Below the pieces are notes generated by a model, which ran no database searches, was not told the origin of the DNA, and saw only the letters and a list, made by a program, of their open reading frames with translations. A DNA stretch of 42,514 bases from a virus: positions 1 to 42,514 of the IMG/VR virus record IMGVR_UViG_3300044825_001500, one strand, 5' to 3'. Positions within the stretch are counted from its first letter, which is position 1. The number at the start of each line of letters is the position of its first letter. The position numbers were made by a program, and so were the translations under genes. Positions 1-42,514 of the stretch are shown here, one piece after another.

Positions 1-196
1 TTTTGATTCATTGCTCACCGCCATATTTGTTTAAAAATTTATTTTGTAATTGGAATACTAGCACAAAAACCTATATTTGCAACAGTTTGGCAACATTTAT
101 TTTCTTAATTAAAATACGTCAACAATATTGTCACCAAGCGAAAGCCTGCACTCAAAAAGCGCACAGGAATAATCGACAGGTCTGGAAGTATCATAG
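1..196. repeat. Terminal direct repeat, left copy
   Basis: Bases 1-196 recur at 42318-42514. The only difference I see is one T in a homopolymer: four T at about 98-101 here, five in the right copy. This is the signature of a circular or circularly permuted terminally redundant genome whose assembly ran past its own start. The single-base difference is more likely sequencing error than biology. The true genome unit is therefore about 42,317-42,318 bp, and the leftward genes at 334-3000 continue across the joint into the leftward genes ending at 42328. Confidence 0.95.
55..82 (-). promoter_or_regulatory. Leftward promoter upstream of the 42080-42328 gene (across the joint)
   Basis: On the - strand, TTGCAA (77-82) is followed after 16 bp by TAGTAT (55-60), with TG one base before the -10, giving an extended -10. 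Across the circular joint this lies about 45 bp upstream of the ATG of the gene ending at 42328 (equivalent to position 11). The surrounding sequence at about 68-112 is repeated at 33579-33620, which supports a shared regulatory element. Assigned from sequence only. Confidence 0.5.
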
Positions 197-333
197 TGCC
201 GCGCTTACCGTTTTTACATAAAAATGACCAGCATCGTTTTTGCATGGAGTTACCTTTAAGTTTAGTTCTCTATCTTGACGCGCACAGTATGCGCATGGTT
301 GGATTATATTGGGGGTGCAGGTGCATTTCATGG
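197..333. other. Non-coding stretch with a short dyad
   Basis: Together with 1-196 this makes a gap of about 320 bp between two leftward genes. I see no convincing gene in it. At 280-294 there is a 5-bp inverted repeat, GCGCA-CAGTA-TGCGC, which could be an operator. No T-run follows it, so it is not an intrinsic terminator. The rest is AT-rich. Confidence 0.4.
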
Positions 334-600
334 TTATTCGCATCCTTTGCTTTTAATTGTTTCTTTGTTCGCATTAAATCCTCTTCCATTCCTTACCACA
401 TTTGGTTTTTTGAACTCGATAGGGTTTTCTTTTATATGGCTTTCAATATCGGATATAGCCATTTCTGCATTTGCTACAGCAATTTCACTTATCTTATGTT
501 CAGGATGGTCTTTAAATGCAGGGTTAGACAACAATGCGTGCATTGCCACCAACGAAAACAATTCAAACTTGCTCTTTTTATCCATGCTGCCAATATTCAT
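334..600 (-). CDS. Hypothetical small protein
   Basis: 88 aa, not recognised. I use the ATG at 598-600, two bases after the stop of the upstream primase/helicase gene, with a GAGAG ribosome-binding site in front. A TTG two codons earlier would overlap that gene. The N-terminal half looks helical (KSKFELFSLVAMHALL) and the middle is rich in Glu and Ile. The C-terminus is basic and polar with one Cys. There is no signal peptide or membrane segment. Its position as the last gene of the replication operon suggests a replication accessory or small regulator, but nothing in the sequence shows which. Confidence 0.7.
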   Translation of the reverse strand: MNIGSMDKKSKFELFSLVAMHALLSNPAFKDHPEHKISEIAVANAEMAISDIESHIKENPIEFKKPNVVRNGRGFNANKETIKSKGCE

Positions 601-602
601 AA

Positions 603-2339
603 TCAATCTCTCAGTTTTGGGTTAATGTAAATAAAATCGTCTTTGTCGTCATGCACAATAATATTCAAGCTTTCAAGCTCAGGGATAAGGCTCTCGCGCA
701 AAAACTTGGTAAAATTCTCGCGCTTTAATTCCTTCAAGCCCTTCAAATCATCGCGCAATTTTGCGAGCGTTATTTTTGCCTTGCCTGATTTCGGGTCTCG
801 GATTATTTTTTTAATCTTGTCGATAGTTGCGGTCATACTGGTATTTTTGCCAACGACACCGCGATTGTCTGCGATTGCCTCGTAAATCTTCACGCATTCT
901 TTAAAAATATTGAACGCCCTAAAAACTGTGTCGCGATCAACTTCAAGCGATTTGTCGCCACCTTCTTTCCAGTGGTCAACAATATGCAGTACACACGCCA
1001 ATTTGTGGATTTGCTTGTCGGCCTTTCCTACGATGCCTTTCATCACATCGTTAGAGTAGCGCTGACCTTGCGCGCATAGATCATCGTAAAAATCTTTGAT
1101 AATGCAAATTTGAGAAAGTGATTCTCTTGACAGCCTTAAAGTAGTTTGCGGCTGCGCCAGTATGTTTTCGACAAGCTTCTCATAATCGCGCCTAACGGTA
1201 GCTGGCATTTCAACACGGTCTTTAGATTTGCGATTTCCGGCCATATCTGGTTCACGCCCCATTAGAAAACGCTCACTTACACCGCATGAGTCTTTGCCTG
1301 CTGTAGATAGGATTGAGTCAAAAGTCGAGTCTTGGGCAAGTACCGCTATAGATGCGCAGGCGTACCCCTCATAACCTTCGCGCGTTACCCTTGCAGACGA
1401 TACAAACTCACCATCCCATGCAGATAAGAATAAGTTCTGGTTGGGGGTGCCATTGCCGTAAAGGTCGCCCAAAATAGACTTAACGCCAAAAGACTCAGCC
1501 GAAACGATAGTAAAAACGCCGCCTTGCATGGCGCAGATCATTTCCGCTTTCTCTGGGGTAGCATCGTTTAGGCCGTATCTGTAGGCGTTTACCAAAACCA
1601 GCTTTTCCTCTAAATCTTCCAGCTCTTTCATCATGTATTCAGTTTCGCCAGCGCTTTTGTTTCCCTTTTGAATGTCATCTGAAAGTTTCTTTATTTGCGC
1701 TGCTAGCGTATTTCTGAAAACACGGTTTTTCTTGTTTTCGTCTGCGATTAGTTTTCTCGCATGATCTGTGTAGGCATTATTAACGCCAGATTTTCCGCTA
1801 CTGGATGGCTGGCTAGTGACAACGTATAGATTTACGGGGATGGTGTTGTTTGCGCTCCAGTAGGCCACCTTAAAGCGCCTAACCGCTAGCGATGCAATCA
1901 CCCCAAGACCGTGCAAATAAGCCGTATTAACGGGGAACAACACCTCGGCTGCGATTGCTTTTGCCATTCTCGATAAAACAGTATCGGCGCTCCCAAGCAG
2001 ATTTAAGTTGTTTACAAAGCTGCTTGACTCACCTGTCTCGGATGGTTGGGCCCACCACTTAGAATCCGCGACAGACTCGCTTAAACCCTCAGAAACGATA
2101 AGCTTTGCAGGGTGCGTCCCAGCTACTGCCGCACGATTCCACAAATGAACCTCTATGTCAGCCCTTGATTCTTTTATGGGCTTAGGCGTTTTTTGGATTT
2201 TTTCATAGTCGGCAAGAGCTGCGAAAAAACTATCTTGGGTGTTATCTTGGTTTGGGAACTGCGTTTCGATGTAATGCGCATACTCAGCCGCTAAACTTTC
2301 TTTTTCGTCTTGCTCTGGGATATCTGAAAAATCATTCAT
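603..2339 (-). CDS. DUF3987-type phage primase/helicase-like protein
   Basis: 578 aa. It resembles the DUF3987 family of phage and mobile-element replication proteins, which combine a RecA-like ATPase with a long helical C-terminus. A P-loop-like SSSGKS lies at residues 179-184, after the hydrophobic beta strand NLYVVTSQP, as expected for Walker A. The C-terminal 150 residues look helical and may bind DNA. It overlaps the upstream zinc-finger gene by 8 nt, so the two are translationally coupled. The pair probably acts as a split primase-helicase: zinc finger on one chain, motor on the other. No TOPRIM signature is obvious. The family call is from pattern recognition, and the exact activity (helicase, primase or both) is inference. 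Confidence 0.75.
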   Translation of the reverse strand: MNDFSDIPEQDEKESLAAEYAHYIETQFPNQDNTQDSFFAALADYEKIQKTPKPIKESRADIEVHLWNRAAVAGTHPAKLIVSEGLSESVADSKWWAQPSETGESSSFVNNLNLLGSADTVLSRMAKAIAAEVLFPVNTAYLHGLGVIASLAVRRFKVAYWSANNTIPVNLYVVTSQPSSSGKSGVNNAYTDHARKLIADENKKNRVFRNTLAAQIKKLSDDIQKGNKSAGETEYMMKELEDLEEKLVLVNAYRYGLNDATPEKAEMICAMQGGVFTIVSAESFGVKSILGDLYGNGTPNQNLFLSAWDGEFVSSARVTREGYEGYACASIAVLAQDSTFDSILSTAGKDSCGVSERFLMGREPDMAGNRKSKDRVEMPATVRRDYEKLVENILAQPQTTLRLSRESLSQICIIKDFYDDLCAQGQRYSNDVMKGIVGKADKQIHKLACVLHIVDHWKEGGDKSLEVDRDTVFRAFNIFKECVKIYEAIADNRGVVGKNTSMTATIDKIKKIIRDPKSGKAKITLAKLRDDLKGLKELKRENFTKFLRESLIPELESLNIIVHDDKDDFIYINPKLRD

Positions 2340-2757
2340 TGTTTTGTAGTCTCGTAGTTATTTCTTTGATTCTGGACACTGAGTTGATAACCGTTAACTG
2401 GAAATCTTTATCAACGGGCTTGCCTTGGCGCTGGTGGTCCTTGGCAAATTCAACATTAAAACGATGCTCCCTAAGCTCTCTTTCTAGGTCTCTGCGCTTC
2501 CAATCTGGTAGCCCTCGCGAATAGTCTCTCGTCAATGGCTCAGGGTATAGGTCTGTCAACGCGAGCCCGATAGCTGCCATTACATCCGCGCCACCGCAAC
2601 CCGCAAAACAGTGAATACCGACTTTTCCGCTTGAGTCTTCTGTCACCAAAAGAGACGGTGATTTATCTTCATGGGCAGGACAGCAAGCCATGTAACGCCC
2701 TTTTCCGTTTGCCTTAACCTTTTGCAGGCGGTCGAGAATAATGTCGATTTTTGGCAT
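2332..2757 (-). CDS. DNA primase-type CHC2 zinc-finger protein
   Basis: 141 aa. It has the primase zinc-binding pattern C-P-A-H-E-D (residues about 25-30) followed by IHCFAGCGG (about 49-57). This is the CHC2 zinc ribbon that primases use to recognise priming sites on ssDNA. The protein ends shortly after this domain, with a basic, charged C-terminus and no catalytic TOPRIM domain. It is therefore a stand-alone zinc finger working with the DUF3987 protein it overlaps (8 nt). Its ATG directly follows the TAA of the upstream gene. Zinc-ribbon identity is clear; the partner assignment rests on gene order. Confidence 0.85.
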   Translation of the reverse strand: MPKIDIILDRLQKVKANGKGRYMACCPAHEDKSPSLLVTEDSSGKVGIHCFAGCGGADVMAAIGLALTDLYPEPLTRDYSRGLPDWKRRDLERELREHRFNVEFAKDHQRQGKPVDKDFQLTVINSVSRIKEITTRLQNNE

Positions 2758-3000
2758 TTAAACCACCTCGGCTTTTTTAGCTCCGATGATTTTTTTATCA
2801 GTTTGCGGGCAAGTCCTTGTGTAAAAATTCCACATTGGAAAGCTGTTTTTGATGTTCGTAATGCGGCTTTTTATAGAGTTAAAGTCTGCATCCTTGCCAT
2901 GCTTATTGGTTATTTTTTCGATCTCATGCTCGGCGCCATCGTTATTTGCGACCTTTGACATAAGCTCATAAATTTGGAATTTCACGCTTTTGTTAATCAT
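2758..3000 (-). CDS. Hypothetical protein, first gene of the leftward replication operon
   Basis: 80 aa, not recognised. The start is the ATG at 2998-3000, with AGGAAG seven bases upstream. A longer frame to 3045 lacks a ribosome-binding site. The stop codon abuts the ATG of the zinc-finger gene. The product is soluble, Lys- and Asn-rich and mostly helical (EIEKITNKHGKDADF). As the promoter-proximal gene next to the divergent control region it could be an early regulator or replication accessory, but no HTH motif is visible. Confidence 0.7.
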   Translation of the reverse strand: MINKSVKFQIYELMSKVANNDGAEHEIEKITNKHGKDADFNSIKSRITNIKNSFPMWNFYTRTCPQTDKKIIGAKKAEVV

Positions 3001-3538
3001 TTGGATGCTTCCTGTTATTAAAATCACAAGCAAATAGTAAAACAATTTGTTTCATTTGTGCAACTTGTCATTTCGAATATGACATTTGTCACATCCAAAT
3101 GGGAATAATTCACAGGCGTAAGTTAGTGAACGCTAGCATATTTTCAAAAAAAGTAAGATTTGTGGAAGAATTGTAAGGCAGCGGAAAAATCTTCCTTTTT
3201 GTATTTGTTATATTTATCAATGGCTTATGGTTGTTTTTTGGTGATTTTGGCAGATTGTAAGATTTTGCGCACCTCCCCCCATATATCCCCATAAATCCCT
3301 ATATCCCTGTCACTTTGTCACTATTTCCCTGTCTATATTAAAAACAAACAAACATATAACACATATAACAATATCTTACATTCATACTAAAAATAGATAA
3401 ACCTATGATTTATCTACTATTTTTTATGTAAGATGATTTCCAGAGCCTTACAATTCTACCGCAGCGATATTTTTAACCTATTTTTTGCCTATTCCAGCTT
3501 TTCGCGCTACAATTCACAAAACCAAATCAGGGGGCGCT
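3001..3538. promoter_or_regulatory. Divergent control region, possible replication origin
   Basis: About 540 bp without a credible gene between the leftward replication block and the rightward late block. It is strongly AT-rich at 3330-3440. It holds an operator-like dyad TGTCAT-N7-ATGACA (3066-3071/3079-3084); TTTGTCAC at 3085-3092 and again near 3309-3316; six GTAAG(A/G)(T/C) heptamers; a nested dyad (arms 3373-3381/3426-3434 around 3394-3401/3409-3416); and a perfect 13-bp inverted repeat 3167-3179/3445-3457. On the - strand a weak promoter, TTGCAC-N18-TACTAT, is possible just upstream of the gene starting at 3000. Repeats, AT-rich DNA and divergent transcription fit an operator cluster or an origin; I cannot tell which. 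Confidence 0.6.
3153..3457. repeat. Six-copy GTAAG(A/G)(T/C) iteron-like repeats with inverted arms
   Basis: Copies: 3153-3159 (+), 3173-3179 (+), 3257-3263 (+), 3373-3379 (-), 3428-3434 (+) and 3445-3451 (-). Two pairs form exact longer inverted repeats: AGAATTGTAAGGC at 3167-3179 with its complement at 3445-3457, and ATCTTACAT at 3373-3381 with its complement at 3426-3434. A third dyad, TAGATAAA/TTTATCTA (3394-3401/3409-3416), sits almost concentrically inside. Candidate binding sites for a replication initiator or for the phage repressor. Confidence 0.65.
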
Positions 3539-3847
3539 ATGTCAGTAAGATCAGTAACCACAAAGCAAGTGTTAACGGCTGGCACTAATGCCGACATCGT
3601 GCTCGATCCAGACCATACGCTTACCCGCACTGTCGTAGCCGTTACTGGCAACATCACAGGCACATTGACGATCACAAAGAAAATTATTGGCGCGACCCGA
3701 TTCACAGCATTCAGCCCAGCCGCTACGATTGATTTAACCGCCGCTGATGAGCGAATCATCGAAGGGGCAGGCTTAGCCGCTCTGAACATCGCACACGCTG
3801 GATCAGGGGCTGCTATGACGATTACGGTTACTCAGTTGGCGAATTAA
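3539..3847 (+). CDS. Small beta-rich protein, possible virion decoration protein
   Basis: 102 aa, first gene of the rightward block. The start is the ATG at 3539 behind AGGGGG; an in-frame TTG at 3485 has no ribosome-binding site. The sequence is rich in Thr, Ala, Ile and Gly with alternating hydrophobics (TRTVVAVTGNITGTLTITKK) and no Cys, which suggests a compact beta-sandwich. There is no signal peptide or membrane helix. Small beta-rich proteins of this kind are often capsid decoration or head-fibre proteins, but an N-terminal location before the terminase genes is unusual for one. Function not established. Confidence 0.65.
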   Translation: MSVRSVTTKQVLTAGTNADIVLDPDHTLTRTVVAVTGNITGTLTITKKIIGATRFTAFSPAATIDLTAADERIIEGAGLAALNIAHAGSGAAMTITVTQLAN

Positions 3848-3909
3848 GTTTTACTCCTGTCGCACTACCTCGTAGGATATTGGTTACAGCCTTTACTCCT
3901 GCCTTGCCT

Positions 3910-3930
3910 CGATAATATCGGTGCTTTTTT
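3910..3930 (+). terminator. Weak hairpin plus T-run after the first late gene
   Basis: CGATA-A-TATCG (3910-3920) is followed by GTGC and a run of six T (3925-3930). The stem is only 5 bp, so termination would be weak. A direct repeat of TTTACTCCTG lies just upstream (near 3849 and 3891). It precedes the terminase promoter. Confidence 0.35.
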
Positions 3931-3942
3931 ATTTTTGGATTA

Positions 3943-3951
3943 TGTTATACT
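3943..3951 (+). promoter_or_regulatory. Extended -10 promoter before the terminase genes
   Basis: TG-T-TATACT: the extended TG at 3943-3944 and a -10 at 3946-3951 matching five of six consensus bases. There is no clear -35 in the T-rich stretch upstream. It lies 44 bp before the small-terminase start. One of a set of similar promoters in this block. Confidence 0.55.
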
Positions 3952-3994
3952 CAACCTATTAGCGGCGGTGCCGTGATAGCGTGAGGATTGGTCA

Positions 3995-4465
3995 GTGGCC
4001 AGTGGAAACGAGCAAGATTACGAACATGAAAAAGATCATGGACGCCCAACAAAATACAAGCCTGAATATGACGAGCAAGTTGCAAAGCTTTGTAAGCTTG
4101 GCGCTACTGATTCAGACCTTGCAGATTTTTTCAATGTAAGCCGTTCAACGCTAAGTCTTTGGAAGGTTAAACACGAGAGTTTTTCGGACGCCCTAAAGGT
4201 TGGCAAGGCTCCTGCAGACGAGCGAGTCAAGCTGTCCCTGTACCATAGGGCTGTTGGTTATTCACACCCAGACGAGCACATAAGCAACTTTCAGGGCGAG
4301 ATAACTGTCACCCCCACTATCAAGCATTACCCTCCTGACACTACCGCCTGTATTTTCTGGCTCAAGAACAGACTGCCAGAAGAATTCCGCGCCAATGTTG
4401 AAGAGAAGCCTCAAGACGACCTAGCTGCAGCCCTAATGCAGCTAATCAACAAGCAACCCAACTAA
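3995..4465 (+). CDS. terS: Terminase small subunit (TerS)
   Basis: 156 aa. The N-terminal third carries a helix-turn-helix of the TerS type: the ATDSDLADFFNVSRSTLSLW segment lies at about residues 36-56, after the GRPTKYKPEYDEQVAKL lead-in common in this family. The rest (VGYSHPDEHISNFQGEITVTPTIKHYPPD, given here as its recognisable parts HPDEH and TPTIKHYPPD) is typical of phage small terminases that pair with this large-subunit type. The start is GTG at 3995 behind GAGG; no ATG is suitably placed. The stop overlaps the large-subunit start (TAATG). It recognises the packaging site and recruits TerL. Confidence 0.9.
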   Translation: MASGNEQDYEHEKDHGRPTKYKPEYDEQVAKLCKLGATDSDLADFFNVSRSTLSLWKVKHESFSDALKVGKAPADERVKLSLYHRAVGYSHPDEHISNFQGEITVTPTIKHYPPDTTACIFWLKNRLPEEFRANVEEKPQDDLAAALMQLINKQPN

Positions 4466-5793
4466 TGACCGCGCAACTACCGCTTGCCGTACAGCGTAAT
4501 CTCGCCCGGTGGTATCCGCTAAAGGATCACCCTGTACAGTGTGCGCTTGTTCAAGCGGTGCCTAGTGGCGTTCGGTTCCCATTGGTGCCTGCCGGACGCC
4601 GTAGTGGCAAGACAGAGCGGTTTAAGCGCTTCCTGGTAAAAGAAGCAAACCGCAAACCAGGCATGTATTTTGCCGCTGCCCCAACTTACGGGCAGGCTAA
4701 AAAAATATTCTGGAAGGATTTAAAAGATTTTTGCATTGTTGCTGCTCAACCTAAGAGGCCAAGCGAGTCAGATTTAATTATTTACCTCGCCAATGGCTCT
4801 GAGATTCACGTGATAGGCTTGGATAAGCCAGAGCGTATCGAAGGTATACCGTGGACGGGTGGCGGCATAGACGAATTCGCAGACATCAAGAGCGAGGCAT
4901 GGGAAGCGAACATTCTCCCTGCACTAAACACTGTCAGCCCGCTTGATCCGAATCACCGCGCATGGTGCTGGTTGCTTGGCGTACCTGATGGCCTTAATCA
5001 CTATTACGACCTGTGCGAGAAGGCCAAGGCGGGATTGGATAAAAACTTTCAAGTGTTTCACTGGATGAGCTCAGAAATTCTACCGCCCGAAGATATTGCG
5101 CTCATGAAGTCGATAATGTCAGAGCGCCAATTCAAGCAAGAATGGGAGGCAAGTTTCGAGACTGCTGGCGGGCGCATCTATGACAATTACAGTGAGTTAA
5201 ACGCGACAACCGAAACAATCCTCCCGCACGAGCAATTGCACTGGATGCACGATCAAAACTACACGCCGCTTTCGTCATCCGTGGGGGTGGTGCGTGATGA
5301 GTCGCTGTATCTGCTCGATGAAGTTGTGCTGATTAGCGCGGTATCGAAACAGTCGGCGCTTGAATTCGTTGAAAAGTTTAAATCGCACCAAAACAAAAAA
5401 GTGATGATTTACGGCGATCCATCTGGTCGCGCTGGCGAGAAACATGGCCACATGTCGGACTATAACGACATTGAGCAAGTGTTATCGGAAAACGGCTGGC
5501 AGTTTGAGCGCCGAGTGAAGCTTGCACACCCGGCAATAAAAGATCGTCAAAATGCTGTAAGGGCAAAGATCAAGACAGCAGACGGTAAAGTAAGTTTATT
5601 CATTAACCCTAAAACCGCGCCATGGTCACACAAGGGGCTTGCAACTGTTCAACTGCAAGAGGGCTCAGCATACCAGGAAGACCAAAAGAACAAATACCAG
5701 CACATAACGACCGCGATTGGTTACTGTGTGGATTATTTGTGGCCGGTAAGCGAACAAGCCATGTTCTACGCCCCCCCAATACGCCGAAGATGA
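4465..5793 (+). CDS. terL: Terminase large subunit (TerL), packaging ATPase/nuclease
   Basis: 442 aa. Walker A is GRRSGKT at residues 44-50 and Walker B with the catalytic Glu is GGGIDEFAD at 132-140. The C-terminal RNase H-like nuclease begins at YGDPSGRAGE (about 316-325), whose Asp is the first metal ligand. It cuts concatemeric DNA and drives it through the portal. Genes on both sides overlap it (TAATG upstream, ATGA downstream). The length is normal for compact terminases. The packaging strategy (cos or pac) cannot be read directly, although the terminal redundancy of the contig is compatible with headful packaging. Confidence 0.95.
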   Translation: MTAQLPLAVQRNLARWYPLKDHPVQCALVQAVPSGVRFPLVPAGRRSGKTERFKRFLVKEANRKPGMYFAAAPTYGQAKKIFWKDLKDFCIVAAQPKRPSESDLIIYLANGSEIHVIGLDKPERIEGIPWTGGGIDEFADIKSEAWEANILPALNTVSPLDPNHRAWCWLLGVPDGLNHYYDLCEKAKAGLDKNFQVFHWMSSEILPPEDIALMKSIMSERQFKQEWEASFETAGGRIYDNYSELNATTETILPHEQLHWMHDQNYTPLSSSVGVVRDESLYLLDEVVLISAVSKQSALEFVEKFKSHQNKKVMIYGDPSGRAGEKHGHMSDYNDIEQVLSENGWQFERRVKLAHPAIKDRQNAVRAKIKTADGKVSLFINPKTAPWSHKGLATVQLQEGSAYQEDQKNKYQHITTAIGYCVDYLWPVSEQAMFYAPPIRRR

Positions 5794-5963
5794 TAGAATC
5801 ACTGGCAGACAAGCAGCCCGCTATCGTTATCAACACGGGCGACTGTGTGCATGTGGTTTCGGTGGTTACGCTTCGGCAACTGGCCAACGGCGAGCAGTAC
5901 AACGGCGATGTTAACGAGTTTATTCGGATACTTTCTAAGGCTTTGGTGGATTTGATAAAATGA
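5790..5963 (+). CDS. Small conserved-position protein between terminase and minor head gene
   Basis: 57 aa. It starts at the ATG at 5790, overlapping the TGA of terL, and its own stop overlaps the ATG of the next gene (5960). These tight overlaps on both sides argue that it is real. The product is soluble: a beta-like N-terminus (PAIVINTGDCVHVVSVVTL) followed by a short helix (NEFIRILSKALVDLIK). No known motif. Possibly a packaging or head-assembly accessory. Confidence 0.65.
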   Translation: MIESLADKQPAIVINTGDCVHVVSVVTLRQLANGEQYNGDVNEFIRILSKALVDLIK

Positions 5964-7087
5964 GCTTCCTAGACGACTTCGAGCGCCATGAACTCTACTT
6001 GCAGCGCCTTGCAACGCAGATGCTCAACTCTAAAATCTACCCGTCATTGGCTGAGGCTTACAAGGCTGCTCGGCTGATTCTGCTTGATGCCGAAAAGATT
6101 GCCTCGCCTTCTGAGCTAAACAAACTTACCGCAGCTATTCGAAAGGCTACCGAAACCACTACCACGAAAGCATGGGAAGAAGTAACGCAAGAGCTGCAAT
6201 CCATGTGCGTTTACGAGGCTGGCTTTTATGCATCGCTGGTTGGCGGCTATGCTGATGCGCGACTAAAAACGCCAGCAGAAAAACAGATCAAGGGATTTAT
6301 CGATAAATCGCTAATGACGTTGCACTCTGGCAACAAAGTAGATTCCGGCTTCTGGGGTGAGTACGTTGGCGCACAGATTTCTAGCGTTGGTAATGCTTAC
6401 GACTCGGCTGTTAAGGCTGGTTATTCCAATGGCGAGACTGTCACACAGATTGCTGGTCGAATTCGTAATGTGACCGAAGGCTTGCTAAAAAACGAGGCTG
6501 AATCTTTGGCGCGCACTGGCGTTCAGCACTATGCAGCCCAAGCACGCAGGGTAATGGCAGAAGCTAATGCAGATGTGATTGCTCGCGAGTTTCCTGTCGT
6601 GACTTTCGACAACCGGACAACGACAATTTGCATGGGTATTGCGTCAAAGTATCCTAAGGGTTGGCCTATTGGCGAGAATCCTGTGGGTCAGCCCCCTTTT
6701 CATTTTGGCTGCCGTACTGCGCTCGTGGCCCTAGTTGCTGGTCAAGACTACCCAGACGGCACCCGCGCAGCAGTAGGCGGCCAAGCTGATGGCGCAACGG
6801 CATTTGAGAAAAAGCAAAACCGCACAGATAAAAAATTCAAATATCGCGGCAAGAAAGACCAAGACGTTTTTAAGGTCGGCCAAATTCCAGCGGGCACAAA
6901 TATCGATACATGGCTGCGCTCACAGCCTGATTGGTATATTCAATCAACGCTTGGGCCCACCAAGGCGAAATTATTCAAGGAAGGCGGCATGCGCTTGTCA
7001 AAATTCACAGACGCCACCCAAAGACCGCTAACAATTGCCGAACTTAGAGAGCTAGATTCCGCAGCTTTCAAGCGCGCAGGCTTGTGA
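5960..7087 (+). CDS. Phage head morphogenesis protein, MuF-like minor capsid protein
   Basis: 375 aa. The Mu gpF-like domain is clear at about residues 180-255: VTFDNRTTTICMGI with Asp-x-Arg-Thr and Cys, then PKGWPIG, then the PPFHFGCRTALVAL end motif. The N-terminal half is helical and probably contacts the portal. MuF proteins are minor head proteins needed for assembly and sometimes injected with DNA. The C-terminal ~90 residues after the domain are charged and carry no obvious toxin or peptidase motif. It overlaps the preceding gene by 4 nt. Unusually it precedes the portal gene. Confidence 0.88.
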   Translation: MSFLDDFERHELYLQRLATQMLNSKIYPSLAEAYKAARLILLDAEKIASPSELNKLTAAIRKATETTTTKAWEEVTQELQSMCVYEAGFYASLVGGYADARLKTPAEKQIKGFIDKSLMTLHSGNKVDSGFWGEYVGAQISSVGNAYDSAVKAGYSNGETVTQIAGRIRNVTEGLLKNEAESLARTGVQHYAAQARRVMAEANADVIAREFPVVTFDNRTTTICMGIASKYPKGWPIGENPVGQPPFHFGCRTALVALVAGQDYPDGTRAAVGGQADGATAFEKKQNRTDKKFKYRGKKDQDVFKVGQIPAGTNIDTWLRSQPDWYIQSTLGPTKAKLFKEGGMRLSKFTDATQRPLTIAELRELDSAAFKRAGL

Positions 7088-7093
7088 TACAAT
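7085..7093 (+). promoter_or_regulatory. Extended -10 promoter before the portal gene
   Basis: TG-A-TACAAT (TG at 7085-7086, -10 at 7088-7093, five of six consensus bases). It begins in the last codon and stop of the minor head gene, about 27 bp before the portal ATG. No convincing -35. Confidence 0.5.
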
Positions 7094-7119
7094 AGCTAAA
7101 ACTTATCAGGGCTTGATTT

Positions 7120-8592
7120 ATGATAACGCCACACAATGAATACACTTTAGCGTTACCGCACCTAAATCGCATCCGTGCCGCTATTGCTGGCGAATCGTTT
7201 GTGAAGCTGCTTGGCCGCACTGCGCTGCCATATCCGAGCGTTATTGATGACAAGTCGCCAGAATCGCGCGAGCTTTACGCTAAATACTTGGCGACTGCTG
7301 AGTTTGACGAATTCCCCAAGAAAACTATGGATTCTCTTGTTGGGCGCATGAAGGTTAGTGAGTCTATTGTCGAGCTACCGGATAAGCTTAGCTACCTTGA
7401 AAACGATTCAGACGGTGACGGATTGTCGTTACGCGGTGCGATGTCAAAATCTATTGAAGATATTTTACAGGCTAAGTGGCGCGTACTTGTGGCCGACTAT
7501 CAAGGTCTTTCTGATGTTGATATTAGCTCGGTATCGGTTGCGGATCTTAAAAAGCTTAACCCGCGCGCAACGATTAAGAGTTACACCCGCGAAAACGTTG
7601 TTCAGTGGCATTTCACGCGAATTAATGGCCGCCTGCAATTAGCGTTTTTGATGCTGCGAGAAATTGGCAGTAGTTTTGATGCCTCGACATTTGAGCACAA
7701 AGACGTTACAAGCTATTTGATTTTGGCGCTTGATGCTAACGGTGATTACTATCAGCAGAAGATTGTTGAGAATGCGGACGGTACAGAGAAAGGCGAACCG
7801 TCATACATGCTAGTTGGTGGTCAACGCCTAAAATGGCTCCCCGTCCAAGTTGCCAGCGATTCCGAACTTCCAAGCGGCTCAATGCCTACAGGTTTCGGCT
7901 ACTTATCACCAATTGTCGACAAGGCCTATCACTCCTACATCGTTAGCGCTGACTACAAAGAAGCCTTGCGCAACCTGTGCCCTACGATCAATACAAGCGG
8001 ATGGACTGAGCAAAAACACGCGCTATTCGTGAAAATGAATAACCGCAACTTTATTGCTACTGGTTCGGGCGCTGTAAACAATTTGCCCGAAGGTGTTACG
8101 ACTGACATCGTGGGCGGAAATACAGGTTTCGAGGGCTATCAGTGGTATTTTGAAAACCACGCAAGCAAGGTGCGCGCTCTCGGCGGATCGTTCAAAGATC
8201 AAACCGAGACACAGAAAACCGCTACAGAGGCAGGCATAGATGCTGCTGAGCAAAACGCCATGCTTGACACCTTGGCGCAGTCTATTGAGGCTGCATATAG
8301 CCGTATTTGTCTCTATTGCGGAATGTTCGAGGGGCTTTGGTCACAAGATGCCATTGAGGAAAACCTCGACCAAATAACTATAGATTTGCCGCGTGATTTC
8401 GCCGCGCAGAAGATTACACCGGACGAGCAGCGCGTCATTATTGAAACCTTTATGGCGGGGCTTTATACCAAAGATCAGGCAATCCAAATGCTTGTGCTTG
8501 GTGGTGCTGCGCCAGAAGACGCAGACAAAATGATTGCGGATGCTGAAAATTCTGGTGGTTCAATAACGGGTAATTTGCCGAACGCGCAATAA
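7120..8592 (+). CDS. Portal protein (DUF4055 type)
   Basis: 490 aa. It resembles the DUF4055 family that serves as portal in many siphophages. The N-terminus has the family-like LPYPS...ELYAKYLATAEFDEFPKKT region (residues about 45-70). A middle segment, QWHFTRINGRLQLAFLMLRE, is followed by GFGYLSPIVDKAYHSY, and the C-terminal helical segment AGIDAAEQNAMLDTLAQSIE resembles the portal stem/crown. It forms the dodecameric channel at one capsid vertex. Neighbours (TerL and MuF upstream, scaffold and capsid downstream) support the role. The Asp/Glu-rich C-terminus is likely disordered. Confidence 0.88.
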   Translation: MITPHNEYTLALPHLNRIRAAIAGESFVKLLGRTALPYPSVIDDKSPESRELYAKYLATAEFDEFPKKTMDSLVGRMKVSESIVELPDKLSYLENDSDGDGLSLRGAMSKSIEDILQAKWRVLVADYQGLSDVDISSVSVADLKKLNPRATIKSYTRENVVQWHFTRINGRLQLAFLMLREIGSSFDASTFEHKDVTSYLILALDANGDYYQQKIVENADGTEKGEPSYMLVGGQRLKWLPVQVASDSELPSGSMPTGFGYLSPIVDKAYHSYIVSADYKEALRNLCPTINTSGWTEQKHALFVKMNNRNFIATGSGAVNNLPEGVTTDIVGGNTGFEGYQWYFENHASKVRALGGSFKDQTETQKTATEAGIDAAEQNAMLDTLAQSIEAAYSRICLYCGMFEGLWSQDAIEENLDQITIDLPRDFAAQKITPDEQRVIIETFMAGLYTKDQAIQMLVLGGAAPEDADKMIADAENSGGSITGNLPNAQ

Positions 8593-8653
8593 AGTATTAA
8601 AATCAATCAAAATTCTATCGGTGATAGGATTTAACTATTAAAAGGCGGTGCCT

Positions 8654-9391
8654 ATGTTTGTCGAAAATTTGGAATCATTACCAGAAACCATGCGAGCGGA
8701 TTTTGTCGAAAGTGAGTTTAATGGCAAAAAGGGCTTTCAGCATAAAGATACTGTCGCTTTGGCAAATTCGCTAAAGAATGCCAAGGCCGAGCGCGACCAG
8801 TACAAGACAAAAGCGACTGATTACGAAGCCAAAATGAGCGAGCAAGAAGCGCAGACTGCCGCAAAGATTGAGGCAGCCAAAGCTAAAGCGCTTGAGGAAG
8901 CCAGAAGCAAGGGTGATGTAAACGAAATTGAGAAGCGATACCAAGAGCAAATGGCAGATCTTGAAAAACGTACTGCTGAGCGCGTTCGCGGTGAAGTGGC
9001 CAGCGAGTTTAAAGCTGAGCGAGCCAATGAGCGCAAATCAGCGCTAGCGCGTGAAATCGCAGTAACCAATGCTGTCGATAAAGACGCAAGCGAAACGCTT
9101 TATGAAATACTTGAAAAACGTATCAAGATTGACCCAGAAACGGGCAAAGAGATTTTCTTAGACGACAAAGGCGGTGCCTTGTCTATTGATCGTGCCGGAT
9201 TCGAGAAAGAGTTTTTAAGCTCGCCTCGCGTCAATCGGCTAGTAAAAGCTGAGCTAACTACTACTGGTGGCGGCTTGGCAAACGGCAACACTGGTGCAGG
9301 CGGTGCCTCTACAGTTAACGCAAAAGCGCAAGAAGCCAAAAAGAAAGGCGACTTGGCGGGATTTTTACAAGCTTCACTCCAAAACACTTAA
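8654..9391 (+). CDS. Capsid scaffolding protein
   Basis: 245 aa. A long central coiled-coil region (residues about 35-140) is rich in Ala, Glu and Lys, with repeated AKAxAxEEA patterns, and is followed by a small ordered part and a Gly/Thr/Asn linker (TTTGGGLANGNTGAGG). A C-terminal KKGDLAGFLQASL helix probably binds the capsid protein. This composition and the position between portal and major capsid genes are typical of scaffolds. I chose the ATG at 8654 (AAAGG upstream) over the GTG at 8648. No protease motif is visible, so it probably leaves the head intact rather than being cleaved. Confidence 0.85.
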   Translation: MFVENLESLPETMRADFVESEFNGKKGFQHKDTVALANSLKNAKAERDQYKTKATDYEAKMSEQEAQTAAKIEAAKAKALEEARSKGDVNEIEKRYQEQMADLEKRTAERVRGEVASEFKAERANERKSALAREIAVTNAVDKDASETLYEILEKRIKIDPETGKEIFLDDKGGALSIDRAGFEKEFLSSPRVNRLVKAELTTTGGGLANGNTGAGGASTVNAKAQEAKKKGDLAGFLQASLQNT

Positions 9392-9406
9392 CTTTAGGAG
9401 GCTATC

Positions 9407-10570
9407 ATGCCTGCAGCAGCTACTACGTCCGGCTTGTTAAATTCTTTATTGAATGACAAGGTTATTAACGAAGCCTTTGAAATTGCACGCAGCAATCGCA
9501 CAGGTATTTTGCAAACTGTTTCTATGGGTTCCGCCCGCTTAGCGTTTGAAGGTTCAAAACTTTCTTGGCTCGATATGCGCGTGGATGCTACCAGCTCAAC
9601 CACTACCAACTCTGTATTGGTTGGCGGCACTACTGTGCCTGTTGCGGATGGCACAAAGTTCCGCGCCGGTATGACTTTGAGCCCAACTGGCTCAGACGAA
9701 ATTATTCTTGTTACTGCAGTATCTTCAAACGATCTTACTGTTACTCGTGGCTTCGGTGGCACCACAGCAGTTGCGTTAACAAGTGGCCAAGTGTTGACTA
9801 TCGACTCAGTTGGTCGCGAAGAAAACTCAAACGTGCAGAATGATGGCATTTTCCAGCCTGATCCAATTGAAAACTTCTTTCAAACTATGGATACCGCTGT
9901 TGAGTTCTCTCGCCGTGCGCTGGCCACTTTGCAATTCTCTGGAACTAACGATTTGACTTTCCAGTTGTCTGAGCGTATTCGCCAGTTGACTATCCAAATG
10001 AACCGCGCTTTGGTTCGTGGCCGTAAAGCATCTGCTACTATTGGCGGCAATGCGGTAACTTACACAGGGGGTCTGCGTTACTACTTAGATCAATCAGGCG
10101 CAATTAAAACCGACAACTCAGCAGCGGCTTTGTCGCTTGATGCGTTGAACACCTTGAACGCTGAAATAGTAGCGCGTGGCGGTATGGCTAACACCTTGGC
10201 ATTGCCTATCAAGCAAGCGCGCAAGATCAGCCAATTGGTTTCTGCTCAGTATGACAGTGTTCGCTTGTCTGACTGGTCTGCTGATGAAGGTTCAATTCTT
10301 ACATTGCCTTCTGATTTGCCGCTGGTTGGTAATGTTAACCGCATCGTGATTGACACTAACCTGTCAGACGATGAAGCGATTATGTTCGACTCTGGCATGA
10401 TCAGTATCATCCCAATGGCTGCCGGTAACGCTGCAGATTCAGGCGCATGGCGTACTCTTGACGCAACTGCAAATGGTCAAGATGGCCAGCGCACTCGCAT
10501 CATCGGTGACTTTGGTATGGAGATTCGCCAGTCCAAGACACACATGGCGCGCCTGTACAATATCGGCTAA
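9407..10570 (+). CDS. Major capsid protein (SU10/DUF5309-like, HK97 fold)
   Basis: 387 aa with a strong AGGAGG ribosome-binding site. It resembles the SU10/DUF5309 major capsid family: a variable N-terminus (SGLLNSLLNDKVINEAFEIA), a beta insertion rich in Thr/Val around residues 60-135, then IENFFQTMDTAVEFSRRALA, and a C-terminus ending RIIGDFGMEIRQSKTHMARL, which is characteristic. Codon use is regular and G+C is slightly higher than in neighbours, as in highly expressed structural genes. It forms the icosahedral shell. Family name from recognition, not a search. Confidence 0.9.
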   Translation: MPAAATTSGLLNSLLNDKVINEAFEIARSNRTGILQTVSMGSARLAFEGSKLSWLDMRVDATSSTTTNSVLVGGTTVPVADGTKFRAGMTLSPTGSDEIILVTAVSSNDLTVTRGFGGTTAVALTSGQVLTIDSVGREENSNVQNDGIFQPDPIENFFQTMDTAVEFSRRALATLQFSGTNDLTFQLSERIRQLTIQMNRALVRGRKASATIGGNAVTYTGGLRYYLDQSGAIKTDNSAAALSLDALNTLNAEIVARGGMANTLALPIKQARKISQLVSAQYDSVRLSDWSADEGSILTLPSDLPLVGNVNRIVIDTNLSDDEAIMFDSGMISIIPMAAGNAADSGAWRTLDATANGQDGQRTRIIGDFGMEIRQSKTHMARLYNIG

Positions 10571-10576
10571 CTAGAC

Positions 10577-10592
10577 GCCCCTTAAGTGGGGC
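10577..10592 (+). promoter_or_regulatory. Hairpin after the capsid gene
   Basis: GCCCC-TTAAGT-GGGGC with no T-run behind it, between the major capsid stop and the GGAGG of the next gene. More likely an RNA-stabilising or partial-attenuation hairpin than a full terminator. Confidence 0.45.
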
Positions 10593-10609
10593 TATCTTTG
10601 GAGGATTTT

Positions 10610-10801
10610 ATGATTTTCAAAAGTTATATTGGCAAGCGGGTAATGGGTAAAAACAAGGAGATTGTTTTTAACTCTGACACATACGAAACGGAAGACGAAG
10701 CGGAAATTGCGGCTCTTAGTGGCGCGATGGATGTTGAAGCGGAAGACGACAAGCCCAAAAAACCAAAGCTCGACAAGCAAAAAGAAGAAGCCCCCGAATA
10801 G
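10610..10801 (+). CDS. Small acidic/basic protein downstream of the capsid gene
   Basis: 63 aa, starting at ATG 10610 behind GGAGG. The N-terminus is FKSYIGKRVMGKNKEIVF. The middle is acidic (TYETEDEAEIAAL) and the tail is a Lys/Glu-rich, low-complexity run (DDKPKKPKLDKQKEEAPE). The final codons form the left arm of the downstream terminator. Similar small proteins follow capsid genes in many phages, often as head accessory proteins. The role is not established. Confidence 0.7.
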   Translation: MIFKSYIGKRVMGKNKEIVFNSDTYETEDEAEIAALSGAMDVEAEDDKPKKPKLDKQKEEAPE

Positions 10802-10812
10802 GGGCTTTTTTG
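10788..10812 (+). terminator. Intrinsic terminator at the end of the capsid operon
   Basis: AAGCCCC (10788-10794), a six-base loop, GGGGCTT (10801-10807), then T's to 10811. It overlaps the stop region of the preceding gene. Strong rho-independent form. Confidence 0.85.
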
Positions 10813-10827
10813 TATCTGCTAATTCTG

Positions 10828-10836
10828 TGCTAAAAT
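10828..10836 (+). promoter_or_regulatory. Extended -10 promoter for the connector operon
   Basis: TG-C-TAAAAT (TG 10828-10829, -10 at 10831-10836), placed directly after the terminator and 27 bp before the next start codon. No clear -35. Confidence 0.5.
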
Positions 10837-10862
10837 ACTAAAAAATTTCATAGGGGTTTGTT

Positions 10863-11363
10863 ATGGCGTTAATACCGGAAGATGGCACAGGCTTAGCCAA
10901 TGCAAACACCTACGCAGATTATGATTATTTTGTCGCCTTCTGTGCGCAGTTTGGGCTTGCTGGTACATACACAGAAGAACAGGCCGAACCCGCTTTGACT
11001 ACATCGTCAATTCGCTGGATAGACTGGCAGCATGAATTTGCAGGCGAGAAGCTTATAGAAACGCAGGCTTTAGAATTCCCCCGCGATAACGATATAGGTC
11101 TACCGCTTAAAATTAAACAGGCCGCTGCTTATGGAGCTTGGTTGCATCTTAACAATGCCTTGTTGGTCAATACAGCCACTCTATCGACCACTGGCGAAGT
11201 TATCAGCGAGCGCAAAAAGCTGGACGTGCTCGAAACCGAGAAAACCTACGCAGAAGGCAGTGCGCAGACTTATAGCCGCGTGTTGCCTGCCGATCTTGAA
11301 AACCTATTGCGCCCATATTTAAAGTTATCAGCAGGCTTTGGCCGCGCTGTGCGGGTGATGTAA
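10863..11363 (+). CDS. DnaT-like head-tail adaptor protein
   Basis: 166 aa. It resembles the phage family annotated as DnaT-like ssDNA-binding protein, which sits at the head-tail connector position: the N-terminus has EDGTGLANANTYADYDYF, then SIRWIDWQHEFAGEK, LEFPRDN and the helix IKQAAAYGAWLHLNNALL. In siphophages this gene normally encodes the adaptor that docks on the portal, and the DnaT label is historical. It opens a run of four adjoining or overlapping connector genes. Confidence 0.8.
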   Translation: MALIPEDGTGLANANTYADYDYFVAFCAQFGLAGTYTEEQAEPALTTSSIRWIDWQHEFAGEKLIETQALEFPRDNDIGLPLKIKQAAAYGAWLHLNNALLVNTATLSTTGEVISERKKLDVLETEKTYAEGSAQTYSRVLPADLENLLRPYLKLSAGFGRAVRVM

Positions 11364-11729
11364 ATGGCTTTCGACTACGAACAAGCCGCCATTGACGCGA
11401 GCGAAATAATTGCAGAGTTTGGCGAGGCTGGAACTGTTTACGCGCCTGCAATTTCTGGCAACGATCCAGACACGGGCTTGCCGATGACGCCTATTGCACA
11501 GGTAACGCTAACAGGAATCATCACCCCCAAGCTTCGATATAAAAAAGATCAAATTGACGGGTCTAATGTGCTGGCTAGCGACTCTTTTGTATTTTTCGAT
11601 ACTACAGGCGAGCCGCTTGTGGGAATGTTTACACAGATTAATAGCGAGTTGCTGCGCGTTGTTGCGGTTGATTCGCTTAAGTCGGTGGGTGGGGTTAAGG
11701 TTTATCACAAGTTGCAGTTGCGCGTATGA
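11364..11729 (+). CDS. Head-tail connector / head completion (stopper-like) protein
   Basis: 121 aa, beginning directly after the stop of the adaptor gene (TAAATG). The core is beta-rich: VTLTGIITPKLRYKKDQIDGSNVLASD followed by VFFDTTGEPL and INSELLRVVAVDSL (segments named separately). It resembles short connector proteins that close the head after packaging. Position in the order adaptor, stopper, neck and terminator supports this. No enzymatic motif. Confidence 0.7.
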   Translation: MAFDYEQAAIDASEIIAEFGEAGTVYAPAISGNDPDTGLPMTPIAQVTLTGIITPKLRYKKDQIDGSNVLASDSFVFFDTTGEPLVGMFTQINSELLRVVAVDSLKSVGGVKVYHKLQLRV

Positions 11730-12124
11730 GTTTCGCCAGCGACCTGCGCAGATTCGCCAACCTAACCAGCCAGAAAATGGAAACCGTTGTTAAGGCTTCA
11801 TTGGTTCGTATTGGTACGTCTGTTGTGGTCAAGTCTCCTGTTGATGAGGGCAGATTTATAAACAATTGGCTGGCGGCTTACGGAACTGCCGACACCAAGG
11901 TAAGCATGAGTGTTGACCCAAGCGGACAGTCATCTATAAACAGGCTAAGAATGTCAGTTCAAGGGCTAACCTTTCGCGAGCATTTTTATTTCACAAACTC
12001 TCTGCCTTATGCTGTAAAGCTTGAGTATGGACATTCAGACAAAGCACCGAGCGGCATGGTTCGCGTATCGGTTGCGGCATGGGAAAATATTCTGGCGGAT
12101 GAAATTAGAAAGGTAGCGCGATGA
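11726..12124 (+). CDS. HK97 gp10-like neck/tail completion protein
   Basis: 132 aa. It has the gp10-like signature: VVKSPVDEGRFINNW at about residues 31-45, and near the C-terminus the NSLPYAVKLEYGHSDKAPSG motif followed by MVRVSVAAW. Proteins of this family attach at the head-tail interface. The start overlaps the previous stop by four bases (ATGA), and the end overlaps the next start. Confidence 0.85.
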   Translation: MSFASDLRRFANLTSQKMETVVKASLVRIGTSVVVKSPVDEGRFINNWLAAYGTADTKVSMSVDPSGQSSINRLRMSVQGLTFREHFYFTNSLPYAVKLEYGHSDKAPSGMVRVSVAAWENILADEIRKVAR

Positions 12125-12528
12125 TCAACGAAAGAGCAGTCTCACAGGCATTATTGATGCAGCTAAAAACCGTTGTTGGCTTGCCGCAACTGGTTGTTGA
12201 CGGTGGCACTGCTTACACGCCGAACCCAACTGTACCCTACTGCAAAGAATACGATCTATCTGGCGATACCTTTGGCCAAACAGTTACCGATGGCGGTGTC
12301 CAGCGCAAAGACGGTATTTATCAAGTCGATGTATTCACCCCCAAGAATGGCGGAAAGTGGGCAGGTCTTGAGGCGTGCGCGCTAATTCAGACAGCATTTC
12401 CTCGCGGCCTTGTGATCACTAATGACAGCCAGAAAATAAAAATCAAAGACGCTTCACGCTCGCCAGTTCGTTACGACAATACGCACCAGATTATTACGCT
12501 GTCCATTGGTTACACAGCCCTTTCATAG
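12121..12528 (+). CDS. Tail terminator protein (DUF4128-like)
   Basis: 135 aa. It resembles the tail terminator family: an N-terminal helix (ERAVSQALLMQLKTV), then a beta-rich part with GVQRKDGIYQVDVFTPKNGG and WAGLEACALIQTAFPRG, and a C-terminal strand ITLSIGYTAL. Terminators cap the tail tube and fix its length together with the tape measure. Overlaps the neck gene by four bases. Confidence 0.8.
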   Translation: MINERAVSQALLMQLKTVVGLPQLVVDGGTAYTPNPTVPYCKEYDLSGDTFGQTVTDGGVQRKDGIYQVDVFTPKNGGKWAGLEACALIQTAFPRGLVITNDSQKIKIKDASRSPVRYDNTHQIITLSIGYTALS

Positions 12529-12553
12529 TCATTCTCTATCAATCCAAATATTG

Positions 12554-12562
12554 TGATAAACT
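12554..12562 (+). promoter_or_regulatory. Extended -10 promoter for the tail tube gene
   Basis: TG-A-TAAACT (TG 12554-12555, -10 at 12557-12562), 50 bp before the tail tube ATG. Four of six -10 bases match, so it is weaker than the others. Confidence 0.4.
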
Positions 12563-12612
12563 ATTAGCCGGATGAGCGCTATTTATTTTATTTTTCAATT
12601 GAGGATTTACTC

Positions 12613-13068
12613 ATGAGTGAAGCATACACAAGCCTTGGCACAGAATTAGCAGTGTCAGTATCAGCGCCAGCGACATATGACGAAGCAGGCTACGAAGCCT
12701 TGACGTTTACCGATGTGGGCGAAATTACCAGCGTTGGCGAGTTTGGCCCTACTGCTGCCGTTGTAACGCATGACCCGTTAGCGCTTGGTTACACTGTTAA
12801 GCGTAAAGGTCAAATCAACTACGGTTCATTGACCCTGCAAATGGCCCGCGACATTACCGATGCTGGCCAAGTTATTCTGAAAGCGGGTGCCGATGGCGCA
12901 ACTAAGTACACCGTTCACACTTGGCGCGTAACTCACCAATCTGGCTTGGTTCAATATTTTACTGGTATGGTTTTCGGTTACACAACCAACGTCGGCGGCT
13001 CTAACCAAATCGTTGGCGCATCTACCACCATTGAATTGGATCGACCAATTCTTGACGTTGCACCATAA
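12613..13068 (+). CDS. Major tail tube protein
   Basis: 151 aa, GAGG ribosome-binding site. It resembles siphophage tail tube proteins: YTSLGTELAVSVSAPATYDEAGYEALTF is a family-like N-terminus (here seen as LGTELAVS and DEAGYEAL), then VGEITSVGEFGPTAAVV, and the GQINYGSLTLQMARDITDAG loop at about residues 71-90. A C-terminal beta hairpin ends with TIELDRPILDV. It polymerises around the tape measure to form the non-contractile tube. Confidence 0.85.
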   Translation: MSEAYTSLGTELAVSVSAPATYDEAGYEALTFTDVGEITSVGEFGPTAAVVTHDPLALGYTVKRKGQINYGSLTLQMARDITDAGQVILKAGADGATKYTVHTWRVTHQSGLVQYFTGMVFGYTTNVGGSNQIVGASTTIELDRPILDVAP

Positions 13069-13080
13069 GGAGGATAGACC

Positions 13081-13431
13081 ATGGCTACTATTGCAGCTAC
13101 AAGCATGGGCGGTTCTGGTGTTCGCACTGTTACCGAAACTACTTTAACGGGCACGGCTGACACGTTTGCTTACAATGCAACCGCTTCACAAGTGCTTATT
13201 TTCCGCAATCCAACTGGCGGTAGCCTGTCTCCCGTTATCGATGGTAACGGCGGCACTACTTTACCAGTTGCTGGCGTTGGCAATGTTGATGTGTCCGCTG
13301 GCTATGCTGTTGGTTCAATCGCTGCTGGTGCATGTAAAGCAATCCCGCTCGATACCATCAAAGCGTACCTAAAGGGCACGATTGCAATCACAAGCGGTAC
13401 AGGTTTGGTTGCGAGTTTATTGTCATTTTGA
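13081..13431 (+). CDS. Small Gly/Thr/Ala-rich structural protein
   Basis: 116 aa with an AGGAGG ribosome-binding site. Low-complexity, beta-prone composition rich in Gly, Thr, Val and Ala, with no Cys after the single CKAIPLD. Its length, composition and place after the tube gene fit a minor virion or decoration protein, perhaps functionally similar to the 102-aa protein at 3539, though I see no clear sequence homology between them. It ends just before a strong terminator, so it closes the tube transcript. Confidence 0.65.
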   Translation: MATIAATSMGGSGVRTVTETTLTGTADTFAYNATASQVLIFRNPTGGSLSPVIDGNGGTTLPVAGVGNVDVSAGYAVGSIAAGACKAIPLDTIKAYLKGTIAITSGTGLVASLLSF

Positions 13432-13453
13432 TTTTTTGAAGTGATGATATAGG

Positions 13454-13475
13454 CCCCGCTTAGGCGGGGTTTTTT
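13454..13475 (+). terminator. Intrinsic terminator after the tail tube operon
   Basis: CCCCGC (13454-13459), loop TTAG, GCGGGG (13464-13469) and six T. Perfect stem; strong. Confidence 0.9.
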
Positions 13476-13480
13476 ATTTG

Positions 13481-13489
13481 TGGTATGAT
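13481..13489 (+). promoter_or_regulatory. Extended -10 promoter for the tail chaperone mRNA
   Basis: TG-G-TATGAT (TG 13481-13482, -10 at 13484-13489). A start seven bases downstream would fall at about 13496, exactly where the leader dyad begins. Confidence 0.5.
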
Positions 13490-13495
13490 TGCATA

Positions 13496-13542
13496 GACCG
13501 GCACCCACGCGCGTGGCGGGGACTCATCCACCTCAGCCGGTC
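13496..13542 (+). ncRNA. Structured 5' leader of the tail chaperone transcript
   Basis: Outer stem GACCGGC (13496-13502) with GCCGGTC (13536-13542) encloses a perfect 12-base palindrome CCACGCGCGTGG (13505-13516). A run of six T lies at 13547-13552. It begins at the predicted transcription start. It may be an attenuator/terminator or a stabilising 5' structure; the much higher G+C than the surroundings suggests selection for structure. Confidence 0.45.
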
Positions 13543-13577
13543 AACCTTTTTTGGATGCTACTTTGATGGAGTTTATT

Positions 13578-14000
13578 ATGACTTTCGATTTATCTAAATT
13601 TGACACGGCAACCCTTGCAGATAAAGGCGCGCCAATTAATATTGTTTCCCCTTTGGGCGATGTTGTTATTGGTAGCGATGGAAACCCTATTCAGTTTTTT
13701 GTGCTTGGCCAAGATTCTAAAAAATTCAAGGCCGATATTAGCGAGGCTCGCCGCCAAGCGCAGGCACAAACCAAAACCAACAACAAAAAAACCAAGTCTC
13801 CCGAAGAAGAAGAGGCCGAAGCTATCGTGCGCATTGCTGGCTATACAGTCGGCTGGACTAACAACTTCGAGCTTGATGGCGATAAATTCCCGTTTAGCCA
13901 AGAAAATGCGGTAAAACTTTATAGTGATGCGCGCTTTCAATGGATTTACGAGCAAATCAACCGCCAAATCATGAACCGCGCTAATTTTTTGCAAGCGTAG
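13578..14000 (+). CDS. Tail assembly chaperone (gpG-like, upstream frame)
   Basis: 140 aa. The start is the ATG at 13578 with TGGAG upstream. Two earlier in-frame starts lack spacing. The middle is charged and low in complexity (QAQAQTKTNNKKTKSPEEEE) and the C-terminal half is helical. It occupies the gpG position directly before the tape measure. Near its end, in frame, is the -1 slippery heptamer T TTT TTG (13985-13991), nine bases before the TAG. The protein probably coats and folds the tape measure. Confidence 0.85.
   Translation: MTFDLSKFDTATLADKGAPINIVSPLGDVVIGSDGNPIQFFVLGQDSKKFKADISEARRQAQAQTKTNNKKTKSPEEEEAEAIVRIAGYTVGWTNNFELDGDKFPFSQENAVKLYSDARFQWIYEQINRQIMNRANFLQA
13985..13991 (+). 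promoter_or_regulatory. Programmed -1 ribosomal frameshift site (T TTT TTG)
   Basis: The heptamer is in phase with the upstream frame (xxT TTT TTG). After a -1 shift the reading frame is open from 13991 through 14485, joining the second chaperone frame without a stop. This is the classic gpG/gpGT arrangement of tail assembly chaperones. Confidence 0.8.
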
Positions 14001-14485
14001 CCGAACAGTTAATAACTTATGTTCGGCATATGGGGTGGTTGCATGCCCCATATAAAATCAACAAAGATGATGTAAGCAAGTCACGCTATAAAAGGCTTTC
14101 TGATAGGGATATAGAAGCTCCTGAATTGAAAATGCCTGATGTTGATTCTCATGATTACGTTTTAGAGATGTTTTACGAAACGGGAATGATAATGAACGGC
14201 GCGCACGGTGCGGTGCCAATCACATGGACTGAATTGCGCAACTATAGCGACCAGTCTGGCAATGTGTTGACGCCGTGGGAAAGCAGCATGGTTATGAAGC
14301 TCTCAAGGGCCTACTGTAGCGCTTACCATGACGGACAAGATGCGGCAGCATTACCGCCGTACATGCCGGATGATGAAGACTCAATAGCCAAACAGCGGGC
14401 TAGCGTTTCAAATGCCCTCGCCTCCATGGGTGTGCAAATGAAAGAGTCAAAATCAAAGCCTACAAAGAAACCTAAGCCAGCCTAA
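13991..14485 (+). CDS. Tail assembly chaperone, frameshift extension (gpT-like part of gpGT)
   Basis: Read as a -1 extension this adds 164 aa to the first 138 residues of the upstream chaperone, giving a product of about 302 aa. The frame continues from the slippery site through ASVAEQLITYVRHM, then HAPYKINKDDVSKSRYKRL, and ends with a basic Lys-rich tail (KESKSKPTKKPKPA). An internal ATG at 14030 exists but has no good ribosome-binding site, which favours frameshifting. In lambda-like phages the fused form, made at low level, is needed to build the tail around the tape measure. Confidence 0.8.
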   Translation, partial: ASVAEQLITYVRHMGWLHAPYKINKDDVSKSRYKRLSDRDIEAPELKMPDVDSHDYVLEMFYETGMIMNGAHGAVPITWTELRNYSDQSGNVLTPWESSMVMKLSRAYCSAYHDGQDAAALPPYMPDDEDSIAKQRASVSNALASMGVQMKESKSKPTKKPKPA

Positions 14486-14500
14486 CAAGCTGGCTTTTTT
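14474..14500 (+). terminator. Intrinsic terminator after the chaperone genes
   Basis: AGCCAGC (14475-14481), loop, GCTGGCT (14489-14495), then T's to 14500. Overlaps the stop codon at 14483-14485. Confidence 0.85.
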
Positions 14501-14516
14501 ATTGTTAGCGATAGGC

Positions 14517-14522
14517 TATAAT
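14517..14522 (+). promoter_or_regulatory. -10 element before the tape measure gene
   Basis: Perfect TATAAT, 26 bp before the tape measure ATG and directly after the terminator. No TG extension and no -35 at proper spacing, so confidence is modest. Confidence 0.4.
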
Positions 14523-14548
14523 GCTGCGAAACTCAATAGGTATTTGCT

Positions 14549-17500
14549 ATGGATCTCGCAGAAATTGGTATTCGCGCTGACGTAACCCAGCTACAAAAAG
14601 CTGTTAACGAGTTAAATCGGCTGGCAAATCAGGGAGACCAGACTGAAAGCCGTGTAACTCGCTCAATGGGTGGCGTTAAGGCGGCATTTCTATCTATTGC
14701 GGGCGCTTTAGGCGTTGGCAATATGGCGGGGAAACTTATTGAGACTGAGAGGCAAACAGGGATATTAACCTCTAGCCTTAAAACAGTAACTGGCAGCGCT
14801 AAAGGCGCACAACAGGCTTTCGAAGCAATTCAAGTGCTTGCATCGCAGCTTCCTGCGTCGGTTAGCGATGTAACAACAGCATTTACAAAAATGGCAAACC
14901 TTGGACTTGATCCAAGCGAGGCCGCTATTCGATCTTATTCAAACACTGCCGCTGCAATGGGCAAAGACTTGATGCAGATGATCGAGGCTGTTGCTGATGC
15001 GTCAACCTTTGAATTTGAGCGCCTAAAAGAGTTCGGGATAAAGGCAAAACAGCAGGGCGATAATGTTTCCTTTACGTTCCAAGGTGTTACGACAACGGTT
15101 AAAAAGAATTCTGATGATATTGTCGGCTACCTTAAAAAAATCGGTGACGTTAATTTCGCGGGCGCTTCTGCTGATCGAATGAGTGAGCTTGATGGAGCTA
15201 TTTCAAACCTTGGTGATACTTGGGACGGCCTATTCAGGACAATAAACGAAAGCGGCGCGGGAGACTTGATAGCAAAGGGCGTTACAAGCGCGACCGAGGC
15301 AATCCAAGAGCTAAACGATTTCATAAAATCAGGTCAGATGGGCGGCTACATCGATGCAATTGGCGAGCGTTTTTCTTGGGTTTGGGATATTGCAAAAAAA
15401 GGAGTTTCGACCGTTATTGATGCCATACAGGGTATGTACGGGCTTTGGTATATGGCAAGCAATGAGACTCTTGGTGCTGTTGGATCATCAACTGATGAGT
15501 ACTTTGCGGCGGTTCGAGACGGATTCACAAGCGCGCCAGAAAATATAAAAGCGTTTATTCAAGTCATTACAGTAGAGCTTGCGGTTCTTGTTGATAAGGC
15601 TATGGCTTATGGTAAGTCTATCGCATTTTACATGAAGCCAAAAAATTGGGTTAACGACGCAAAGGCTCCAAATTTAACCGCTGCGCTTGATGGAATAAAT
15701 AAAGCCAGAGAGGATTCAATACAAGGCATATTTAATGAAAAGGCCGCCGTAGAATCCTCATACGATGCCCAAATCAAAAAAGCCAATGATTTGCGCGCAG
15801 CCTTTGATGCAAAAAATAATTCTGCAAAAGGCGATGTGCTCGGCCAATATAAAAAAGGCGGTGGTGCTGGCGTTAATGCTGAGGATGATTTAAAGGCGCA
15901 AAAAAAGGCCTATGACGAATTAAACAAGTCAATAAAAGAACATGTTGAGCTAATGGAAAGCATGGAAAGCGACATTAACGCCAGCATAGGCAGTTCATTT
16001 GAAAATAACATGACCAATCTAAATGAGTCATTTGATGCTGCCGCCGAAAACTCAAAAACGCTTGACGATATGATCAAAAAAGCTGATGAGTTTGGTGGTG
16101 CGTGGTCGCGCACTGGATCGATTATTGTTGATGCGTTTGGTTCTATTGCTGATTCGCTCGAAGATTACACTAAAAAAATGGAAGAACTGCGCATTCAGAA
16201 AGAGGCAGCAGACAATTTCAAGCCAACTAATGCTATTGATGAAATAAAAAATGAAAAGCTAAAAATAAAACTAGCGGAAGAATCTACAAAGGCTCAAATA
16301 GGCGGCTATGGGAAAATAGCTGGCGCAGCAGCGACAATGTTCAGTGAGCAATCAAAAGCCCGTAAGGCGCTAAACAATGCCGAGAAAGTATTCACCGCGA
16401 TAGAGATAGGTTTGGCCCTACAAAAAGCAGCAGCGAACGCCAAAAGCGCAATCACGGAGGCATTTGCGGCACCGTGGCCAATTGGTTTCGCATCTGGCGC
16501 GGCGATGATTGCAATTATGGCGGGATTGGGCGTATTTAGTGGATCAAGTGGCGGAGGTGGGCCAAGCGCTGCTGACATTCAAGAAACGCAAGGCACTGGC
16601 ACAAATCTTGGCGACTCAAGCGGAAAGTCTGACTCCATCAGTAATGCATTTGATGAATACAGCGATATTGCTTTGGATCAGCTGGCAGAATTGCGCGGTA
16701 TTCGCAGCGCGATGAACAGCTTAAGCGATGGCATTAGCGGGCTTGCGATCTCGCTGGTTAGAGGGGGGCAGTTCGAGGGCGCAAATATATCTGGTCTTGG
16801 TAAAACAAACAGCACTGGAATTGGTGGCGCTATCTCTGGATGGGTTCTTGGCACAACAACCAAAAAACTTGTTGATACTGGACTTCAGATTGGCTCGCAA
16901 GAACTTGGCGACATAATGGCTGGCGATTTCGAGGCGTTTTATTACAACACAATCAAGACCACCAAGAAAAAACTGTTTGGACTATCAAAGAAAACAAGCA
17001 CCCGCGATGAATTAACGGGCGCTGATGCTGGGCTATCCGATCAGCTATCCGACATCTTTATTTACTTGGGCAGTGCGGTATCTGGATCGCTCGATGTTCT
17101 AGGCGTCGATGCTGCAAATGCTATCGAAGCATTCCAAGTAAATATTGGGAAAATATCTTTTAAGGACTTAAGCGGCGATGAAATTCAGGCAGAGCTTGAG
17201 GCTATTTTTGGTGCGCAGGCTGACTTGCTTGCTTCCTATGTGCTTCCTCAAATTGAAGAATACCAGCGCATGGGTGAGGGTGCATTTGAAACCTTGATGC
17301 GCGTGTCAAAAGAGCAGGCTGTATTCGATGACGCTCTTGAGAAAATGGGCGTTAGTCTTAGCGGCCTCTCTGGATTGATTCGCCTTGATGTCGCGCAGTC
17401 GATTATTGACTTAATGGGCGGCCTTGAAGAATTTAGCTCAAAAACATCCACATACTTTGAGAAGTTTTTCCGCGAAGACGAAAAAATCAAGATGCTGGGC

Positions 17501-18658
17501 GACTCGTTGAAAGAGGCATTTGGTTCTATTGGCCAATCCGTTCCAGCGACGCGTGAAGCATTCCGCGCAATCGTTGAGGGTATCGATTACACCAGCGAAT
17601 CAGGACAGTATTTGTTTGCATCGCTTATGGAATTAGCCCCAAGCCTTGACCAGTATATTAGCGCTATTGAGAAAGAGGCGGCAGCAAAAGAGAAAGCGAC
17701 AACGGCAACAAAAGACTACGCAGCAATCGCCAACAAGCAGGCTGACTTGCAAATTCAGCTTATGGAAGCGCAAGGCTTGGCGACTGAGGCGCTGGCTGCT
17801 CGCAGATCGCGTGAGCTGTCACTGCTGGATGAATCACTGCGCCCATTGCAAGAGCAAATCTGGGCCCAGCAGGATTTGAATAAAGCGATGGACGCTACAA
17901 ATGCAAATATGAAGCGCGTTGCTGATGAGCGTTACAACTTGGAGACAAGGCTTCTTCAGGCGCAGGGAAACACACAGGCGTTGCGTGAACGTGAACTTGC
18001 TGCGCTCGACGCATCAAACAGACCGCTACAAGAACAGATTTGGGCGCTCGAAGCGAAAGCCGAGGCTGACGCAAGCGCTGCGCAGTCAGCGCAAGATGCC
18101 GCCGATGCTCAGCAACGCGCACATGATGAGGCGGTTCAGGCGGCAAAAGATGCGGCAGAAGAGCAGGCGCGCTTGATTAAAGGCACTCAGGATGCGCTCA
18201 CGGGTGCGATCCGCAAACTGCGCGGCGAGAGCGAGCAACTCAACGACCTTGACCGCCAGCGCGCTAAGAACACGCTAAACGCTGCACTGGCTGCGGCTCA
18301 GGCTGGGCAGTCAATTGTTGGATTCGCAGGGCTTGAGGATGCACTTACAGCTGTTAGCAATATCGACAAGTCTGCATTTGTAAGCGCAGAAGATTATCAG
18401 CGCGAGCTTGCCCGCACATTGTCAATTTTGGATAGATTGAGCGGCTATGCTGGAATGCCTACATCATCAACAACGCCAATTATCAGCAATGGCGCGCTGG
18501 CCATGCAAACGCAAACCAATCAGCAAATGGCGCAAAACATGGCGGCTGTTGAGGACAAGATGACAGATTTAACGGTAAAGATCGAAGAAAATACCAAGCG
18601 AACAAAAATGATGCTGGAAAGATGGGAGGCTATCGGCATGCCAGCATCAAGGGCATAA
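14549..18658 (+). CDS. Tape measure protein
   Basis: 1369 aa, the longest gene. N-terminal helices (IGIRADVTQLQKAVNELNRLA) and AFEAIQVLASQLPASVSDVTTAFTKMANLGL belong to the tape-measure N-terminal domain. A hydrophobic segment around residues 625-655 (AAWPIGFASGAAMIAIMAGLGV in overlapping pieces) could insert into the host membrane. The C-terminal part (about residues 1055-1220) is a long coiled coil with two repeat units, RRSRELSLLDESLRPLQEQI and REREL(A)ALDASNRPLQEQI. At about 0.15 nm per residue the tail would be near 200 nm (inference). No lysozyme or peptidase motif noticed. Confidence 0.93.
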   Translation: MDLAEIGIRADVTQLQKAVNELNRLANQGDQTESRVTRSMGGVKAAFLSIAGALGVGNMAGKLIETERQTGILTSSLKTVTGSAKGAQQAFEAIQVLASQLPASVSDVTTAFTKMANLGLDPSEAAIRSYSNTAAAMGKDLMQMIEAVADASTFEFERLKEFGIKAKQQGDNVSFTFQGVTTTVKKNSDDIVGYLKKIGDVNFAGASADRMSELDGAISNLGDTWDGLFRTINESGAGDLIAKGVTSATEAIQELNDFIKSGQMGGYIDAIGERFSWVWDIAKKGVSTVIDAIQGMYGLWYMASNETLGAVGSSTDEYFAAVRDGFTSAPENIKAFIQVITVELAVLVDKAMAYGKSIAFYMKPKNWVNDAKAPNLTAALDGINKAREDSIQGIFNEKAAVESSYDAQIKKANDLRAAFDAKNNSAKGDVLGQYKKGGGAGVNAEDDLKAQKKAYDELNKSIKEHVELMESMESDINASIGSSFENNMTNLNESFDAAAENSKTLDDMIKKADEFGGAWSRTGSIIVDAFGSIADSLEDYTKKMEELRIQKEAADNFKPTNAIDEIKNEKLKIKLAEESTKAQIGGYGKIAGAAATMFSEQSKARKALNNAEKVFTAIEIGLALQKAAANAKSAITEAFAAPWPIGFASGAAMIAIMAGLGVFSGSSGGGGPSAADIQETQGTGTNLGDSSGKSDSISNAFDEYSDIALDQLAELRGIRSAMNSLSDGISGLAISLVRGGQFEGANISGLGKTNSTGIGGAISGWVLGTTTKKLVDTGLQIGSQELGDIMAGDFEAFYYNTIKTTKKKLFGLSKKTSTRDELTGADAGLSDQLSDIFIYLGSAVSGSLDVLGVDAANAIEAFQVNIGKISFKDLSGDEIQAELEAIFGAQADLLASYVLPQIEEYQRMGEGAFETLMRVSKEQAVFDDALEKMGVSLSGLSGLIRLDVAQSIIDLMGGLEEFSSKTSTYFEKFFREDEKIKMLGDSLKEAFGSIGQSVPATREAFRAIVEGIDYTSESGQYLFASLMELAPSLDQYISAIEKEAAAKEKATTATKDYAAIANKQADLQIQLMEAQGLATEALAARRSRELSLLDESLRPLQEQIWAQQDLNKAMDATNANMKRVADERYNLETRLLQAQGNTQALRERELAALDASNRPLQEQIWALEAKAEADASAAQSAQDAADAQQRAHDEAVQAAKDAAEEQARLIKGTQDALTGAIRKLRGESEQLNDLDRQRAKNTLNAALAAAQAGQSIVGFAGLEDALTAVSNIDKSAFVSAEDYQRELARTLSILDRLSGYAGMPTSSTTPIISNGALAMQTQTNQQMAQNMAAVEDKMTDLTVKIEENTKRTKMMLERWEAIGMPASRA

Positions 18659-18685
18659 GCTATTGGTGACTAGGTTTTAATAGGC

Positions 18686-18694
18686 TGTTACAAT
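18686..18694 (+). promoter_or_regulatory. Extended -10 promoter for the tail-tip genes
   Basis: TG-T-TACAAT (TG 18686-18687, -10 at 18689-18694), 30 bp before the next ATG. A GTGACT at 17-bp spacing could be a poor -35. Confidence 0.5.
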
Positions 18695-18724
18695 AGCCAG
18701 CATACGCTAAAGCATGGTGACTAA

Positions 18725-19642
18725 ATGCATATAATCCGGCCAGTTGACATAGGAACAGCAGAAATAACGGCAACAAATGCGGTGCCTGTTAATACTGCTT
18801 GGTCGTCTGCTACCGGCTACACGATTGGACAGAGGGCAGAAAAGTCTTTCCGTGTGTATGAGTCAGTATTTGCAGGAACGAACACGAACCACGACCCAGA
18901 CACTGACACAGCAAACGGAACTGTTATTGGCACTTATTGGCAGTACATTGAGGCCACAAACAGCCGGATTATGTTCGATTACACTCGCAGCGGCGATGAA
19001 TATCAGACGTTTCGCAGCGGCGATATAACTGTAACGCTTGAGCCTGCGCAGGGCGTCACTGACACAATTGCATTTTTTGGCTTAGATGGCGATACAGTTA
19101 CGATAACTGTTACTGACCCAACTGACGGTGTTGTTTATGATGAATCGTTTGATTTGCGCGATGATTCAGCGGTTTATGATGGTTATACATACTGTTTTGA
19201 GCCCATCATTAAGTACACAGAGCTTATTGTTGACGACTTGCCAGCCTACGGTGGCACGGAATTAGAAATAATTATCGATGCTGGGGTGAATATAGCAAAA
19301 TGCGGAAAGTGCATAGTAGGCTTTAAGAAATTTATTGGTGACGTTGTTTTCGGTACGCAAGTCGGAATTGTTAGCTATTCAAACGTTGATCGAGAATTTG
19401 GCCGAGCTGTTATTCAGTCGGGCGATTATAACCGTTTTGTTGACTACAAGATTGGCGTAGAGACACCGTATAACCGCGAAGTTCAGAAACTTCTGACTGG
19501 TTTTAGGGATCGCGCAATAGTGTTTATCGGTTCTGACGCAGATTACTTGGAGACAACGCTATACGGTGTTTACAAAGACTTCACTCTTTCGCTAGATAAC
19601 CCCGCGATTTCATCACTTTCAATGCGTGTCGAGGAACTATAA
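18725..19642 (+). CDS. Tail tip/distal tail protein with CBM5/12-like N-terminal module
   Basis: 305 aa. The N-terminal ~75 residues have the spaced aromatic pattern of a small carbohydrate-binding module: AWSSATGYTIGQ, FRVYESVFAGTN, NHDPD and YWQYIEATN. This type of module recurs in siphophage tail proteins that sit after the tape measure. The middle is beta-rich and the C-terminus ends with a family-like strand pattern (YGVYKDFTLSLDNPAISSLSM). I infer a distal-tail or hub protein that may contact cell-surface glycans. It overlaps the next gene by one base (TAATG). Confidence 0.7.
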   Translation: MHIIRPVDIGTAEITATNAVPVNTAWSSATGYTIGQRAEKSFRVYESVFAGTNTNHDPDTDTANGTVIGTYWQYIEATNSRIMFDYTRSGDEYQTFRSGDITVTLEPAQGVTDTIAFFGLDGDTVTITVTDPTDGVVYDESFDLRDDSAVYDGYTYCFEPIIKYTELIVDDLPAYGGTELEIIIDAGVNIAKCGKCIVGFKKFIGDVVFGTQVGIVSYSNVDREFGRAVIQSGDYNRFVDYKIGVETPYNREVQKLLTGFRDRAIVFIGSDADYLETTLYGVYKDFTLSLDNPAISSLSMRVEEL

Positions 19643-20511
19643 TGGCAGTTACACCTCCCCCACTTATTACCACTGACGTTTCAGACCCGCCGAATCGCGG
19701 TCAAGAGCAGGCTGTATTCAGCCCAAAGATGGACAGTTTTCTTGCGTCATTCAATCCATTTAAGGTTGCGCAAAACACGCTGGCCGGATGGATTGAGACA
19801 ATAGCAAATCTTGTCGAAGGCTGGGCAAACTCAGCAGATGCAGATGCAACTACGGCCACAGCTCAGGCCGCTATTGCAACAGCGGCGGCAAGCAGCGCTA
19901 TAAATTCCCCCGGAACTAACGCCACCAGTACAAGCACAATCACCCCTGTTATCGGCGCTAATTCATTTACGCTTGCACAGACTGGAAAGGCTTTTGTGGT
20001 TGGGCAGTTTGTGACTGTTGCGGATGCGACAACGCCAACAACTAAATTTTTTAGCGGCGCTATAACCTCGTTTACTTCTGGCACAGGAGCAATCACGGTA
20101 AATGCAAATGTCGTTGTTGGTGGAACATCCGGCAGCTCTTGGGTGATTACCGCAAGCGCGCCAGCGCAGGGCGAACAATTCAACTCCCCCGTTCAGTCTT
20201 TTGTTGCGCTTGGGAATGTTAGTGGAACCGTAAATATAGATTTACGCACAAGCCTTGTGTTCACCATGACGTTGACAGGTAACACTACGCTCACGTTCAC
20301 AATGCCTACGCTCTACACTTCCTCCACGAGCGTTGCGGTATCACTAAAAATAACCAAGTCCGGTAGCCAGACTTTATCATTCCCCGCGGGAACAGATTGG
20401 CACGATGGTGCGGCCCCAACTTTAACCGTTGGCGGAACAGACGAACTGCTTTTAACAAAGGATGGTTCGGCGGATTGGGTTGGATCACGCGCACGTAAGG
20501 CGATAGCGTAA
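19642..20511 (+). CDS. Tail fibre-like protein
   Basis: 289 aa. The N-terminus (PPPLITTDVSDPPNRGQ and FSPKMDSFLASFNPF) resembles attachment regions of phage tail proteins. An Ala/Thr-rich helical stretch (residues about 65-90, probable trimeric coiled coil) is followed by beta-rich repeats of Thr/Val/Gly and a C-terminal WHDGAAPTLTVGGTDELLLTK segment, which is common in fibre tips. Likely a short trimeric fibre. One-base overlaps with both neighbours indicate a single translational unit. Confidence 0.7.
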   Translation: MAVTPPPLITTDVSDPPNRGQEQAVFSPKMDSFLASFNPFKVAQNTLAGWIETIANLVEGWANSADADATTATAQAAIATAAASSAINSPGTNATSTSTITPVIGANSFTLAQTGKAFVVGQFVTVADATTPTTKFFSGAITSFTSGTGAITVNANVVVGGTSGSSWVITASAPAQGEQFNSPVQSFVALGNVSGTVNIDLRTSLVFTMTLTGNTTLTFTMPTLYTSSTSVAVSLKITKSGSQTLSFPAGTDWHDGAAPTLTVGGTDELLLTKDGSADWVGSRARKAIA

Positions 20512-21416
20512 TGATCGGTGTATCTTACAACTTGCAGCGCATTGTGACAGTTAACGCACCTGTTACACCTACGTTTACCGCGCCCGCCACAATGACTAGC
20601 ACAAACACGTTGAGCGGTAGCGGTGCGTTTAGTTTTCAGTTCAACTCTAATAAGCGAACCTGCTCAACCTCGACCACCGGATCAGTTAGCGGCTCGGGCG
20701 CATCATCATTCACGTACTTTGGCGCTAGCTACCTAGTTGATCCGGCTGACTACGAAGTTATGGTTACTCTAGGCACTAATGTTGGATTTTCTAACATCAC
20801 AACCGCTGGCGGAAGTGCGACTTTAGGCGTGTGGATCTCGTTAAGCAGCTCGCCACTGTACAGCTTTTCTTGCAGTGATAGGCGTGGCGGCGAACGCCCA
20901 ATAACAGTAGCCATTCGTCATAAAGTAGATACTTTAGTAACCGCTTCCACGTCAATAACGATGAATCAAACAAGTGACGCAGTAACCCCTACGTTTAGCG
21001 GCCTTACTGGAACCACATCATTAACGCGCACCACCACAAATTCATATCTTGGTCTTTATATTGACTCAGAAACATCCGCAAATGCGGGGCGCATACGGAC
21101 GTATAAAGATACGACGGTTGACACCAATAACGGATTTACGTTTAGCACTGGCTCAATTCCTGAATCTGAGTATGAGTACCAATTTACGCAAATATCAGTA
21201 ACTCCGGTAGGGGCAATGTCCATAGCCGGAACTGCGGTATCCGGCTATATTGATGTTTCAACTGGCAGGGCTGGATCTCCATCAAGCAGTAGCGGCGGTT
21301 ACTTCTTCGCTTTAAATAGTAATGCGGCTGGCATAGGCGTGATGCGCATCACGATTCGTCACAAGCTTGATCAATCAAAAAGTGGCTTCACTAACAAAAC
21401 ATTTCAGACGATTTAA
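20511..21416 (+). CDS. Tail structural protein with an internal domain duplication
   Basis: 301 aa, Thr/Ser/Gly-rich and beta-prone. It seems built from two related halves: the first has YLVDPADYEVMVTL followed by PITVAIRHKVDTLV (residues about 75-145), the second has SIPESEYEYQFTQIS followed by VMRITIRHKLDQSK (about 215-295). The shared xITxxIRHKxD motif marks the end of each unit. No catalytic motif. Position between two fibre-type genes suggests a fibre or tip component. Confidence 0.65.
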   Translation: MIGVSYNLQRIVTVNAPVTPTFTAPATMTSTNTLSGSGAFSFQFNSNKRTCSTSTTGSVSGSGASSFTYFGASYLVDPADYEVMVTLGTNVGFSNITTAGGSATLGVWISLSSSPLYSFSCSDRRGGERPITVAIRHKVDTLVTASTSITMNQTSDAVTPTFSGLTGTTSLTRTTTNSYLGLYIDSETSANAGRIRTYKDTTVDTNNGFTFSTGSIPESEYEYQFTQISVTPVGAMSIAGTAVSGYIDVSTGRAGSPSSSSGGYFFALNSNAAGIGVMRITIRHKLDQSKSGFTNKTFQTI

Positions 21417-21425
21417 GGTGTCAGC

Positions 21426-21983
21426 ATGATAATCGCAAATAAACAAACGCTTGAAACAATGCAGCCGCATGAGCTTGCCGCATTAACACCACACATTATG
21501 TGGGATTTCTCTGATGACGGGCTTGATGGCAGCGACTACGCAATAGTACAGATGCCTAATCAGCCGATGTTCGACTCTCGCTATCAAAAAGTAGAGTGCG
21601 GCGAGGTTGTTGAGAATGATGGCGTTTACTCTTCTGAATGGGTTCTTTCGTACCTAGAGTTGGATTTTAACGCTCGCGCAGGGTTGATAGCTGATAAAAG
21701 ATTTTCAGTTGAAACCGGCGGGATAAATGTTTTCGGTGCAGACATTCCCACAGATCGCCACACTCAGCAAGTTTTGACCGCGATGTACGTTCGCGCAATG
21801 GCTGATGGCGATTACACTGTTAAATTCAAAACGTCTAACGGGTTCGTTGATTTAGTCGCAAGCCAGATAATTGTTATCGCGGGTTCAGTGCATGACCACG
21901 TTCAAGCGGCTTTTGACCGTGAAGGTGAGCTTCTTGCGAGATTAGAAGGTGGCGAGAATATTACGCCTGACGATTGGGAATAA
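21426..21983 (+). CDS. Tail fibre assembly/chaperone-like protein (DUF4376)
   Basis: 185 aa. The C-terminal two thirds match the DUF4376 pattern: DKRFSVETGGINVFG with ADIPTDRHTQQVL, then a strand pair ending DYTVKFKTSNGFVDL and the helix VHDHVQAAFDREGELLARLEGG. Proteins with this domain lie beside fibre genes and are thought to help fibre folding or be attached to them. The N-terminal ~85 residues include a phage-fibre-associated MWDFSDDGLDGSDYAIV region. Confidence 0.8.
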   Translation: MIIANKQTLETMQPHELAALTPHIMWDFSDDGLDGSDYAIVQMPNQPMFDSRYQKVECGEVVENDGVYSSEWVLSYLELDFNARAGLIADKRFSVETGGINVFGADIPTDRHTQQVLTAMYVRAMADGDYTVKFKTSNGFVDLVASQIIVIAGSVHDHVQAAFDREGELLARLEGGENITPDDWE

Positions 21984-21989
21984 AAAAAA

Positions 21990-22007
21990 GCCCCACCGAA
22001 GTGAGGC
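21990..22007 (-). terminator. Intrinsic terminator acting on the minus strand
   Basis: On the - strand: GCCTCAC-TTCG-GTGGGGC, one mismatch in the stem, then eight T. In the + direction no T-run follows, so it would not stop the late transcript. It would block antisense transcription entering the fibre genes. Confidence 0.6.
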
Positions 22008-22063
22008 AATTACGTAGGTGCGATTGAAGGGTCGCAAAACAAATATAGCCCAAGGTGGTCATC

Positions 22064-22393
22064 ATGGCAAATAAATACTTTTCTGAAGCGATATATCGTT
22101 ACAATTTGTTACCCATCAAGCTACGCCTATTTATTGGGATGCTTATCGCTGCTAATAGTGCGGCGCTGGCTATATACTTTAGCCTTGGCTTAATTGATGG
22201 TCTTGGCGCTGTCGATTATTGGGTATGCCTTGGTGTGTTTTTGGCTTATCGTGTGGCCGCTTTCATGGCCAATAAGCAAATGCCATTAACCGATGAAAAC
22301 GTGGCGTTTATGAGTTCGGAGCGAACATTGTGGAACTTGGCAACGATAGCTGTTCTTGCGGTGATGTTTCTAGTGAAGCAGATTATTTCTTAA
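22064..22393 (+). CDS. Membrane protein, holin-like candidate
   Basis: 109 aa from the ATG at 22064 (AAGGTGG upstream; a GTG three codons earlier is less well placed). Three hydrophobic segments are visible: LFIGMLIAANSAALAIYFSL, VDYWVCLGVFLAYRVAAFM and LWNLATIAVLAVMFLVKQII. Its place at the head of the lysis genes and its topology fit a class I-type holin, but other small phage membrane proteins look similar. Two more membrane proteins follow, so the true holin cannot be picked by sequence alone. Confidence 0.65.
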   Translation: MANKYFSEAIYRYNLLPIKLRLFIGMLIAANSAALAIYFSLGLIDGLGAVDYWVCLGVFLAYRVAAFMANKQMPLTDENVAFMSSERTLWNLATIAVLAVMFLVKQIIS

Positions 22394-22587
22394 ATCTTGC
22401 TATAATTGCGGCGAGAGCTATTGCTGAAATAAGAGCTTGCGGCGGAAGATCACCATATTTTAAAGCTGTTGAGCACTGCATCAAACATGTCGCCAGCGGT
22501 GGCACATTAGATAACTTTAGGCCTTTTGTACGGACAGCGACTTATGCAGGAATCGACAGACGAAAGACAGAAATCAGAGTGCATTAG
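22330..22587 (+). CDS. Possible overlapping small gene
   Basis: Open frame of 85 aa starting at GTG 22330 with GGAG eight bases upstream. It overlaps the preceding gene by 64 nt and the following one by 44 nt in other frames. It covers an otherwise empty gap of 150 bp, and its C-terminal half (FRPFVRTATYAGIDRRKTE) looks protein-like. The start is weak and the N-terminal part is mostly a shadow of the upstream gene. Uncertain. Confidence 0.3.
   Translation: MELGNDSCSCGDVSSEADYFLNLAIIAARAIAEIRACGGRSPYFKAVEHCIKHVASGGTLDNFRPFVRTATYAGIDRRKTEIRVH
22398..22406 (+). promoter_or_regulatory. Extended -10 promoter for the lysis genes
   Basis: TG-C-TATAAT: perfect extended -10 (TG 22398-22399, TATAAT 22401-22406) straight after the membrane-protein stop. 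No -35 visible. Confidence 0.5.
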
Positions 22588-22951
22588 CGGACAGGAGCAA
22601 TTCGTTATGGAGGCTCTGAAAATGATGTTCGATGTCAGAATGCTGAGCGAGAAAATATCGAATCTTGACTCAAAAGTTGATGCAAATGATAAAAAACACA
22701 CAGCAGCTATTGGTGAGCTTAGAAAGTTTTTTGTAGACCAAAACCTGGTTGTTGTTGATAGTGTTGGCGATCTAAAAAAATCCATTGATGCAATTTCTGG
22801 ACAGCTTGAGCCTATAGTTAGCCGAGAAAACAAAGCAAAGCAATTTATTCTAAAATGGTCAATTCCTACTATTTTTGGTTTGTTGGGCGTTATATTTTTT
22901 GGTGGGTACGCGAAGCAACTTGGGCAATTTTTTAAGGCGGTTTTATTATGA
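22544..22951 (+). CDS. C-tail-anchored coiled-coil membrane protein of the lysis region
   Basis: 135 aa from ATG 22544. The first ~100 residues are charged and coiled-coil-like (SEKISNLDSKVDANDKK, GDLKKSIDAISGQL). One transmembrane helix follows near the C-terminus (WSIPTIFGLLGVIFFGGY). The stop overlaps the next ATG (ATGA). Lysis-region proteins of this layout are often annotated as hypothetical or holin-associated. I see no lysin motif. The ribosome-binding site is weak, so an internal Met cannot be excluded. Confidence 0.65.
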   Translation: MQESTDERQKSECISGQEQFVMEALKMMFDVRMLSEKISNLDSKVDANDKKHTAAIGELRKFFVDQNLVVVDSVGDLKKSIDAISGQLEPIVSRENKAKQFILKWSIPTIFGLLGVIFFGGYAKQLGQFFKAVLL

Positions 22952-23169
22952 TAGAGAAAATAAGGCTGGCACTAATTAACTGGAATGTTGCCCCTCTTTG
23001 CGTTGTTGCTTTTCTTTGTTATCTCACATCTAAGCTTGTTGATAATCTACTCTTGATGACCTGCGACGCTGATGCTGCTGTTTATATTGCTTTAAGCGGG
23101 CTTGTGGCAACGATGGGCGGGATTATCTATAAGCTTTATGATTCAATGCAAGCTAACCGGAAGGTGTAA
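22948..23169 (+). CDS. Putative class II holin
   Basis: 73 aa with two hydrophobic helices, VAPLCVVAFLCYLTSKLV and AVYIALSGLVATMGGIIYKL, joined by a short acidic loop and ending in a short basic tail (NRKV). Size, two-helix topology and position immediately before the lysozyme fit a class II holin that triggers pore formation at lysis time. It is coupled to the upstream gene by ATGA and lies one base before the lysozyme start. Confidence 0.7.
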   Translation: MIEKIRLALINWNVAPLCVVAFLCYLTSKLVDNLLLMTCDADAAVYIALSGLVATMGGIIYKLYDSMQANRKV

Positions 23170-23170
23170 A

Positions 23171-23641
23171 ATGACAGCAGCAATTGAAATCAGTGGGCGC
23201 ATGTTAAAAAAAGAAGAAGGTTTTCGCGCTAAGCCATATTTGTGCAGCGAGGGCTTTCCAACTATTGGCTACGGCGAAAAGATTGGCGAAAAATACGAGC
23301 CATTGCCAAATATCACAACCACCGAGCCAGAAGCTTACAAAAAAATGCTGGCAACGATAACAGCAAACGAAAAAACAATTTTAAATAATCCAGACTTATA
23401 CCGCTGTTATTTTCACCTAAACGATGCTCGTAAAGCAGTCATGCTATCCATTGCTTACCAGATTGGAATCTATGGTGTGCTCAAGTTCAAAAAGATGCTT
23501 GGAGCGCTTGAGAGGGCTGATTACAGCGCAGCAGCAGACGAGATGCTTAACTCATTGGCAGCTCGGCAAACACCTGCCAGATGGAAGCGTAACGCGGAAC
23601 AGATGCGATCAGGAGAGTTAAATGCCTATTATCAATCTTAG
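23171..23641 (+). CDS. Endolysin, GH24 lysozyme
   Basis: 156 aa. GH24 (T4 lysozyme family) with EGFRAKPYLCSEGFPTIGYG at residues 16-35. Aligned with T4 lysozyme, the catalytic Glu is E16, Thr is T31, and the position of catalytic Asp20 is Cys25. It hydrolyses the glycan strands of peptidoglycan. There is no signal peptide or SAR-type N-terminal helix, so export depends on a holin. The C-terminal part (QTPARWKRNAEQM) matches the family. It overlaps the spanin gene by 20 nt. Confidence 0.92.
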   Translation: MTAAIEISGRMLKKEEGFRAKPYLCSEGFPTIGYGEKIGEKYEPLPNITTTEPEAYKKMLATITANEKTILNNPDLYRCYFHLNDARKAVMLSIAYQIGIYGVLKFKKMLGALERADYSAAADEMLNSLAARQTPARWKRNAEQMRSGELNAYYQS

Positions 23642-24068
23642 GTTTTATATCTACGCCGCTCTATTTGTCGGAGCAATTGCCTTTTTCATGCGCTATGACT
23701 ATCTGTCCGAACGTGTTAAGCAGCAAGACAGCGTAATCCAGAAATACGAAGCAGCGCTCAACAAGCAGGCGCAGCAAATCAAAGACGCCGATTTAGCGCG
23801 AACTGAATACCTAACTAACCTACAGGCTGCACAAAATGAAATTGATACTTTGCGCAATAGTGTTTCTTCTGGCGCTACAGTCTTGCGCGTCAAGGCCGCA
23901 TGCCCCAAATTGCCCAGCACTTCAACCTATACCGCCGGAACTATTGCAGCCTCGCCCGAACTTACAGAAGACGCTAGACAAGATTATTACTCCTTACGAC
24001 AAGGCATCTCCGAAATCAACGCAAGGCTAGATTTGTGCGTTAAAACCTTAGAAGACGAGCGTAAATAA
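23622..24068 (+). CDS. Rz: i-spanin (Rz-like)
   Basis: 148 aa. A single N-terminal membrane anchor (FYIYAALFVGAIAFFM, residues 8-23) is followed by a periplasmic coiled coil (residues about 28-85) and a more compact C-terminus. This is the inner-membrane spanin that, with the lipoprotein encoded inside it, fuses inner and outer membranes in the last step of lysis. It starts within the lysozyme gene and its stop overlaps the next start (TAATG). Confidence 0.9.
   Translation: MPIINLRFYIYAALFVGAIAFFMRYDYLSERVKQQDSVIQKYEAALNKQAQQIKDADLARTEYLTNLQAAQNEIDTLRNSVSSGATVLRVKAACPKLPSTSTYTAGTIAASPELTEDARQDYYSLRQGISEINARLDLCVKTLEDERK
23836..24030 (+). CDS. Rz1: o-spanin lipoprotein (Rz1-like), embedded in Rz in another frame
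   Basis: 64 aa, wholly inside the i-spanin gene. It has a typical lipoprotein signal (MKLILCAIVFLLALQSC) with cleavage before Cys17. The mature part is Pro-rich (RPHAPNCPALQPIPPELLQP), as in Rz1 proteins. The embedded architecture is the lambda Rz/Rz1 arrangement. It indicates a Gram-negative host. Confidence 0.9.
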   Translation: MKLILCAIVFLLALQSCASRPHAPNCPALQPIPPELLQPRPNLQKTLDKIITPYDKASPKSTQG

Positions 24069-25342
24069 TGGCCCATGCTAACAAAACGTATGTAAGTAAC
24101 GGCGGCACGATAGGTGTAACCAGCCTATTACCAGGCGGTGACGCAAATCCTCCCGCAAACGGCATAGAAGTCTTAGGGACTGTCGCGCACGGCAATATCA
24201 TTACGGTAATGAGCGGAAGCGATATAGACTTTGGAAATATCGCGCCTGATGTGTTGATTTACATGAACATGGACGCGCTGACCGCAGACACGAACTTAGC
24301 CTTGACTCGCGGGGTAACTTTCGGGGATGGGTATATCTGCAAGACACAGCGGTTGAGTTACACCAGCGCAAACCAGATGCCGGTACATTCGGTAGCTGCG
24401 ATGCCTTGGGGCGTGGCGTTTCCTTACGGTGACCTCGCGGCATATCCGAGCGGATCGATACTCAACCCTAAAATGGAGACAAGAGTTTCCCGTCCGTACT
24501 CAAGTTTTTATAGATTTTCCTATATGCAGTGGCCTGCCGCCAACCAAGCAAATTTACTTGCAAATCTAGGTACAGGGGAGCAAGTAAAAGCTTACGGGGA
24601 TCAATTTGAAGATGGGTTTAGTCGCGGAGACCAAACAAAAGCAGACGTTTACCAAGGTATATATATCCAAGTAGCGGGTGTAATGCAAAGTTCACAAGCA
24701 TTGGGGGTATCTAACTCAGGCTCTTTTGGTGGAAGCCAAACAAGCTCATTAGGAGCACATGTAAGTGGGGGGCTTTGGTATTACCCAACTGTAACTAATA
24801 ATGCATCTGCTGTTGTATCAAGTGGTATTGTTTACCCAGCTAATACAAACATGAATGTTTATCTTGATGCTACTCATTTGAGATCTAGCCTACTATGTTA
24901 TGAAACGTTCATAGTTTCTGGTGAAACAAATATTAGAGCTGACACTAGGGTGATAGATACAACGTTAGGGGTTATATCTGATATCCATGATACTGCATTA
25001 GCAAACCCTAATTGTACAAACAAGAAATTTGATCGTTTTGATATGCCTAAAAATGTGCAAGGGTATAATGTCCCAAATAATAAACATTTTTACACAAATG
25101 GTGTTATTCAATTAGTTAGTGAGATAGAGGGTGTGGCATCTTGTCGTTGTATGATAGCCAATACTCCAACCCCTGTAAAAGATACTACACAACTTTCAAT
25201 GTGCATTCCATTGATGTGGTCTGCTCATTTGCTACGCATATTGGTGATTGGGGGTATGTTTGAAGACAATTCCTTGAGTGGGAAATATCTTCATTTTTAT
25301 GGCACTTACAACACATTTCTAGGGAGTTACTTAATACCATGA
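24068..25342 (+). CDS. Receptor-binding-type tail protein
   Basis: 424 aa, not assigned to a family. Gly/Ser/Thr-rich and beta-prone, with aromatic clusters (RPYSSFYRFSYMQWP) and several Cys in the C-terminal third. By eye base composition changes within the gene: the first ~400 bp match the neighbours, while from about 24,480 the DNA is much more AT-rich with different codon choice. This suggests the C-terminal domain was acquired separately, as is common for host-recognition domains. It overlaps the following gene by four bases (ATGA). Confidence 0.65.
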   Translation: MAHANKTYVSNGGTIGVTSLLPGGDANPPANGIEVLGTVAHGNIITVMSGSDIDFGNIAPDVLIYMNMDALTADTNLALTRGVTFGDGYICKTQRLSYTSANQMPVHSVAAMPWGVAFPYGDLAAYPSGSILNPKMETRVSRPYSSFYRFSYMQWPAANQANLLANLGTGEQVKAYGDQFEDGFSRGDQTKADVYQGIYIQVAGVMQSSQALGVSNSGSFGGSQTSSLGAHVSGGLWYYPTVTNNASAVVSSGIVYPANTNMNVYLDATHLRSSLLCYETFIVSGETNIRADTRVIDTTLGVISDIHDTALANPNCTNKKFDRFDMPKNVQGYNVPNNKHFYTNGVIQLVSEIEGVASCRCMIANTPTPVKDTTQLSMCIPLMWSAHLLRILVIGGMFEDNSLSGKYLHFYGTYNTFLGSYLIP

Positions 25343-26877
25343 CACAGGCTATAACGTTCCCAAGAATAAAGATCCCAAATGCCGCGTATGTGGCAGACAC
25401 TTGGAGTTCTATTTCTGGATTCAGTGCTGAAAACTATGCAATAAGCACATTGTCGGCAGTTCCATCTTTAACAGGGGACATTACGGCAATACTTATTTGC
25501 GACAGTAATTCAACAGGTGGTACTTATGGTGTGCAGAATGCTGATGAGAGTGCTGATATTGTACTGGCTAGCGCACCACGATCTGAAATAGCCAAATTTA
25601 TTAAGTTAAGCGCTACTAACACTCTTGACATTTTTGCCAGTAACTTAACTAACGTTTCATGGAATTTAGTTGGGTACACAAACCACATCACCCACATTAC
25701 ACCAGTAGATAAAGCTGGAACTACAGGTGCAGGGCAATTTACTATTGATTGTAGTGCTGATGTTCCTAGTGGTTCTGGTGCAGTACTGATTGAGTGCTCA
25801 AAAGGTTTGAAAGTTGGGGCTGCATTAAATCTTACAACTCAACAGTATCCGAATGCGGTGCCACGAAATCACCTCATTGTCCCTCTGAACGCGAGTCGTC
25901 AATTTTTCTTTTATAGTGGCGGTGCTAGTACTGTTTCTGGTGACATTCGTATACTTGGTTGGCTTACACCTGAAGCTGTTCAGTTTGAGACAACATTCCC
26001 ACTACTGGCTCATGCTGGTGACAGTGTTTGGCGAGATTCTACACAACCTGCGGTTACTACTGTGTTTGACCGCTACCAACTTCATAGTGGTAGTGATAGT
26101 ATTTTAGCAAATATACGTACAGGATCAAGCGCGTATAATGTGGTAGATAAAAACATGGCTTATCGTACTAGATGGGTCATACCTTCTAGTAACGGTTTGG
26201 TAGATTCATGGGCAAATAACTCCACCGCTAAGTTTACCCGGTATATGGGTTTGGTTGGGGATACTGCGGCAGCGTATATAGTAGGGATAGATACTCTCCA
26301 AGCTGGTGCTACAGCTACTGTTACGCTCAACAAATCAGTCACAACCGCAAACAAGTTTCGCATTACCAGCGTGTTCGATAATCACTATATTGATGTCACA
26401 ACGGGTTTTGGCGGCAGTGGGGACACCCGCACTTTTACCGTTCCGAACTTGAGCAACTCAGCAGACGGTATCCGTCTTGGTGCGGTAATAGTAACTCCGA
26501 CAACAGATGGGGGTGTGGGTGCGGATTTTACAGGCATGGCCTATACCAAAGCGGACTACAAGTTCACCAATATCGAAGATGTAGTTGCTGGTAACGTGTG
26601 TGAAGGTGATGACCCCGCGCTAGCCCCTGATGATCAGCTTATAAAACCAACCACTACAAGCGGTGATATAAACAAAGGTGGGGTTCTAATAGATCCTAGC
26701 GCGTATGTCGGAACGCAGGAGATTTGGCGATATGTAGTCTCGGAGTTCAAATGGTACAACTTTACGATTACAACCGAAGGTGGCGTAGCACCAGCTCCAT
26801 CAGATAGCGGCCTAACAGCCTCTGGATTAACTCACAGAGTATTTACAGTAAGCGGCTTGACTCATAGAGGGCTTTAA
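25339..26877 (+). CDS. Large tail/fibre protein, last gene of the late block
   Basis: 512 aa, beta-prone, Ser/Thr/Gly-rich. The first ~330 codons are AT-rich like the end of the previous gene; from about 26,340 composition returns to that of the phage core. The C-terminus ends with short repeats (SGLTASGLTHR...VSGLTHRGL). Likely a virion surface protein acting with the preceding one in host recognition. A short open frame of nine codons follows (26880-26909) but is probably meaningless. Confidence 0.65.
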   Translation: MTQAITFPRIKIPNAAYVADTWSSISGFSAENYAISTLSAVPSLTGDITAILICDSNSTGGTYGVQNADESADIVLASAPRSEIAKFIKLSATNTLDIFASNLTNVSWNLVGYTNHITHITPVDKAGTTGAGQFTIDCSADVPSGSGAVLIECSKGLKVGAALNLTTQQYPNAVPRNHLIVPLNASRQFFFYSGGASTVSGDIRILGWLTPEAVQFETTFPLLAHAGDSVWRDSTQPAVTTVFDRYQLHSGSDSILANIRTGSSAYNVVDKNMAYRTRWVIPSSNGLVDSWANNSTAKFTRYMGLVGDTAAAYIVGIDTLQAGATATVTLNKSVTTANKFRITSVFDNHYIDVTTGFGGSGDTRTFTVPNLSNSADGIRLGAVIVTPTTDGGVGADFTGMAYTKADYKFTNIEDVVAGNVCEGDDPALAPDDQLIKPTTTSGDINKGGVLIDPSAYVGTQEIWRYVVSEFKWYNFTITTEGGVAPAPSDSGLTASGLTHRVFTVSGLTHRGL

Positions 26878-26910
26878 AATGAAGATTGGTAGCGGTTCCG
26901 GTGAATAAAG

Positions 26911-26938
26911 AAAACCCCGCGTAATTGCGGGGTTTTTT
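26911..26938. terminator. Bidirectional intrinsic terminator between convergent blocks
   Basis: AACCCCGC (26913-26920), six-base loop, GCGGGGTT (26927-26934), T-run on the + side and A-run on the other. It separates the rightward late block from the leftward block, whose last stop is at 26940. Confidence 0.92.
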
Positions 26939-26939
26939 A

Positions 26940-27215
26940 TTACTCCTTAGGCAGCTTCAAAGGCGCAACCGTATCAATTACAACCATCTTTTCCATAGTG
27001 TGCTCACCAACCTCATAAGCGAGATGCTTGAGCGCCATAGCCTCGATGTTGTCACGCGGCGAAATATGCAAGGGCAGATGCAGAACCAGAAAAAGCAGGA
27101 ATAAAAAAGCCAGCGCTATAGTTGGCATACTGGCTGTATGAAATAAAAACTTAAACGCCGATAACTCTTGCCGTAAATTTTGTGGTTTTATAGACCTTCT
27201 TGTTTTTATTGTCAT
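26940..27215 (-). CDS. Small membrane protein
   Basis: 91 aa as drawn, or 62 aa from an internal ATG at 27128. The longer form overlaps the upstream gene by 65 nt and neither start has a good ribosome-binding site; the shorter one fits the usual spacing better. One strong transmembrane helix (PTIALAFLFLLFLVLHLPL) is followed by a soluble tail. Not recognised. Last gene of the leftward block. Confidence 0.55.
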   Translation of the reverse strand: MTIKTRRSIKPQNLRQELSAFKFLFHTASMPTIALAFLFLLFLVLHLPLHISPRDNIEAMALKHLAYEVGEHTMEKMVVIDTVAPLKLPKE

Positions 27216-27630
27216 CAGGCACCGATAAAAATTCCAAGTTTTTTAACATGAAAAACCTATCTCTTTCTTCAATGAATTTTTTATGCATTGGATAAAGCAG
27301 GCCGAAAAATTCAAAATAGTACAGCTCTCTATGCTCTTGTCCACGATTTGGTTTGTCGTAAACAAGCTCCATTTCAACGCCCCAATGAAGCGGAACATTA
27401 ATAAAACTGGAAATATCGGGCAAATGCTTTTTAAGCAGCAAGTCTCCCATAGTGTTAGTTTTTGTATCAAAGAAAAAGTGTAGCGCTTCGTCAAAATCTT
27501 GGCTTAATGGTTCGGCGTCATACCAAATAACCGTGGAGCCCATAAGCAGCTTTTTAACTCTATGCGGCAAATTCAATCCTTTAATTTTTGCGGAAATCGT
27601 TCTTTCTGTTCCTCGCATTGGTAGGTTCAA
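27151..27630 (-). CDS. Hypothetical protein
   Basis: 159 aa, soluble, not recognised. The N-terminus is basic (GTERTISAKIKGLNLPHRVKKLL). The middle has an aromatic-rich stretch (YYFEFFGLLYPMHKKFIEERDRFF). The C-terminus is basic. No Cys pairs or catalytic motif. Its start overlaps the end of the small membrane protein gene upstream. Confidence 0.65.
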   Translation of the reverse strand: MNLPMRGTERTISAKIKGLNLPHRVKKLLMGSTVIWYDAEPLSQDFDEALHFFFDTKTNTMGDLLLKKHLPDISSFINVPLHWGVEMELVYDKPNRGQEHRELYYFEFFGLLYPMHKKFIEERDRFFMLKNLEFLSVPDDNKNKKVYKTTKFTARVIGV

Positions 27631-27734
27631 TTTAAGCGCTCCACAATAAGCATGACCACTAAAATCATTAATATAAATGTTGTTAGCATCATGGCGTAGA
27701 TTTGGTATTTTTGGTTTTTTTCGTCGTCATACAT
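27627..27734 (-). CDS. Very small single-helix membrane protein
   Basis: 35 aa from the ATG at 27734, whose codon overlaps the stop region of the upstream gene. A soluble N-terminus (MYDDEKNQKYQIY) is followed by one hydrophobic helix (AMMLTTFILMILVVMLIV). The tight coupling at both ends supports it being real. Confidence 0.5.
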   Translation of the reverse strand: MYDDEKNQKYQIYAMMLTTFILMILVVMLIVERLN

Positions 27735-28320
27735 GATTATCATCTCTGGCAATGTCGCAGTCAGGCCGCGTTTTGTAGTTTTTCCACCAGTTACGCGGAG
27801 AACCAAGCATGTCAACCAATTCGCCTTCATCATTCTTGAAAAACCACTTAGGCAGGCGCTTAGGCTTAACAACTACGGCAGTCCACGTATCATCATTAAC
27901 AGCGCAGATTCGGTGCCAGTCGTAAACGTCGAGTTCATTCTGTGCACCACCAGCAGTATGCAAAAATGCGCTTGATTGCGGCCTGAAATTCTTTTTAAGA
28001 CTTACTAAAAACTCTTCAAGCAAATCAGGAAGGTTGCTATAAGGATTTGGCAACGTAACTCGATGATCTTTGCTGCCACCATCCGTTAAAAATTCCTCAG
28101 TATATCCACCACAAAGCATAACGGATTGAAATTCAAATGGGTGGCTATGTACATGCTTATCACCATCGTTCGATAGAAATCTGTGAAGCCATAGGTCTGA
28201 TCCGTCGCGGAAGGTTCCGGCATAGTAGCGCTGTAGATAGCCTTGCCCATTAATGTTTATCTGCTTCATAGGCATATCAACAGTTAATCGTAATAGGGTT
28301 TGCGGGGTTAGTCGTCCCAT
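27727..28320 (-). CDS. Cupin-like protein, putative metal-binding
   Basis: 197 aa from the ATG at 28320 (AAGTGAG upstream; a GTG four codons earlier is possible). It contains a cupin-type cluster, KHVHSHPFEFQSVMLCGGYTEE, with three closely spaced His and the Gly-rich turn, then a second His in DWHRI further on. Such beta-barrel proteins bind a metal and may be oxygenases, isomerases or simply structural. The fold suggestion is from motif spacing only; no substrate can be named. Confidence 0.6.
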   Translation of the reverse strand: MGRLTPQTLLRLTVDMPMKQININGQGYLQRYYAGTFRDGSDLWLHRFLSNDGDKHVHSHPFEFQSVMLCGGYTEEFLTDGGSKDHRVTLPNPYSNLPDLLEEFLVSLKKNFRPQSSAFLHTAGGAQNELDVYDWHRICAVNDDTWTAVVVKPKRLPKWFFKNDEGELVDMLGSPRNWWKNYKTRPDCDIARDDNHV

Positions 28321-28401
28321 AAAAAATCTCACTTAAATCTAATTTCAGCATCAGAAAACAATGCCATTAAAAAACCAAGAATCCACCATCATGCAGGCAT
28401 A

Positions 28402-28887
28402 TCAATAATCAGCTTTTGGCAGCCCCATTAGCTCGCGCTCAATATCTCGTTTTTTAATTGCCTCCTTTATAGTTTCAAACGTGCCAATGTGGACTGACTT
28501 AATCGTAACGACATGCTTGCCATTTTGTGTCGTGTGGATATTCATAAGCACGCTTTTTGCGCGATTTTCTGGCCTCATTATTGGCTTGCATTTTTGTACT
28601 CTCATCGCTTTATTTTCAGCCTCGCAAATTTCTTTTTTTACAGCAACCTGTACAGGCTTTGGATTTTTTGCAAATTGCTCATGAATAATCGCTTGTTTTT
28701 TGCCTTCTGCTGCCTTGTTAAATCCTGTAGGCGTGTCTTTGCCAACTCCAAAAGGTATTTCTTTAACAATTCCGCCTTTTCTTAAAAATAAAGCAACTTG
28801 CATGCTTATTTCATCGTGCGCGTAATTATTAACATTGCAAAAGGTTAGCGGCTGATTCTTCGGCGGAAGCTCTTCGCGTAGGCTCAT
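28402..28887 (-). CDS. AP2-like DNA-binding domain protein (tentative)
   Basis: 161 aa from ATG 28887 (GAGG upstream); the open frame extends further but overlaps the next gene. The C-terminal ~45 residues read NIHTTQNGKHVVTIKSVH with IGTFETIKEAIKKRDIEREL, the strand-strand-strand-helix pattern of AP2 domains found in phage homing endonucleases and regulators. The N-terminal part is polar and basic. No nuclease motif (HNH or GIY-YIG) is visible, so a regulator or decayed homing-type protein is possible. Confidence 0.55.
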   Translation of the reverse strand: MSLREELPPKNQPLTFCNVNNYAHDEISMQVALFLRKGGIVKEIPFGVGKDTPTGFNKAAEGKKQAIIHEQFAKNPKPVQVAVKKEICEAENKAMRVQKCKPIMRPENRAKSVLMNIHTTQNGKHVVTIKSVHIGTFETIKEAIKKRDIERELMGLPKADY

Positions 28888-28888
28888 T

Positions 28889-29122
28889 TTATTTATCCTC
28901 AAATTCTGGATTAATCTTTCCTTCAATTTTAATGTCGCTAGTTCTATTTTTTGGCGATCTTGCTGCATAAATTCCGGCAGCAAAAACGCTTATCAGCAAT
29001 AAAAAGCTGATTGCTGCAAACGCCAAATCATGGCTAAATATTCCGATTACAAGAAATGATGAGAACGCGCCGCCTAGAATTGCCATGATTAATAGCGGCG
29101 CAAATTGTTTTGTAGTTAGCAT
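28889..29122 (-). CDS. Two-helix membrane protein
   Basis: 77 aa with two hydrophobic segments (LLIMAILGGAFSSFLVIGIF and AFAAISFLLLISVFAAGIYA) and a charged C-terminus. Not recognised; could be a superinfection-exclusion or holin-like protein. Its stop lies one base from the next ATG. Confidence 0.6.
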   Translation of the reverse strand: MLTTKQFAPLLIMAILGGAFSSFLVIGIFSHDLAFAAISFLLLISVFAAGIYAARSPKNRTSDIKIEGKINPEFEDK

Positions 29123-29123
29123 T

Positions 29124-29495
29124 TTATTTTGAATCCTTATATTTTCCGACTATGCAGCCAGAGTAGGTGATTACGGTGAAGCCGTCTTGGATTTGCGCCT
29201 CGTAACGCTTAAGTTCATCACGAATGCGGTTCATCTGTGAAAACACGCGAGCGCGCCATTTTTTGTCCAGCTTGTTTGCCAGTTTCATTGCGCGAATTCC
29301 TGCCGCGTGTGCTGAGCGCAAATCTTGCACTAGGTGGCCGATTGCTATGTAAATGGAGCGATTGCAAGCGACTACTTCATGGAAGTCGCAAGCGCCAACC
29401 ATAGAGTCATGATTAGCCTGTGAATCAAGACGACCGTCTTCATCTTCGCGCTCATCAACATAGATTTTCACATCATCGTCATTGTAGTGGTTCAT
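29124..29495 (-). CDS. Hypothetical soluble protein
   Basis: 123 aa from ATG 29495, with AGGAG upstream across an A-run. The N-terminal third is very acidic (YNDDDVKIYVDEREDEDGRL) and the rest is helical and mixed in charge, with two Cys. Not recognised. Confidence 0.6.
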   Translation of the reverse strand: MNHYNDDDVKIYVDEREDEDGRLDSQANHDSMVGACDFHEVVACNRSIYIAIGHLVQDLRSAHAAGIRAMKLANKLDKKWRARVFSQMNRIRDELKRYEAQIQDGFTVITYSGCIVGKYKDSK

Positions 29496-29579
29496 TTTTT
29501 TTTTGCTCCTGTTTGTTGATCCAGTGAGCGCATAATTGCACAATCAAAAATAATACGCAACATATTTGCGACAAGAATT

Positions 29580-29999
29580 TCAATTATTTTTCCATAGTAG
29601 CTTTTCCCAATCTAGCAGCGCCTGCCAAGCTGCATTTGATCCTAGGGCTATGCAGGCGAATGATCCTAAGTCACGCGCCCCACGCAAATAGCGCAATTGA
29701 TCGGCAGATATTGAGCTCATAGTGTGGTCAATCCTCTTCACCTCGCACACAAACGATAATCCGGCTGGTATCAATATGTCACTAGCGCCAGCGTTTAGCG
29801 AGCCTTGTTCGCTATCCTGTGCCGACTGCTTGCCGTTGCGCTTGCCCTCGTTCTTTGGATGCACCGCAACCGCATAGTATTGTGGCCGCCTTTCCTTTAG
29901 CAGTCCAAACCATTCTTTCTGTTCTACCCACTCTTTACGGCAATTAGGGTCACGATGCGCTGTGTCGCCGTAGATTTTTAGGTCGGGGGGGAGTTTCAA
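29580..29999 (-). CDS. VRR-NUC-type nuclease (PD-(D/E)xK)
   Basis: 139 aa. The active-site layout of the VRR-NUC/Holliday-junction-resolvase-like group is present: E27 in WVEQKEW, D74 in GASDILIP, and E86-V-K88 in SFVCEVKR, followed by QLRYLRGARDLGSFACIALG, in which Q101 is usual. It probably resolves recombination or replication intermediates. The start is TTG at 29999, overlapping the TGA of the upstream small zinc protein (TTGA); no ATG is available. Confidence 0.85.
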   Translation of the reverse strand: MKLPPDLKIYGDTAHRDPNCRKEWVEQKEWFGLLKERRPQYYAVAVHPKNEGKRNGKQSAQDSEQGSLNAGASDILIPAGLSFVCEVKRIDHTMSSISADQLRYLRGARDLGSFACIALGSNAAWQALLDWEKLLWKNN

Positions 30000-30154
30000 A
30001 ATAATTTGCCCTGCTTTTCGTCAATCTCGACCGGCTTTTTAATAATCACTTTCTTGTCAGAATACCCTTGCCGCTTCGCGCACTCGATCCCGTAAGGCTT
30101 ACCATTCACATAGTAAACCTCGCGGAGTTTTTTATTGCAGCGGGTGCAGCGCAT
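29996..30154 (-). CDS. Small zinc-binding-type protein
   Basis: 52 aa, too short to be noticed easily. It begins RCTRCNKKLREVYYVNG and has a third Cys (GIECAKRQGY), so a Cys-x-x-Cys knuckle is likely. The ATG overlaps the stop of the helicase/methyltransferase gene (TAATG), and its TGA overlaps the TTG of the nuclease gene. Both couplings make it convincing. Similar tiny Cys-rich proteins occur beside phage replication genes. Confidence 0.7.
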   Translation of the reverse strand: MRCTRCNKKLREVYYVNGKPYGIECAKRQGYSDKKVIIKKPVEIDEKQGKLF

Positions 30155-31284
30155 TAGAATAGCGAGTATTGAGCTTTTTCTGCTTGCGCAATGTTCCGCA
30201 ATGCCAGATCAAAGTAACTAGGCTTTAATTCTGCGCCGATTGCTTTGCGTCCCATCTTCAAAGCCATGTAGACTTCGCTACCAATGCCCATGAAAGGAGT
30301 CCATACAACATCGCCAGGAATGCTCCACAATTGCAAGCAACGCTCAATAACATCTAGCTGCAATGGGCATATATGGCGCTCGTCATCGCTATCACGACCT
30401 TCGCGGAAGTTTAGTGTGTCGGTTTGGTTTATGTCGTCCCAAATCGGGCTGGCATATTTCTGCCAAACGTCAACACTAGTATTGGATTCGCTGGGCATCC
30501 AGAAGTGTGACCCATCAGTCGCGCTAGTTTCGATAACGTGCTCGATTATGTGGAGCTTTGGCAATGTATAACCTGGATCGTCATAGCCTAAATCTGCTGG
30601 CGTTCTGATAACGATTGCCCATGTAGCCAGCCACTCCCAAAACTTTTTGCGCGCATGGCCTTTTAATCGCCATTTGCTAGTGTCGCTGCCATCGTGAATA
30701 AAGAACGTAGCGAGCATTTCAGTTTGCGACATAATGCCCAAAAATTCAGACTGTGTGCCAAGCTCCATAAAATCGTTCGGGCTTGGCGTTGCGGTACAGC
30801 TTAAACGGTATGGAATTGTGAGTGCAAAATCAGTAATAGCTTTGCGCAGCTTGCCATTCATGCCTTTTAAAATACTAGACTCGTCCAACACTATCCCGCT
30901 GTAATTTGCCGGATCAAAGTTTTTAAGCATCTCGTAGTTTGTTACGTGGATTTTTTCATCGCACTCAGTTGGCACACGCATATACTTTGCCGAAATACCG
31001 AACTTACTACCTTCGCGCACTGTTTGCTGTGCCACACACAAAGGAGCCAATACCAAAACAGGCTTATTGGTGTGCTCCATAACACGATGCGCCCAAGATA
31101 GCTGCATCAGCGTCTTACCAAGACCAGTATCAGCAAACAAAGCGCTGCGCCCACGTCTACATGCGTACTCAACGCAATCGCGCTGGAATGGCTTTATATC
31201 AGCAGGAAGCCACATTGACTCCACATCAAAACCAGCATCAACCTGCACGAACTCCTTTTTTAATAAAAACTCTTCGTATTTCAT
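30154..31284 (-). CDS. Helicase-methyltransferase fusion lacking both catalytic halves
   Basis: 376 aa from ATG 31284 (overlapping the upstream stop as ATGA). Residues 1-250 are the N-terminal lobe of an SNF2-like SF2 helicase: DTGLGKT (52-58), LDESS (133-137), TATPSPNDFMELG (164-176). Residues about 255-376 match the C-terminus of phage beta-class DNA methyltransferases: IWDDINQTDTLNFREGRDSDD, HICPLQL, TPFMGIGSEVYMALK and IGAELKPSYF. The helicase C-lobe and the methyltransferase DPPY-type catalytic motif that normally separate them are absent. Phage proteins of this type are usually about twice as long. Probably an in-frame internal deletion; it may still bind ATP, DNA or SAM. Confidence 0.75.
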   Translation of the reverse strand: MKYEEFLLKKEFVQVDAGFDVESMWLPADIKPFQRDCVEYACRRGRSALFADTGLGKTLMQLSWAHRVMEHTNKPVLVLAPLCVAQQTVREGSKFGISAKYMRVPTECDEKIHVTNYEMLKNFDPANYSGIVLDESSILKGMNGKLRKAITDFALTIPYRLSCTATPSPNDFMELGTQSEFLGIMSQTEMLATFFIHDGSDTSKWRLKGHARKKFWEWLATWAIVIRTPADLGYDDPGYTLPKLHIIEHVIETSATDGSHFWMPSESNTSVDVWQKYASPIWDDINQTDTLNFREGRDSDDERHICPLQLDVIERCLQLWSIPGDVVWTPFMGIGSEVYMALKMGRKAIGAELKPSYFDLALRNIAQAEKAQYSLF

Positions 31285-31556
31285 TTCACATGGCCCCATA
31301 TATCATCACGATATAAAACGTTTCTGATTGAGCTTTTAGATATTTCAAAATCTAAAGCCATTTGATTTATAGAATCGTATTTAACAACCCTAGCGCGTTT
31401 TTCTTTTAATTGTTTAATCTGTAAATCAATCTCTGCCAATTCATCGCGCTTTTTCTGCATTCTGAATCTGATTATTTCTACATCTTGTTCATTAAGTTTT
31501 GCCGCGTGGTTTTTACTACCTATCCGGCAAATCTGTTTGCCGCCTTTCATCGTCAT
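31281..31556 (-). CDS. Small HTH/coiled-coil DNA-binding-like protein
   Basis: 91 aa, basic. The middle is a coiled coil (KKRDELAEIDLQIKQLKEKR). The C-terminus contains an HTH-like segment, SINQMALDFEISKSSIRNVLYRDD, as in homing-endonuclease-associated or regulator domains. The N-terminus IGSKNHAAKLNEQDVEII is typical of NUMOD-like recognition modules. No nuclease motif is visible, so it may be a regulator or a relic. Confidence 0.6.
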   Translation of the reverse strand: MTMKGGKQICRIGSKNHAAKLNEQDVEIIRFRMQKKRDELAEIDLQIKQLKEKRARVVKYDSINQMALDFEISKSSIRNVLYRDDIWGHVK

Positions 31557-31558
31557 AA

Positions 31559-32245
31559 TTAAAAATCATCCAAACTAGAAGGCGGCAATTCCTCGCTAAC
31601 GTGCGCGGGGATAGGTTCTTGCTCAACCGGATCAAACGCCTGCGACTTAATAAACTGCTCTTTGTAGAACGAGTCCATATCGGCGCGCAACTCAACCGGA
31701 ACCATCGCCCAAACCTCATCAACTGCAAGCGAGCCATAATTCACGGCGGCTTTTAGTTTTACGGCCAATTCGCGCTTTGGGTTTTGTTGTGCTGGTTGTG
31801 CTGCTGGCGCTTGTGTGCGCTGCTGAGCGGGTGCATTGCCAAGTGCTGCAATAGGGTTAATAGTAATGCTCGACTTCTTGCCCTTAGAAGTCGTAATAAG
31901 CAGCGTAGTCACGTTACGAACTGCGCTCATTCCTGCAATCTGAATCCCGCCGCACTTTTCTTTACCAAAGCGAATCTCTTTATTGCGGAATAGCTCAACG
32001 GTTTCGCCAACCCATTTGTCAGGATCGCCTCCAAGTAATTCAGTCAAAACGCGACCCATGCCTTTTGATGGCTTCCACGGTTTTCCATTATCCCCATAGT
32101 AGTTGATAATTATTTTCTGCTCGCTGCCAAGATTGATATTTACGCCGCTAATGACAATTATTTTATTTGCTGCAATAAGATCATCTGCGTTTAACTGGTC
32201 GCTCTTAGGCGCAAGCGCTTGCTGTAATGCGTGTACGTTGTTCAT
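31559..32245 (-). CDS. SSB-like / recombination-associated phage protein
   Basis: 228 aa. The N-terminal ~130 residues belong to a phage family I recognise beside recombination nucleases: KSDQLNADDLI, INYYGDNGKPWKPSKGMGRVL, WVGETVELFR and GGIQIAGMSAV. A Pro/Gln/Ala-rich linker follows, then a helical part, and the protein ends in an acidic ...SSLDDF tail like the interaction tip of SSB. It probably binds ssDNA or couples the neighbouring RecE-like nuclease to annealing; it is not a recognisable RecT or Erf. Function inferred from context. Confidence 0.6.
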   Translation of the reverse strand: MNNVHALQQALAPKSDQLNADDLIAANKIIVISGVNINLGSEQKIIINYYGDNGKPWKPSKGMGRVLTELLGGDPDKWVGETVELFRNKEIRFGKEKCGGIQIAGMSAVRNVTTLLITTSKGKKSSITINPIAALGNAPAQQRTQAPAAQPAQQNPKRELAVKLKAAVNYGSLAVDEVWAMVPVELRADMDSFYKEQFIKSQAFDPVEQEPIPAHVSEELPPSSLDDF

Positions 32246-32248
32246 CGG

Positions 32249-33232
32249 TTAACCCTCAATAATTTCAATTTCATCTTCAAAACCAAATTCATAGGCGGCG
32301 CGGCCACTTGTCGGCAAATCAATAACCCCGCCACCATATCCATGCCATACGCCACTAGCCTGACACTCCTGCAACAAAGCATAAGCGCCCATGTACATAT
32401 CGCGGCCAACTTCTAATTGCTGCTTAGTGAGCTTGTATGCTTGCGGCAAGTATGGCGGCTTTTTAGATTGTGCAAGCAATACAACGCGATCAGGTGCAAC
32501 GCCAAAATGCTGCTCGTATAGATCATGCTGCAATGCCATTTTTAGCCAGTACAAGCACTTTTCAGACTGTAGGCCAAACTTTTCAGGCTTGACGTTAATA
32601 GTTGATTTTAAATCCCATATTTCGCCGTTTTTGGTTATCGTGCCATCGGGTGCCATTTCGCCAGCGGGGACTAAAATATCCCAGCGGCATTTTAATATTT
32701 CGGTAATGCAAGACACTTCGACCTGCATCTCTGGCGTGAATGTATAGCCGCCTTTTTTTAATGCGCTGCGCATCTTGATAACCATGTCGTATGCGTCAGG
32801 ATTAAGGATTATTTTCCATTCGTTTGCTGCGGCATGTTCGGCAATAATCACATCAAGAATCTGCACGTTTTCGCCAGCAGAATTCGCTTGAATAAAGGCG
32901 ATTAATTCCTCTTTCTTTTTGCCAGAAAATCCTTTGATCCCTGCATCGCGGCACCAGCCTTCTAAATCTTTACCGGTGACAAGCGCCTCAGGATACTCGC
33001 TTGCGTCAATACCGCGCGCATAAGTATCTTTAAACAATTTCGGCTCAAGCACGCAGCAATGCAAGCCTGTGCCATTAATCAACGAAGCCGACTCTTTACG
33101 CTCTGCACCAATGTACTCAGCGGGGCATGTGTCGATAATCTCGGCCATTTGCGACCCACTAGCCTGCGGAAATTCGCTAGAGTGGTAGCGTTCGTTTGAT
33201 AGTTCGGTGGATTTGTATAGGGTGGTGGTCAT
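32249..33232 (-). CDS. RecE-like exonuclease (PD-(D/E)xK)
   Basis: 327 aa. It has the exodeoxyribonuclease VIII/phage exonuclease core: GTGLHCCVLEP (residues 54-64, with the conserved His), then CRWDILVP (182-189, metal-binding Asp185) and IWDLKST (205-211, Asp207 and Lys209). An insertion around residues 85-120 looks SAP/HeH-like (DAGIKGFSGKKKEELIAFI). It would degrade one DNA strand to give ends for annealing with the adjacent SSB-like protein. Overlaps the upstream gene by one base. Confidence 0.85.
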   Translation of the reverse strand: MTTTLYKSTELSNERYHSSEFPQASGSQMAEIIDTCPAEYIGAERKESASLINGTGLHCCVLEPKLFKDTYARGIDASEYPEALVTGKDLEGWCRDAGIKGFSGKKKEELIAFIQANSAGENVQILDVIIAEHAAANEWKIILNPDAYDMVIKMRSALKKGGYTFTPEMQVEVSCITEILKCRWDILVPAGEMAPDGTITKNGEIWDLKSTINVKPEKFGLQSEKCLYWLKMALQHDLYEQHFGVAPDRVVLLAQSKKPPYLPQAYKLTKQQLEVGRDMYMGAYALLQECQASGVWHGYGGGVIDLPTSGRAAYEFGFEDEIEIIEG

Positions 33233-33528
33233 TACGCAACACCCCCATCATGCCCAATAGCAAGTAGCTGCTGAATTTTGTCTTCAAGCTGCGTGATTTT
33301 AACGTGATGATTTGCGCGCTCGGTTTTGATTTGTTCTTCAATTGAAGAAATCATTGCTTTTATGGCGTCACCGTCAGGCATAGTAAAGCTTACGGTGGTT
33401 TTGCCCAAGCATGGGTAACCAGAACTAGATGCATCGTGCCCAAATAGAACTAAATCATCACTGTATGGATCTGCGTGAATAAATCTATCTAGCGTTACCA
33501 CCTCGCCCGATTTCGGTATATTTTTCAT
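33232..33528 (-). CDS. Hypothetical protein
   Basis: 98 aa. I use the ATG at 33528, eight bases after AGGA, rather than the ATG two codons earlier. The N-terminal half is beta-like (GEVVTLDRFIHADPYSDDLVLFG); the C-terminal half is a coiled coil (SSIEEQIKTERANHHVKITQLEDKIQQL). Not recognised. Its upstream region contains the repeat shared with the window start. Confidence 0.6.
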   Translation of the reverse strand: MKNIPKSGEVVTLDRFIHADPYSDDLVLFGHDASSSGYPCLGKTTVSFTMPDGDAIKAMISSIEEQIKTERANHHVKITQLEDKIQQLLAIGHDGGVA

Positions 33529-33578
33529 AATCATTTTCCTGTCAGTTAATTAATATTGAGCCCAAAGCATAACCCCAT

Positions 33579-33620
33579 AAATCTATATTTGCAACACTTT
33601 CGCGGCATTTATTTTTAATC
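33579..33620. repeat. Promoter-proximal repeat shared with positions 68-112
   Basis: About 40 bp closely matching 68-112: both contain CTATATTTGCAACA followed by TTT, a G-rich triplet region and CATTTATTTT. On the - strand each gives a TTGCAA -35-like box (33589-33594 here) upstream of a leftward gene start. The element overlaps the 3' end of the helicase gene. Confidence 0.6.
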
Positions 33621-35477
33621 TTCAACCTCCCTTCCGCTGCGAAACGATTTCTTAGCAATAATCGAAAACCCTTTATCATTCTTGCGGTGTGTAATCTTCG
33701 CCGGAATGTCAAACATGGCCAAATGGCTGGCTAGCGATAGTATTGGGGTGCGCACATTTATGCCGCGTGTAATTCCATACTGACGCGGGCAGTGATCACC
33801 TAAAAACTTAGCCCACTTAGCTTTCACCCATGCCTCACGCGACATAGGATCAAGGATTTCTTTGGCTACATCGCCGTTTTCTAGCTGATATTCGGCGACT
33901 ATTTTCTTGCGGTCTTTGCTTAATCTGATTGTTCCGTTAACAACAACCTGCCAGTCGTCATCGGTATAATGCTTGCCACTCAAATTTGCATTAGGATCAA
34001 CTAACACATGGTCACACTCACGGCATGAGCGCGCCACCTTATCGTTTTCAGTTCCGCACTTTTCGCATATCTTTGACGACCAGAAAAAACCGCATCGGCC
34101 ATCTTTATCGAGTTTGTCCCCCGTCCTATTTATGCATCGGCGCGCAAATTTACTATTTTCACATTCGCATCGTGGGCATAAAATTATTTCGTCTTTACGC
34201 TTGGCTTTTTCAAGCTGCGCTACCTCAAGTATAGGATCATTAAACAAATGCCCGATTGATTCCATTGTCGAGGAATAATCTAGCACTAGCGCATCGGTCT
34301 TGGTCATGCCAAGGTCAACATGCTTTTGTTTCAATAATCGAATTGCACGGCCAATAAGCTGTATTAATAGCGTTAAACTTCCTATTTTGCGCAGGATTAC
34401 GATTGTATCTATTGACGGAATATTAACCCCTACAGTCCAGCATCCAATTTGCAAAACGTATTTTATTTTCCCAGTATCGCAACCTTCTTTTATGATTTTC
34501 CGCTGCTTATGCTTGGTCGATTCGGTAATCATGGCATAGCTATTTTCAGGCAGGAATCGTGCGACTTCTTTCATGTGCTTTGATCCTGCGCAGGTAATCA
34601 AAACCACATTTCTATTTGCGGTTAGCTTGACAACCTCATCAATAATCGTTTTCGTCAAGTCTTCGTTTTCGAGTGCAATTTTCTGCATCTCGTCCAACTG
34701 TTCTTTGGTTAGATCTGCTGTGCCATCTATGCCGCTTGGCTCAACAGATGAAAAGTCATACTGTAAGTCATCATCGTGACCAGTACCGAAAACAGGCGCA
34801 TGCACAAATCCCATCTCGACAAGCTGCCACATATCAATTTTGAATATTTCTTTCTTCCAGAACTTGCCTTTGATTGGCTCGATTCCGCGAAAAGGTGAGC
34901 CTGTATAGCCAATAATTCGCAGCTTTGGATTGCGTCGATATAGTTCGGCAAAAATGCGCATGTACTGGCTTTCAGGATCATCGTAGCTGCACTGATGGCA
35001 CTCATCGACAAGAACCAAGTCAAACACTTTATCTCGAAGCGTATGCTCTTCGTCTTCCTTTCCAGCAACCCCCTCGCTAAACAACGAGCGGCAAACAGTG
35101 CCCTCGCTGCCAACAATCACAGGGTATTTGGTTTTTTTAAGTCCAACGCTTGCGGAAAAAATACTGTTACGAACCGCGCCAGTGCCATCTCTGCCGACAG
35201 TCCACATTTCATCGCTGTTCTGTTCTACAAGCTCGCCAGTGCGCGCAATACTCAAGATACGCAATTGCTGCCTGCCAGTGTCCGCTGCGATCTGTTGTGC
35301 GCGCTTTGCTATCATTGCCATCATGATAGTTTTTCCAGCCGACACGCTAGCATAAATATAAGCAGGCTCTGTGCTGGCTCTAATATGCTCAACGGTTTTT
35401 TCGTAGCAATCCCATTGATAATCGTATGGGGTAACCGGCAAAAACCAATCTGCCTTCCTGTCCAGAATAGAATTCAT
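33615..35477 (-). CDS. SF2 DNA helicase with C-terminal zinc ribbons
   Basis: 620 aa. Helicase motifs are complete: SVSAGKT (44-50), VDECH (157-161), TGSPFRG (about 195-201), IGCWTVGVNIPSIDT (motif V region) and QLIGRAIRL (motif VI). Then come several Cys pairs forming zinc ribbons (CPRCECENSKFARRC, CEKCGTENDKVARSCREC) and a C-terminal domain of unknown role. Such phage UvsW/RecG-like helicases remodel forks or start replication. The gene follows the repressor gene closely. Confidence 0.9.
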   Translation of the reverse strand: MNSILDRKADWFLPVTPYDYQWDCYEKTVEHIRASTEPAYIYASVSAGKTIMMAMIAKRAQQIAADTGRQQLRILSIARTGELVEQNSDEMWTVGRDGTGAVRNSIFSASVGLKKTKYPVIVGSEGTVCRSLFSEGVAGKEDEEHTLRDKVFDLVLVDECHQCSYDDPESQYMRIFAELYRRNPKLRIIGYTGSPFRGIEPIKGKFWKKEIFKIDMWQLVEMGFVHAPVFGTGHDDDLQYDFSSVEPSGIDGTADLTKEQLDEMQKIALENEDLTKTIIDEVVKLTANRNVVLITCAGSKHMKEVARFLPENSYAMITESTKHKQRKIIKEGCDTGKIKYVLQIGCWTVGVNIPSIDTIVILRKIGSLTLLIQLIGRAIRLLKQKHVDLGMTKTDALVLDYSSTMESIGHLFNDPILEVAQLEKAKRKDEIILCPRCECENSKFARRCINRTGDKLDKDGRCGFFWSSKICEKCGTENDKVARSCRECDHVLVDPNANLSGKHYTDDDWQVVVNGTIRLSKDRKKIVAEYQLENGDVAKEILDPMSREAWVKAKWAKFLGDHCPRQYGITRGINVRTPILSLASHLAMFDIPAKITHRKNDKGFSIIAKKSFRSGREVED

Positions 35478-35480
35478 TAG

Positions 35481-35777
35481 CTACTCCTTGCAAACCCAAT
35501 CGATGTCTCGCAGGTCGGGGCGCAACATTTTGCGAGAAAATCCCGCCTTTTTTACTTCCTTTATTCGACAAAACTCTGTTGCTGCCTCTTGGCTTATTTT
35601 CTTTCGTGATTTCATGTTGCGTATAGTGCTGTAGTTAATGCCTGATTTTTCTGAAAGCCAAATAGCTGGAAATGCGCTAAAAAAATCATTGGTAACTTTT
35701 TTTATTCTTCCGCTTATCTCTAAGTCTGGCTTGCTGTGTGTATTTGCGCGAATTAGTGCGCGAGTGTATTTTATCAT
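35481..35777 (-). CDS. YdaS/Cro-like helix-turn-helix regulator
   Basis: 98 aa from ATG 35777 (longer starts possible). It has a C-terminal KKAGFSRKMLRPDLRDIDW motif, the hallmark of the YdaS/Cro-like family, preceded by a helix-turn-helix around WLSEKSGINYSTIRNMKSRK. Such proteins repress early phage promoters. The divergent region at 3000-3540 and the gene's own promoter are candidate targets. No integrase accompanies it, so a lysogenic life style is not shown. Confidence 0.75.
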   Translation of the reverse strand: MIKYTRALIRANTHSKPDLEISGRIKKVTNDFFSAFPAIWLSEKSGINYSTIRNMKSRKKISQEAATEFCRIKEVKKAGFSRKMLRPDLRDIDWVCKE

Positions 35778-35809
35778 TGGCCGCCCCGTATGCATTTGGT
35801 AGAAATGCA

Positions 35810-35838
35810 ATTATTTAGCTTTTGCGTCAAATTAGCAA
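35810..35838 (-). promoter_or_regulatory. Leftward promoter for the regulator-helicase operon
   Basis: On the - strand TTGCTA (35833-35838), a 17-bp spacer and AATAAT (35810-35815). It lies 33 bp upstream of the regulator ATG. The GTTGC context of its -35 resembles the leftward promoters near 77-82 and 33589-33594. Confidence 0.55.
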
Positions 35839-35898
35839 CCTTTCTTTTAATTAAAAAGCCACAATGAGTGGCCAAGATTAAAGGATGTTGATGTTTTT

Positions 35899-36207
35899 CT
35901 AGTCACCAGAGCTATTGAATAAATGGTCTTCCTCACTTTCGATATCGCTTCCAGCAATTTCATTTGCGTCAAAAATCGCTTTTTGATGACCGCCAATTTG
36001 CTCAGTCTTTGCCTCGGTGCAAACCATAAATACCTTTATACTAGCAGGTATTTGCTCAATTGCCGCATCACTAGCATAGCCCTCGTTGATCACCAGCACA
36101 TTTTTATGATACTGCATAGCAATCGCGGCACTGATAATATCAATCGCTTTGTGACGATCTACCCCAGTTATTCCGCTTAGGCATATTTTATGGATTTCTC
36201 TGTTCAT
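35899..36207 (-). CDS. Hypothetical protein
   Basis: 102 aa, AAAGGA seven bases upstream of ATG 36207. It looks like a compact alpha/beta protein: strand KICLSGITG, helix HKAIDIISAAIAMQY, strand KNVLVINEGY, strand IKVFMVCTEA. The acidic tail (GSDIESEEDHLF) is likely flexible. Not recognised. Last leftward phage-type gene before the attC cluster is entered. Confidence 0.65.
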   Translation of the reverse strand: MNREIHKICLSGITGVDRHKAIDIISAAIAMQYHKNVLVINEGYASDAAIEQIPASIKVFMVCTEAKTEQIGGHQKAIFDANEIAGSDIESEEDHLFNSSGD

Positions 36208-36444
36208 TTTTGGTTCCTTTGTTATTTAAAAAATCTATTGTGTTTCTATGATTAATAGCTCAATTGGAAATACACGGCCCGTATATTTCCGAGCTATTTT
36301 ATTTCTTGATTTTGTCGCTTAAATCACACGCAACATTTGTAAGTATTTGATTTATAAACAATCGCAAAAAATAAAAACTGGAAATAAAAGTTCTGGGCCG
36401 TTGAATAAACTGTTACATGCTGCCTGTGATAGCGCAGCAGTTAA
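36208..36444. other. Non-coding spacer with a large imperfect palindrome
   Basis: 237 bp, AT-rich, no gene seen. At 36254-36298 a palindrome has arms AATAGCTC/GAGCTATT and GGAAATA/TATTTCC, separated only by a 4-nt bulge. Near 36405-36446 a short hairpin, GCTGC-N10-GCAGC, leads into GTTAATT at the stop of the first cassette gene, which may be a degenerate attC end. It marks the boundary between the phage core and the cassette cluster. Confidence 0.5.
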
Positions 36445-36711
36445 TTAAATGCGGGTAATGCGGGTGTAGCCAGACTCAAATGCATCGGCTGGTGAAAATG
36501 ATTTATAACCATCTTCATACACAACGTAGTAACCGCCAGCTTTAGGATTATGCTTGTCTCGCCAACCGCAAGTAACTTGAATCGGGCTATAGTCCTCTTC
36601 CTCAAAACTCAAAAGCCATTGGTTGCCATCTACAGAAATATCTTTTATTTTTAACGCCCATACTTTTTTGTGGCACTGGTACTTCGGCATTTCACACTGT
36701 ACTTCGCTCAT
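36445..36711 (-). CDS. Phage-type small protein, first unit of the cassette cluster
   Basis: 88 aa. I recognise the sequence type as a widespread phage protein: MPKYQCHKKVWALKIK at residues 8-23, then YSPIQV, KHNPKAGGYYVVYEDGYKSFSPADAF and a C-terminal GYTRI. Function unknown. Its TAA lies in a GTTAATT sequence resembling an attC R' end, and its start is 40 nt from attC1. It therefore occupies a cassette-like unit in the same reversed orientation as the others. Confidence 0.75.
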   Translation of the reverse strand: MSEVQCEMPKYQCHKKVWALKIKDISVDGNQWLLSFEEEDYSPIQVTCGWRDKHNPKAGGYYVVYEDGYKSFSPADAFESGYTRITRI

Positions 36712-36750
36712 GGTAATAATCTCACTTGGTTAAATTAAACCTGCTACAAC

Positions 36751-36826
36751 ATGTAACAAGTCGTTGGTACATCGTTCGCTTTGCTCACTGGATGCGCTTC
36801 GCGCACCGCACAACTCGGCGTTATGC
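36751..36826 (+). repeat. attC-like site 1
   Basis: R'' ATGTAAC (36751-36757), spacer AAGTC, L'' GTTGGT..., central stem-loop TGCGC-TTC-GCGCA, L' GCACAAC, spacer TCGGC, R' GTTATGC (36820-36826). L'' has one extra G after GTT relative to L', the extrahelical base that sets + strand polarity. Nearly identical to sites 3 and 10. Confidence 0.85.
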
Positions 36827-37000
36827 TGCCCTTACATTTCCGGCATATGGTGCATATTCAATTTCAAATAGTGCAACGGTTCCGCAGTGTGGGCACTTTT
36901 TTCTGTGCTCACTGCCTTCACCAGCGTTTCCCCATTCGCATTCATATTGAATCAACTCATCACATTCTTCATTTGGGCAAAACAATTCTACTTCTAACAT
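36821..37000 (-). CDS. Cassette gene: small zinc-ribbon protein
   Basis: 59 aa. Two Cys pairs: FCPNEECDE (C8, C13) and KKCPHCGTVA (C36, C39), a typical zinc ribbon. The TAA lies inside R' of attC1 (GTTATGC), and the ATG overlaps the stop of an upstream 25-codon leader (TAATG). It has its own GGAGG in the shared GGAGGTTTCAAT leader. Role unknown; such ribbons often bind nucleic acid or a host protein. Confidence 0.7.
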   Translation of the reverse strand: MLEVELFCPNEECDELIQYECEWGNAGEGSEHRKKCPHCGTVALFEIEYAPYAGNVRAA

Positions 37001-37077
37001 TATTGAAACCTCCGTTCAACACTACCATCGGGTATTTCTTTCATTCTTTCAATGCAGTCGCCCAACATTAAATTCAA
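37000..37077 (-). pseudogene. Remnant of a DNA methyltransferase N-terminus, coupled leader peptide
   Basis: 25 codons from TTG 37077 (or ATG 37068), with a perfect AGGAGG at 37086-37091. It reads LNLMLGDCIERMKEIPDGSV and then VERRFQ and stop. The LGDCxExMKEIPDGSV stretch is the classic opening of beta-class N6-adenine/N4-cytosine methyltransferases, where a DPPY motif should follow; here it is cut off and joined to the common cassette leader. Its TAA overlaps the next ATG. Confidence 0.65.
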
Positions 37078-37100
37078 AATTAAATCCTCCTAAACCCTAT

Positions 37101-37178
37101 TTATAACAAGGCAATCAAACACCACTCGCCTTGCTCGTTCGACACCGCTTCGCGGTGCGGTTTATCGCTGCGTTATGT
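37101..37178 (+). repeat. attC-like site 2
   Basis: R'' TTATAAC (37101-37107) ... central CACCGC-TTCG-CGGTG stem ... R' GTTATGT (37172-37178). The arms pair as GCAAT[C]AAAC against GCGATAAAC with an extra C on the left arm, giving + polarity. Different in sequence from sites 1/3/10 but the same architecture. Confidence 0.85.
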
Positions 37179-37181
37179 TCA

Positions 37182-37343
37182 TTAAGGTTTCCAGCACTGA
37201 ATACAAAAAACTATTTTCTTTTTGAATTTCATTGCATCTTTTCGAGTTCTTGCCGTGGTTTTGTGGCCGCACTTTAAATACAGCTTCCAATGACCATCCG
37301 GCCAGTCCTTTTCGTATTTCTCAACCTCTACATAGCCAAGCAT
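37182..37343 (-). CDS. Cassette gene: small Cys-containing protein
   Basis: 53 aa from ATG 37343 in the leader GATGGAGGTTTCAATG. It has KCGHK and a terminal FCIQCWKP, suggesting a zinc knuckle (C-x2-H and C-x2-C), with a basic middle (TARTRKDAMKFKKK). The stop is four bases beyond R' of attC2. An 80-aa frame starting inside attC3 is rejected as its start codon lies in the recombination site. Confidence 0.65.
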   Translation of the reverse strand: MLGYVEVEKYEKDWPDGHWKLYLKCGHKTTARTRKDAMKFKKKIVFCIQCWKP

Positions 37344-37361
37344 TGAAACCTCCATCAATAA

Positions 37362-37439
37362 ATATAACCAGTCGTTGGTACATCGTTCGCTTTGCTCACT
37401 GGACAACGCTTCGCGTTGCCGCACAACTCAACGTTATGA
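37362..37439 (+). repeat. attC-like site 3
   Basis: R'' ATATAAC (37362-37368), CAGTC, GTTGGT... CAACGC-TTC-GCGTTG central stem, GCACAAC, TCAAC, R' GTTATGA (37433-37439). Shares almost its whole body with sites 1 and 10. Confidence 0.85.
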
Positions 37440-37712
37440 CTACCGCAGTTCAGGCTCAACCCAAAGCTGCTCAGCTGTGTATGCTGATTGAATGAGCTTC
37501 GCCATATCTATAATTCCGTAGCCTTCTTCGTGTGTGCCTCTGCATGGGTAAGCAATCACACGCATCACATTTCTAAGCCGCAAATTTTCCGCGTGAAGCT
37601 CAAGAATATCTGCCCGCGCATCCTCAAAAGCAAATTGCTTTGCAGCATCACTTTGGTTTGTGGCCATTGCCTTGGGGTCGCACTTTATCCATTGTTCAAT
37701 TGTTCTTTTCAT
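37440..37712 (-). CDS. Cassette gene: hypothetical helical protein
   Basis: 90 aa, GGAG upstream of ATG 37712. The N-terminal two thirds look helical (SDAAKQFAFEDARADILELHAENLRLRNVM, seen as two helices), followed by CRGTHEEGYGIIDMAKLIQSAYTAEQLW. Resembles small phage accessory proteins. The TAG directly abuts R' of attC3 and the start is 22 nt from attC4, so the gene fills its cassette. Confidence 0.65.
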   Translation of the reverse strand: MKRTIEQWIKCDPKAMATNQSDAAKQFAFEDARADILELHAENLRLRNVMRVIAYPCRGTHEEGYGIIDMAKLIQSAYTAEQLWVEPELR

Positions 37713-37734
37713 GATTCTTTACTCCGGTAGTTGG

Positions 37735-37818
37735 TCATAACAAGGCGTATCATCCGACGCGGCATGAGTGTGCCTTGTATTATTTCCGCAATGGCGCGGC
37801 TGTACATTGGCGTTATGT
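37735..37818 (+). repeat. attC-like site 4
   Basis: R'' TCATAAC (37735-37741), spacer AAGGC ... R' GTTATGT (37812-37818). The body is longer and less palindromic than in sites 1-3, but core sites and spacing are kept. Confidence 0.7.
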
Positions 37819-37974
37819 TTTCAAGCTGGCAAAACATCCAAGCAGCACAATTTTAAAAAGCTCCGGCTTGTCTCGGTGCCAGTTTGTTAATGTTTGCGCG
37901 CTCTGGCCTGTTAGTTGCTGAACTTGAAGCAGGCTTTTTAGTCCTGCCTCTTTTGCTTGTTGGCTAGGTGTCAT
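37813..37974 (-). CDS. Cassette operon gene 5: small HTH protein
   Basis: 53 aa. It matches a small phage DNA-binding family: TPSQQAKEAGLKSLLQVQQL with TGQSAQTLTNWHRDKPELF forms a helix-turn-helix in which NWHRDKPELF is the recognition-helix end. The TAA lies in R' of attC4. The start overlaps the stop of the Lar-like gene (ATGA). As the only DNA-binding protein of this five-gene unit it is a good candidate to act on the paired repeats at 38667-38707. Confidence 0.75.
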   Translation of the reverse strand: MTPSQQAKEAGLKSLLQVQQLTGQSAQTLTNWHRDKPELFKIVLLGCFASLKT

Positions 37975-38147
37975 TTTCTTTTATTCCATCTTGCTACCGC
38001 ATTACTTAAGCTGTTTTCTGGGCCAGTTCTACAGTTGCATTGACTGCACCAAATCTTCCAGCTATTAGACTTTCCATCTGCCGCTGTTGCCTTTTGTTTT
38101 TTTGGATCATTGCACCCGCAAAAAGGGCAGCATAATAATTCAACCAT
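37971..38147 (-). CDS. Cassette operon gene 4: Lar-like restriction alleviation protein
   Basis: 58 aa from ATG 38147 (AGGTGA upstream). Lar family layout: LLCCPFCGC with Cys pair, a short variable loop, WKIWCSQCNCRTG with the second Cys pair, and the typical ending SNAVARWNKR. Lar proteins of Rac prophage and phages modulate type I restriction-modification to protect incoming DNA. Zinc binding by the four Cys is expected. Coupled to the downstream HTH gene by ATGA. Confidence 0.85.
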   Translation of the reverse strand: MVELLCCPFCGCNDPKKQKATAADGKSNSWKIWCSQCNCRTGPENSLSNAVARWNKRK

Positions 38148-38160
38148 ATAAATCACCTAC

Positions 38161-38313
38161 TCACATATCATTAGGGGCTATTTCAGCCTGCTCATATACT
38201 TGAGCCTCAATAAGTTTTTCAGCGGTAGATTTGCTCATTGGCTCCGTTAGTCTCCAGCCGCCACTCTCAATTGTTTCTTGCTGCCAGTATCTAATCCTTA
38301 CAATTTCTGTCAT
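38161..38313 (-). CDS. Cassette operon gene 3: hypothetical protein
   Basis: 50 aa from ATG 38313 (GGAG upstream), overlapping the upstream stop as ATGA. Sequence: strand-rich start (EIVRIRYWQQETIESGGWRL), then a helix (KSTAEKLIEAQVYEQ). No Cys and no membrane segment. Similar short proteins (RYWxxEtxxSGGWR...) occur in phages without known role. Confidence 0.6.
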   Translation of the reverse strand: MTEIVRIRYWQQETIESGGWRLTEPMSKSTAEKLIEAQVYEQAEIAPNDM

Positions 38314-38459
38314 TGCGTAAACTCCAGATATATATCTATGCAAATTCTAGCCGCACAACATTGTGAAAGGCTTTTAATAGCCCTCTCTTTCTCTATTAAA
38401 GAGATTCCATCAGCCTTTAAAGAGGCCTTTACAGCCTCCCATATTTTTTCTTTTCTCAT
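38310..38459 (-). CDS. Cassette operon gene 2: hypothetical helical protein
   Basis: 49 aa, too short to be noticed easily. It overlaps the upstream gene (ATGA) and the downstream gene (ATGA). Mostly helical and basic (RKEKIWEAVKASLKADGISL, EKERAIKSLSQCCAARICID). GGCGG stands before the start. The perfect coupling on both sides supports it. Confidence 0.6.
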   Translation of the reverse strand: MRKEKIWEAVKASLKADGISLIEKERAIKSLSQCCAARICIDIYLEFTQ

Positions 38460-38626
38460 GCCGCCTCCGCTATCATTTTGTCTAACTTTGCAATGTTTGC
38501 GCGAATGTGTGCAATTTCTTCTTTGTTTTGCAAGTCTGCTGAGTAAGAAAGCTCTTTATTCAAAGATTTAACATGTTCTTTTTTTGCTGCTTCAATTTTT
38601 GCTACTTGGTTTTTAGTGATTTGCAT
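38456..38626 (-). CDS. Cassette operon gene 1: small coiled-coil protein
   Basis: 56 aa, GAGG upstream of ATG 38626. Lys/Glu/Ala-rich and probably one or two long helices (ITKNQVAKIEAAKKEHVKSL, EEIAHIRANIAKLDKMIAEA). First gene after the promoter at 38659-38686. Its stop overlaps the next start (ATGA). Confidence 0.65.
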   Translation of the reverse strand: MQITKNQVAKIEAAKKEHVKSLNKELSYSADLQNKEEIAHIRANIAKLDKMIAEAA

Positions 38627-38658
38627 TTTCTTATCCTCGTTTGTGTTTGTGTGTTGTT

Positions 38659-38707
38659 AGTATATCAAACTATTTGAAGGAATCAAGCTTTATTTAAAAC
38701 TATTTGA
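38659..38707 (-). promoter_or_regulatory. Promoter with paired operator-like repeats for the five-gene cassette
   Basis: On the - strand TTGATT (38681-38686), a 16-bp spacer and TATACT (38659-38664), with TG one base upstream of the -10 (extended). The 11-mer AAACTATTTGA occurs twice in direct orientation, 38667-38677 (between -10 and -35) and 38697-38707 (upstream of -35), 30 bp apart, about three helical turns. A repressor bound at both would block the promoter. Confidence 0.7.
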
Positions 38708-38728
38708 GAAATATGGCTTTGTAGCAAA

Positions 38729-38770
38729 ACATAACAAGTCACAGCACCACCGCTGCGCTCAGCGTTATAA
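38729..38770 (+). repeat. attC-like site 5, very short
   Basis: R'' ACATAAC (38729-38735), AAGTC, then only about 22 bp with CAGC/GCTG arms and R' GTTATAA (38764-38770). At 42 bp it is about half the length of the others. It could be a minimal attC or one that has lost its central part. Confidence 0.6.
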
Positions 38771-39130
38771 ACCAAACTCAGCGGCAATTTCATCAAACAT
38801 AACTGCATCGCCGCCACCATCGGTTTTTAATCGCTGAATGCCTTTTGGCATAAACGAAAGCCCTTCACCTTCACCAATAACCCAAATATTTTTCCCTTTC
38901 ATATCTGCAAAGTCATCTACGCCAAGCGCAAGCAAAAGCCGCCTAATAACTTCGCACCCATAAGCTGTTCCAACTCTTTTCTTTTTGTCTTTGTCGTATG
39001 TGTCTAATGCAATACCACCAATGCCCTGACATCCACAATCCTCATAATCTACATAAATCCAAAAGTTAAGAATTCCGCGCTCTTGAATTTCAAGTTTTGC
39101 TTTGCTTATTTTTGCCAATTGTTTGTTCAT
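38765..39130 (-). CDS. Cassette gene: hypothetical protein
   Basis: 121 aa from ATG 39130 (CGGAG upstream), the largest cassette gene. Soluble alpha/beta: helical N-terminus (NKQLAKISKAKLEIQERG), strand FWIYVDYEDCGCQGIGGIAL, helix YGCEVIRRLLLALGVDD, then strand NIWVIGEGEGLSFM. Looks like a globular phage protein of unknown function. The TAA lies in R' of attC5. Confidence 0.7.
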   Translation of the reverse strand: MNKQLAKISKAKLEIQERGILNFWIYVDYEDCGCQGIGGIALDTYDKDKKKRVGTAYGCEVIRRLLLALGVDDFADMKGKNIWVIGEGEGLSFMPKGIQRLKTDGGGDAVMFDEIAAEFGL

Positions 39131-39147
39131 ACTTACTCCGTAGCGGT

Positions 39148-39233
39148 TTATAACAAGTAGCGTCAAAATGACGCGGTTTAAATATCGGTTTTTAACTCTT
39201 ACTCCCAGCGCGCATTTGCGCTAAGCGTTAAGT
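39148..39233 (+). repeat. attC-like site 6
   Basis: R'' TTATAAC (39148-39154) ... R' GTTAAGT (39227-39233). Left arm AGCGT[C]AAAATG pairs with the right arm GCATTTGCGCT, with an extra base on the left, so + polarity again. 86 bp. Confidence 0.8.
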
Positions 39234-39410
39234 GACCGCATTAAATTGCGTTGCAGAAACAACGCCAACCATTCCGGTATCTTTAAATTTTTCGTAAACC
39301 TGATCTATCATTTGTGAAAGAACTTCTTGCGGCTTCATTTCATCTGGCGCATCTGCAATGGAGTGGCCTCGCTTATTGTCGCTTTGCCATGCCATAAAAT
39401 AAGTTTTCAC
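39228..39410 (-). CDS. Cassette gene: hypothetical protein
   Basis: 60 aa from GTG 39410, with GAGG eight bases upstream; a TTG further up would lie inside attC7. Acidic and helical (DAPDEMKPQEVLSQMIDQVYEKFKD), starting with KTYFMAWQSDN and ending VGVVSATQFNAV. The TAA is within R' of attC6. Not recognised. Confidence 0.6.
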   Translation of the reverse strand: MKTYFMAWQSDNKRGHSIADAPDEMKPQEVLSQMIDQVYEKFKDTGMVGVVSATQFNAVT

Positions 39411-39422
39411 TTCGCTAACCTC

Positions 39423-39507
39423 ACTTAACAAGTCGCTCAAAGGCGACGGAATTAGAATTTATTACTAGCGCAGCCTTGGTGTGCCGCGCTTTAGCTCAAC
39501 GTTACAT
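39423..39507 (+). repeat. attC-like site 7
   Basis: R'' ACTTAAC (39423-39429), AAGTC, L'' GCTCAAAG..., L' ...CTTTAGC, TCAAC, R' GTTACAT (39501-39507). L'' GCT[C]AAAG against GCTAAAG shows the extrahelical C at the same place as in the aadA-type attC. One of the clearest polarity indicators. Confidence 0.88.
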
Positions 39508-39744
39508 TCATTTAGGTTTTGGCGCTTTTGCAAATTGCATAAAAATTGAAATAAGCATTGCGGCGCCATTACAAAACCCATAAAAAACTAAACCCAAGAA
39601 TAGTTTTGCTTTCAACTCTAGCTCTTTATCTGCATCGCTAAAGTCAATAAAAAGTAGGTAGCTAATAATCCAGCCAAATAACAGCGCTGCTATTATTGCC
39701 ACAATAACAGCCAGCAAGCCCTTGGTAATTCGTAGAAATAGCAT
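39508..39744 (-). CDS. Cassette gene: small membrane protein
   Basis: 78 aa from ATG 39744 in the leader GATGGAGGCTTCAATG. Two hydrophobic segments: LLAVIVAIIAALLFGWIISYLLF and LFLGLVFYGFCNGAAMLISIFM (each visible as a helix), joined by an acidic loop, with a Lys/Pro tail. The TGA begins directly after R' of attC7. Candidates include exclusion or holin-like functions, unproven. Confidence 0.65.
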   Translation of the reverse strand: MLFLRITKGLLAVIVAIIAALLFGWIISYLLFIDFSDADKELELKAKLFLGLVFYGFCNGAAMLISIFMQFAKAPKPK

Positions 39745-39762
39745 TGAAGCCTCCATCAATAA

Positions 39763-39846
39763 ATGTAACCAGTCACCCAAAGCGACTGCCTAAGCATTTG
39801 TGTTTTTATCACTTGTTAAACGCAGCGCTTTAGCTCAACGTTAAAT
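39763..39846 (+). repeat. attC-like site 8
   Basis: R'' ATGTAAC (39763-39769), CAGTC, left arm ACC[C]AAAGCG[A]CTGC against right arm GCAGCGCTTTAGC, TCAAC, R' GTTAAAT (39840-39846). Two extra bases on the left arm, seven bases apart, reproduce the two extrahelical bases known from functional attC sites. Confidence 0.88.
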
Positions 39847-40008
39847 TGCCCTCATAAAAACTTCACAGCCAGCTTGCAAAGGTTGTCTTTTCATCGGCAC
39901 CCTTATTTTGTCCGCGTGCCTTTTATAGCGCACTGTGCAAACGTTCTTTTTGCTGTCAAAGTCAAAGCAGTTTTTACAAATCCTGCGTATATCAATATCT
40001 TTGTCCAT
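39841..40008 (-). CDS. Cassette gene: small Cys-rich basic protein
   Basis: 55 aa, too short to be noticed easily. Cys pattern ICKNCFDF ... NVCTV ... AGCEVF suggests one zinc site; the middle is basic (RYKRHADKIRVPMKRQ). The TAA overlaps R' of attC8, and the start is 14 nt from attC9. Resembles phage Cys-rich proteins of unknown role. Confidence 0.65.
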   Translation of the reverse strand: MDKDIDIRRICKNCFDFDSKKNVCTVRYKRHADKIRVPMKRQPLQAGCEVFMRAI

Positions 40009-40022
40009 CGCAAGTATCCGTT

Positions 40023-40105
40023 ATTTAACAAGTCAATATTACGGACGGGTCTAGAGTCGTCCAATTTTTATTTATTCCCAGCCGCCGCAAATCTCGGCGT
40101 TACAT
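40023..40105 (+). repeat. attC-like site 9
   Basis: R'' ATTTAAC (40023-40029), AAGTC ... TCGGC, R' GTTACAT (40099-40105). The central region includes GACGGGTCTAGAGTCGTC, an imperfect hairpin. 83 bp. Confidence 0.75.
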
Positions 40106-40108
40106 TCA

Positions 40109-40375
40109 CTAGTCCGGCACAATTTCAAGCTCTGTCATGTAGCAGAATGCAATCGTGTCGTTTTCAAAATGTACTTGGTTCAAGCCATCGCCAGCACCAA
40201 CAATATAGCCTTTGGTGCCATTTGGTATTTTATCACTTAACGTTTTAGCCATTTTTACATTTGTAATTTCTATCTCAGGTTCAAGATATTTATAGCCACA
40301 AATTTCATCGCAAAATTTAAGGCCATTACAATCAAATTCGGCTTCAACTTCGTTGCAGTGTGCGCAGTCAGTCAT
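40109..40375 (-). CDS. Cassette gene: zinc-finger protein
   Basis: 88 aa. The N-terminal Cys cluster C-A-H-C-N ... FDCNGLKFCDEICGYKY looks like an FCS/MYND-type treble-clef zinc finger. The C-terminal half is a small beta-barrel-like part (KGYIVGAGDGLNQVHFENDT). The TAG is three bases beyond R' of attC9. AGGTG precedes the ATG closely. Possibly protein- or nucleic-acid-binding. Confidence 0.7.
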   Translation of the reverse strand: MTDCAHCNEVEAEFDCNGLKFCDEICGYKYLEPEIEITNVKMAKTLSDKIPNGTKGYIVGAGDGLNQVHFENDTIAFCYMTELEIVPD

Positions 40376-40406
40376 ACATCACCTTTTAAATTAGTTTGCT
40401 ATGTAA

Positions 40407-40482
40407 ATGTAACCAGTCGTTTGTACATCGTTCGCTTTGCTCACTGGACACGCTGCGTGTGCCGCACAACTCGGCGTTAAGT
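40407..40482 (+). repeat. attC-like site 10
   Basis: R'' ATGTAAC (40407-40413), CAGTC, GTTTGT... central CACGC-TGC-GTGTG-like stem, GCACAAC, TCGGC, R' GTTAAGT (40476-40482). Almost identical in body to sites 1 and 3. Confidence 0.85.
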
Positions 40483-40674
40483 AGGCGCCCCATCATTTGA
40501 GCTTTTACTGTACTGCTCGTAACAATCTCTTGGCATTCCTATTGAGCCAATCACCGCGTTGCAACTATCGCAACGGTAAGCGTAGCCACTCTGGTGGTCA
40601 AACATTGGAACACCGCCGCAGGGAAGCGCCTTTAGTTGGTCGGGAACAATTGTCCCGTCAAATGCTCTTGCCAT
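40477..40674 (-). CDS. Cassette gene: small zinc-binding-type protein
   Basis: 65 aa, CGGAG upstream of ATG 40674. Cys pattern LPCGG ... YRCDSCNAVIGSIG ... RDCYEQY, similar to Lar-like and other phage zinc proteins (first Cys, Cys-x2-Cys and a last Cys). The TAA is in R' of attC10. An anti-restriction or other host-takeover role is possible but not shown. Confidence 0.7.
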   Translation of the reverse strand: MARAFDGTIVPDQLKALPCGGVPMFDHQSGYAYRCDSCNAVIGSIGMPRDCYEQYSKSSNDGAPT

Positions 40675-40712
40675 TTTTAACTCCGTAGTAAGTTTAATTG
40701 CGTCATGGTTTT

Positions 40713-40760
40713 ACTTAACAAGTCGCGCCAGCACCGCACGTTCCGTGCTCGACGCTTTGC
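40713..40760 (+). repeat. attC half-site at the right edge of the cluster (site 11)
   Basis: R'' ACTTAAC (40713-40719), spacer AAGTC and an L''-like GCGCCAGCACC follow the pattern, but I cannot find matching L' and R' in the next 100 bp. The sequence here is coding for the C-terminus of the adjacent gene, whose TAA lies in R''. Probably a one-sided junction between the cluster and phage core DNA. Confidence 0.5.
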
Positions 40761-41140
40761 GCGGCTGCGCTCGCCGGTTTGCCAAACTTCCAAGCGAAAC
40801 CGTGCAACACGTTACGTGTGCCAATCCAGTTGGCAGCGGTGGGGAGTTCACCCTTGTCACGATACAGCTTGAGTACTGCGGTCACGTAAAGACCTCCAGG
40901 CAAACTTTGGTCGGGGGTTTGAAACCACGCTAAGTTAGCCGGCAACCACTTGCGTTCTATCGGGCGGGCGAAGTGTGCGAACTCAATATCGGCCTGCTGC
41001 TTAGGGTTGATGTTGTCTGAGTACGGCACGGCCTTTGACGCTATCCAACGCGGGGTGAACGGCAGCACGAAGAACACGATGCGGGTTGGTAGCGTTACCG
41101 CCATGATGAGAAGTGCTTTAAGAAAATCTGACATAGTCAT
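40715..41140 (-). CDS. DUF7338-like phage membrane-associated protein
   Basis: 141 aa (or from the ATG two codons later). N-terminal hydrophobic segment (FLKALLIMAVTLPTRIVFFVL), then features of a common phage family: LAWFQTPDQSLPGG, AANWIGTRNVLHGFAWKFGKP. The last ~20 residues (SAAAQSVEHGTCGAGATC) are encoded by attC-like DNA, so the original C-terminus may have been replaced on cluster insertion. By eye higher G+C than its neighbours. Start overlaps the upstream stop (ATGA). Confidence 0.7.
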   Translation of the reverse strand: MTMSDFLKALLIMAVTLPTRIVFFVLPFTPRWIASKAVPYSDNINPKQQADIEFAHFARPIERKWLPANLAWFQTPDQSLPGGLYVTAVLKLYRDKGELPTAANWIGTRNVLHGFAWKFGKPASAAAQSVEHGTCGAGATC

Positions 41141-41397
41141 TCACCTTTTTGTTCGTGCATAACGCACCCAAAATCCGCCCTTGTATAAAGACATGCTGCG
41201 TAGCCGTCGGAGTCTGACGTAAAAGCAAGCGCTCCTGTTTTGCAAATAAACTCCATTTCGTAGGTTTCTTCGTTTTCATCGAAAGCGTCAGAGTCAATTA
41301 GATTAATCTTTGCGCACCGGCCAGTTTTGTTATCCGCAGTGTGGTAGTAATCCTCTTTATCTTGCGTCCAGTGCTTGCAGGTTTTGCAGTTATTCAT
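41137..41397 (-). CDS. Cys-rich phage protein
   Basis: 86 aa from ATG 41397, overlapping the upstream gene by 8 nt. Cys pattern NNCKTCKHW ... GRCAKI ... FICKTGALAF ... AACLYT ... DFGCVMHE is typical of a widespread phage protein family with unknown role, probably zinc-binding. Acidic middle. Confidence 0.7.
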   Translation of the reverse strand: MNNCKTCKHWTQDKEDYYHTADNKTGRCAKINLIDSDAFDENEETYEMEFICKTGALAFTSDSDGYAACLYTRADFGCVMHEQKGE

Positions 41398-42079
41398 CGC
41401 TGTCACCCTTTGGGTACTTTTCAATTATTGGCTCGTAAAAATGAGCGTATCCATGATTTGGAATTCCCGTAGGTATTGTGCCAACGTGCCTCCAGTTTTT
41501 TAGACGCTCAGCAAACTCTTTTGTATAAGCCCGTGCGGCTTCTTCGCCTATACTAAAGCCTGCATCGTATTTTACTGTGGTGTTAATTACCCGTGCTGGG
41601 TCAACTGGTATAGCGGCTTGCGGTGGGTCCGATTGCAGCGCAGCAGCCCACGCTTTCTTCGCAATAAACATCGCACGCTTTGAAATGTGTTCACCATCTT
41701 CTTCTATGTGATGCGCAATCGTTGATTCTTGAAACCACCGGTAAACTTGAATATCTGTTGGGCCGTCATGGGTAGCGGCTTTCGGGGGATGGGGGTATAG
41801 CTTATCGCCAGCTTTTGGCTGATAACTGTTGAACTTGGCATCAAGAAATCCAGCCGCGTTCGTAACAAACTCAATTACGTGATCTTGCCCATCGCACTCA
41901 GCAGCAGCCAACTCGTTAATAATGTTTTCTGCACCTCTTCGGCGAGCCTCTGCAAGATCTTCAGCAGTGCGCAGGCGTTTTTGTAGCTCGTTTATTACCA
42001 GCAAACAATCTTCTTCAAGGGAATTGTCGCCGCCGACACGCCTGCTCAATAAATACTTAATATTCTCAATATCCATCAT
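41390..42079 (-). CDS. Hypothetical protein
   Basis: 229 aa, not recognised as a whole. The N-terminal ~70 residues form a coiled coil (LLVINELQKRLRTAEDLAEARRR). The middle contains VYRWFQESTIAHHIEEDG and SKRAMFIAKKAWAAAL, similar to segments seen in large phage hypothetical proteins. The C-terminus ends with HGYAHFYEPIIEKYPKG. Proline-rich linkers suggest several small modules. Confidence 0.6.
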   Translation of the reverse strand: MMDIENIKYLLSRRVGGDNSLEEDCLLVINELQKRLRTAEDLAEARRRGAENIINELAAAECDGQDHVIEFVTNAAGFLDAKFNSYQPKAGDKLYPHPPKAATHDGPTDIQVYRWFQESTIAHHIEEDGEHISKRAMFIAKKAWAAALQSDPPQAAIPVDPARVINTTVKYDAGFSIGEEAARAYTKEFAERLKNWRHVGTIPTGIPNHGYAHFYEPIIEKYPKGDSDE

Positions 42080-42328
42080 TCACCCCCTACCAATCGCCGA
42101 GAAGTACAAAAACGCTGCAAACAATACGCCGATAAAGGCAAGGCCACTAACTACAGTAAACCCAATTATCTCGGCTTTTGTTATCTCAACGCACCACTCG
42201 CGACCTAGAATACCACCTTGCTCGTCATGCAGTTCCCATGTTTGGTCGTTGTCAAAAGCTGGCTTAATTTCGCCGGTCAAGGTGTTTTTAACCCAGCAGT
42301 TCGCCCAATTTGGTAATTTTTGATTCAT
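42080..42328 (-). CDS. Hypothetical single-pass membrane protein
   Basis: 82 aa. Soluble N-terminus (NWANCWVKNTLTGEIKPAF), then GREWCVEITKAE and one transmembrane helix near the C-terminus (IGFTVVSGLAFIGVLFAAFLY). Expressed from the promoter at 55-82 across the joint. Not recognised. Confidence 0.65.
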   Translation of the reverse strand: MNQKLPNWANCWVKNTLTGEIKPAFDNDQTWELHDEQGGILGREWCVEITKAEIIGFTVVSGLAFIGVLFAAFLYFSAIGRG

Positions 42329-42514
42329 TGCTCACCGCCATATTTGTTTAAAAATTTATTTTGTAATTGGAATACTAGCACAAAAACCTATATTTGCAAC
42401 AGTTTGGCAACATTTATTTTTCTTAATTAAAATACGTCAACAATATTGTCACCAAGCGAAAGCCTGCACTCAAAAAGCGCACAGGAATAATCGACAGGTC
42501 TGGAAGTATCATAG
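42318..42514. repeat. Terminal direct repeat, right copy
   Basis: 197 bp equal to positions 1-196 with one extra T. See the left copy. It includes the first codons of the gene ending at 42328. Confidence 0.95.

Follow-up and report, generated by a model that had tools for sequence, protein, structure and literature searches.

A tailed phage genome carries an integrase-less array of attC sites (a CALIN) in which every cassette gene runs against the polarity of the attC sites, and this array belongs to a class of reversed arrays common to many phages and prophages. The DNA analyzed (the window) is the whole of IMG/VR virus record IMGVR_UViG_3300044825_001500, 42,514 nt in length. We consider it likely that such arrays draw on a phage-specific pool of reverse-gene cassettes, which would be mobilized in trans by the host integron integrase (IntI) and transcribed by phage operons.

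An integrase-less attC array in a tailed phage

The record contains terminase, portal, head, and tape-measure genes, identifying a tailed phage. A terminal repeat of ∼197 bp (positions 1-196 and 42318-42514, near-identical with one single-base indel) indicates that the record, though classed as linear, is probably a complete phage genome. Searches with PF00589 and TIGR02249 gave no match across the whole record, bearing out the prediction that the phage has no integron integrase. With 11 attC sites within 4.0 kb and no integron integrase in the record, the locus is a CALIN; it lacks the intI gene of a complete integron, and its genes are not co-directional with their attC sites as in canonical cassettes. 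The original prediction had placed the locus at 36445-40760, and its limits are here corrected to a G|TT at 36412 and about 40783. The features of the array are as follows.

36412..36416, plus strand: left array junction G|TTAC, a non-attC site and the apparent start of the first unit, from sequence
36445..36711, minus strand: cassette gene 1, 88 aa, phrog_11049; cassette relative in G020 (52%) and coliphage DNA matches
36749..36827, plus strand: attC 1 (R1 60.6 bits; R2 33.8 bits)
36821..37000, minus strand: cassette gene 2, 59 aa, zinc-ribbon-like
37003..37073, minus strand: DNA methyltransferase start remnant (LMLGDCIERMKEIPDGSV), adjoining attC 2, read from sequence
37099..37179, plus strand: attC 2 (R1 and R2)
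37182..37343, minus strand: cassette gene 3, 53 aa
37360..37440, plus strand: attC 3 (R1 and R2)
37440..37712, minus strand: cassette gene 4, 90 aa
37733..37819, plus strand: attC 4 (R1)
37813..37974, minus strand: cassette gene, 53 aa, regulator-like, phrog_409
37971..38147, minus strand: cassette gene, 58 aa, Lar-like restriction alleviation (phrog_599, 2e-7)
38161..38626, minus strand: three small ORFs of a five-gene unit (38161-38313, 38310-38459, 38456-38626)
38727..38771, plus strand: attC 5, short, 45 nt (R1 27 bits; R2 28 bits)
38765..39130, minus strand: cassette gene, 121 aa, phrog_30930; block in L015 93% identical
39146..39234, plus strand: attC 6 (R1 66.1 bits)
39228..39395, minus strand: cassette gene, about 55 aa, approximate start
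39421..39508, plus strand: attC 7 (R1 and R2)
39508..39744, minus strand: cassette gene, 78 aa, membrane-like
39761..39847, plus strand: attC 8 (R1)
39841..40008, minus strand: cassette gene, 55 aa
40021..40106, plus strand: attC 9 (R1 and R2)
40109..40375, minus strand: cassette gene, 88 aa
40405..40483, plus strand: attC 10 (R1 and R2)
40477..40674, minus strand: cassette gene, 65 aa, zinc-finger-like by eye
40711..40783, plus strand: attC 11, complete, with its R' (GTTTGCC) inside the phage's own gene (R1 35.1 bits; R2 21.6 bits)
40715..41140, minus strand: DUF7338 gene, the 3' end of which now enters attC 11 (PF24027, 30.6 bits)

The 11 sites at 36749-40783 were located by an attC model (R1), all on the plus strand. 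Because the training set of R1 consisted in part of the window sites themselves, an independent model (R2) was built from bacterial-genome arrays only, restricted to the arms, and run with filters off. R2 recovered 8 of the 11 sites, all on the plus strand, with E values from 2e-6 to 0.05, and it also detects phage attC sites. One extra match (37826-37883) is a misplaced version of the neighboring site, and the rest of the 42.5 kb gave no further R2 match at E ≤ 1. The attC-model search proposed as a check on the original prediction thus returned matches, all of the expected polarity. The sites have the R''-L''-L'-R' hairpin with TAAC...GTTA cores that defines an attC. Ten complete sites and a half-site had been claimed; there are 11 sites, and the supposed half-site at 40717 is complete, with an arm (TCGCG-C-CAGC against GCTG-CGC) and a diverged R' (GTTTGCC). 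The site at 38733 is a short form of 45 nt. This short site (attC 5), the methyltransferase remnant, and the diverged last R' are signs of decay in the window array.

The polarity of the sites was established from the pairing of their arms. When an extra base is placed in the 5' (L'') arm of the plus strand, the key position next to L'' pairs in 30 of 33 aligned sites; the figure drops to 8 of 33 if no extra base is allowed and to 12 of 33 if it is placed in the 3' arm. CG, AT, TA, and GC pairs are all represented at this position among the 33 sites, and shuffled and slid structures score far below the real attC structure. Covariation therefore assigns the additional base to the 5' arm, so that the attC top strand is the plus strand and the genes lie on the minus strand, as had been predicted. 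All window cassette genes are on the minus strand, against attC polarity and co-directional with the leftward genes of the phage, and on both points the original prediction was right. The automatic caller scored two window units (36827-37099 and the five-gene unit 37819-38727) as forward; both read as reversed by eye.

Each attC lies just upstream of a gene, and the stop codon of that gene falls within or beside the R' core of the neighboring attC. We sought -35 and -10 boxes by eye in the attC sites and leaders as evidence for a promoter in each cassette and found none convincing. The sequence TTGCTATGTAAATGTAAC is conserved in the leaders of L007, L013, and L015, where it lies between R'' and the ribosome-binding site; a similar stretch occurs in the window at 40373-40418, and TTGCTATGTAAATGTAAC adjoins differing attC bodies. 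The position of attC directly 5' of each ribosome-binding site would suit hairpins kept as RNA punctuation of the operon (processing, termination, or translation control) and not for recombination, and a possible terminator role of attC hairpins in integrons has been discussed (PMC8876359). We regard this explanation as very improbable, since the attC bodies vary by unit while the G|TT of R' is kept, and no RNA-specific feature was seen. An Rfam scan of the window gave no match at gathering scores.

The DUF7338 gene is a possible target of the first insertion. When 36412 is joined to 40778, the frame of the gene at 40715-41140 stays open for ∼37 further codons, which is suggestive only as support for the 36412 junction. 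Joining the flanks at these positions did not raise the Pfam score of DUF7338, and no relatives of this gene that could prove the insertion target were found in viral contigs or phages. Contig L008, tried as an empty-site control, is without the DUF7338 region and was unusable.

Reversed arrays in phages and normal integrons in bacteria

Further arrays were recruited with two attC patterns that are blind to gene orientation. These retrieved 18 viral contigs, all with R1 matches, one of which (the contig of L007) was also retrieved through its helicase. A genome attC pattern led to a prophage in a Cellvibrionaceae MAG; a first genome pattern, covering one attC type, retrieved nothing. Candidates L004-L006, from a loop-only pattern, were chance matches in which no arrays were found.

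Orientation was called from the longest ORF between neighboring attC sites. In 27 arrays on 22 environmental phage or prophage contigs, 106 units are reversed and 7 are forward, and among units where one strand clearly wins the count is 76 reversed to 1 forward. Stops in or adjoining R' had been predicted for the window; across all arrays, the TTA of R' is itself the TAA stop codon in 53 of the 106 reversed genes. All 14 contigs mapped for flanking ORFs (nearest two per side) have a large ORF directed against attC on at least one side. One contig, G005, carries two arrays of opposite polarity, both of them reversed. As recruitment used two short-loop attC patterns, the reversal rule is shown for the short-loop class. 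A longer-loop pattern found two viral contigs, L152, in which most genes read as reversed on inspection, and L151, which carries a single forward gene.

Several other features of these contigs were observed. The forward gene of L151 accompanies a single attC of host length (5638-5772) downstream of an integrase-like ORF. L152 has an open frame at 6524-7237 with a start resembling that of the methyltransferase remnant at 37003-37073, and it too adjoins an attC. The ORF at 6722-7372 in L007 contains many short Cys/Ser repeats (CSYC, CSDC) in succession, and the gene at 5934-6255 in L007 is outside the detected array and has a counterpart in G014 that sits between attC sites.

The Cellvibrionaceae MAG provides an internal control, because it contains normal integrons with IntI as well as the prophage with a reversed array. 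R1 attC sites on four of its contigs, two with an integrase, are co-directional with genes. Across 18 bacterial loci from the family of the MAG, 6 of them containing an integron integrase, the same model and caller gave 109 forward and 22 reversed units (93 to 9 for clear units). The difference in orientation between phage and bacterial clear units has a Fisher p of about 5e-39, a value that is only a guide because the units share ancestry and are not fully independent. Median attC length is 87 nt in the phages versus 135 nt in the bacteria. Small genes are hard to call and seven phage units score forward, which might suggest that attC polarity or gene strand has been misread. However, the normal orientation that the same model and caller give for the MAG's own bacterial loci and the gene-family matches on the strand opposite attC make the chance of such an artifact vanishingly small.

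The hosts of the reversed-array phages are probably Cellvibrionaceae and relatives; this assignment is based on the prophage in one MAG and on small contigs of genome G048 that are possibly binned phage. An IntI match over the cut-off is present in 16 of the 21 genomes of the MAG's genus. In the Cellvibrionaceae MAG itself (G021), a partial integron integrase match (C196:35674-36225) lies beside a complete one.

The cassette genes that have a family match belong to phage families, and many match nothing. In the window, one such family is Lar-like restriction alleviation (37971..38147; PF14354 at 28.5 bits, just under the cut-off of 28.6), and the methyltransferase remnant has methyltransferase DNA matches in Aeromonas phages. 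Other arrays encode an HNH endonuclease, RNA ligase, DnaQ-type exonuclease, RNase H, HMC-glucosyltransferase, and a repressor. The original prediction held that the phage gathers host cassettes via the host integrase and keeps those in the orientation that it can transcribe; on this reading host cassettes would be captured at random and filtered for orientation by expression. A source exists, since 22 of 131 bacterial-locus units (∼17%), most of them short ORFs, score as reversed, and attC sites of host length occur inside phage arrays in L152 and in contig C205 of G048. Such an orientation-filtered draw should nevertheless resemble host cassettes, whereas the matched phage cassette genes are phage-type, the attC lengths differ (87 versus 135 nt), and the only connection seen between phage cassette proteins and the bacterial loci is one weak match (37% identity). 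The phage cassettes thus look like a separate pool, and capture from the host is unsupported and, in our judgment, improbable.

Exchange of units between phages

Comparison of cassette content, as the original prediction had proposed, shows that phages exchange units starting at R' and that array content turns over at fixed places. Blocks common to different phages begin at R', among them a 160-bp block containing the gene at 37813..37974 that is common to the window and G020. In G011 and G017, homologous flanks enclose different arrays. A 459-bp unit common to G005 and G008, 97% identical between them, extends from G|TT to the next GCGTTA and carries its own attC on the start side of the gene; in G005 the G|TT at which it begins lies in sequence that is not an attC. 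The units shared by G005 and G007 and by G012 and G013 likewise include the start-side attC, and in all three pairs the unit has the G|TT of R' at both ends, as expected of a cassette. At the stop-side attC, no pair is clearly above the background of attC pairs (95th percentile 74%; highest pair 76%). That the start-side attC travels and the stop-side attC does not is as predicted for attC-directed exchange with reversed genes.

These observations suggest how the pool might operate. A host integron integrase acting in trans would recombine the folded bottom strand of attC, with insertion of units at the G|TT of R' and now and then at a secondary G|TT in the phage. The direction of insertion is set by attC polarity, so that an array lying antisense to a phage operon would express only reverse-gene cassettes, and phages with a common layout may thereby form a closed exchange pool. 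The promoter of the phage operon would read the genes, which may serve small accessory and counter-defence functions.

The majority of shared blocks terminate at R'', leaving both attC bodies different; the 93% identical gene block of the window and L015 runs from R' to R'' in this way, with attC bodies that differ on both sides. Simple exchange by IntI does not predict such blocks. They would be explained if the attC repeats were homology linkers only, co-infecting phages swapping blocks without IntI through homologous recombination, of phage or host, at the conserved R and L boxes. The absence of an integrase from nearly all contigs and an exonuclease VIII-like gene in the window phage also favor this possibility. 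It seems rather unlikely, however, given that R' bounds the three shared units on either side, with the whole start-side attC included, and that the G005 copy of the G005/G008 unit starts at a G|TT outside attC sequence; a conserved covarying hairpin with an extra base would moreover be unneeded. Mobilization by IntI remains the preferred reading. Its broader form, in which phages that infect integron-bearing bacteria keep a pool of reverse-gene, short-attC cassettes for themselves, largely separate from the bacterial pool, and parasitize host IntI to exchange counter-defence and accessory genes combinatorially, we judge to be evenly balanced between right and wrong.

Comparison with known systems

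Phage CALINs are already known. Qi et al. (2023; PMC9892861) list 17 CALINs in phage records, including TJE1, PH101, and P12002L, which like the window have attC clusters without an integrase. IntI1 recombined five of six phage attC sites tested there, bottom strands better than top, and the layout of TJE1 and PH101 is called typical. In our scan, TJE1 appears to be forward, unlike the window. In PH101 we found four attC sites on the plus strand and the surrounding annotated CDS on the minus strand, and two units also hold unannotated plus-strand ORFs by eye. We found no account of such a systematic reversal in the parts of that report covered or in the literature searched (subscription papers and preprints being outside its scope), and as far as we have found the class is new.

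The chromosomal integrons of Cellvibrionaceae have the same attC arm types as the phage arrays, and IntI is present in the family. They differ in having longer attC sites (135 nt), mostly forward genes, and, in several loci, an integrase in cis. In descriptions of integron cassettes, the gene lies forward of attC. Reverse-gene cassettes, such as those of toxin-antitoxin systems, do occur in chromosomal integrons, with the gene antisense to attC as in the window. The parDE3 cassette of V. cholerae, for example, is reported to have a promoter in the opposite orientation (PMC11014356). Such cassettes are nevertheless a minority with their own promoters among forward genes, whereas in the class described here whole arrays are reversed.

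The reversed class, with the TTA core often serving as a stop codon and blocks swapping between attC bodies, offers concrete material on how cassettes form, and it suggests that a host recombination system acting in trans can serve phages in the shuffling of counter-defence genes. Phage accessory gene loci are exchanged as modules at conserved boundary sequences. The small genes described here are likewise swapped as modules, and their boundaries are integron attC sites.
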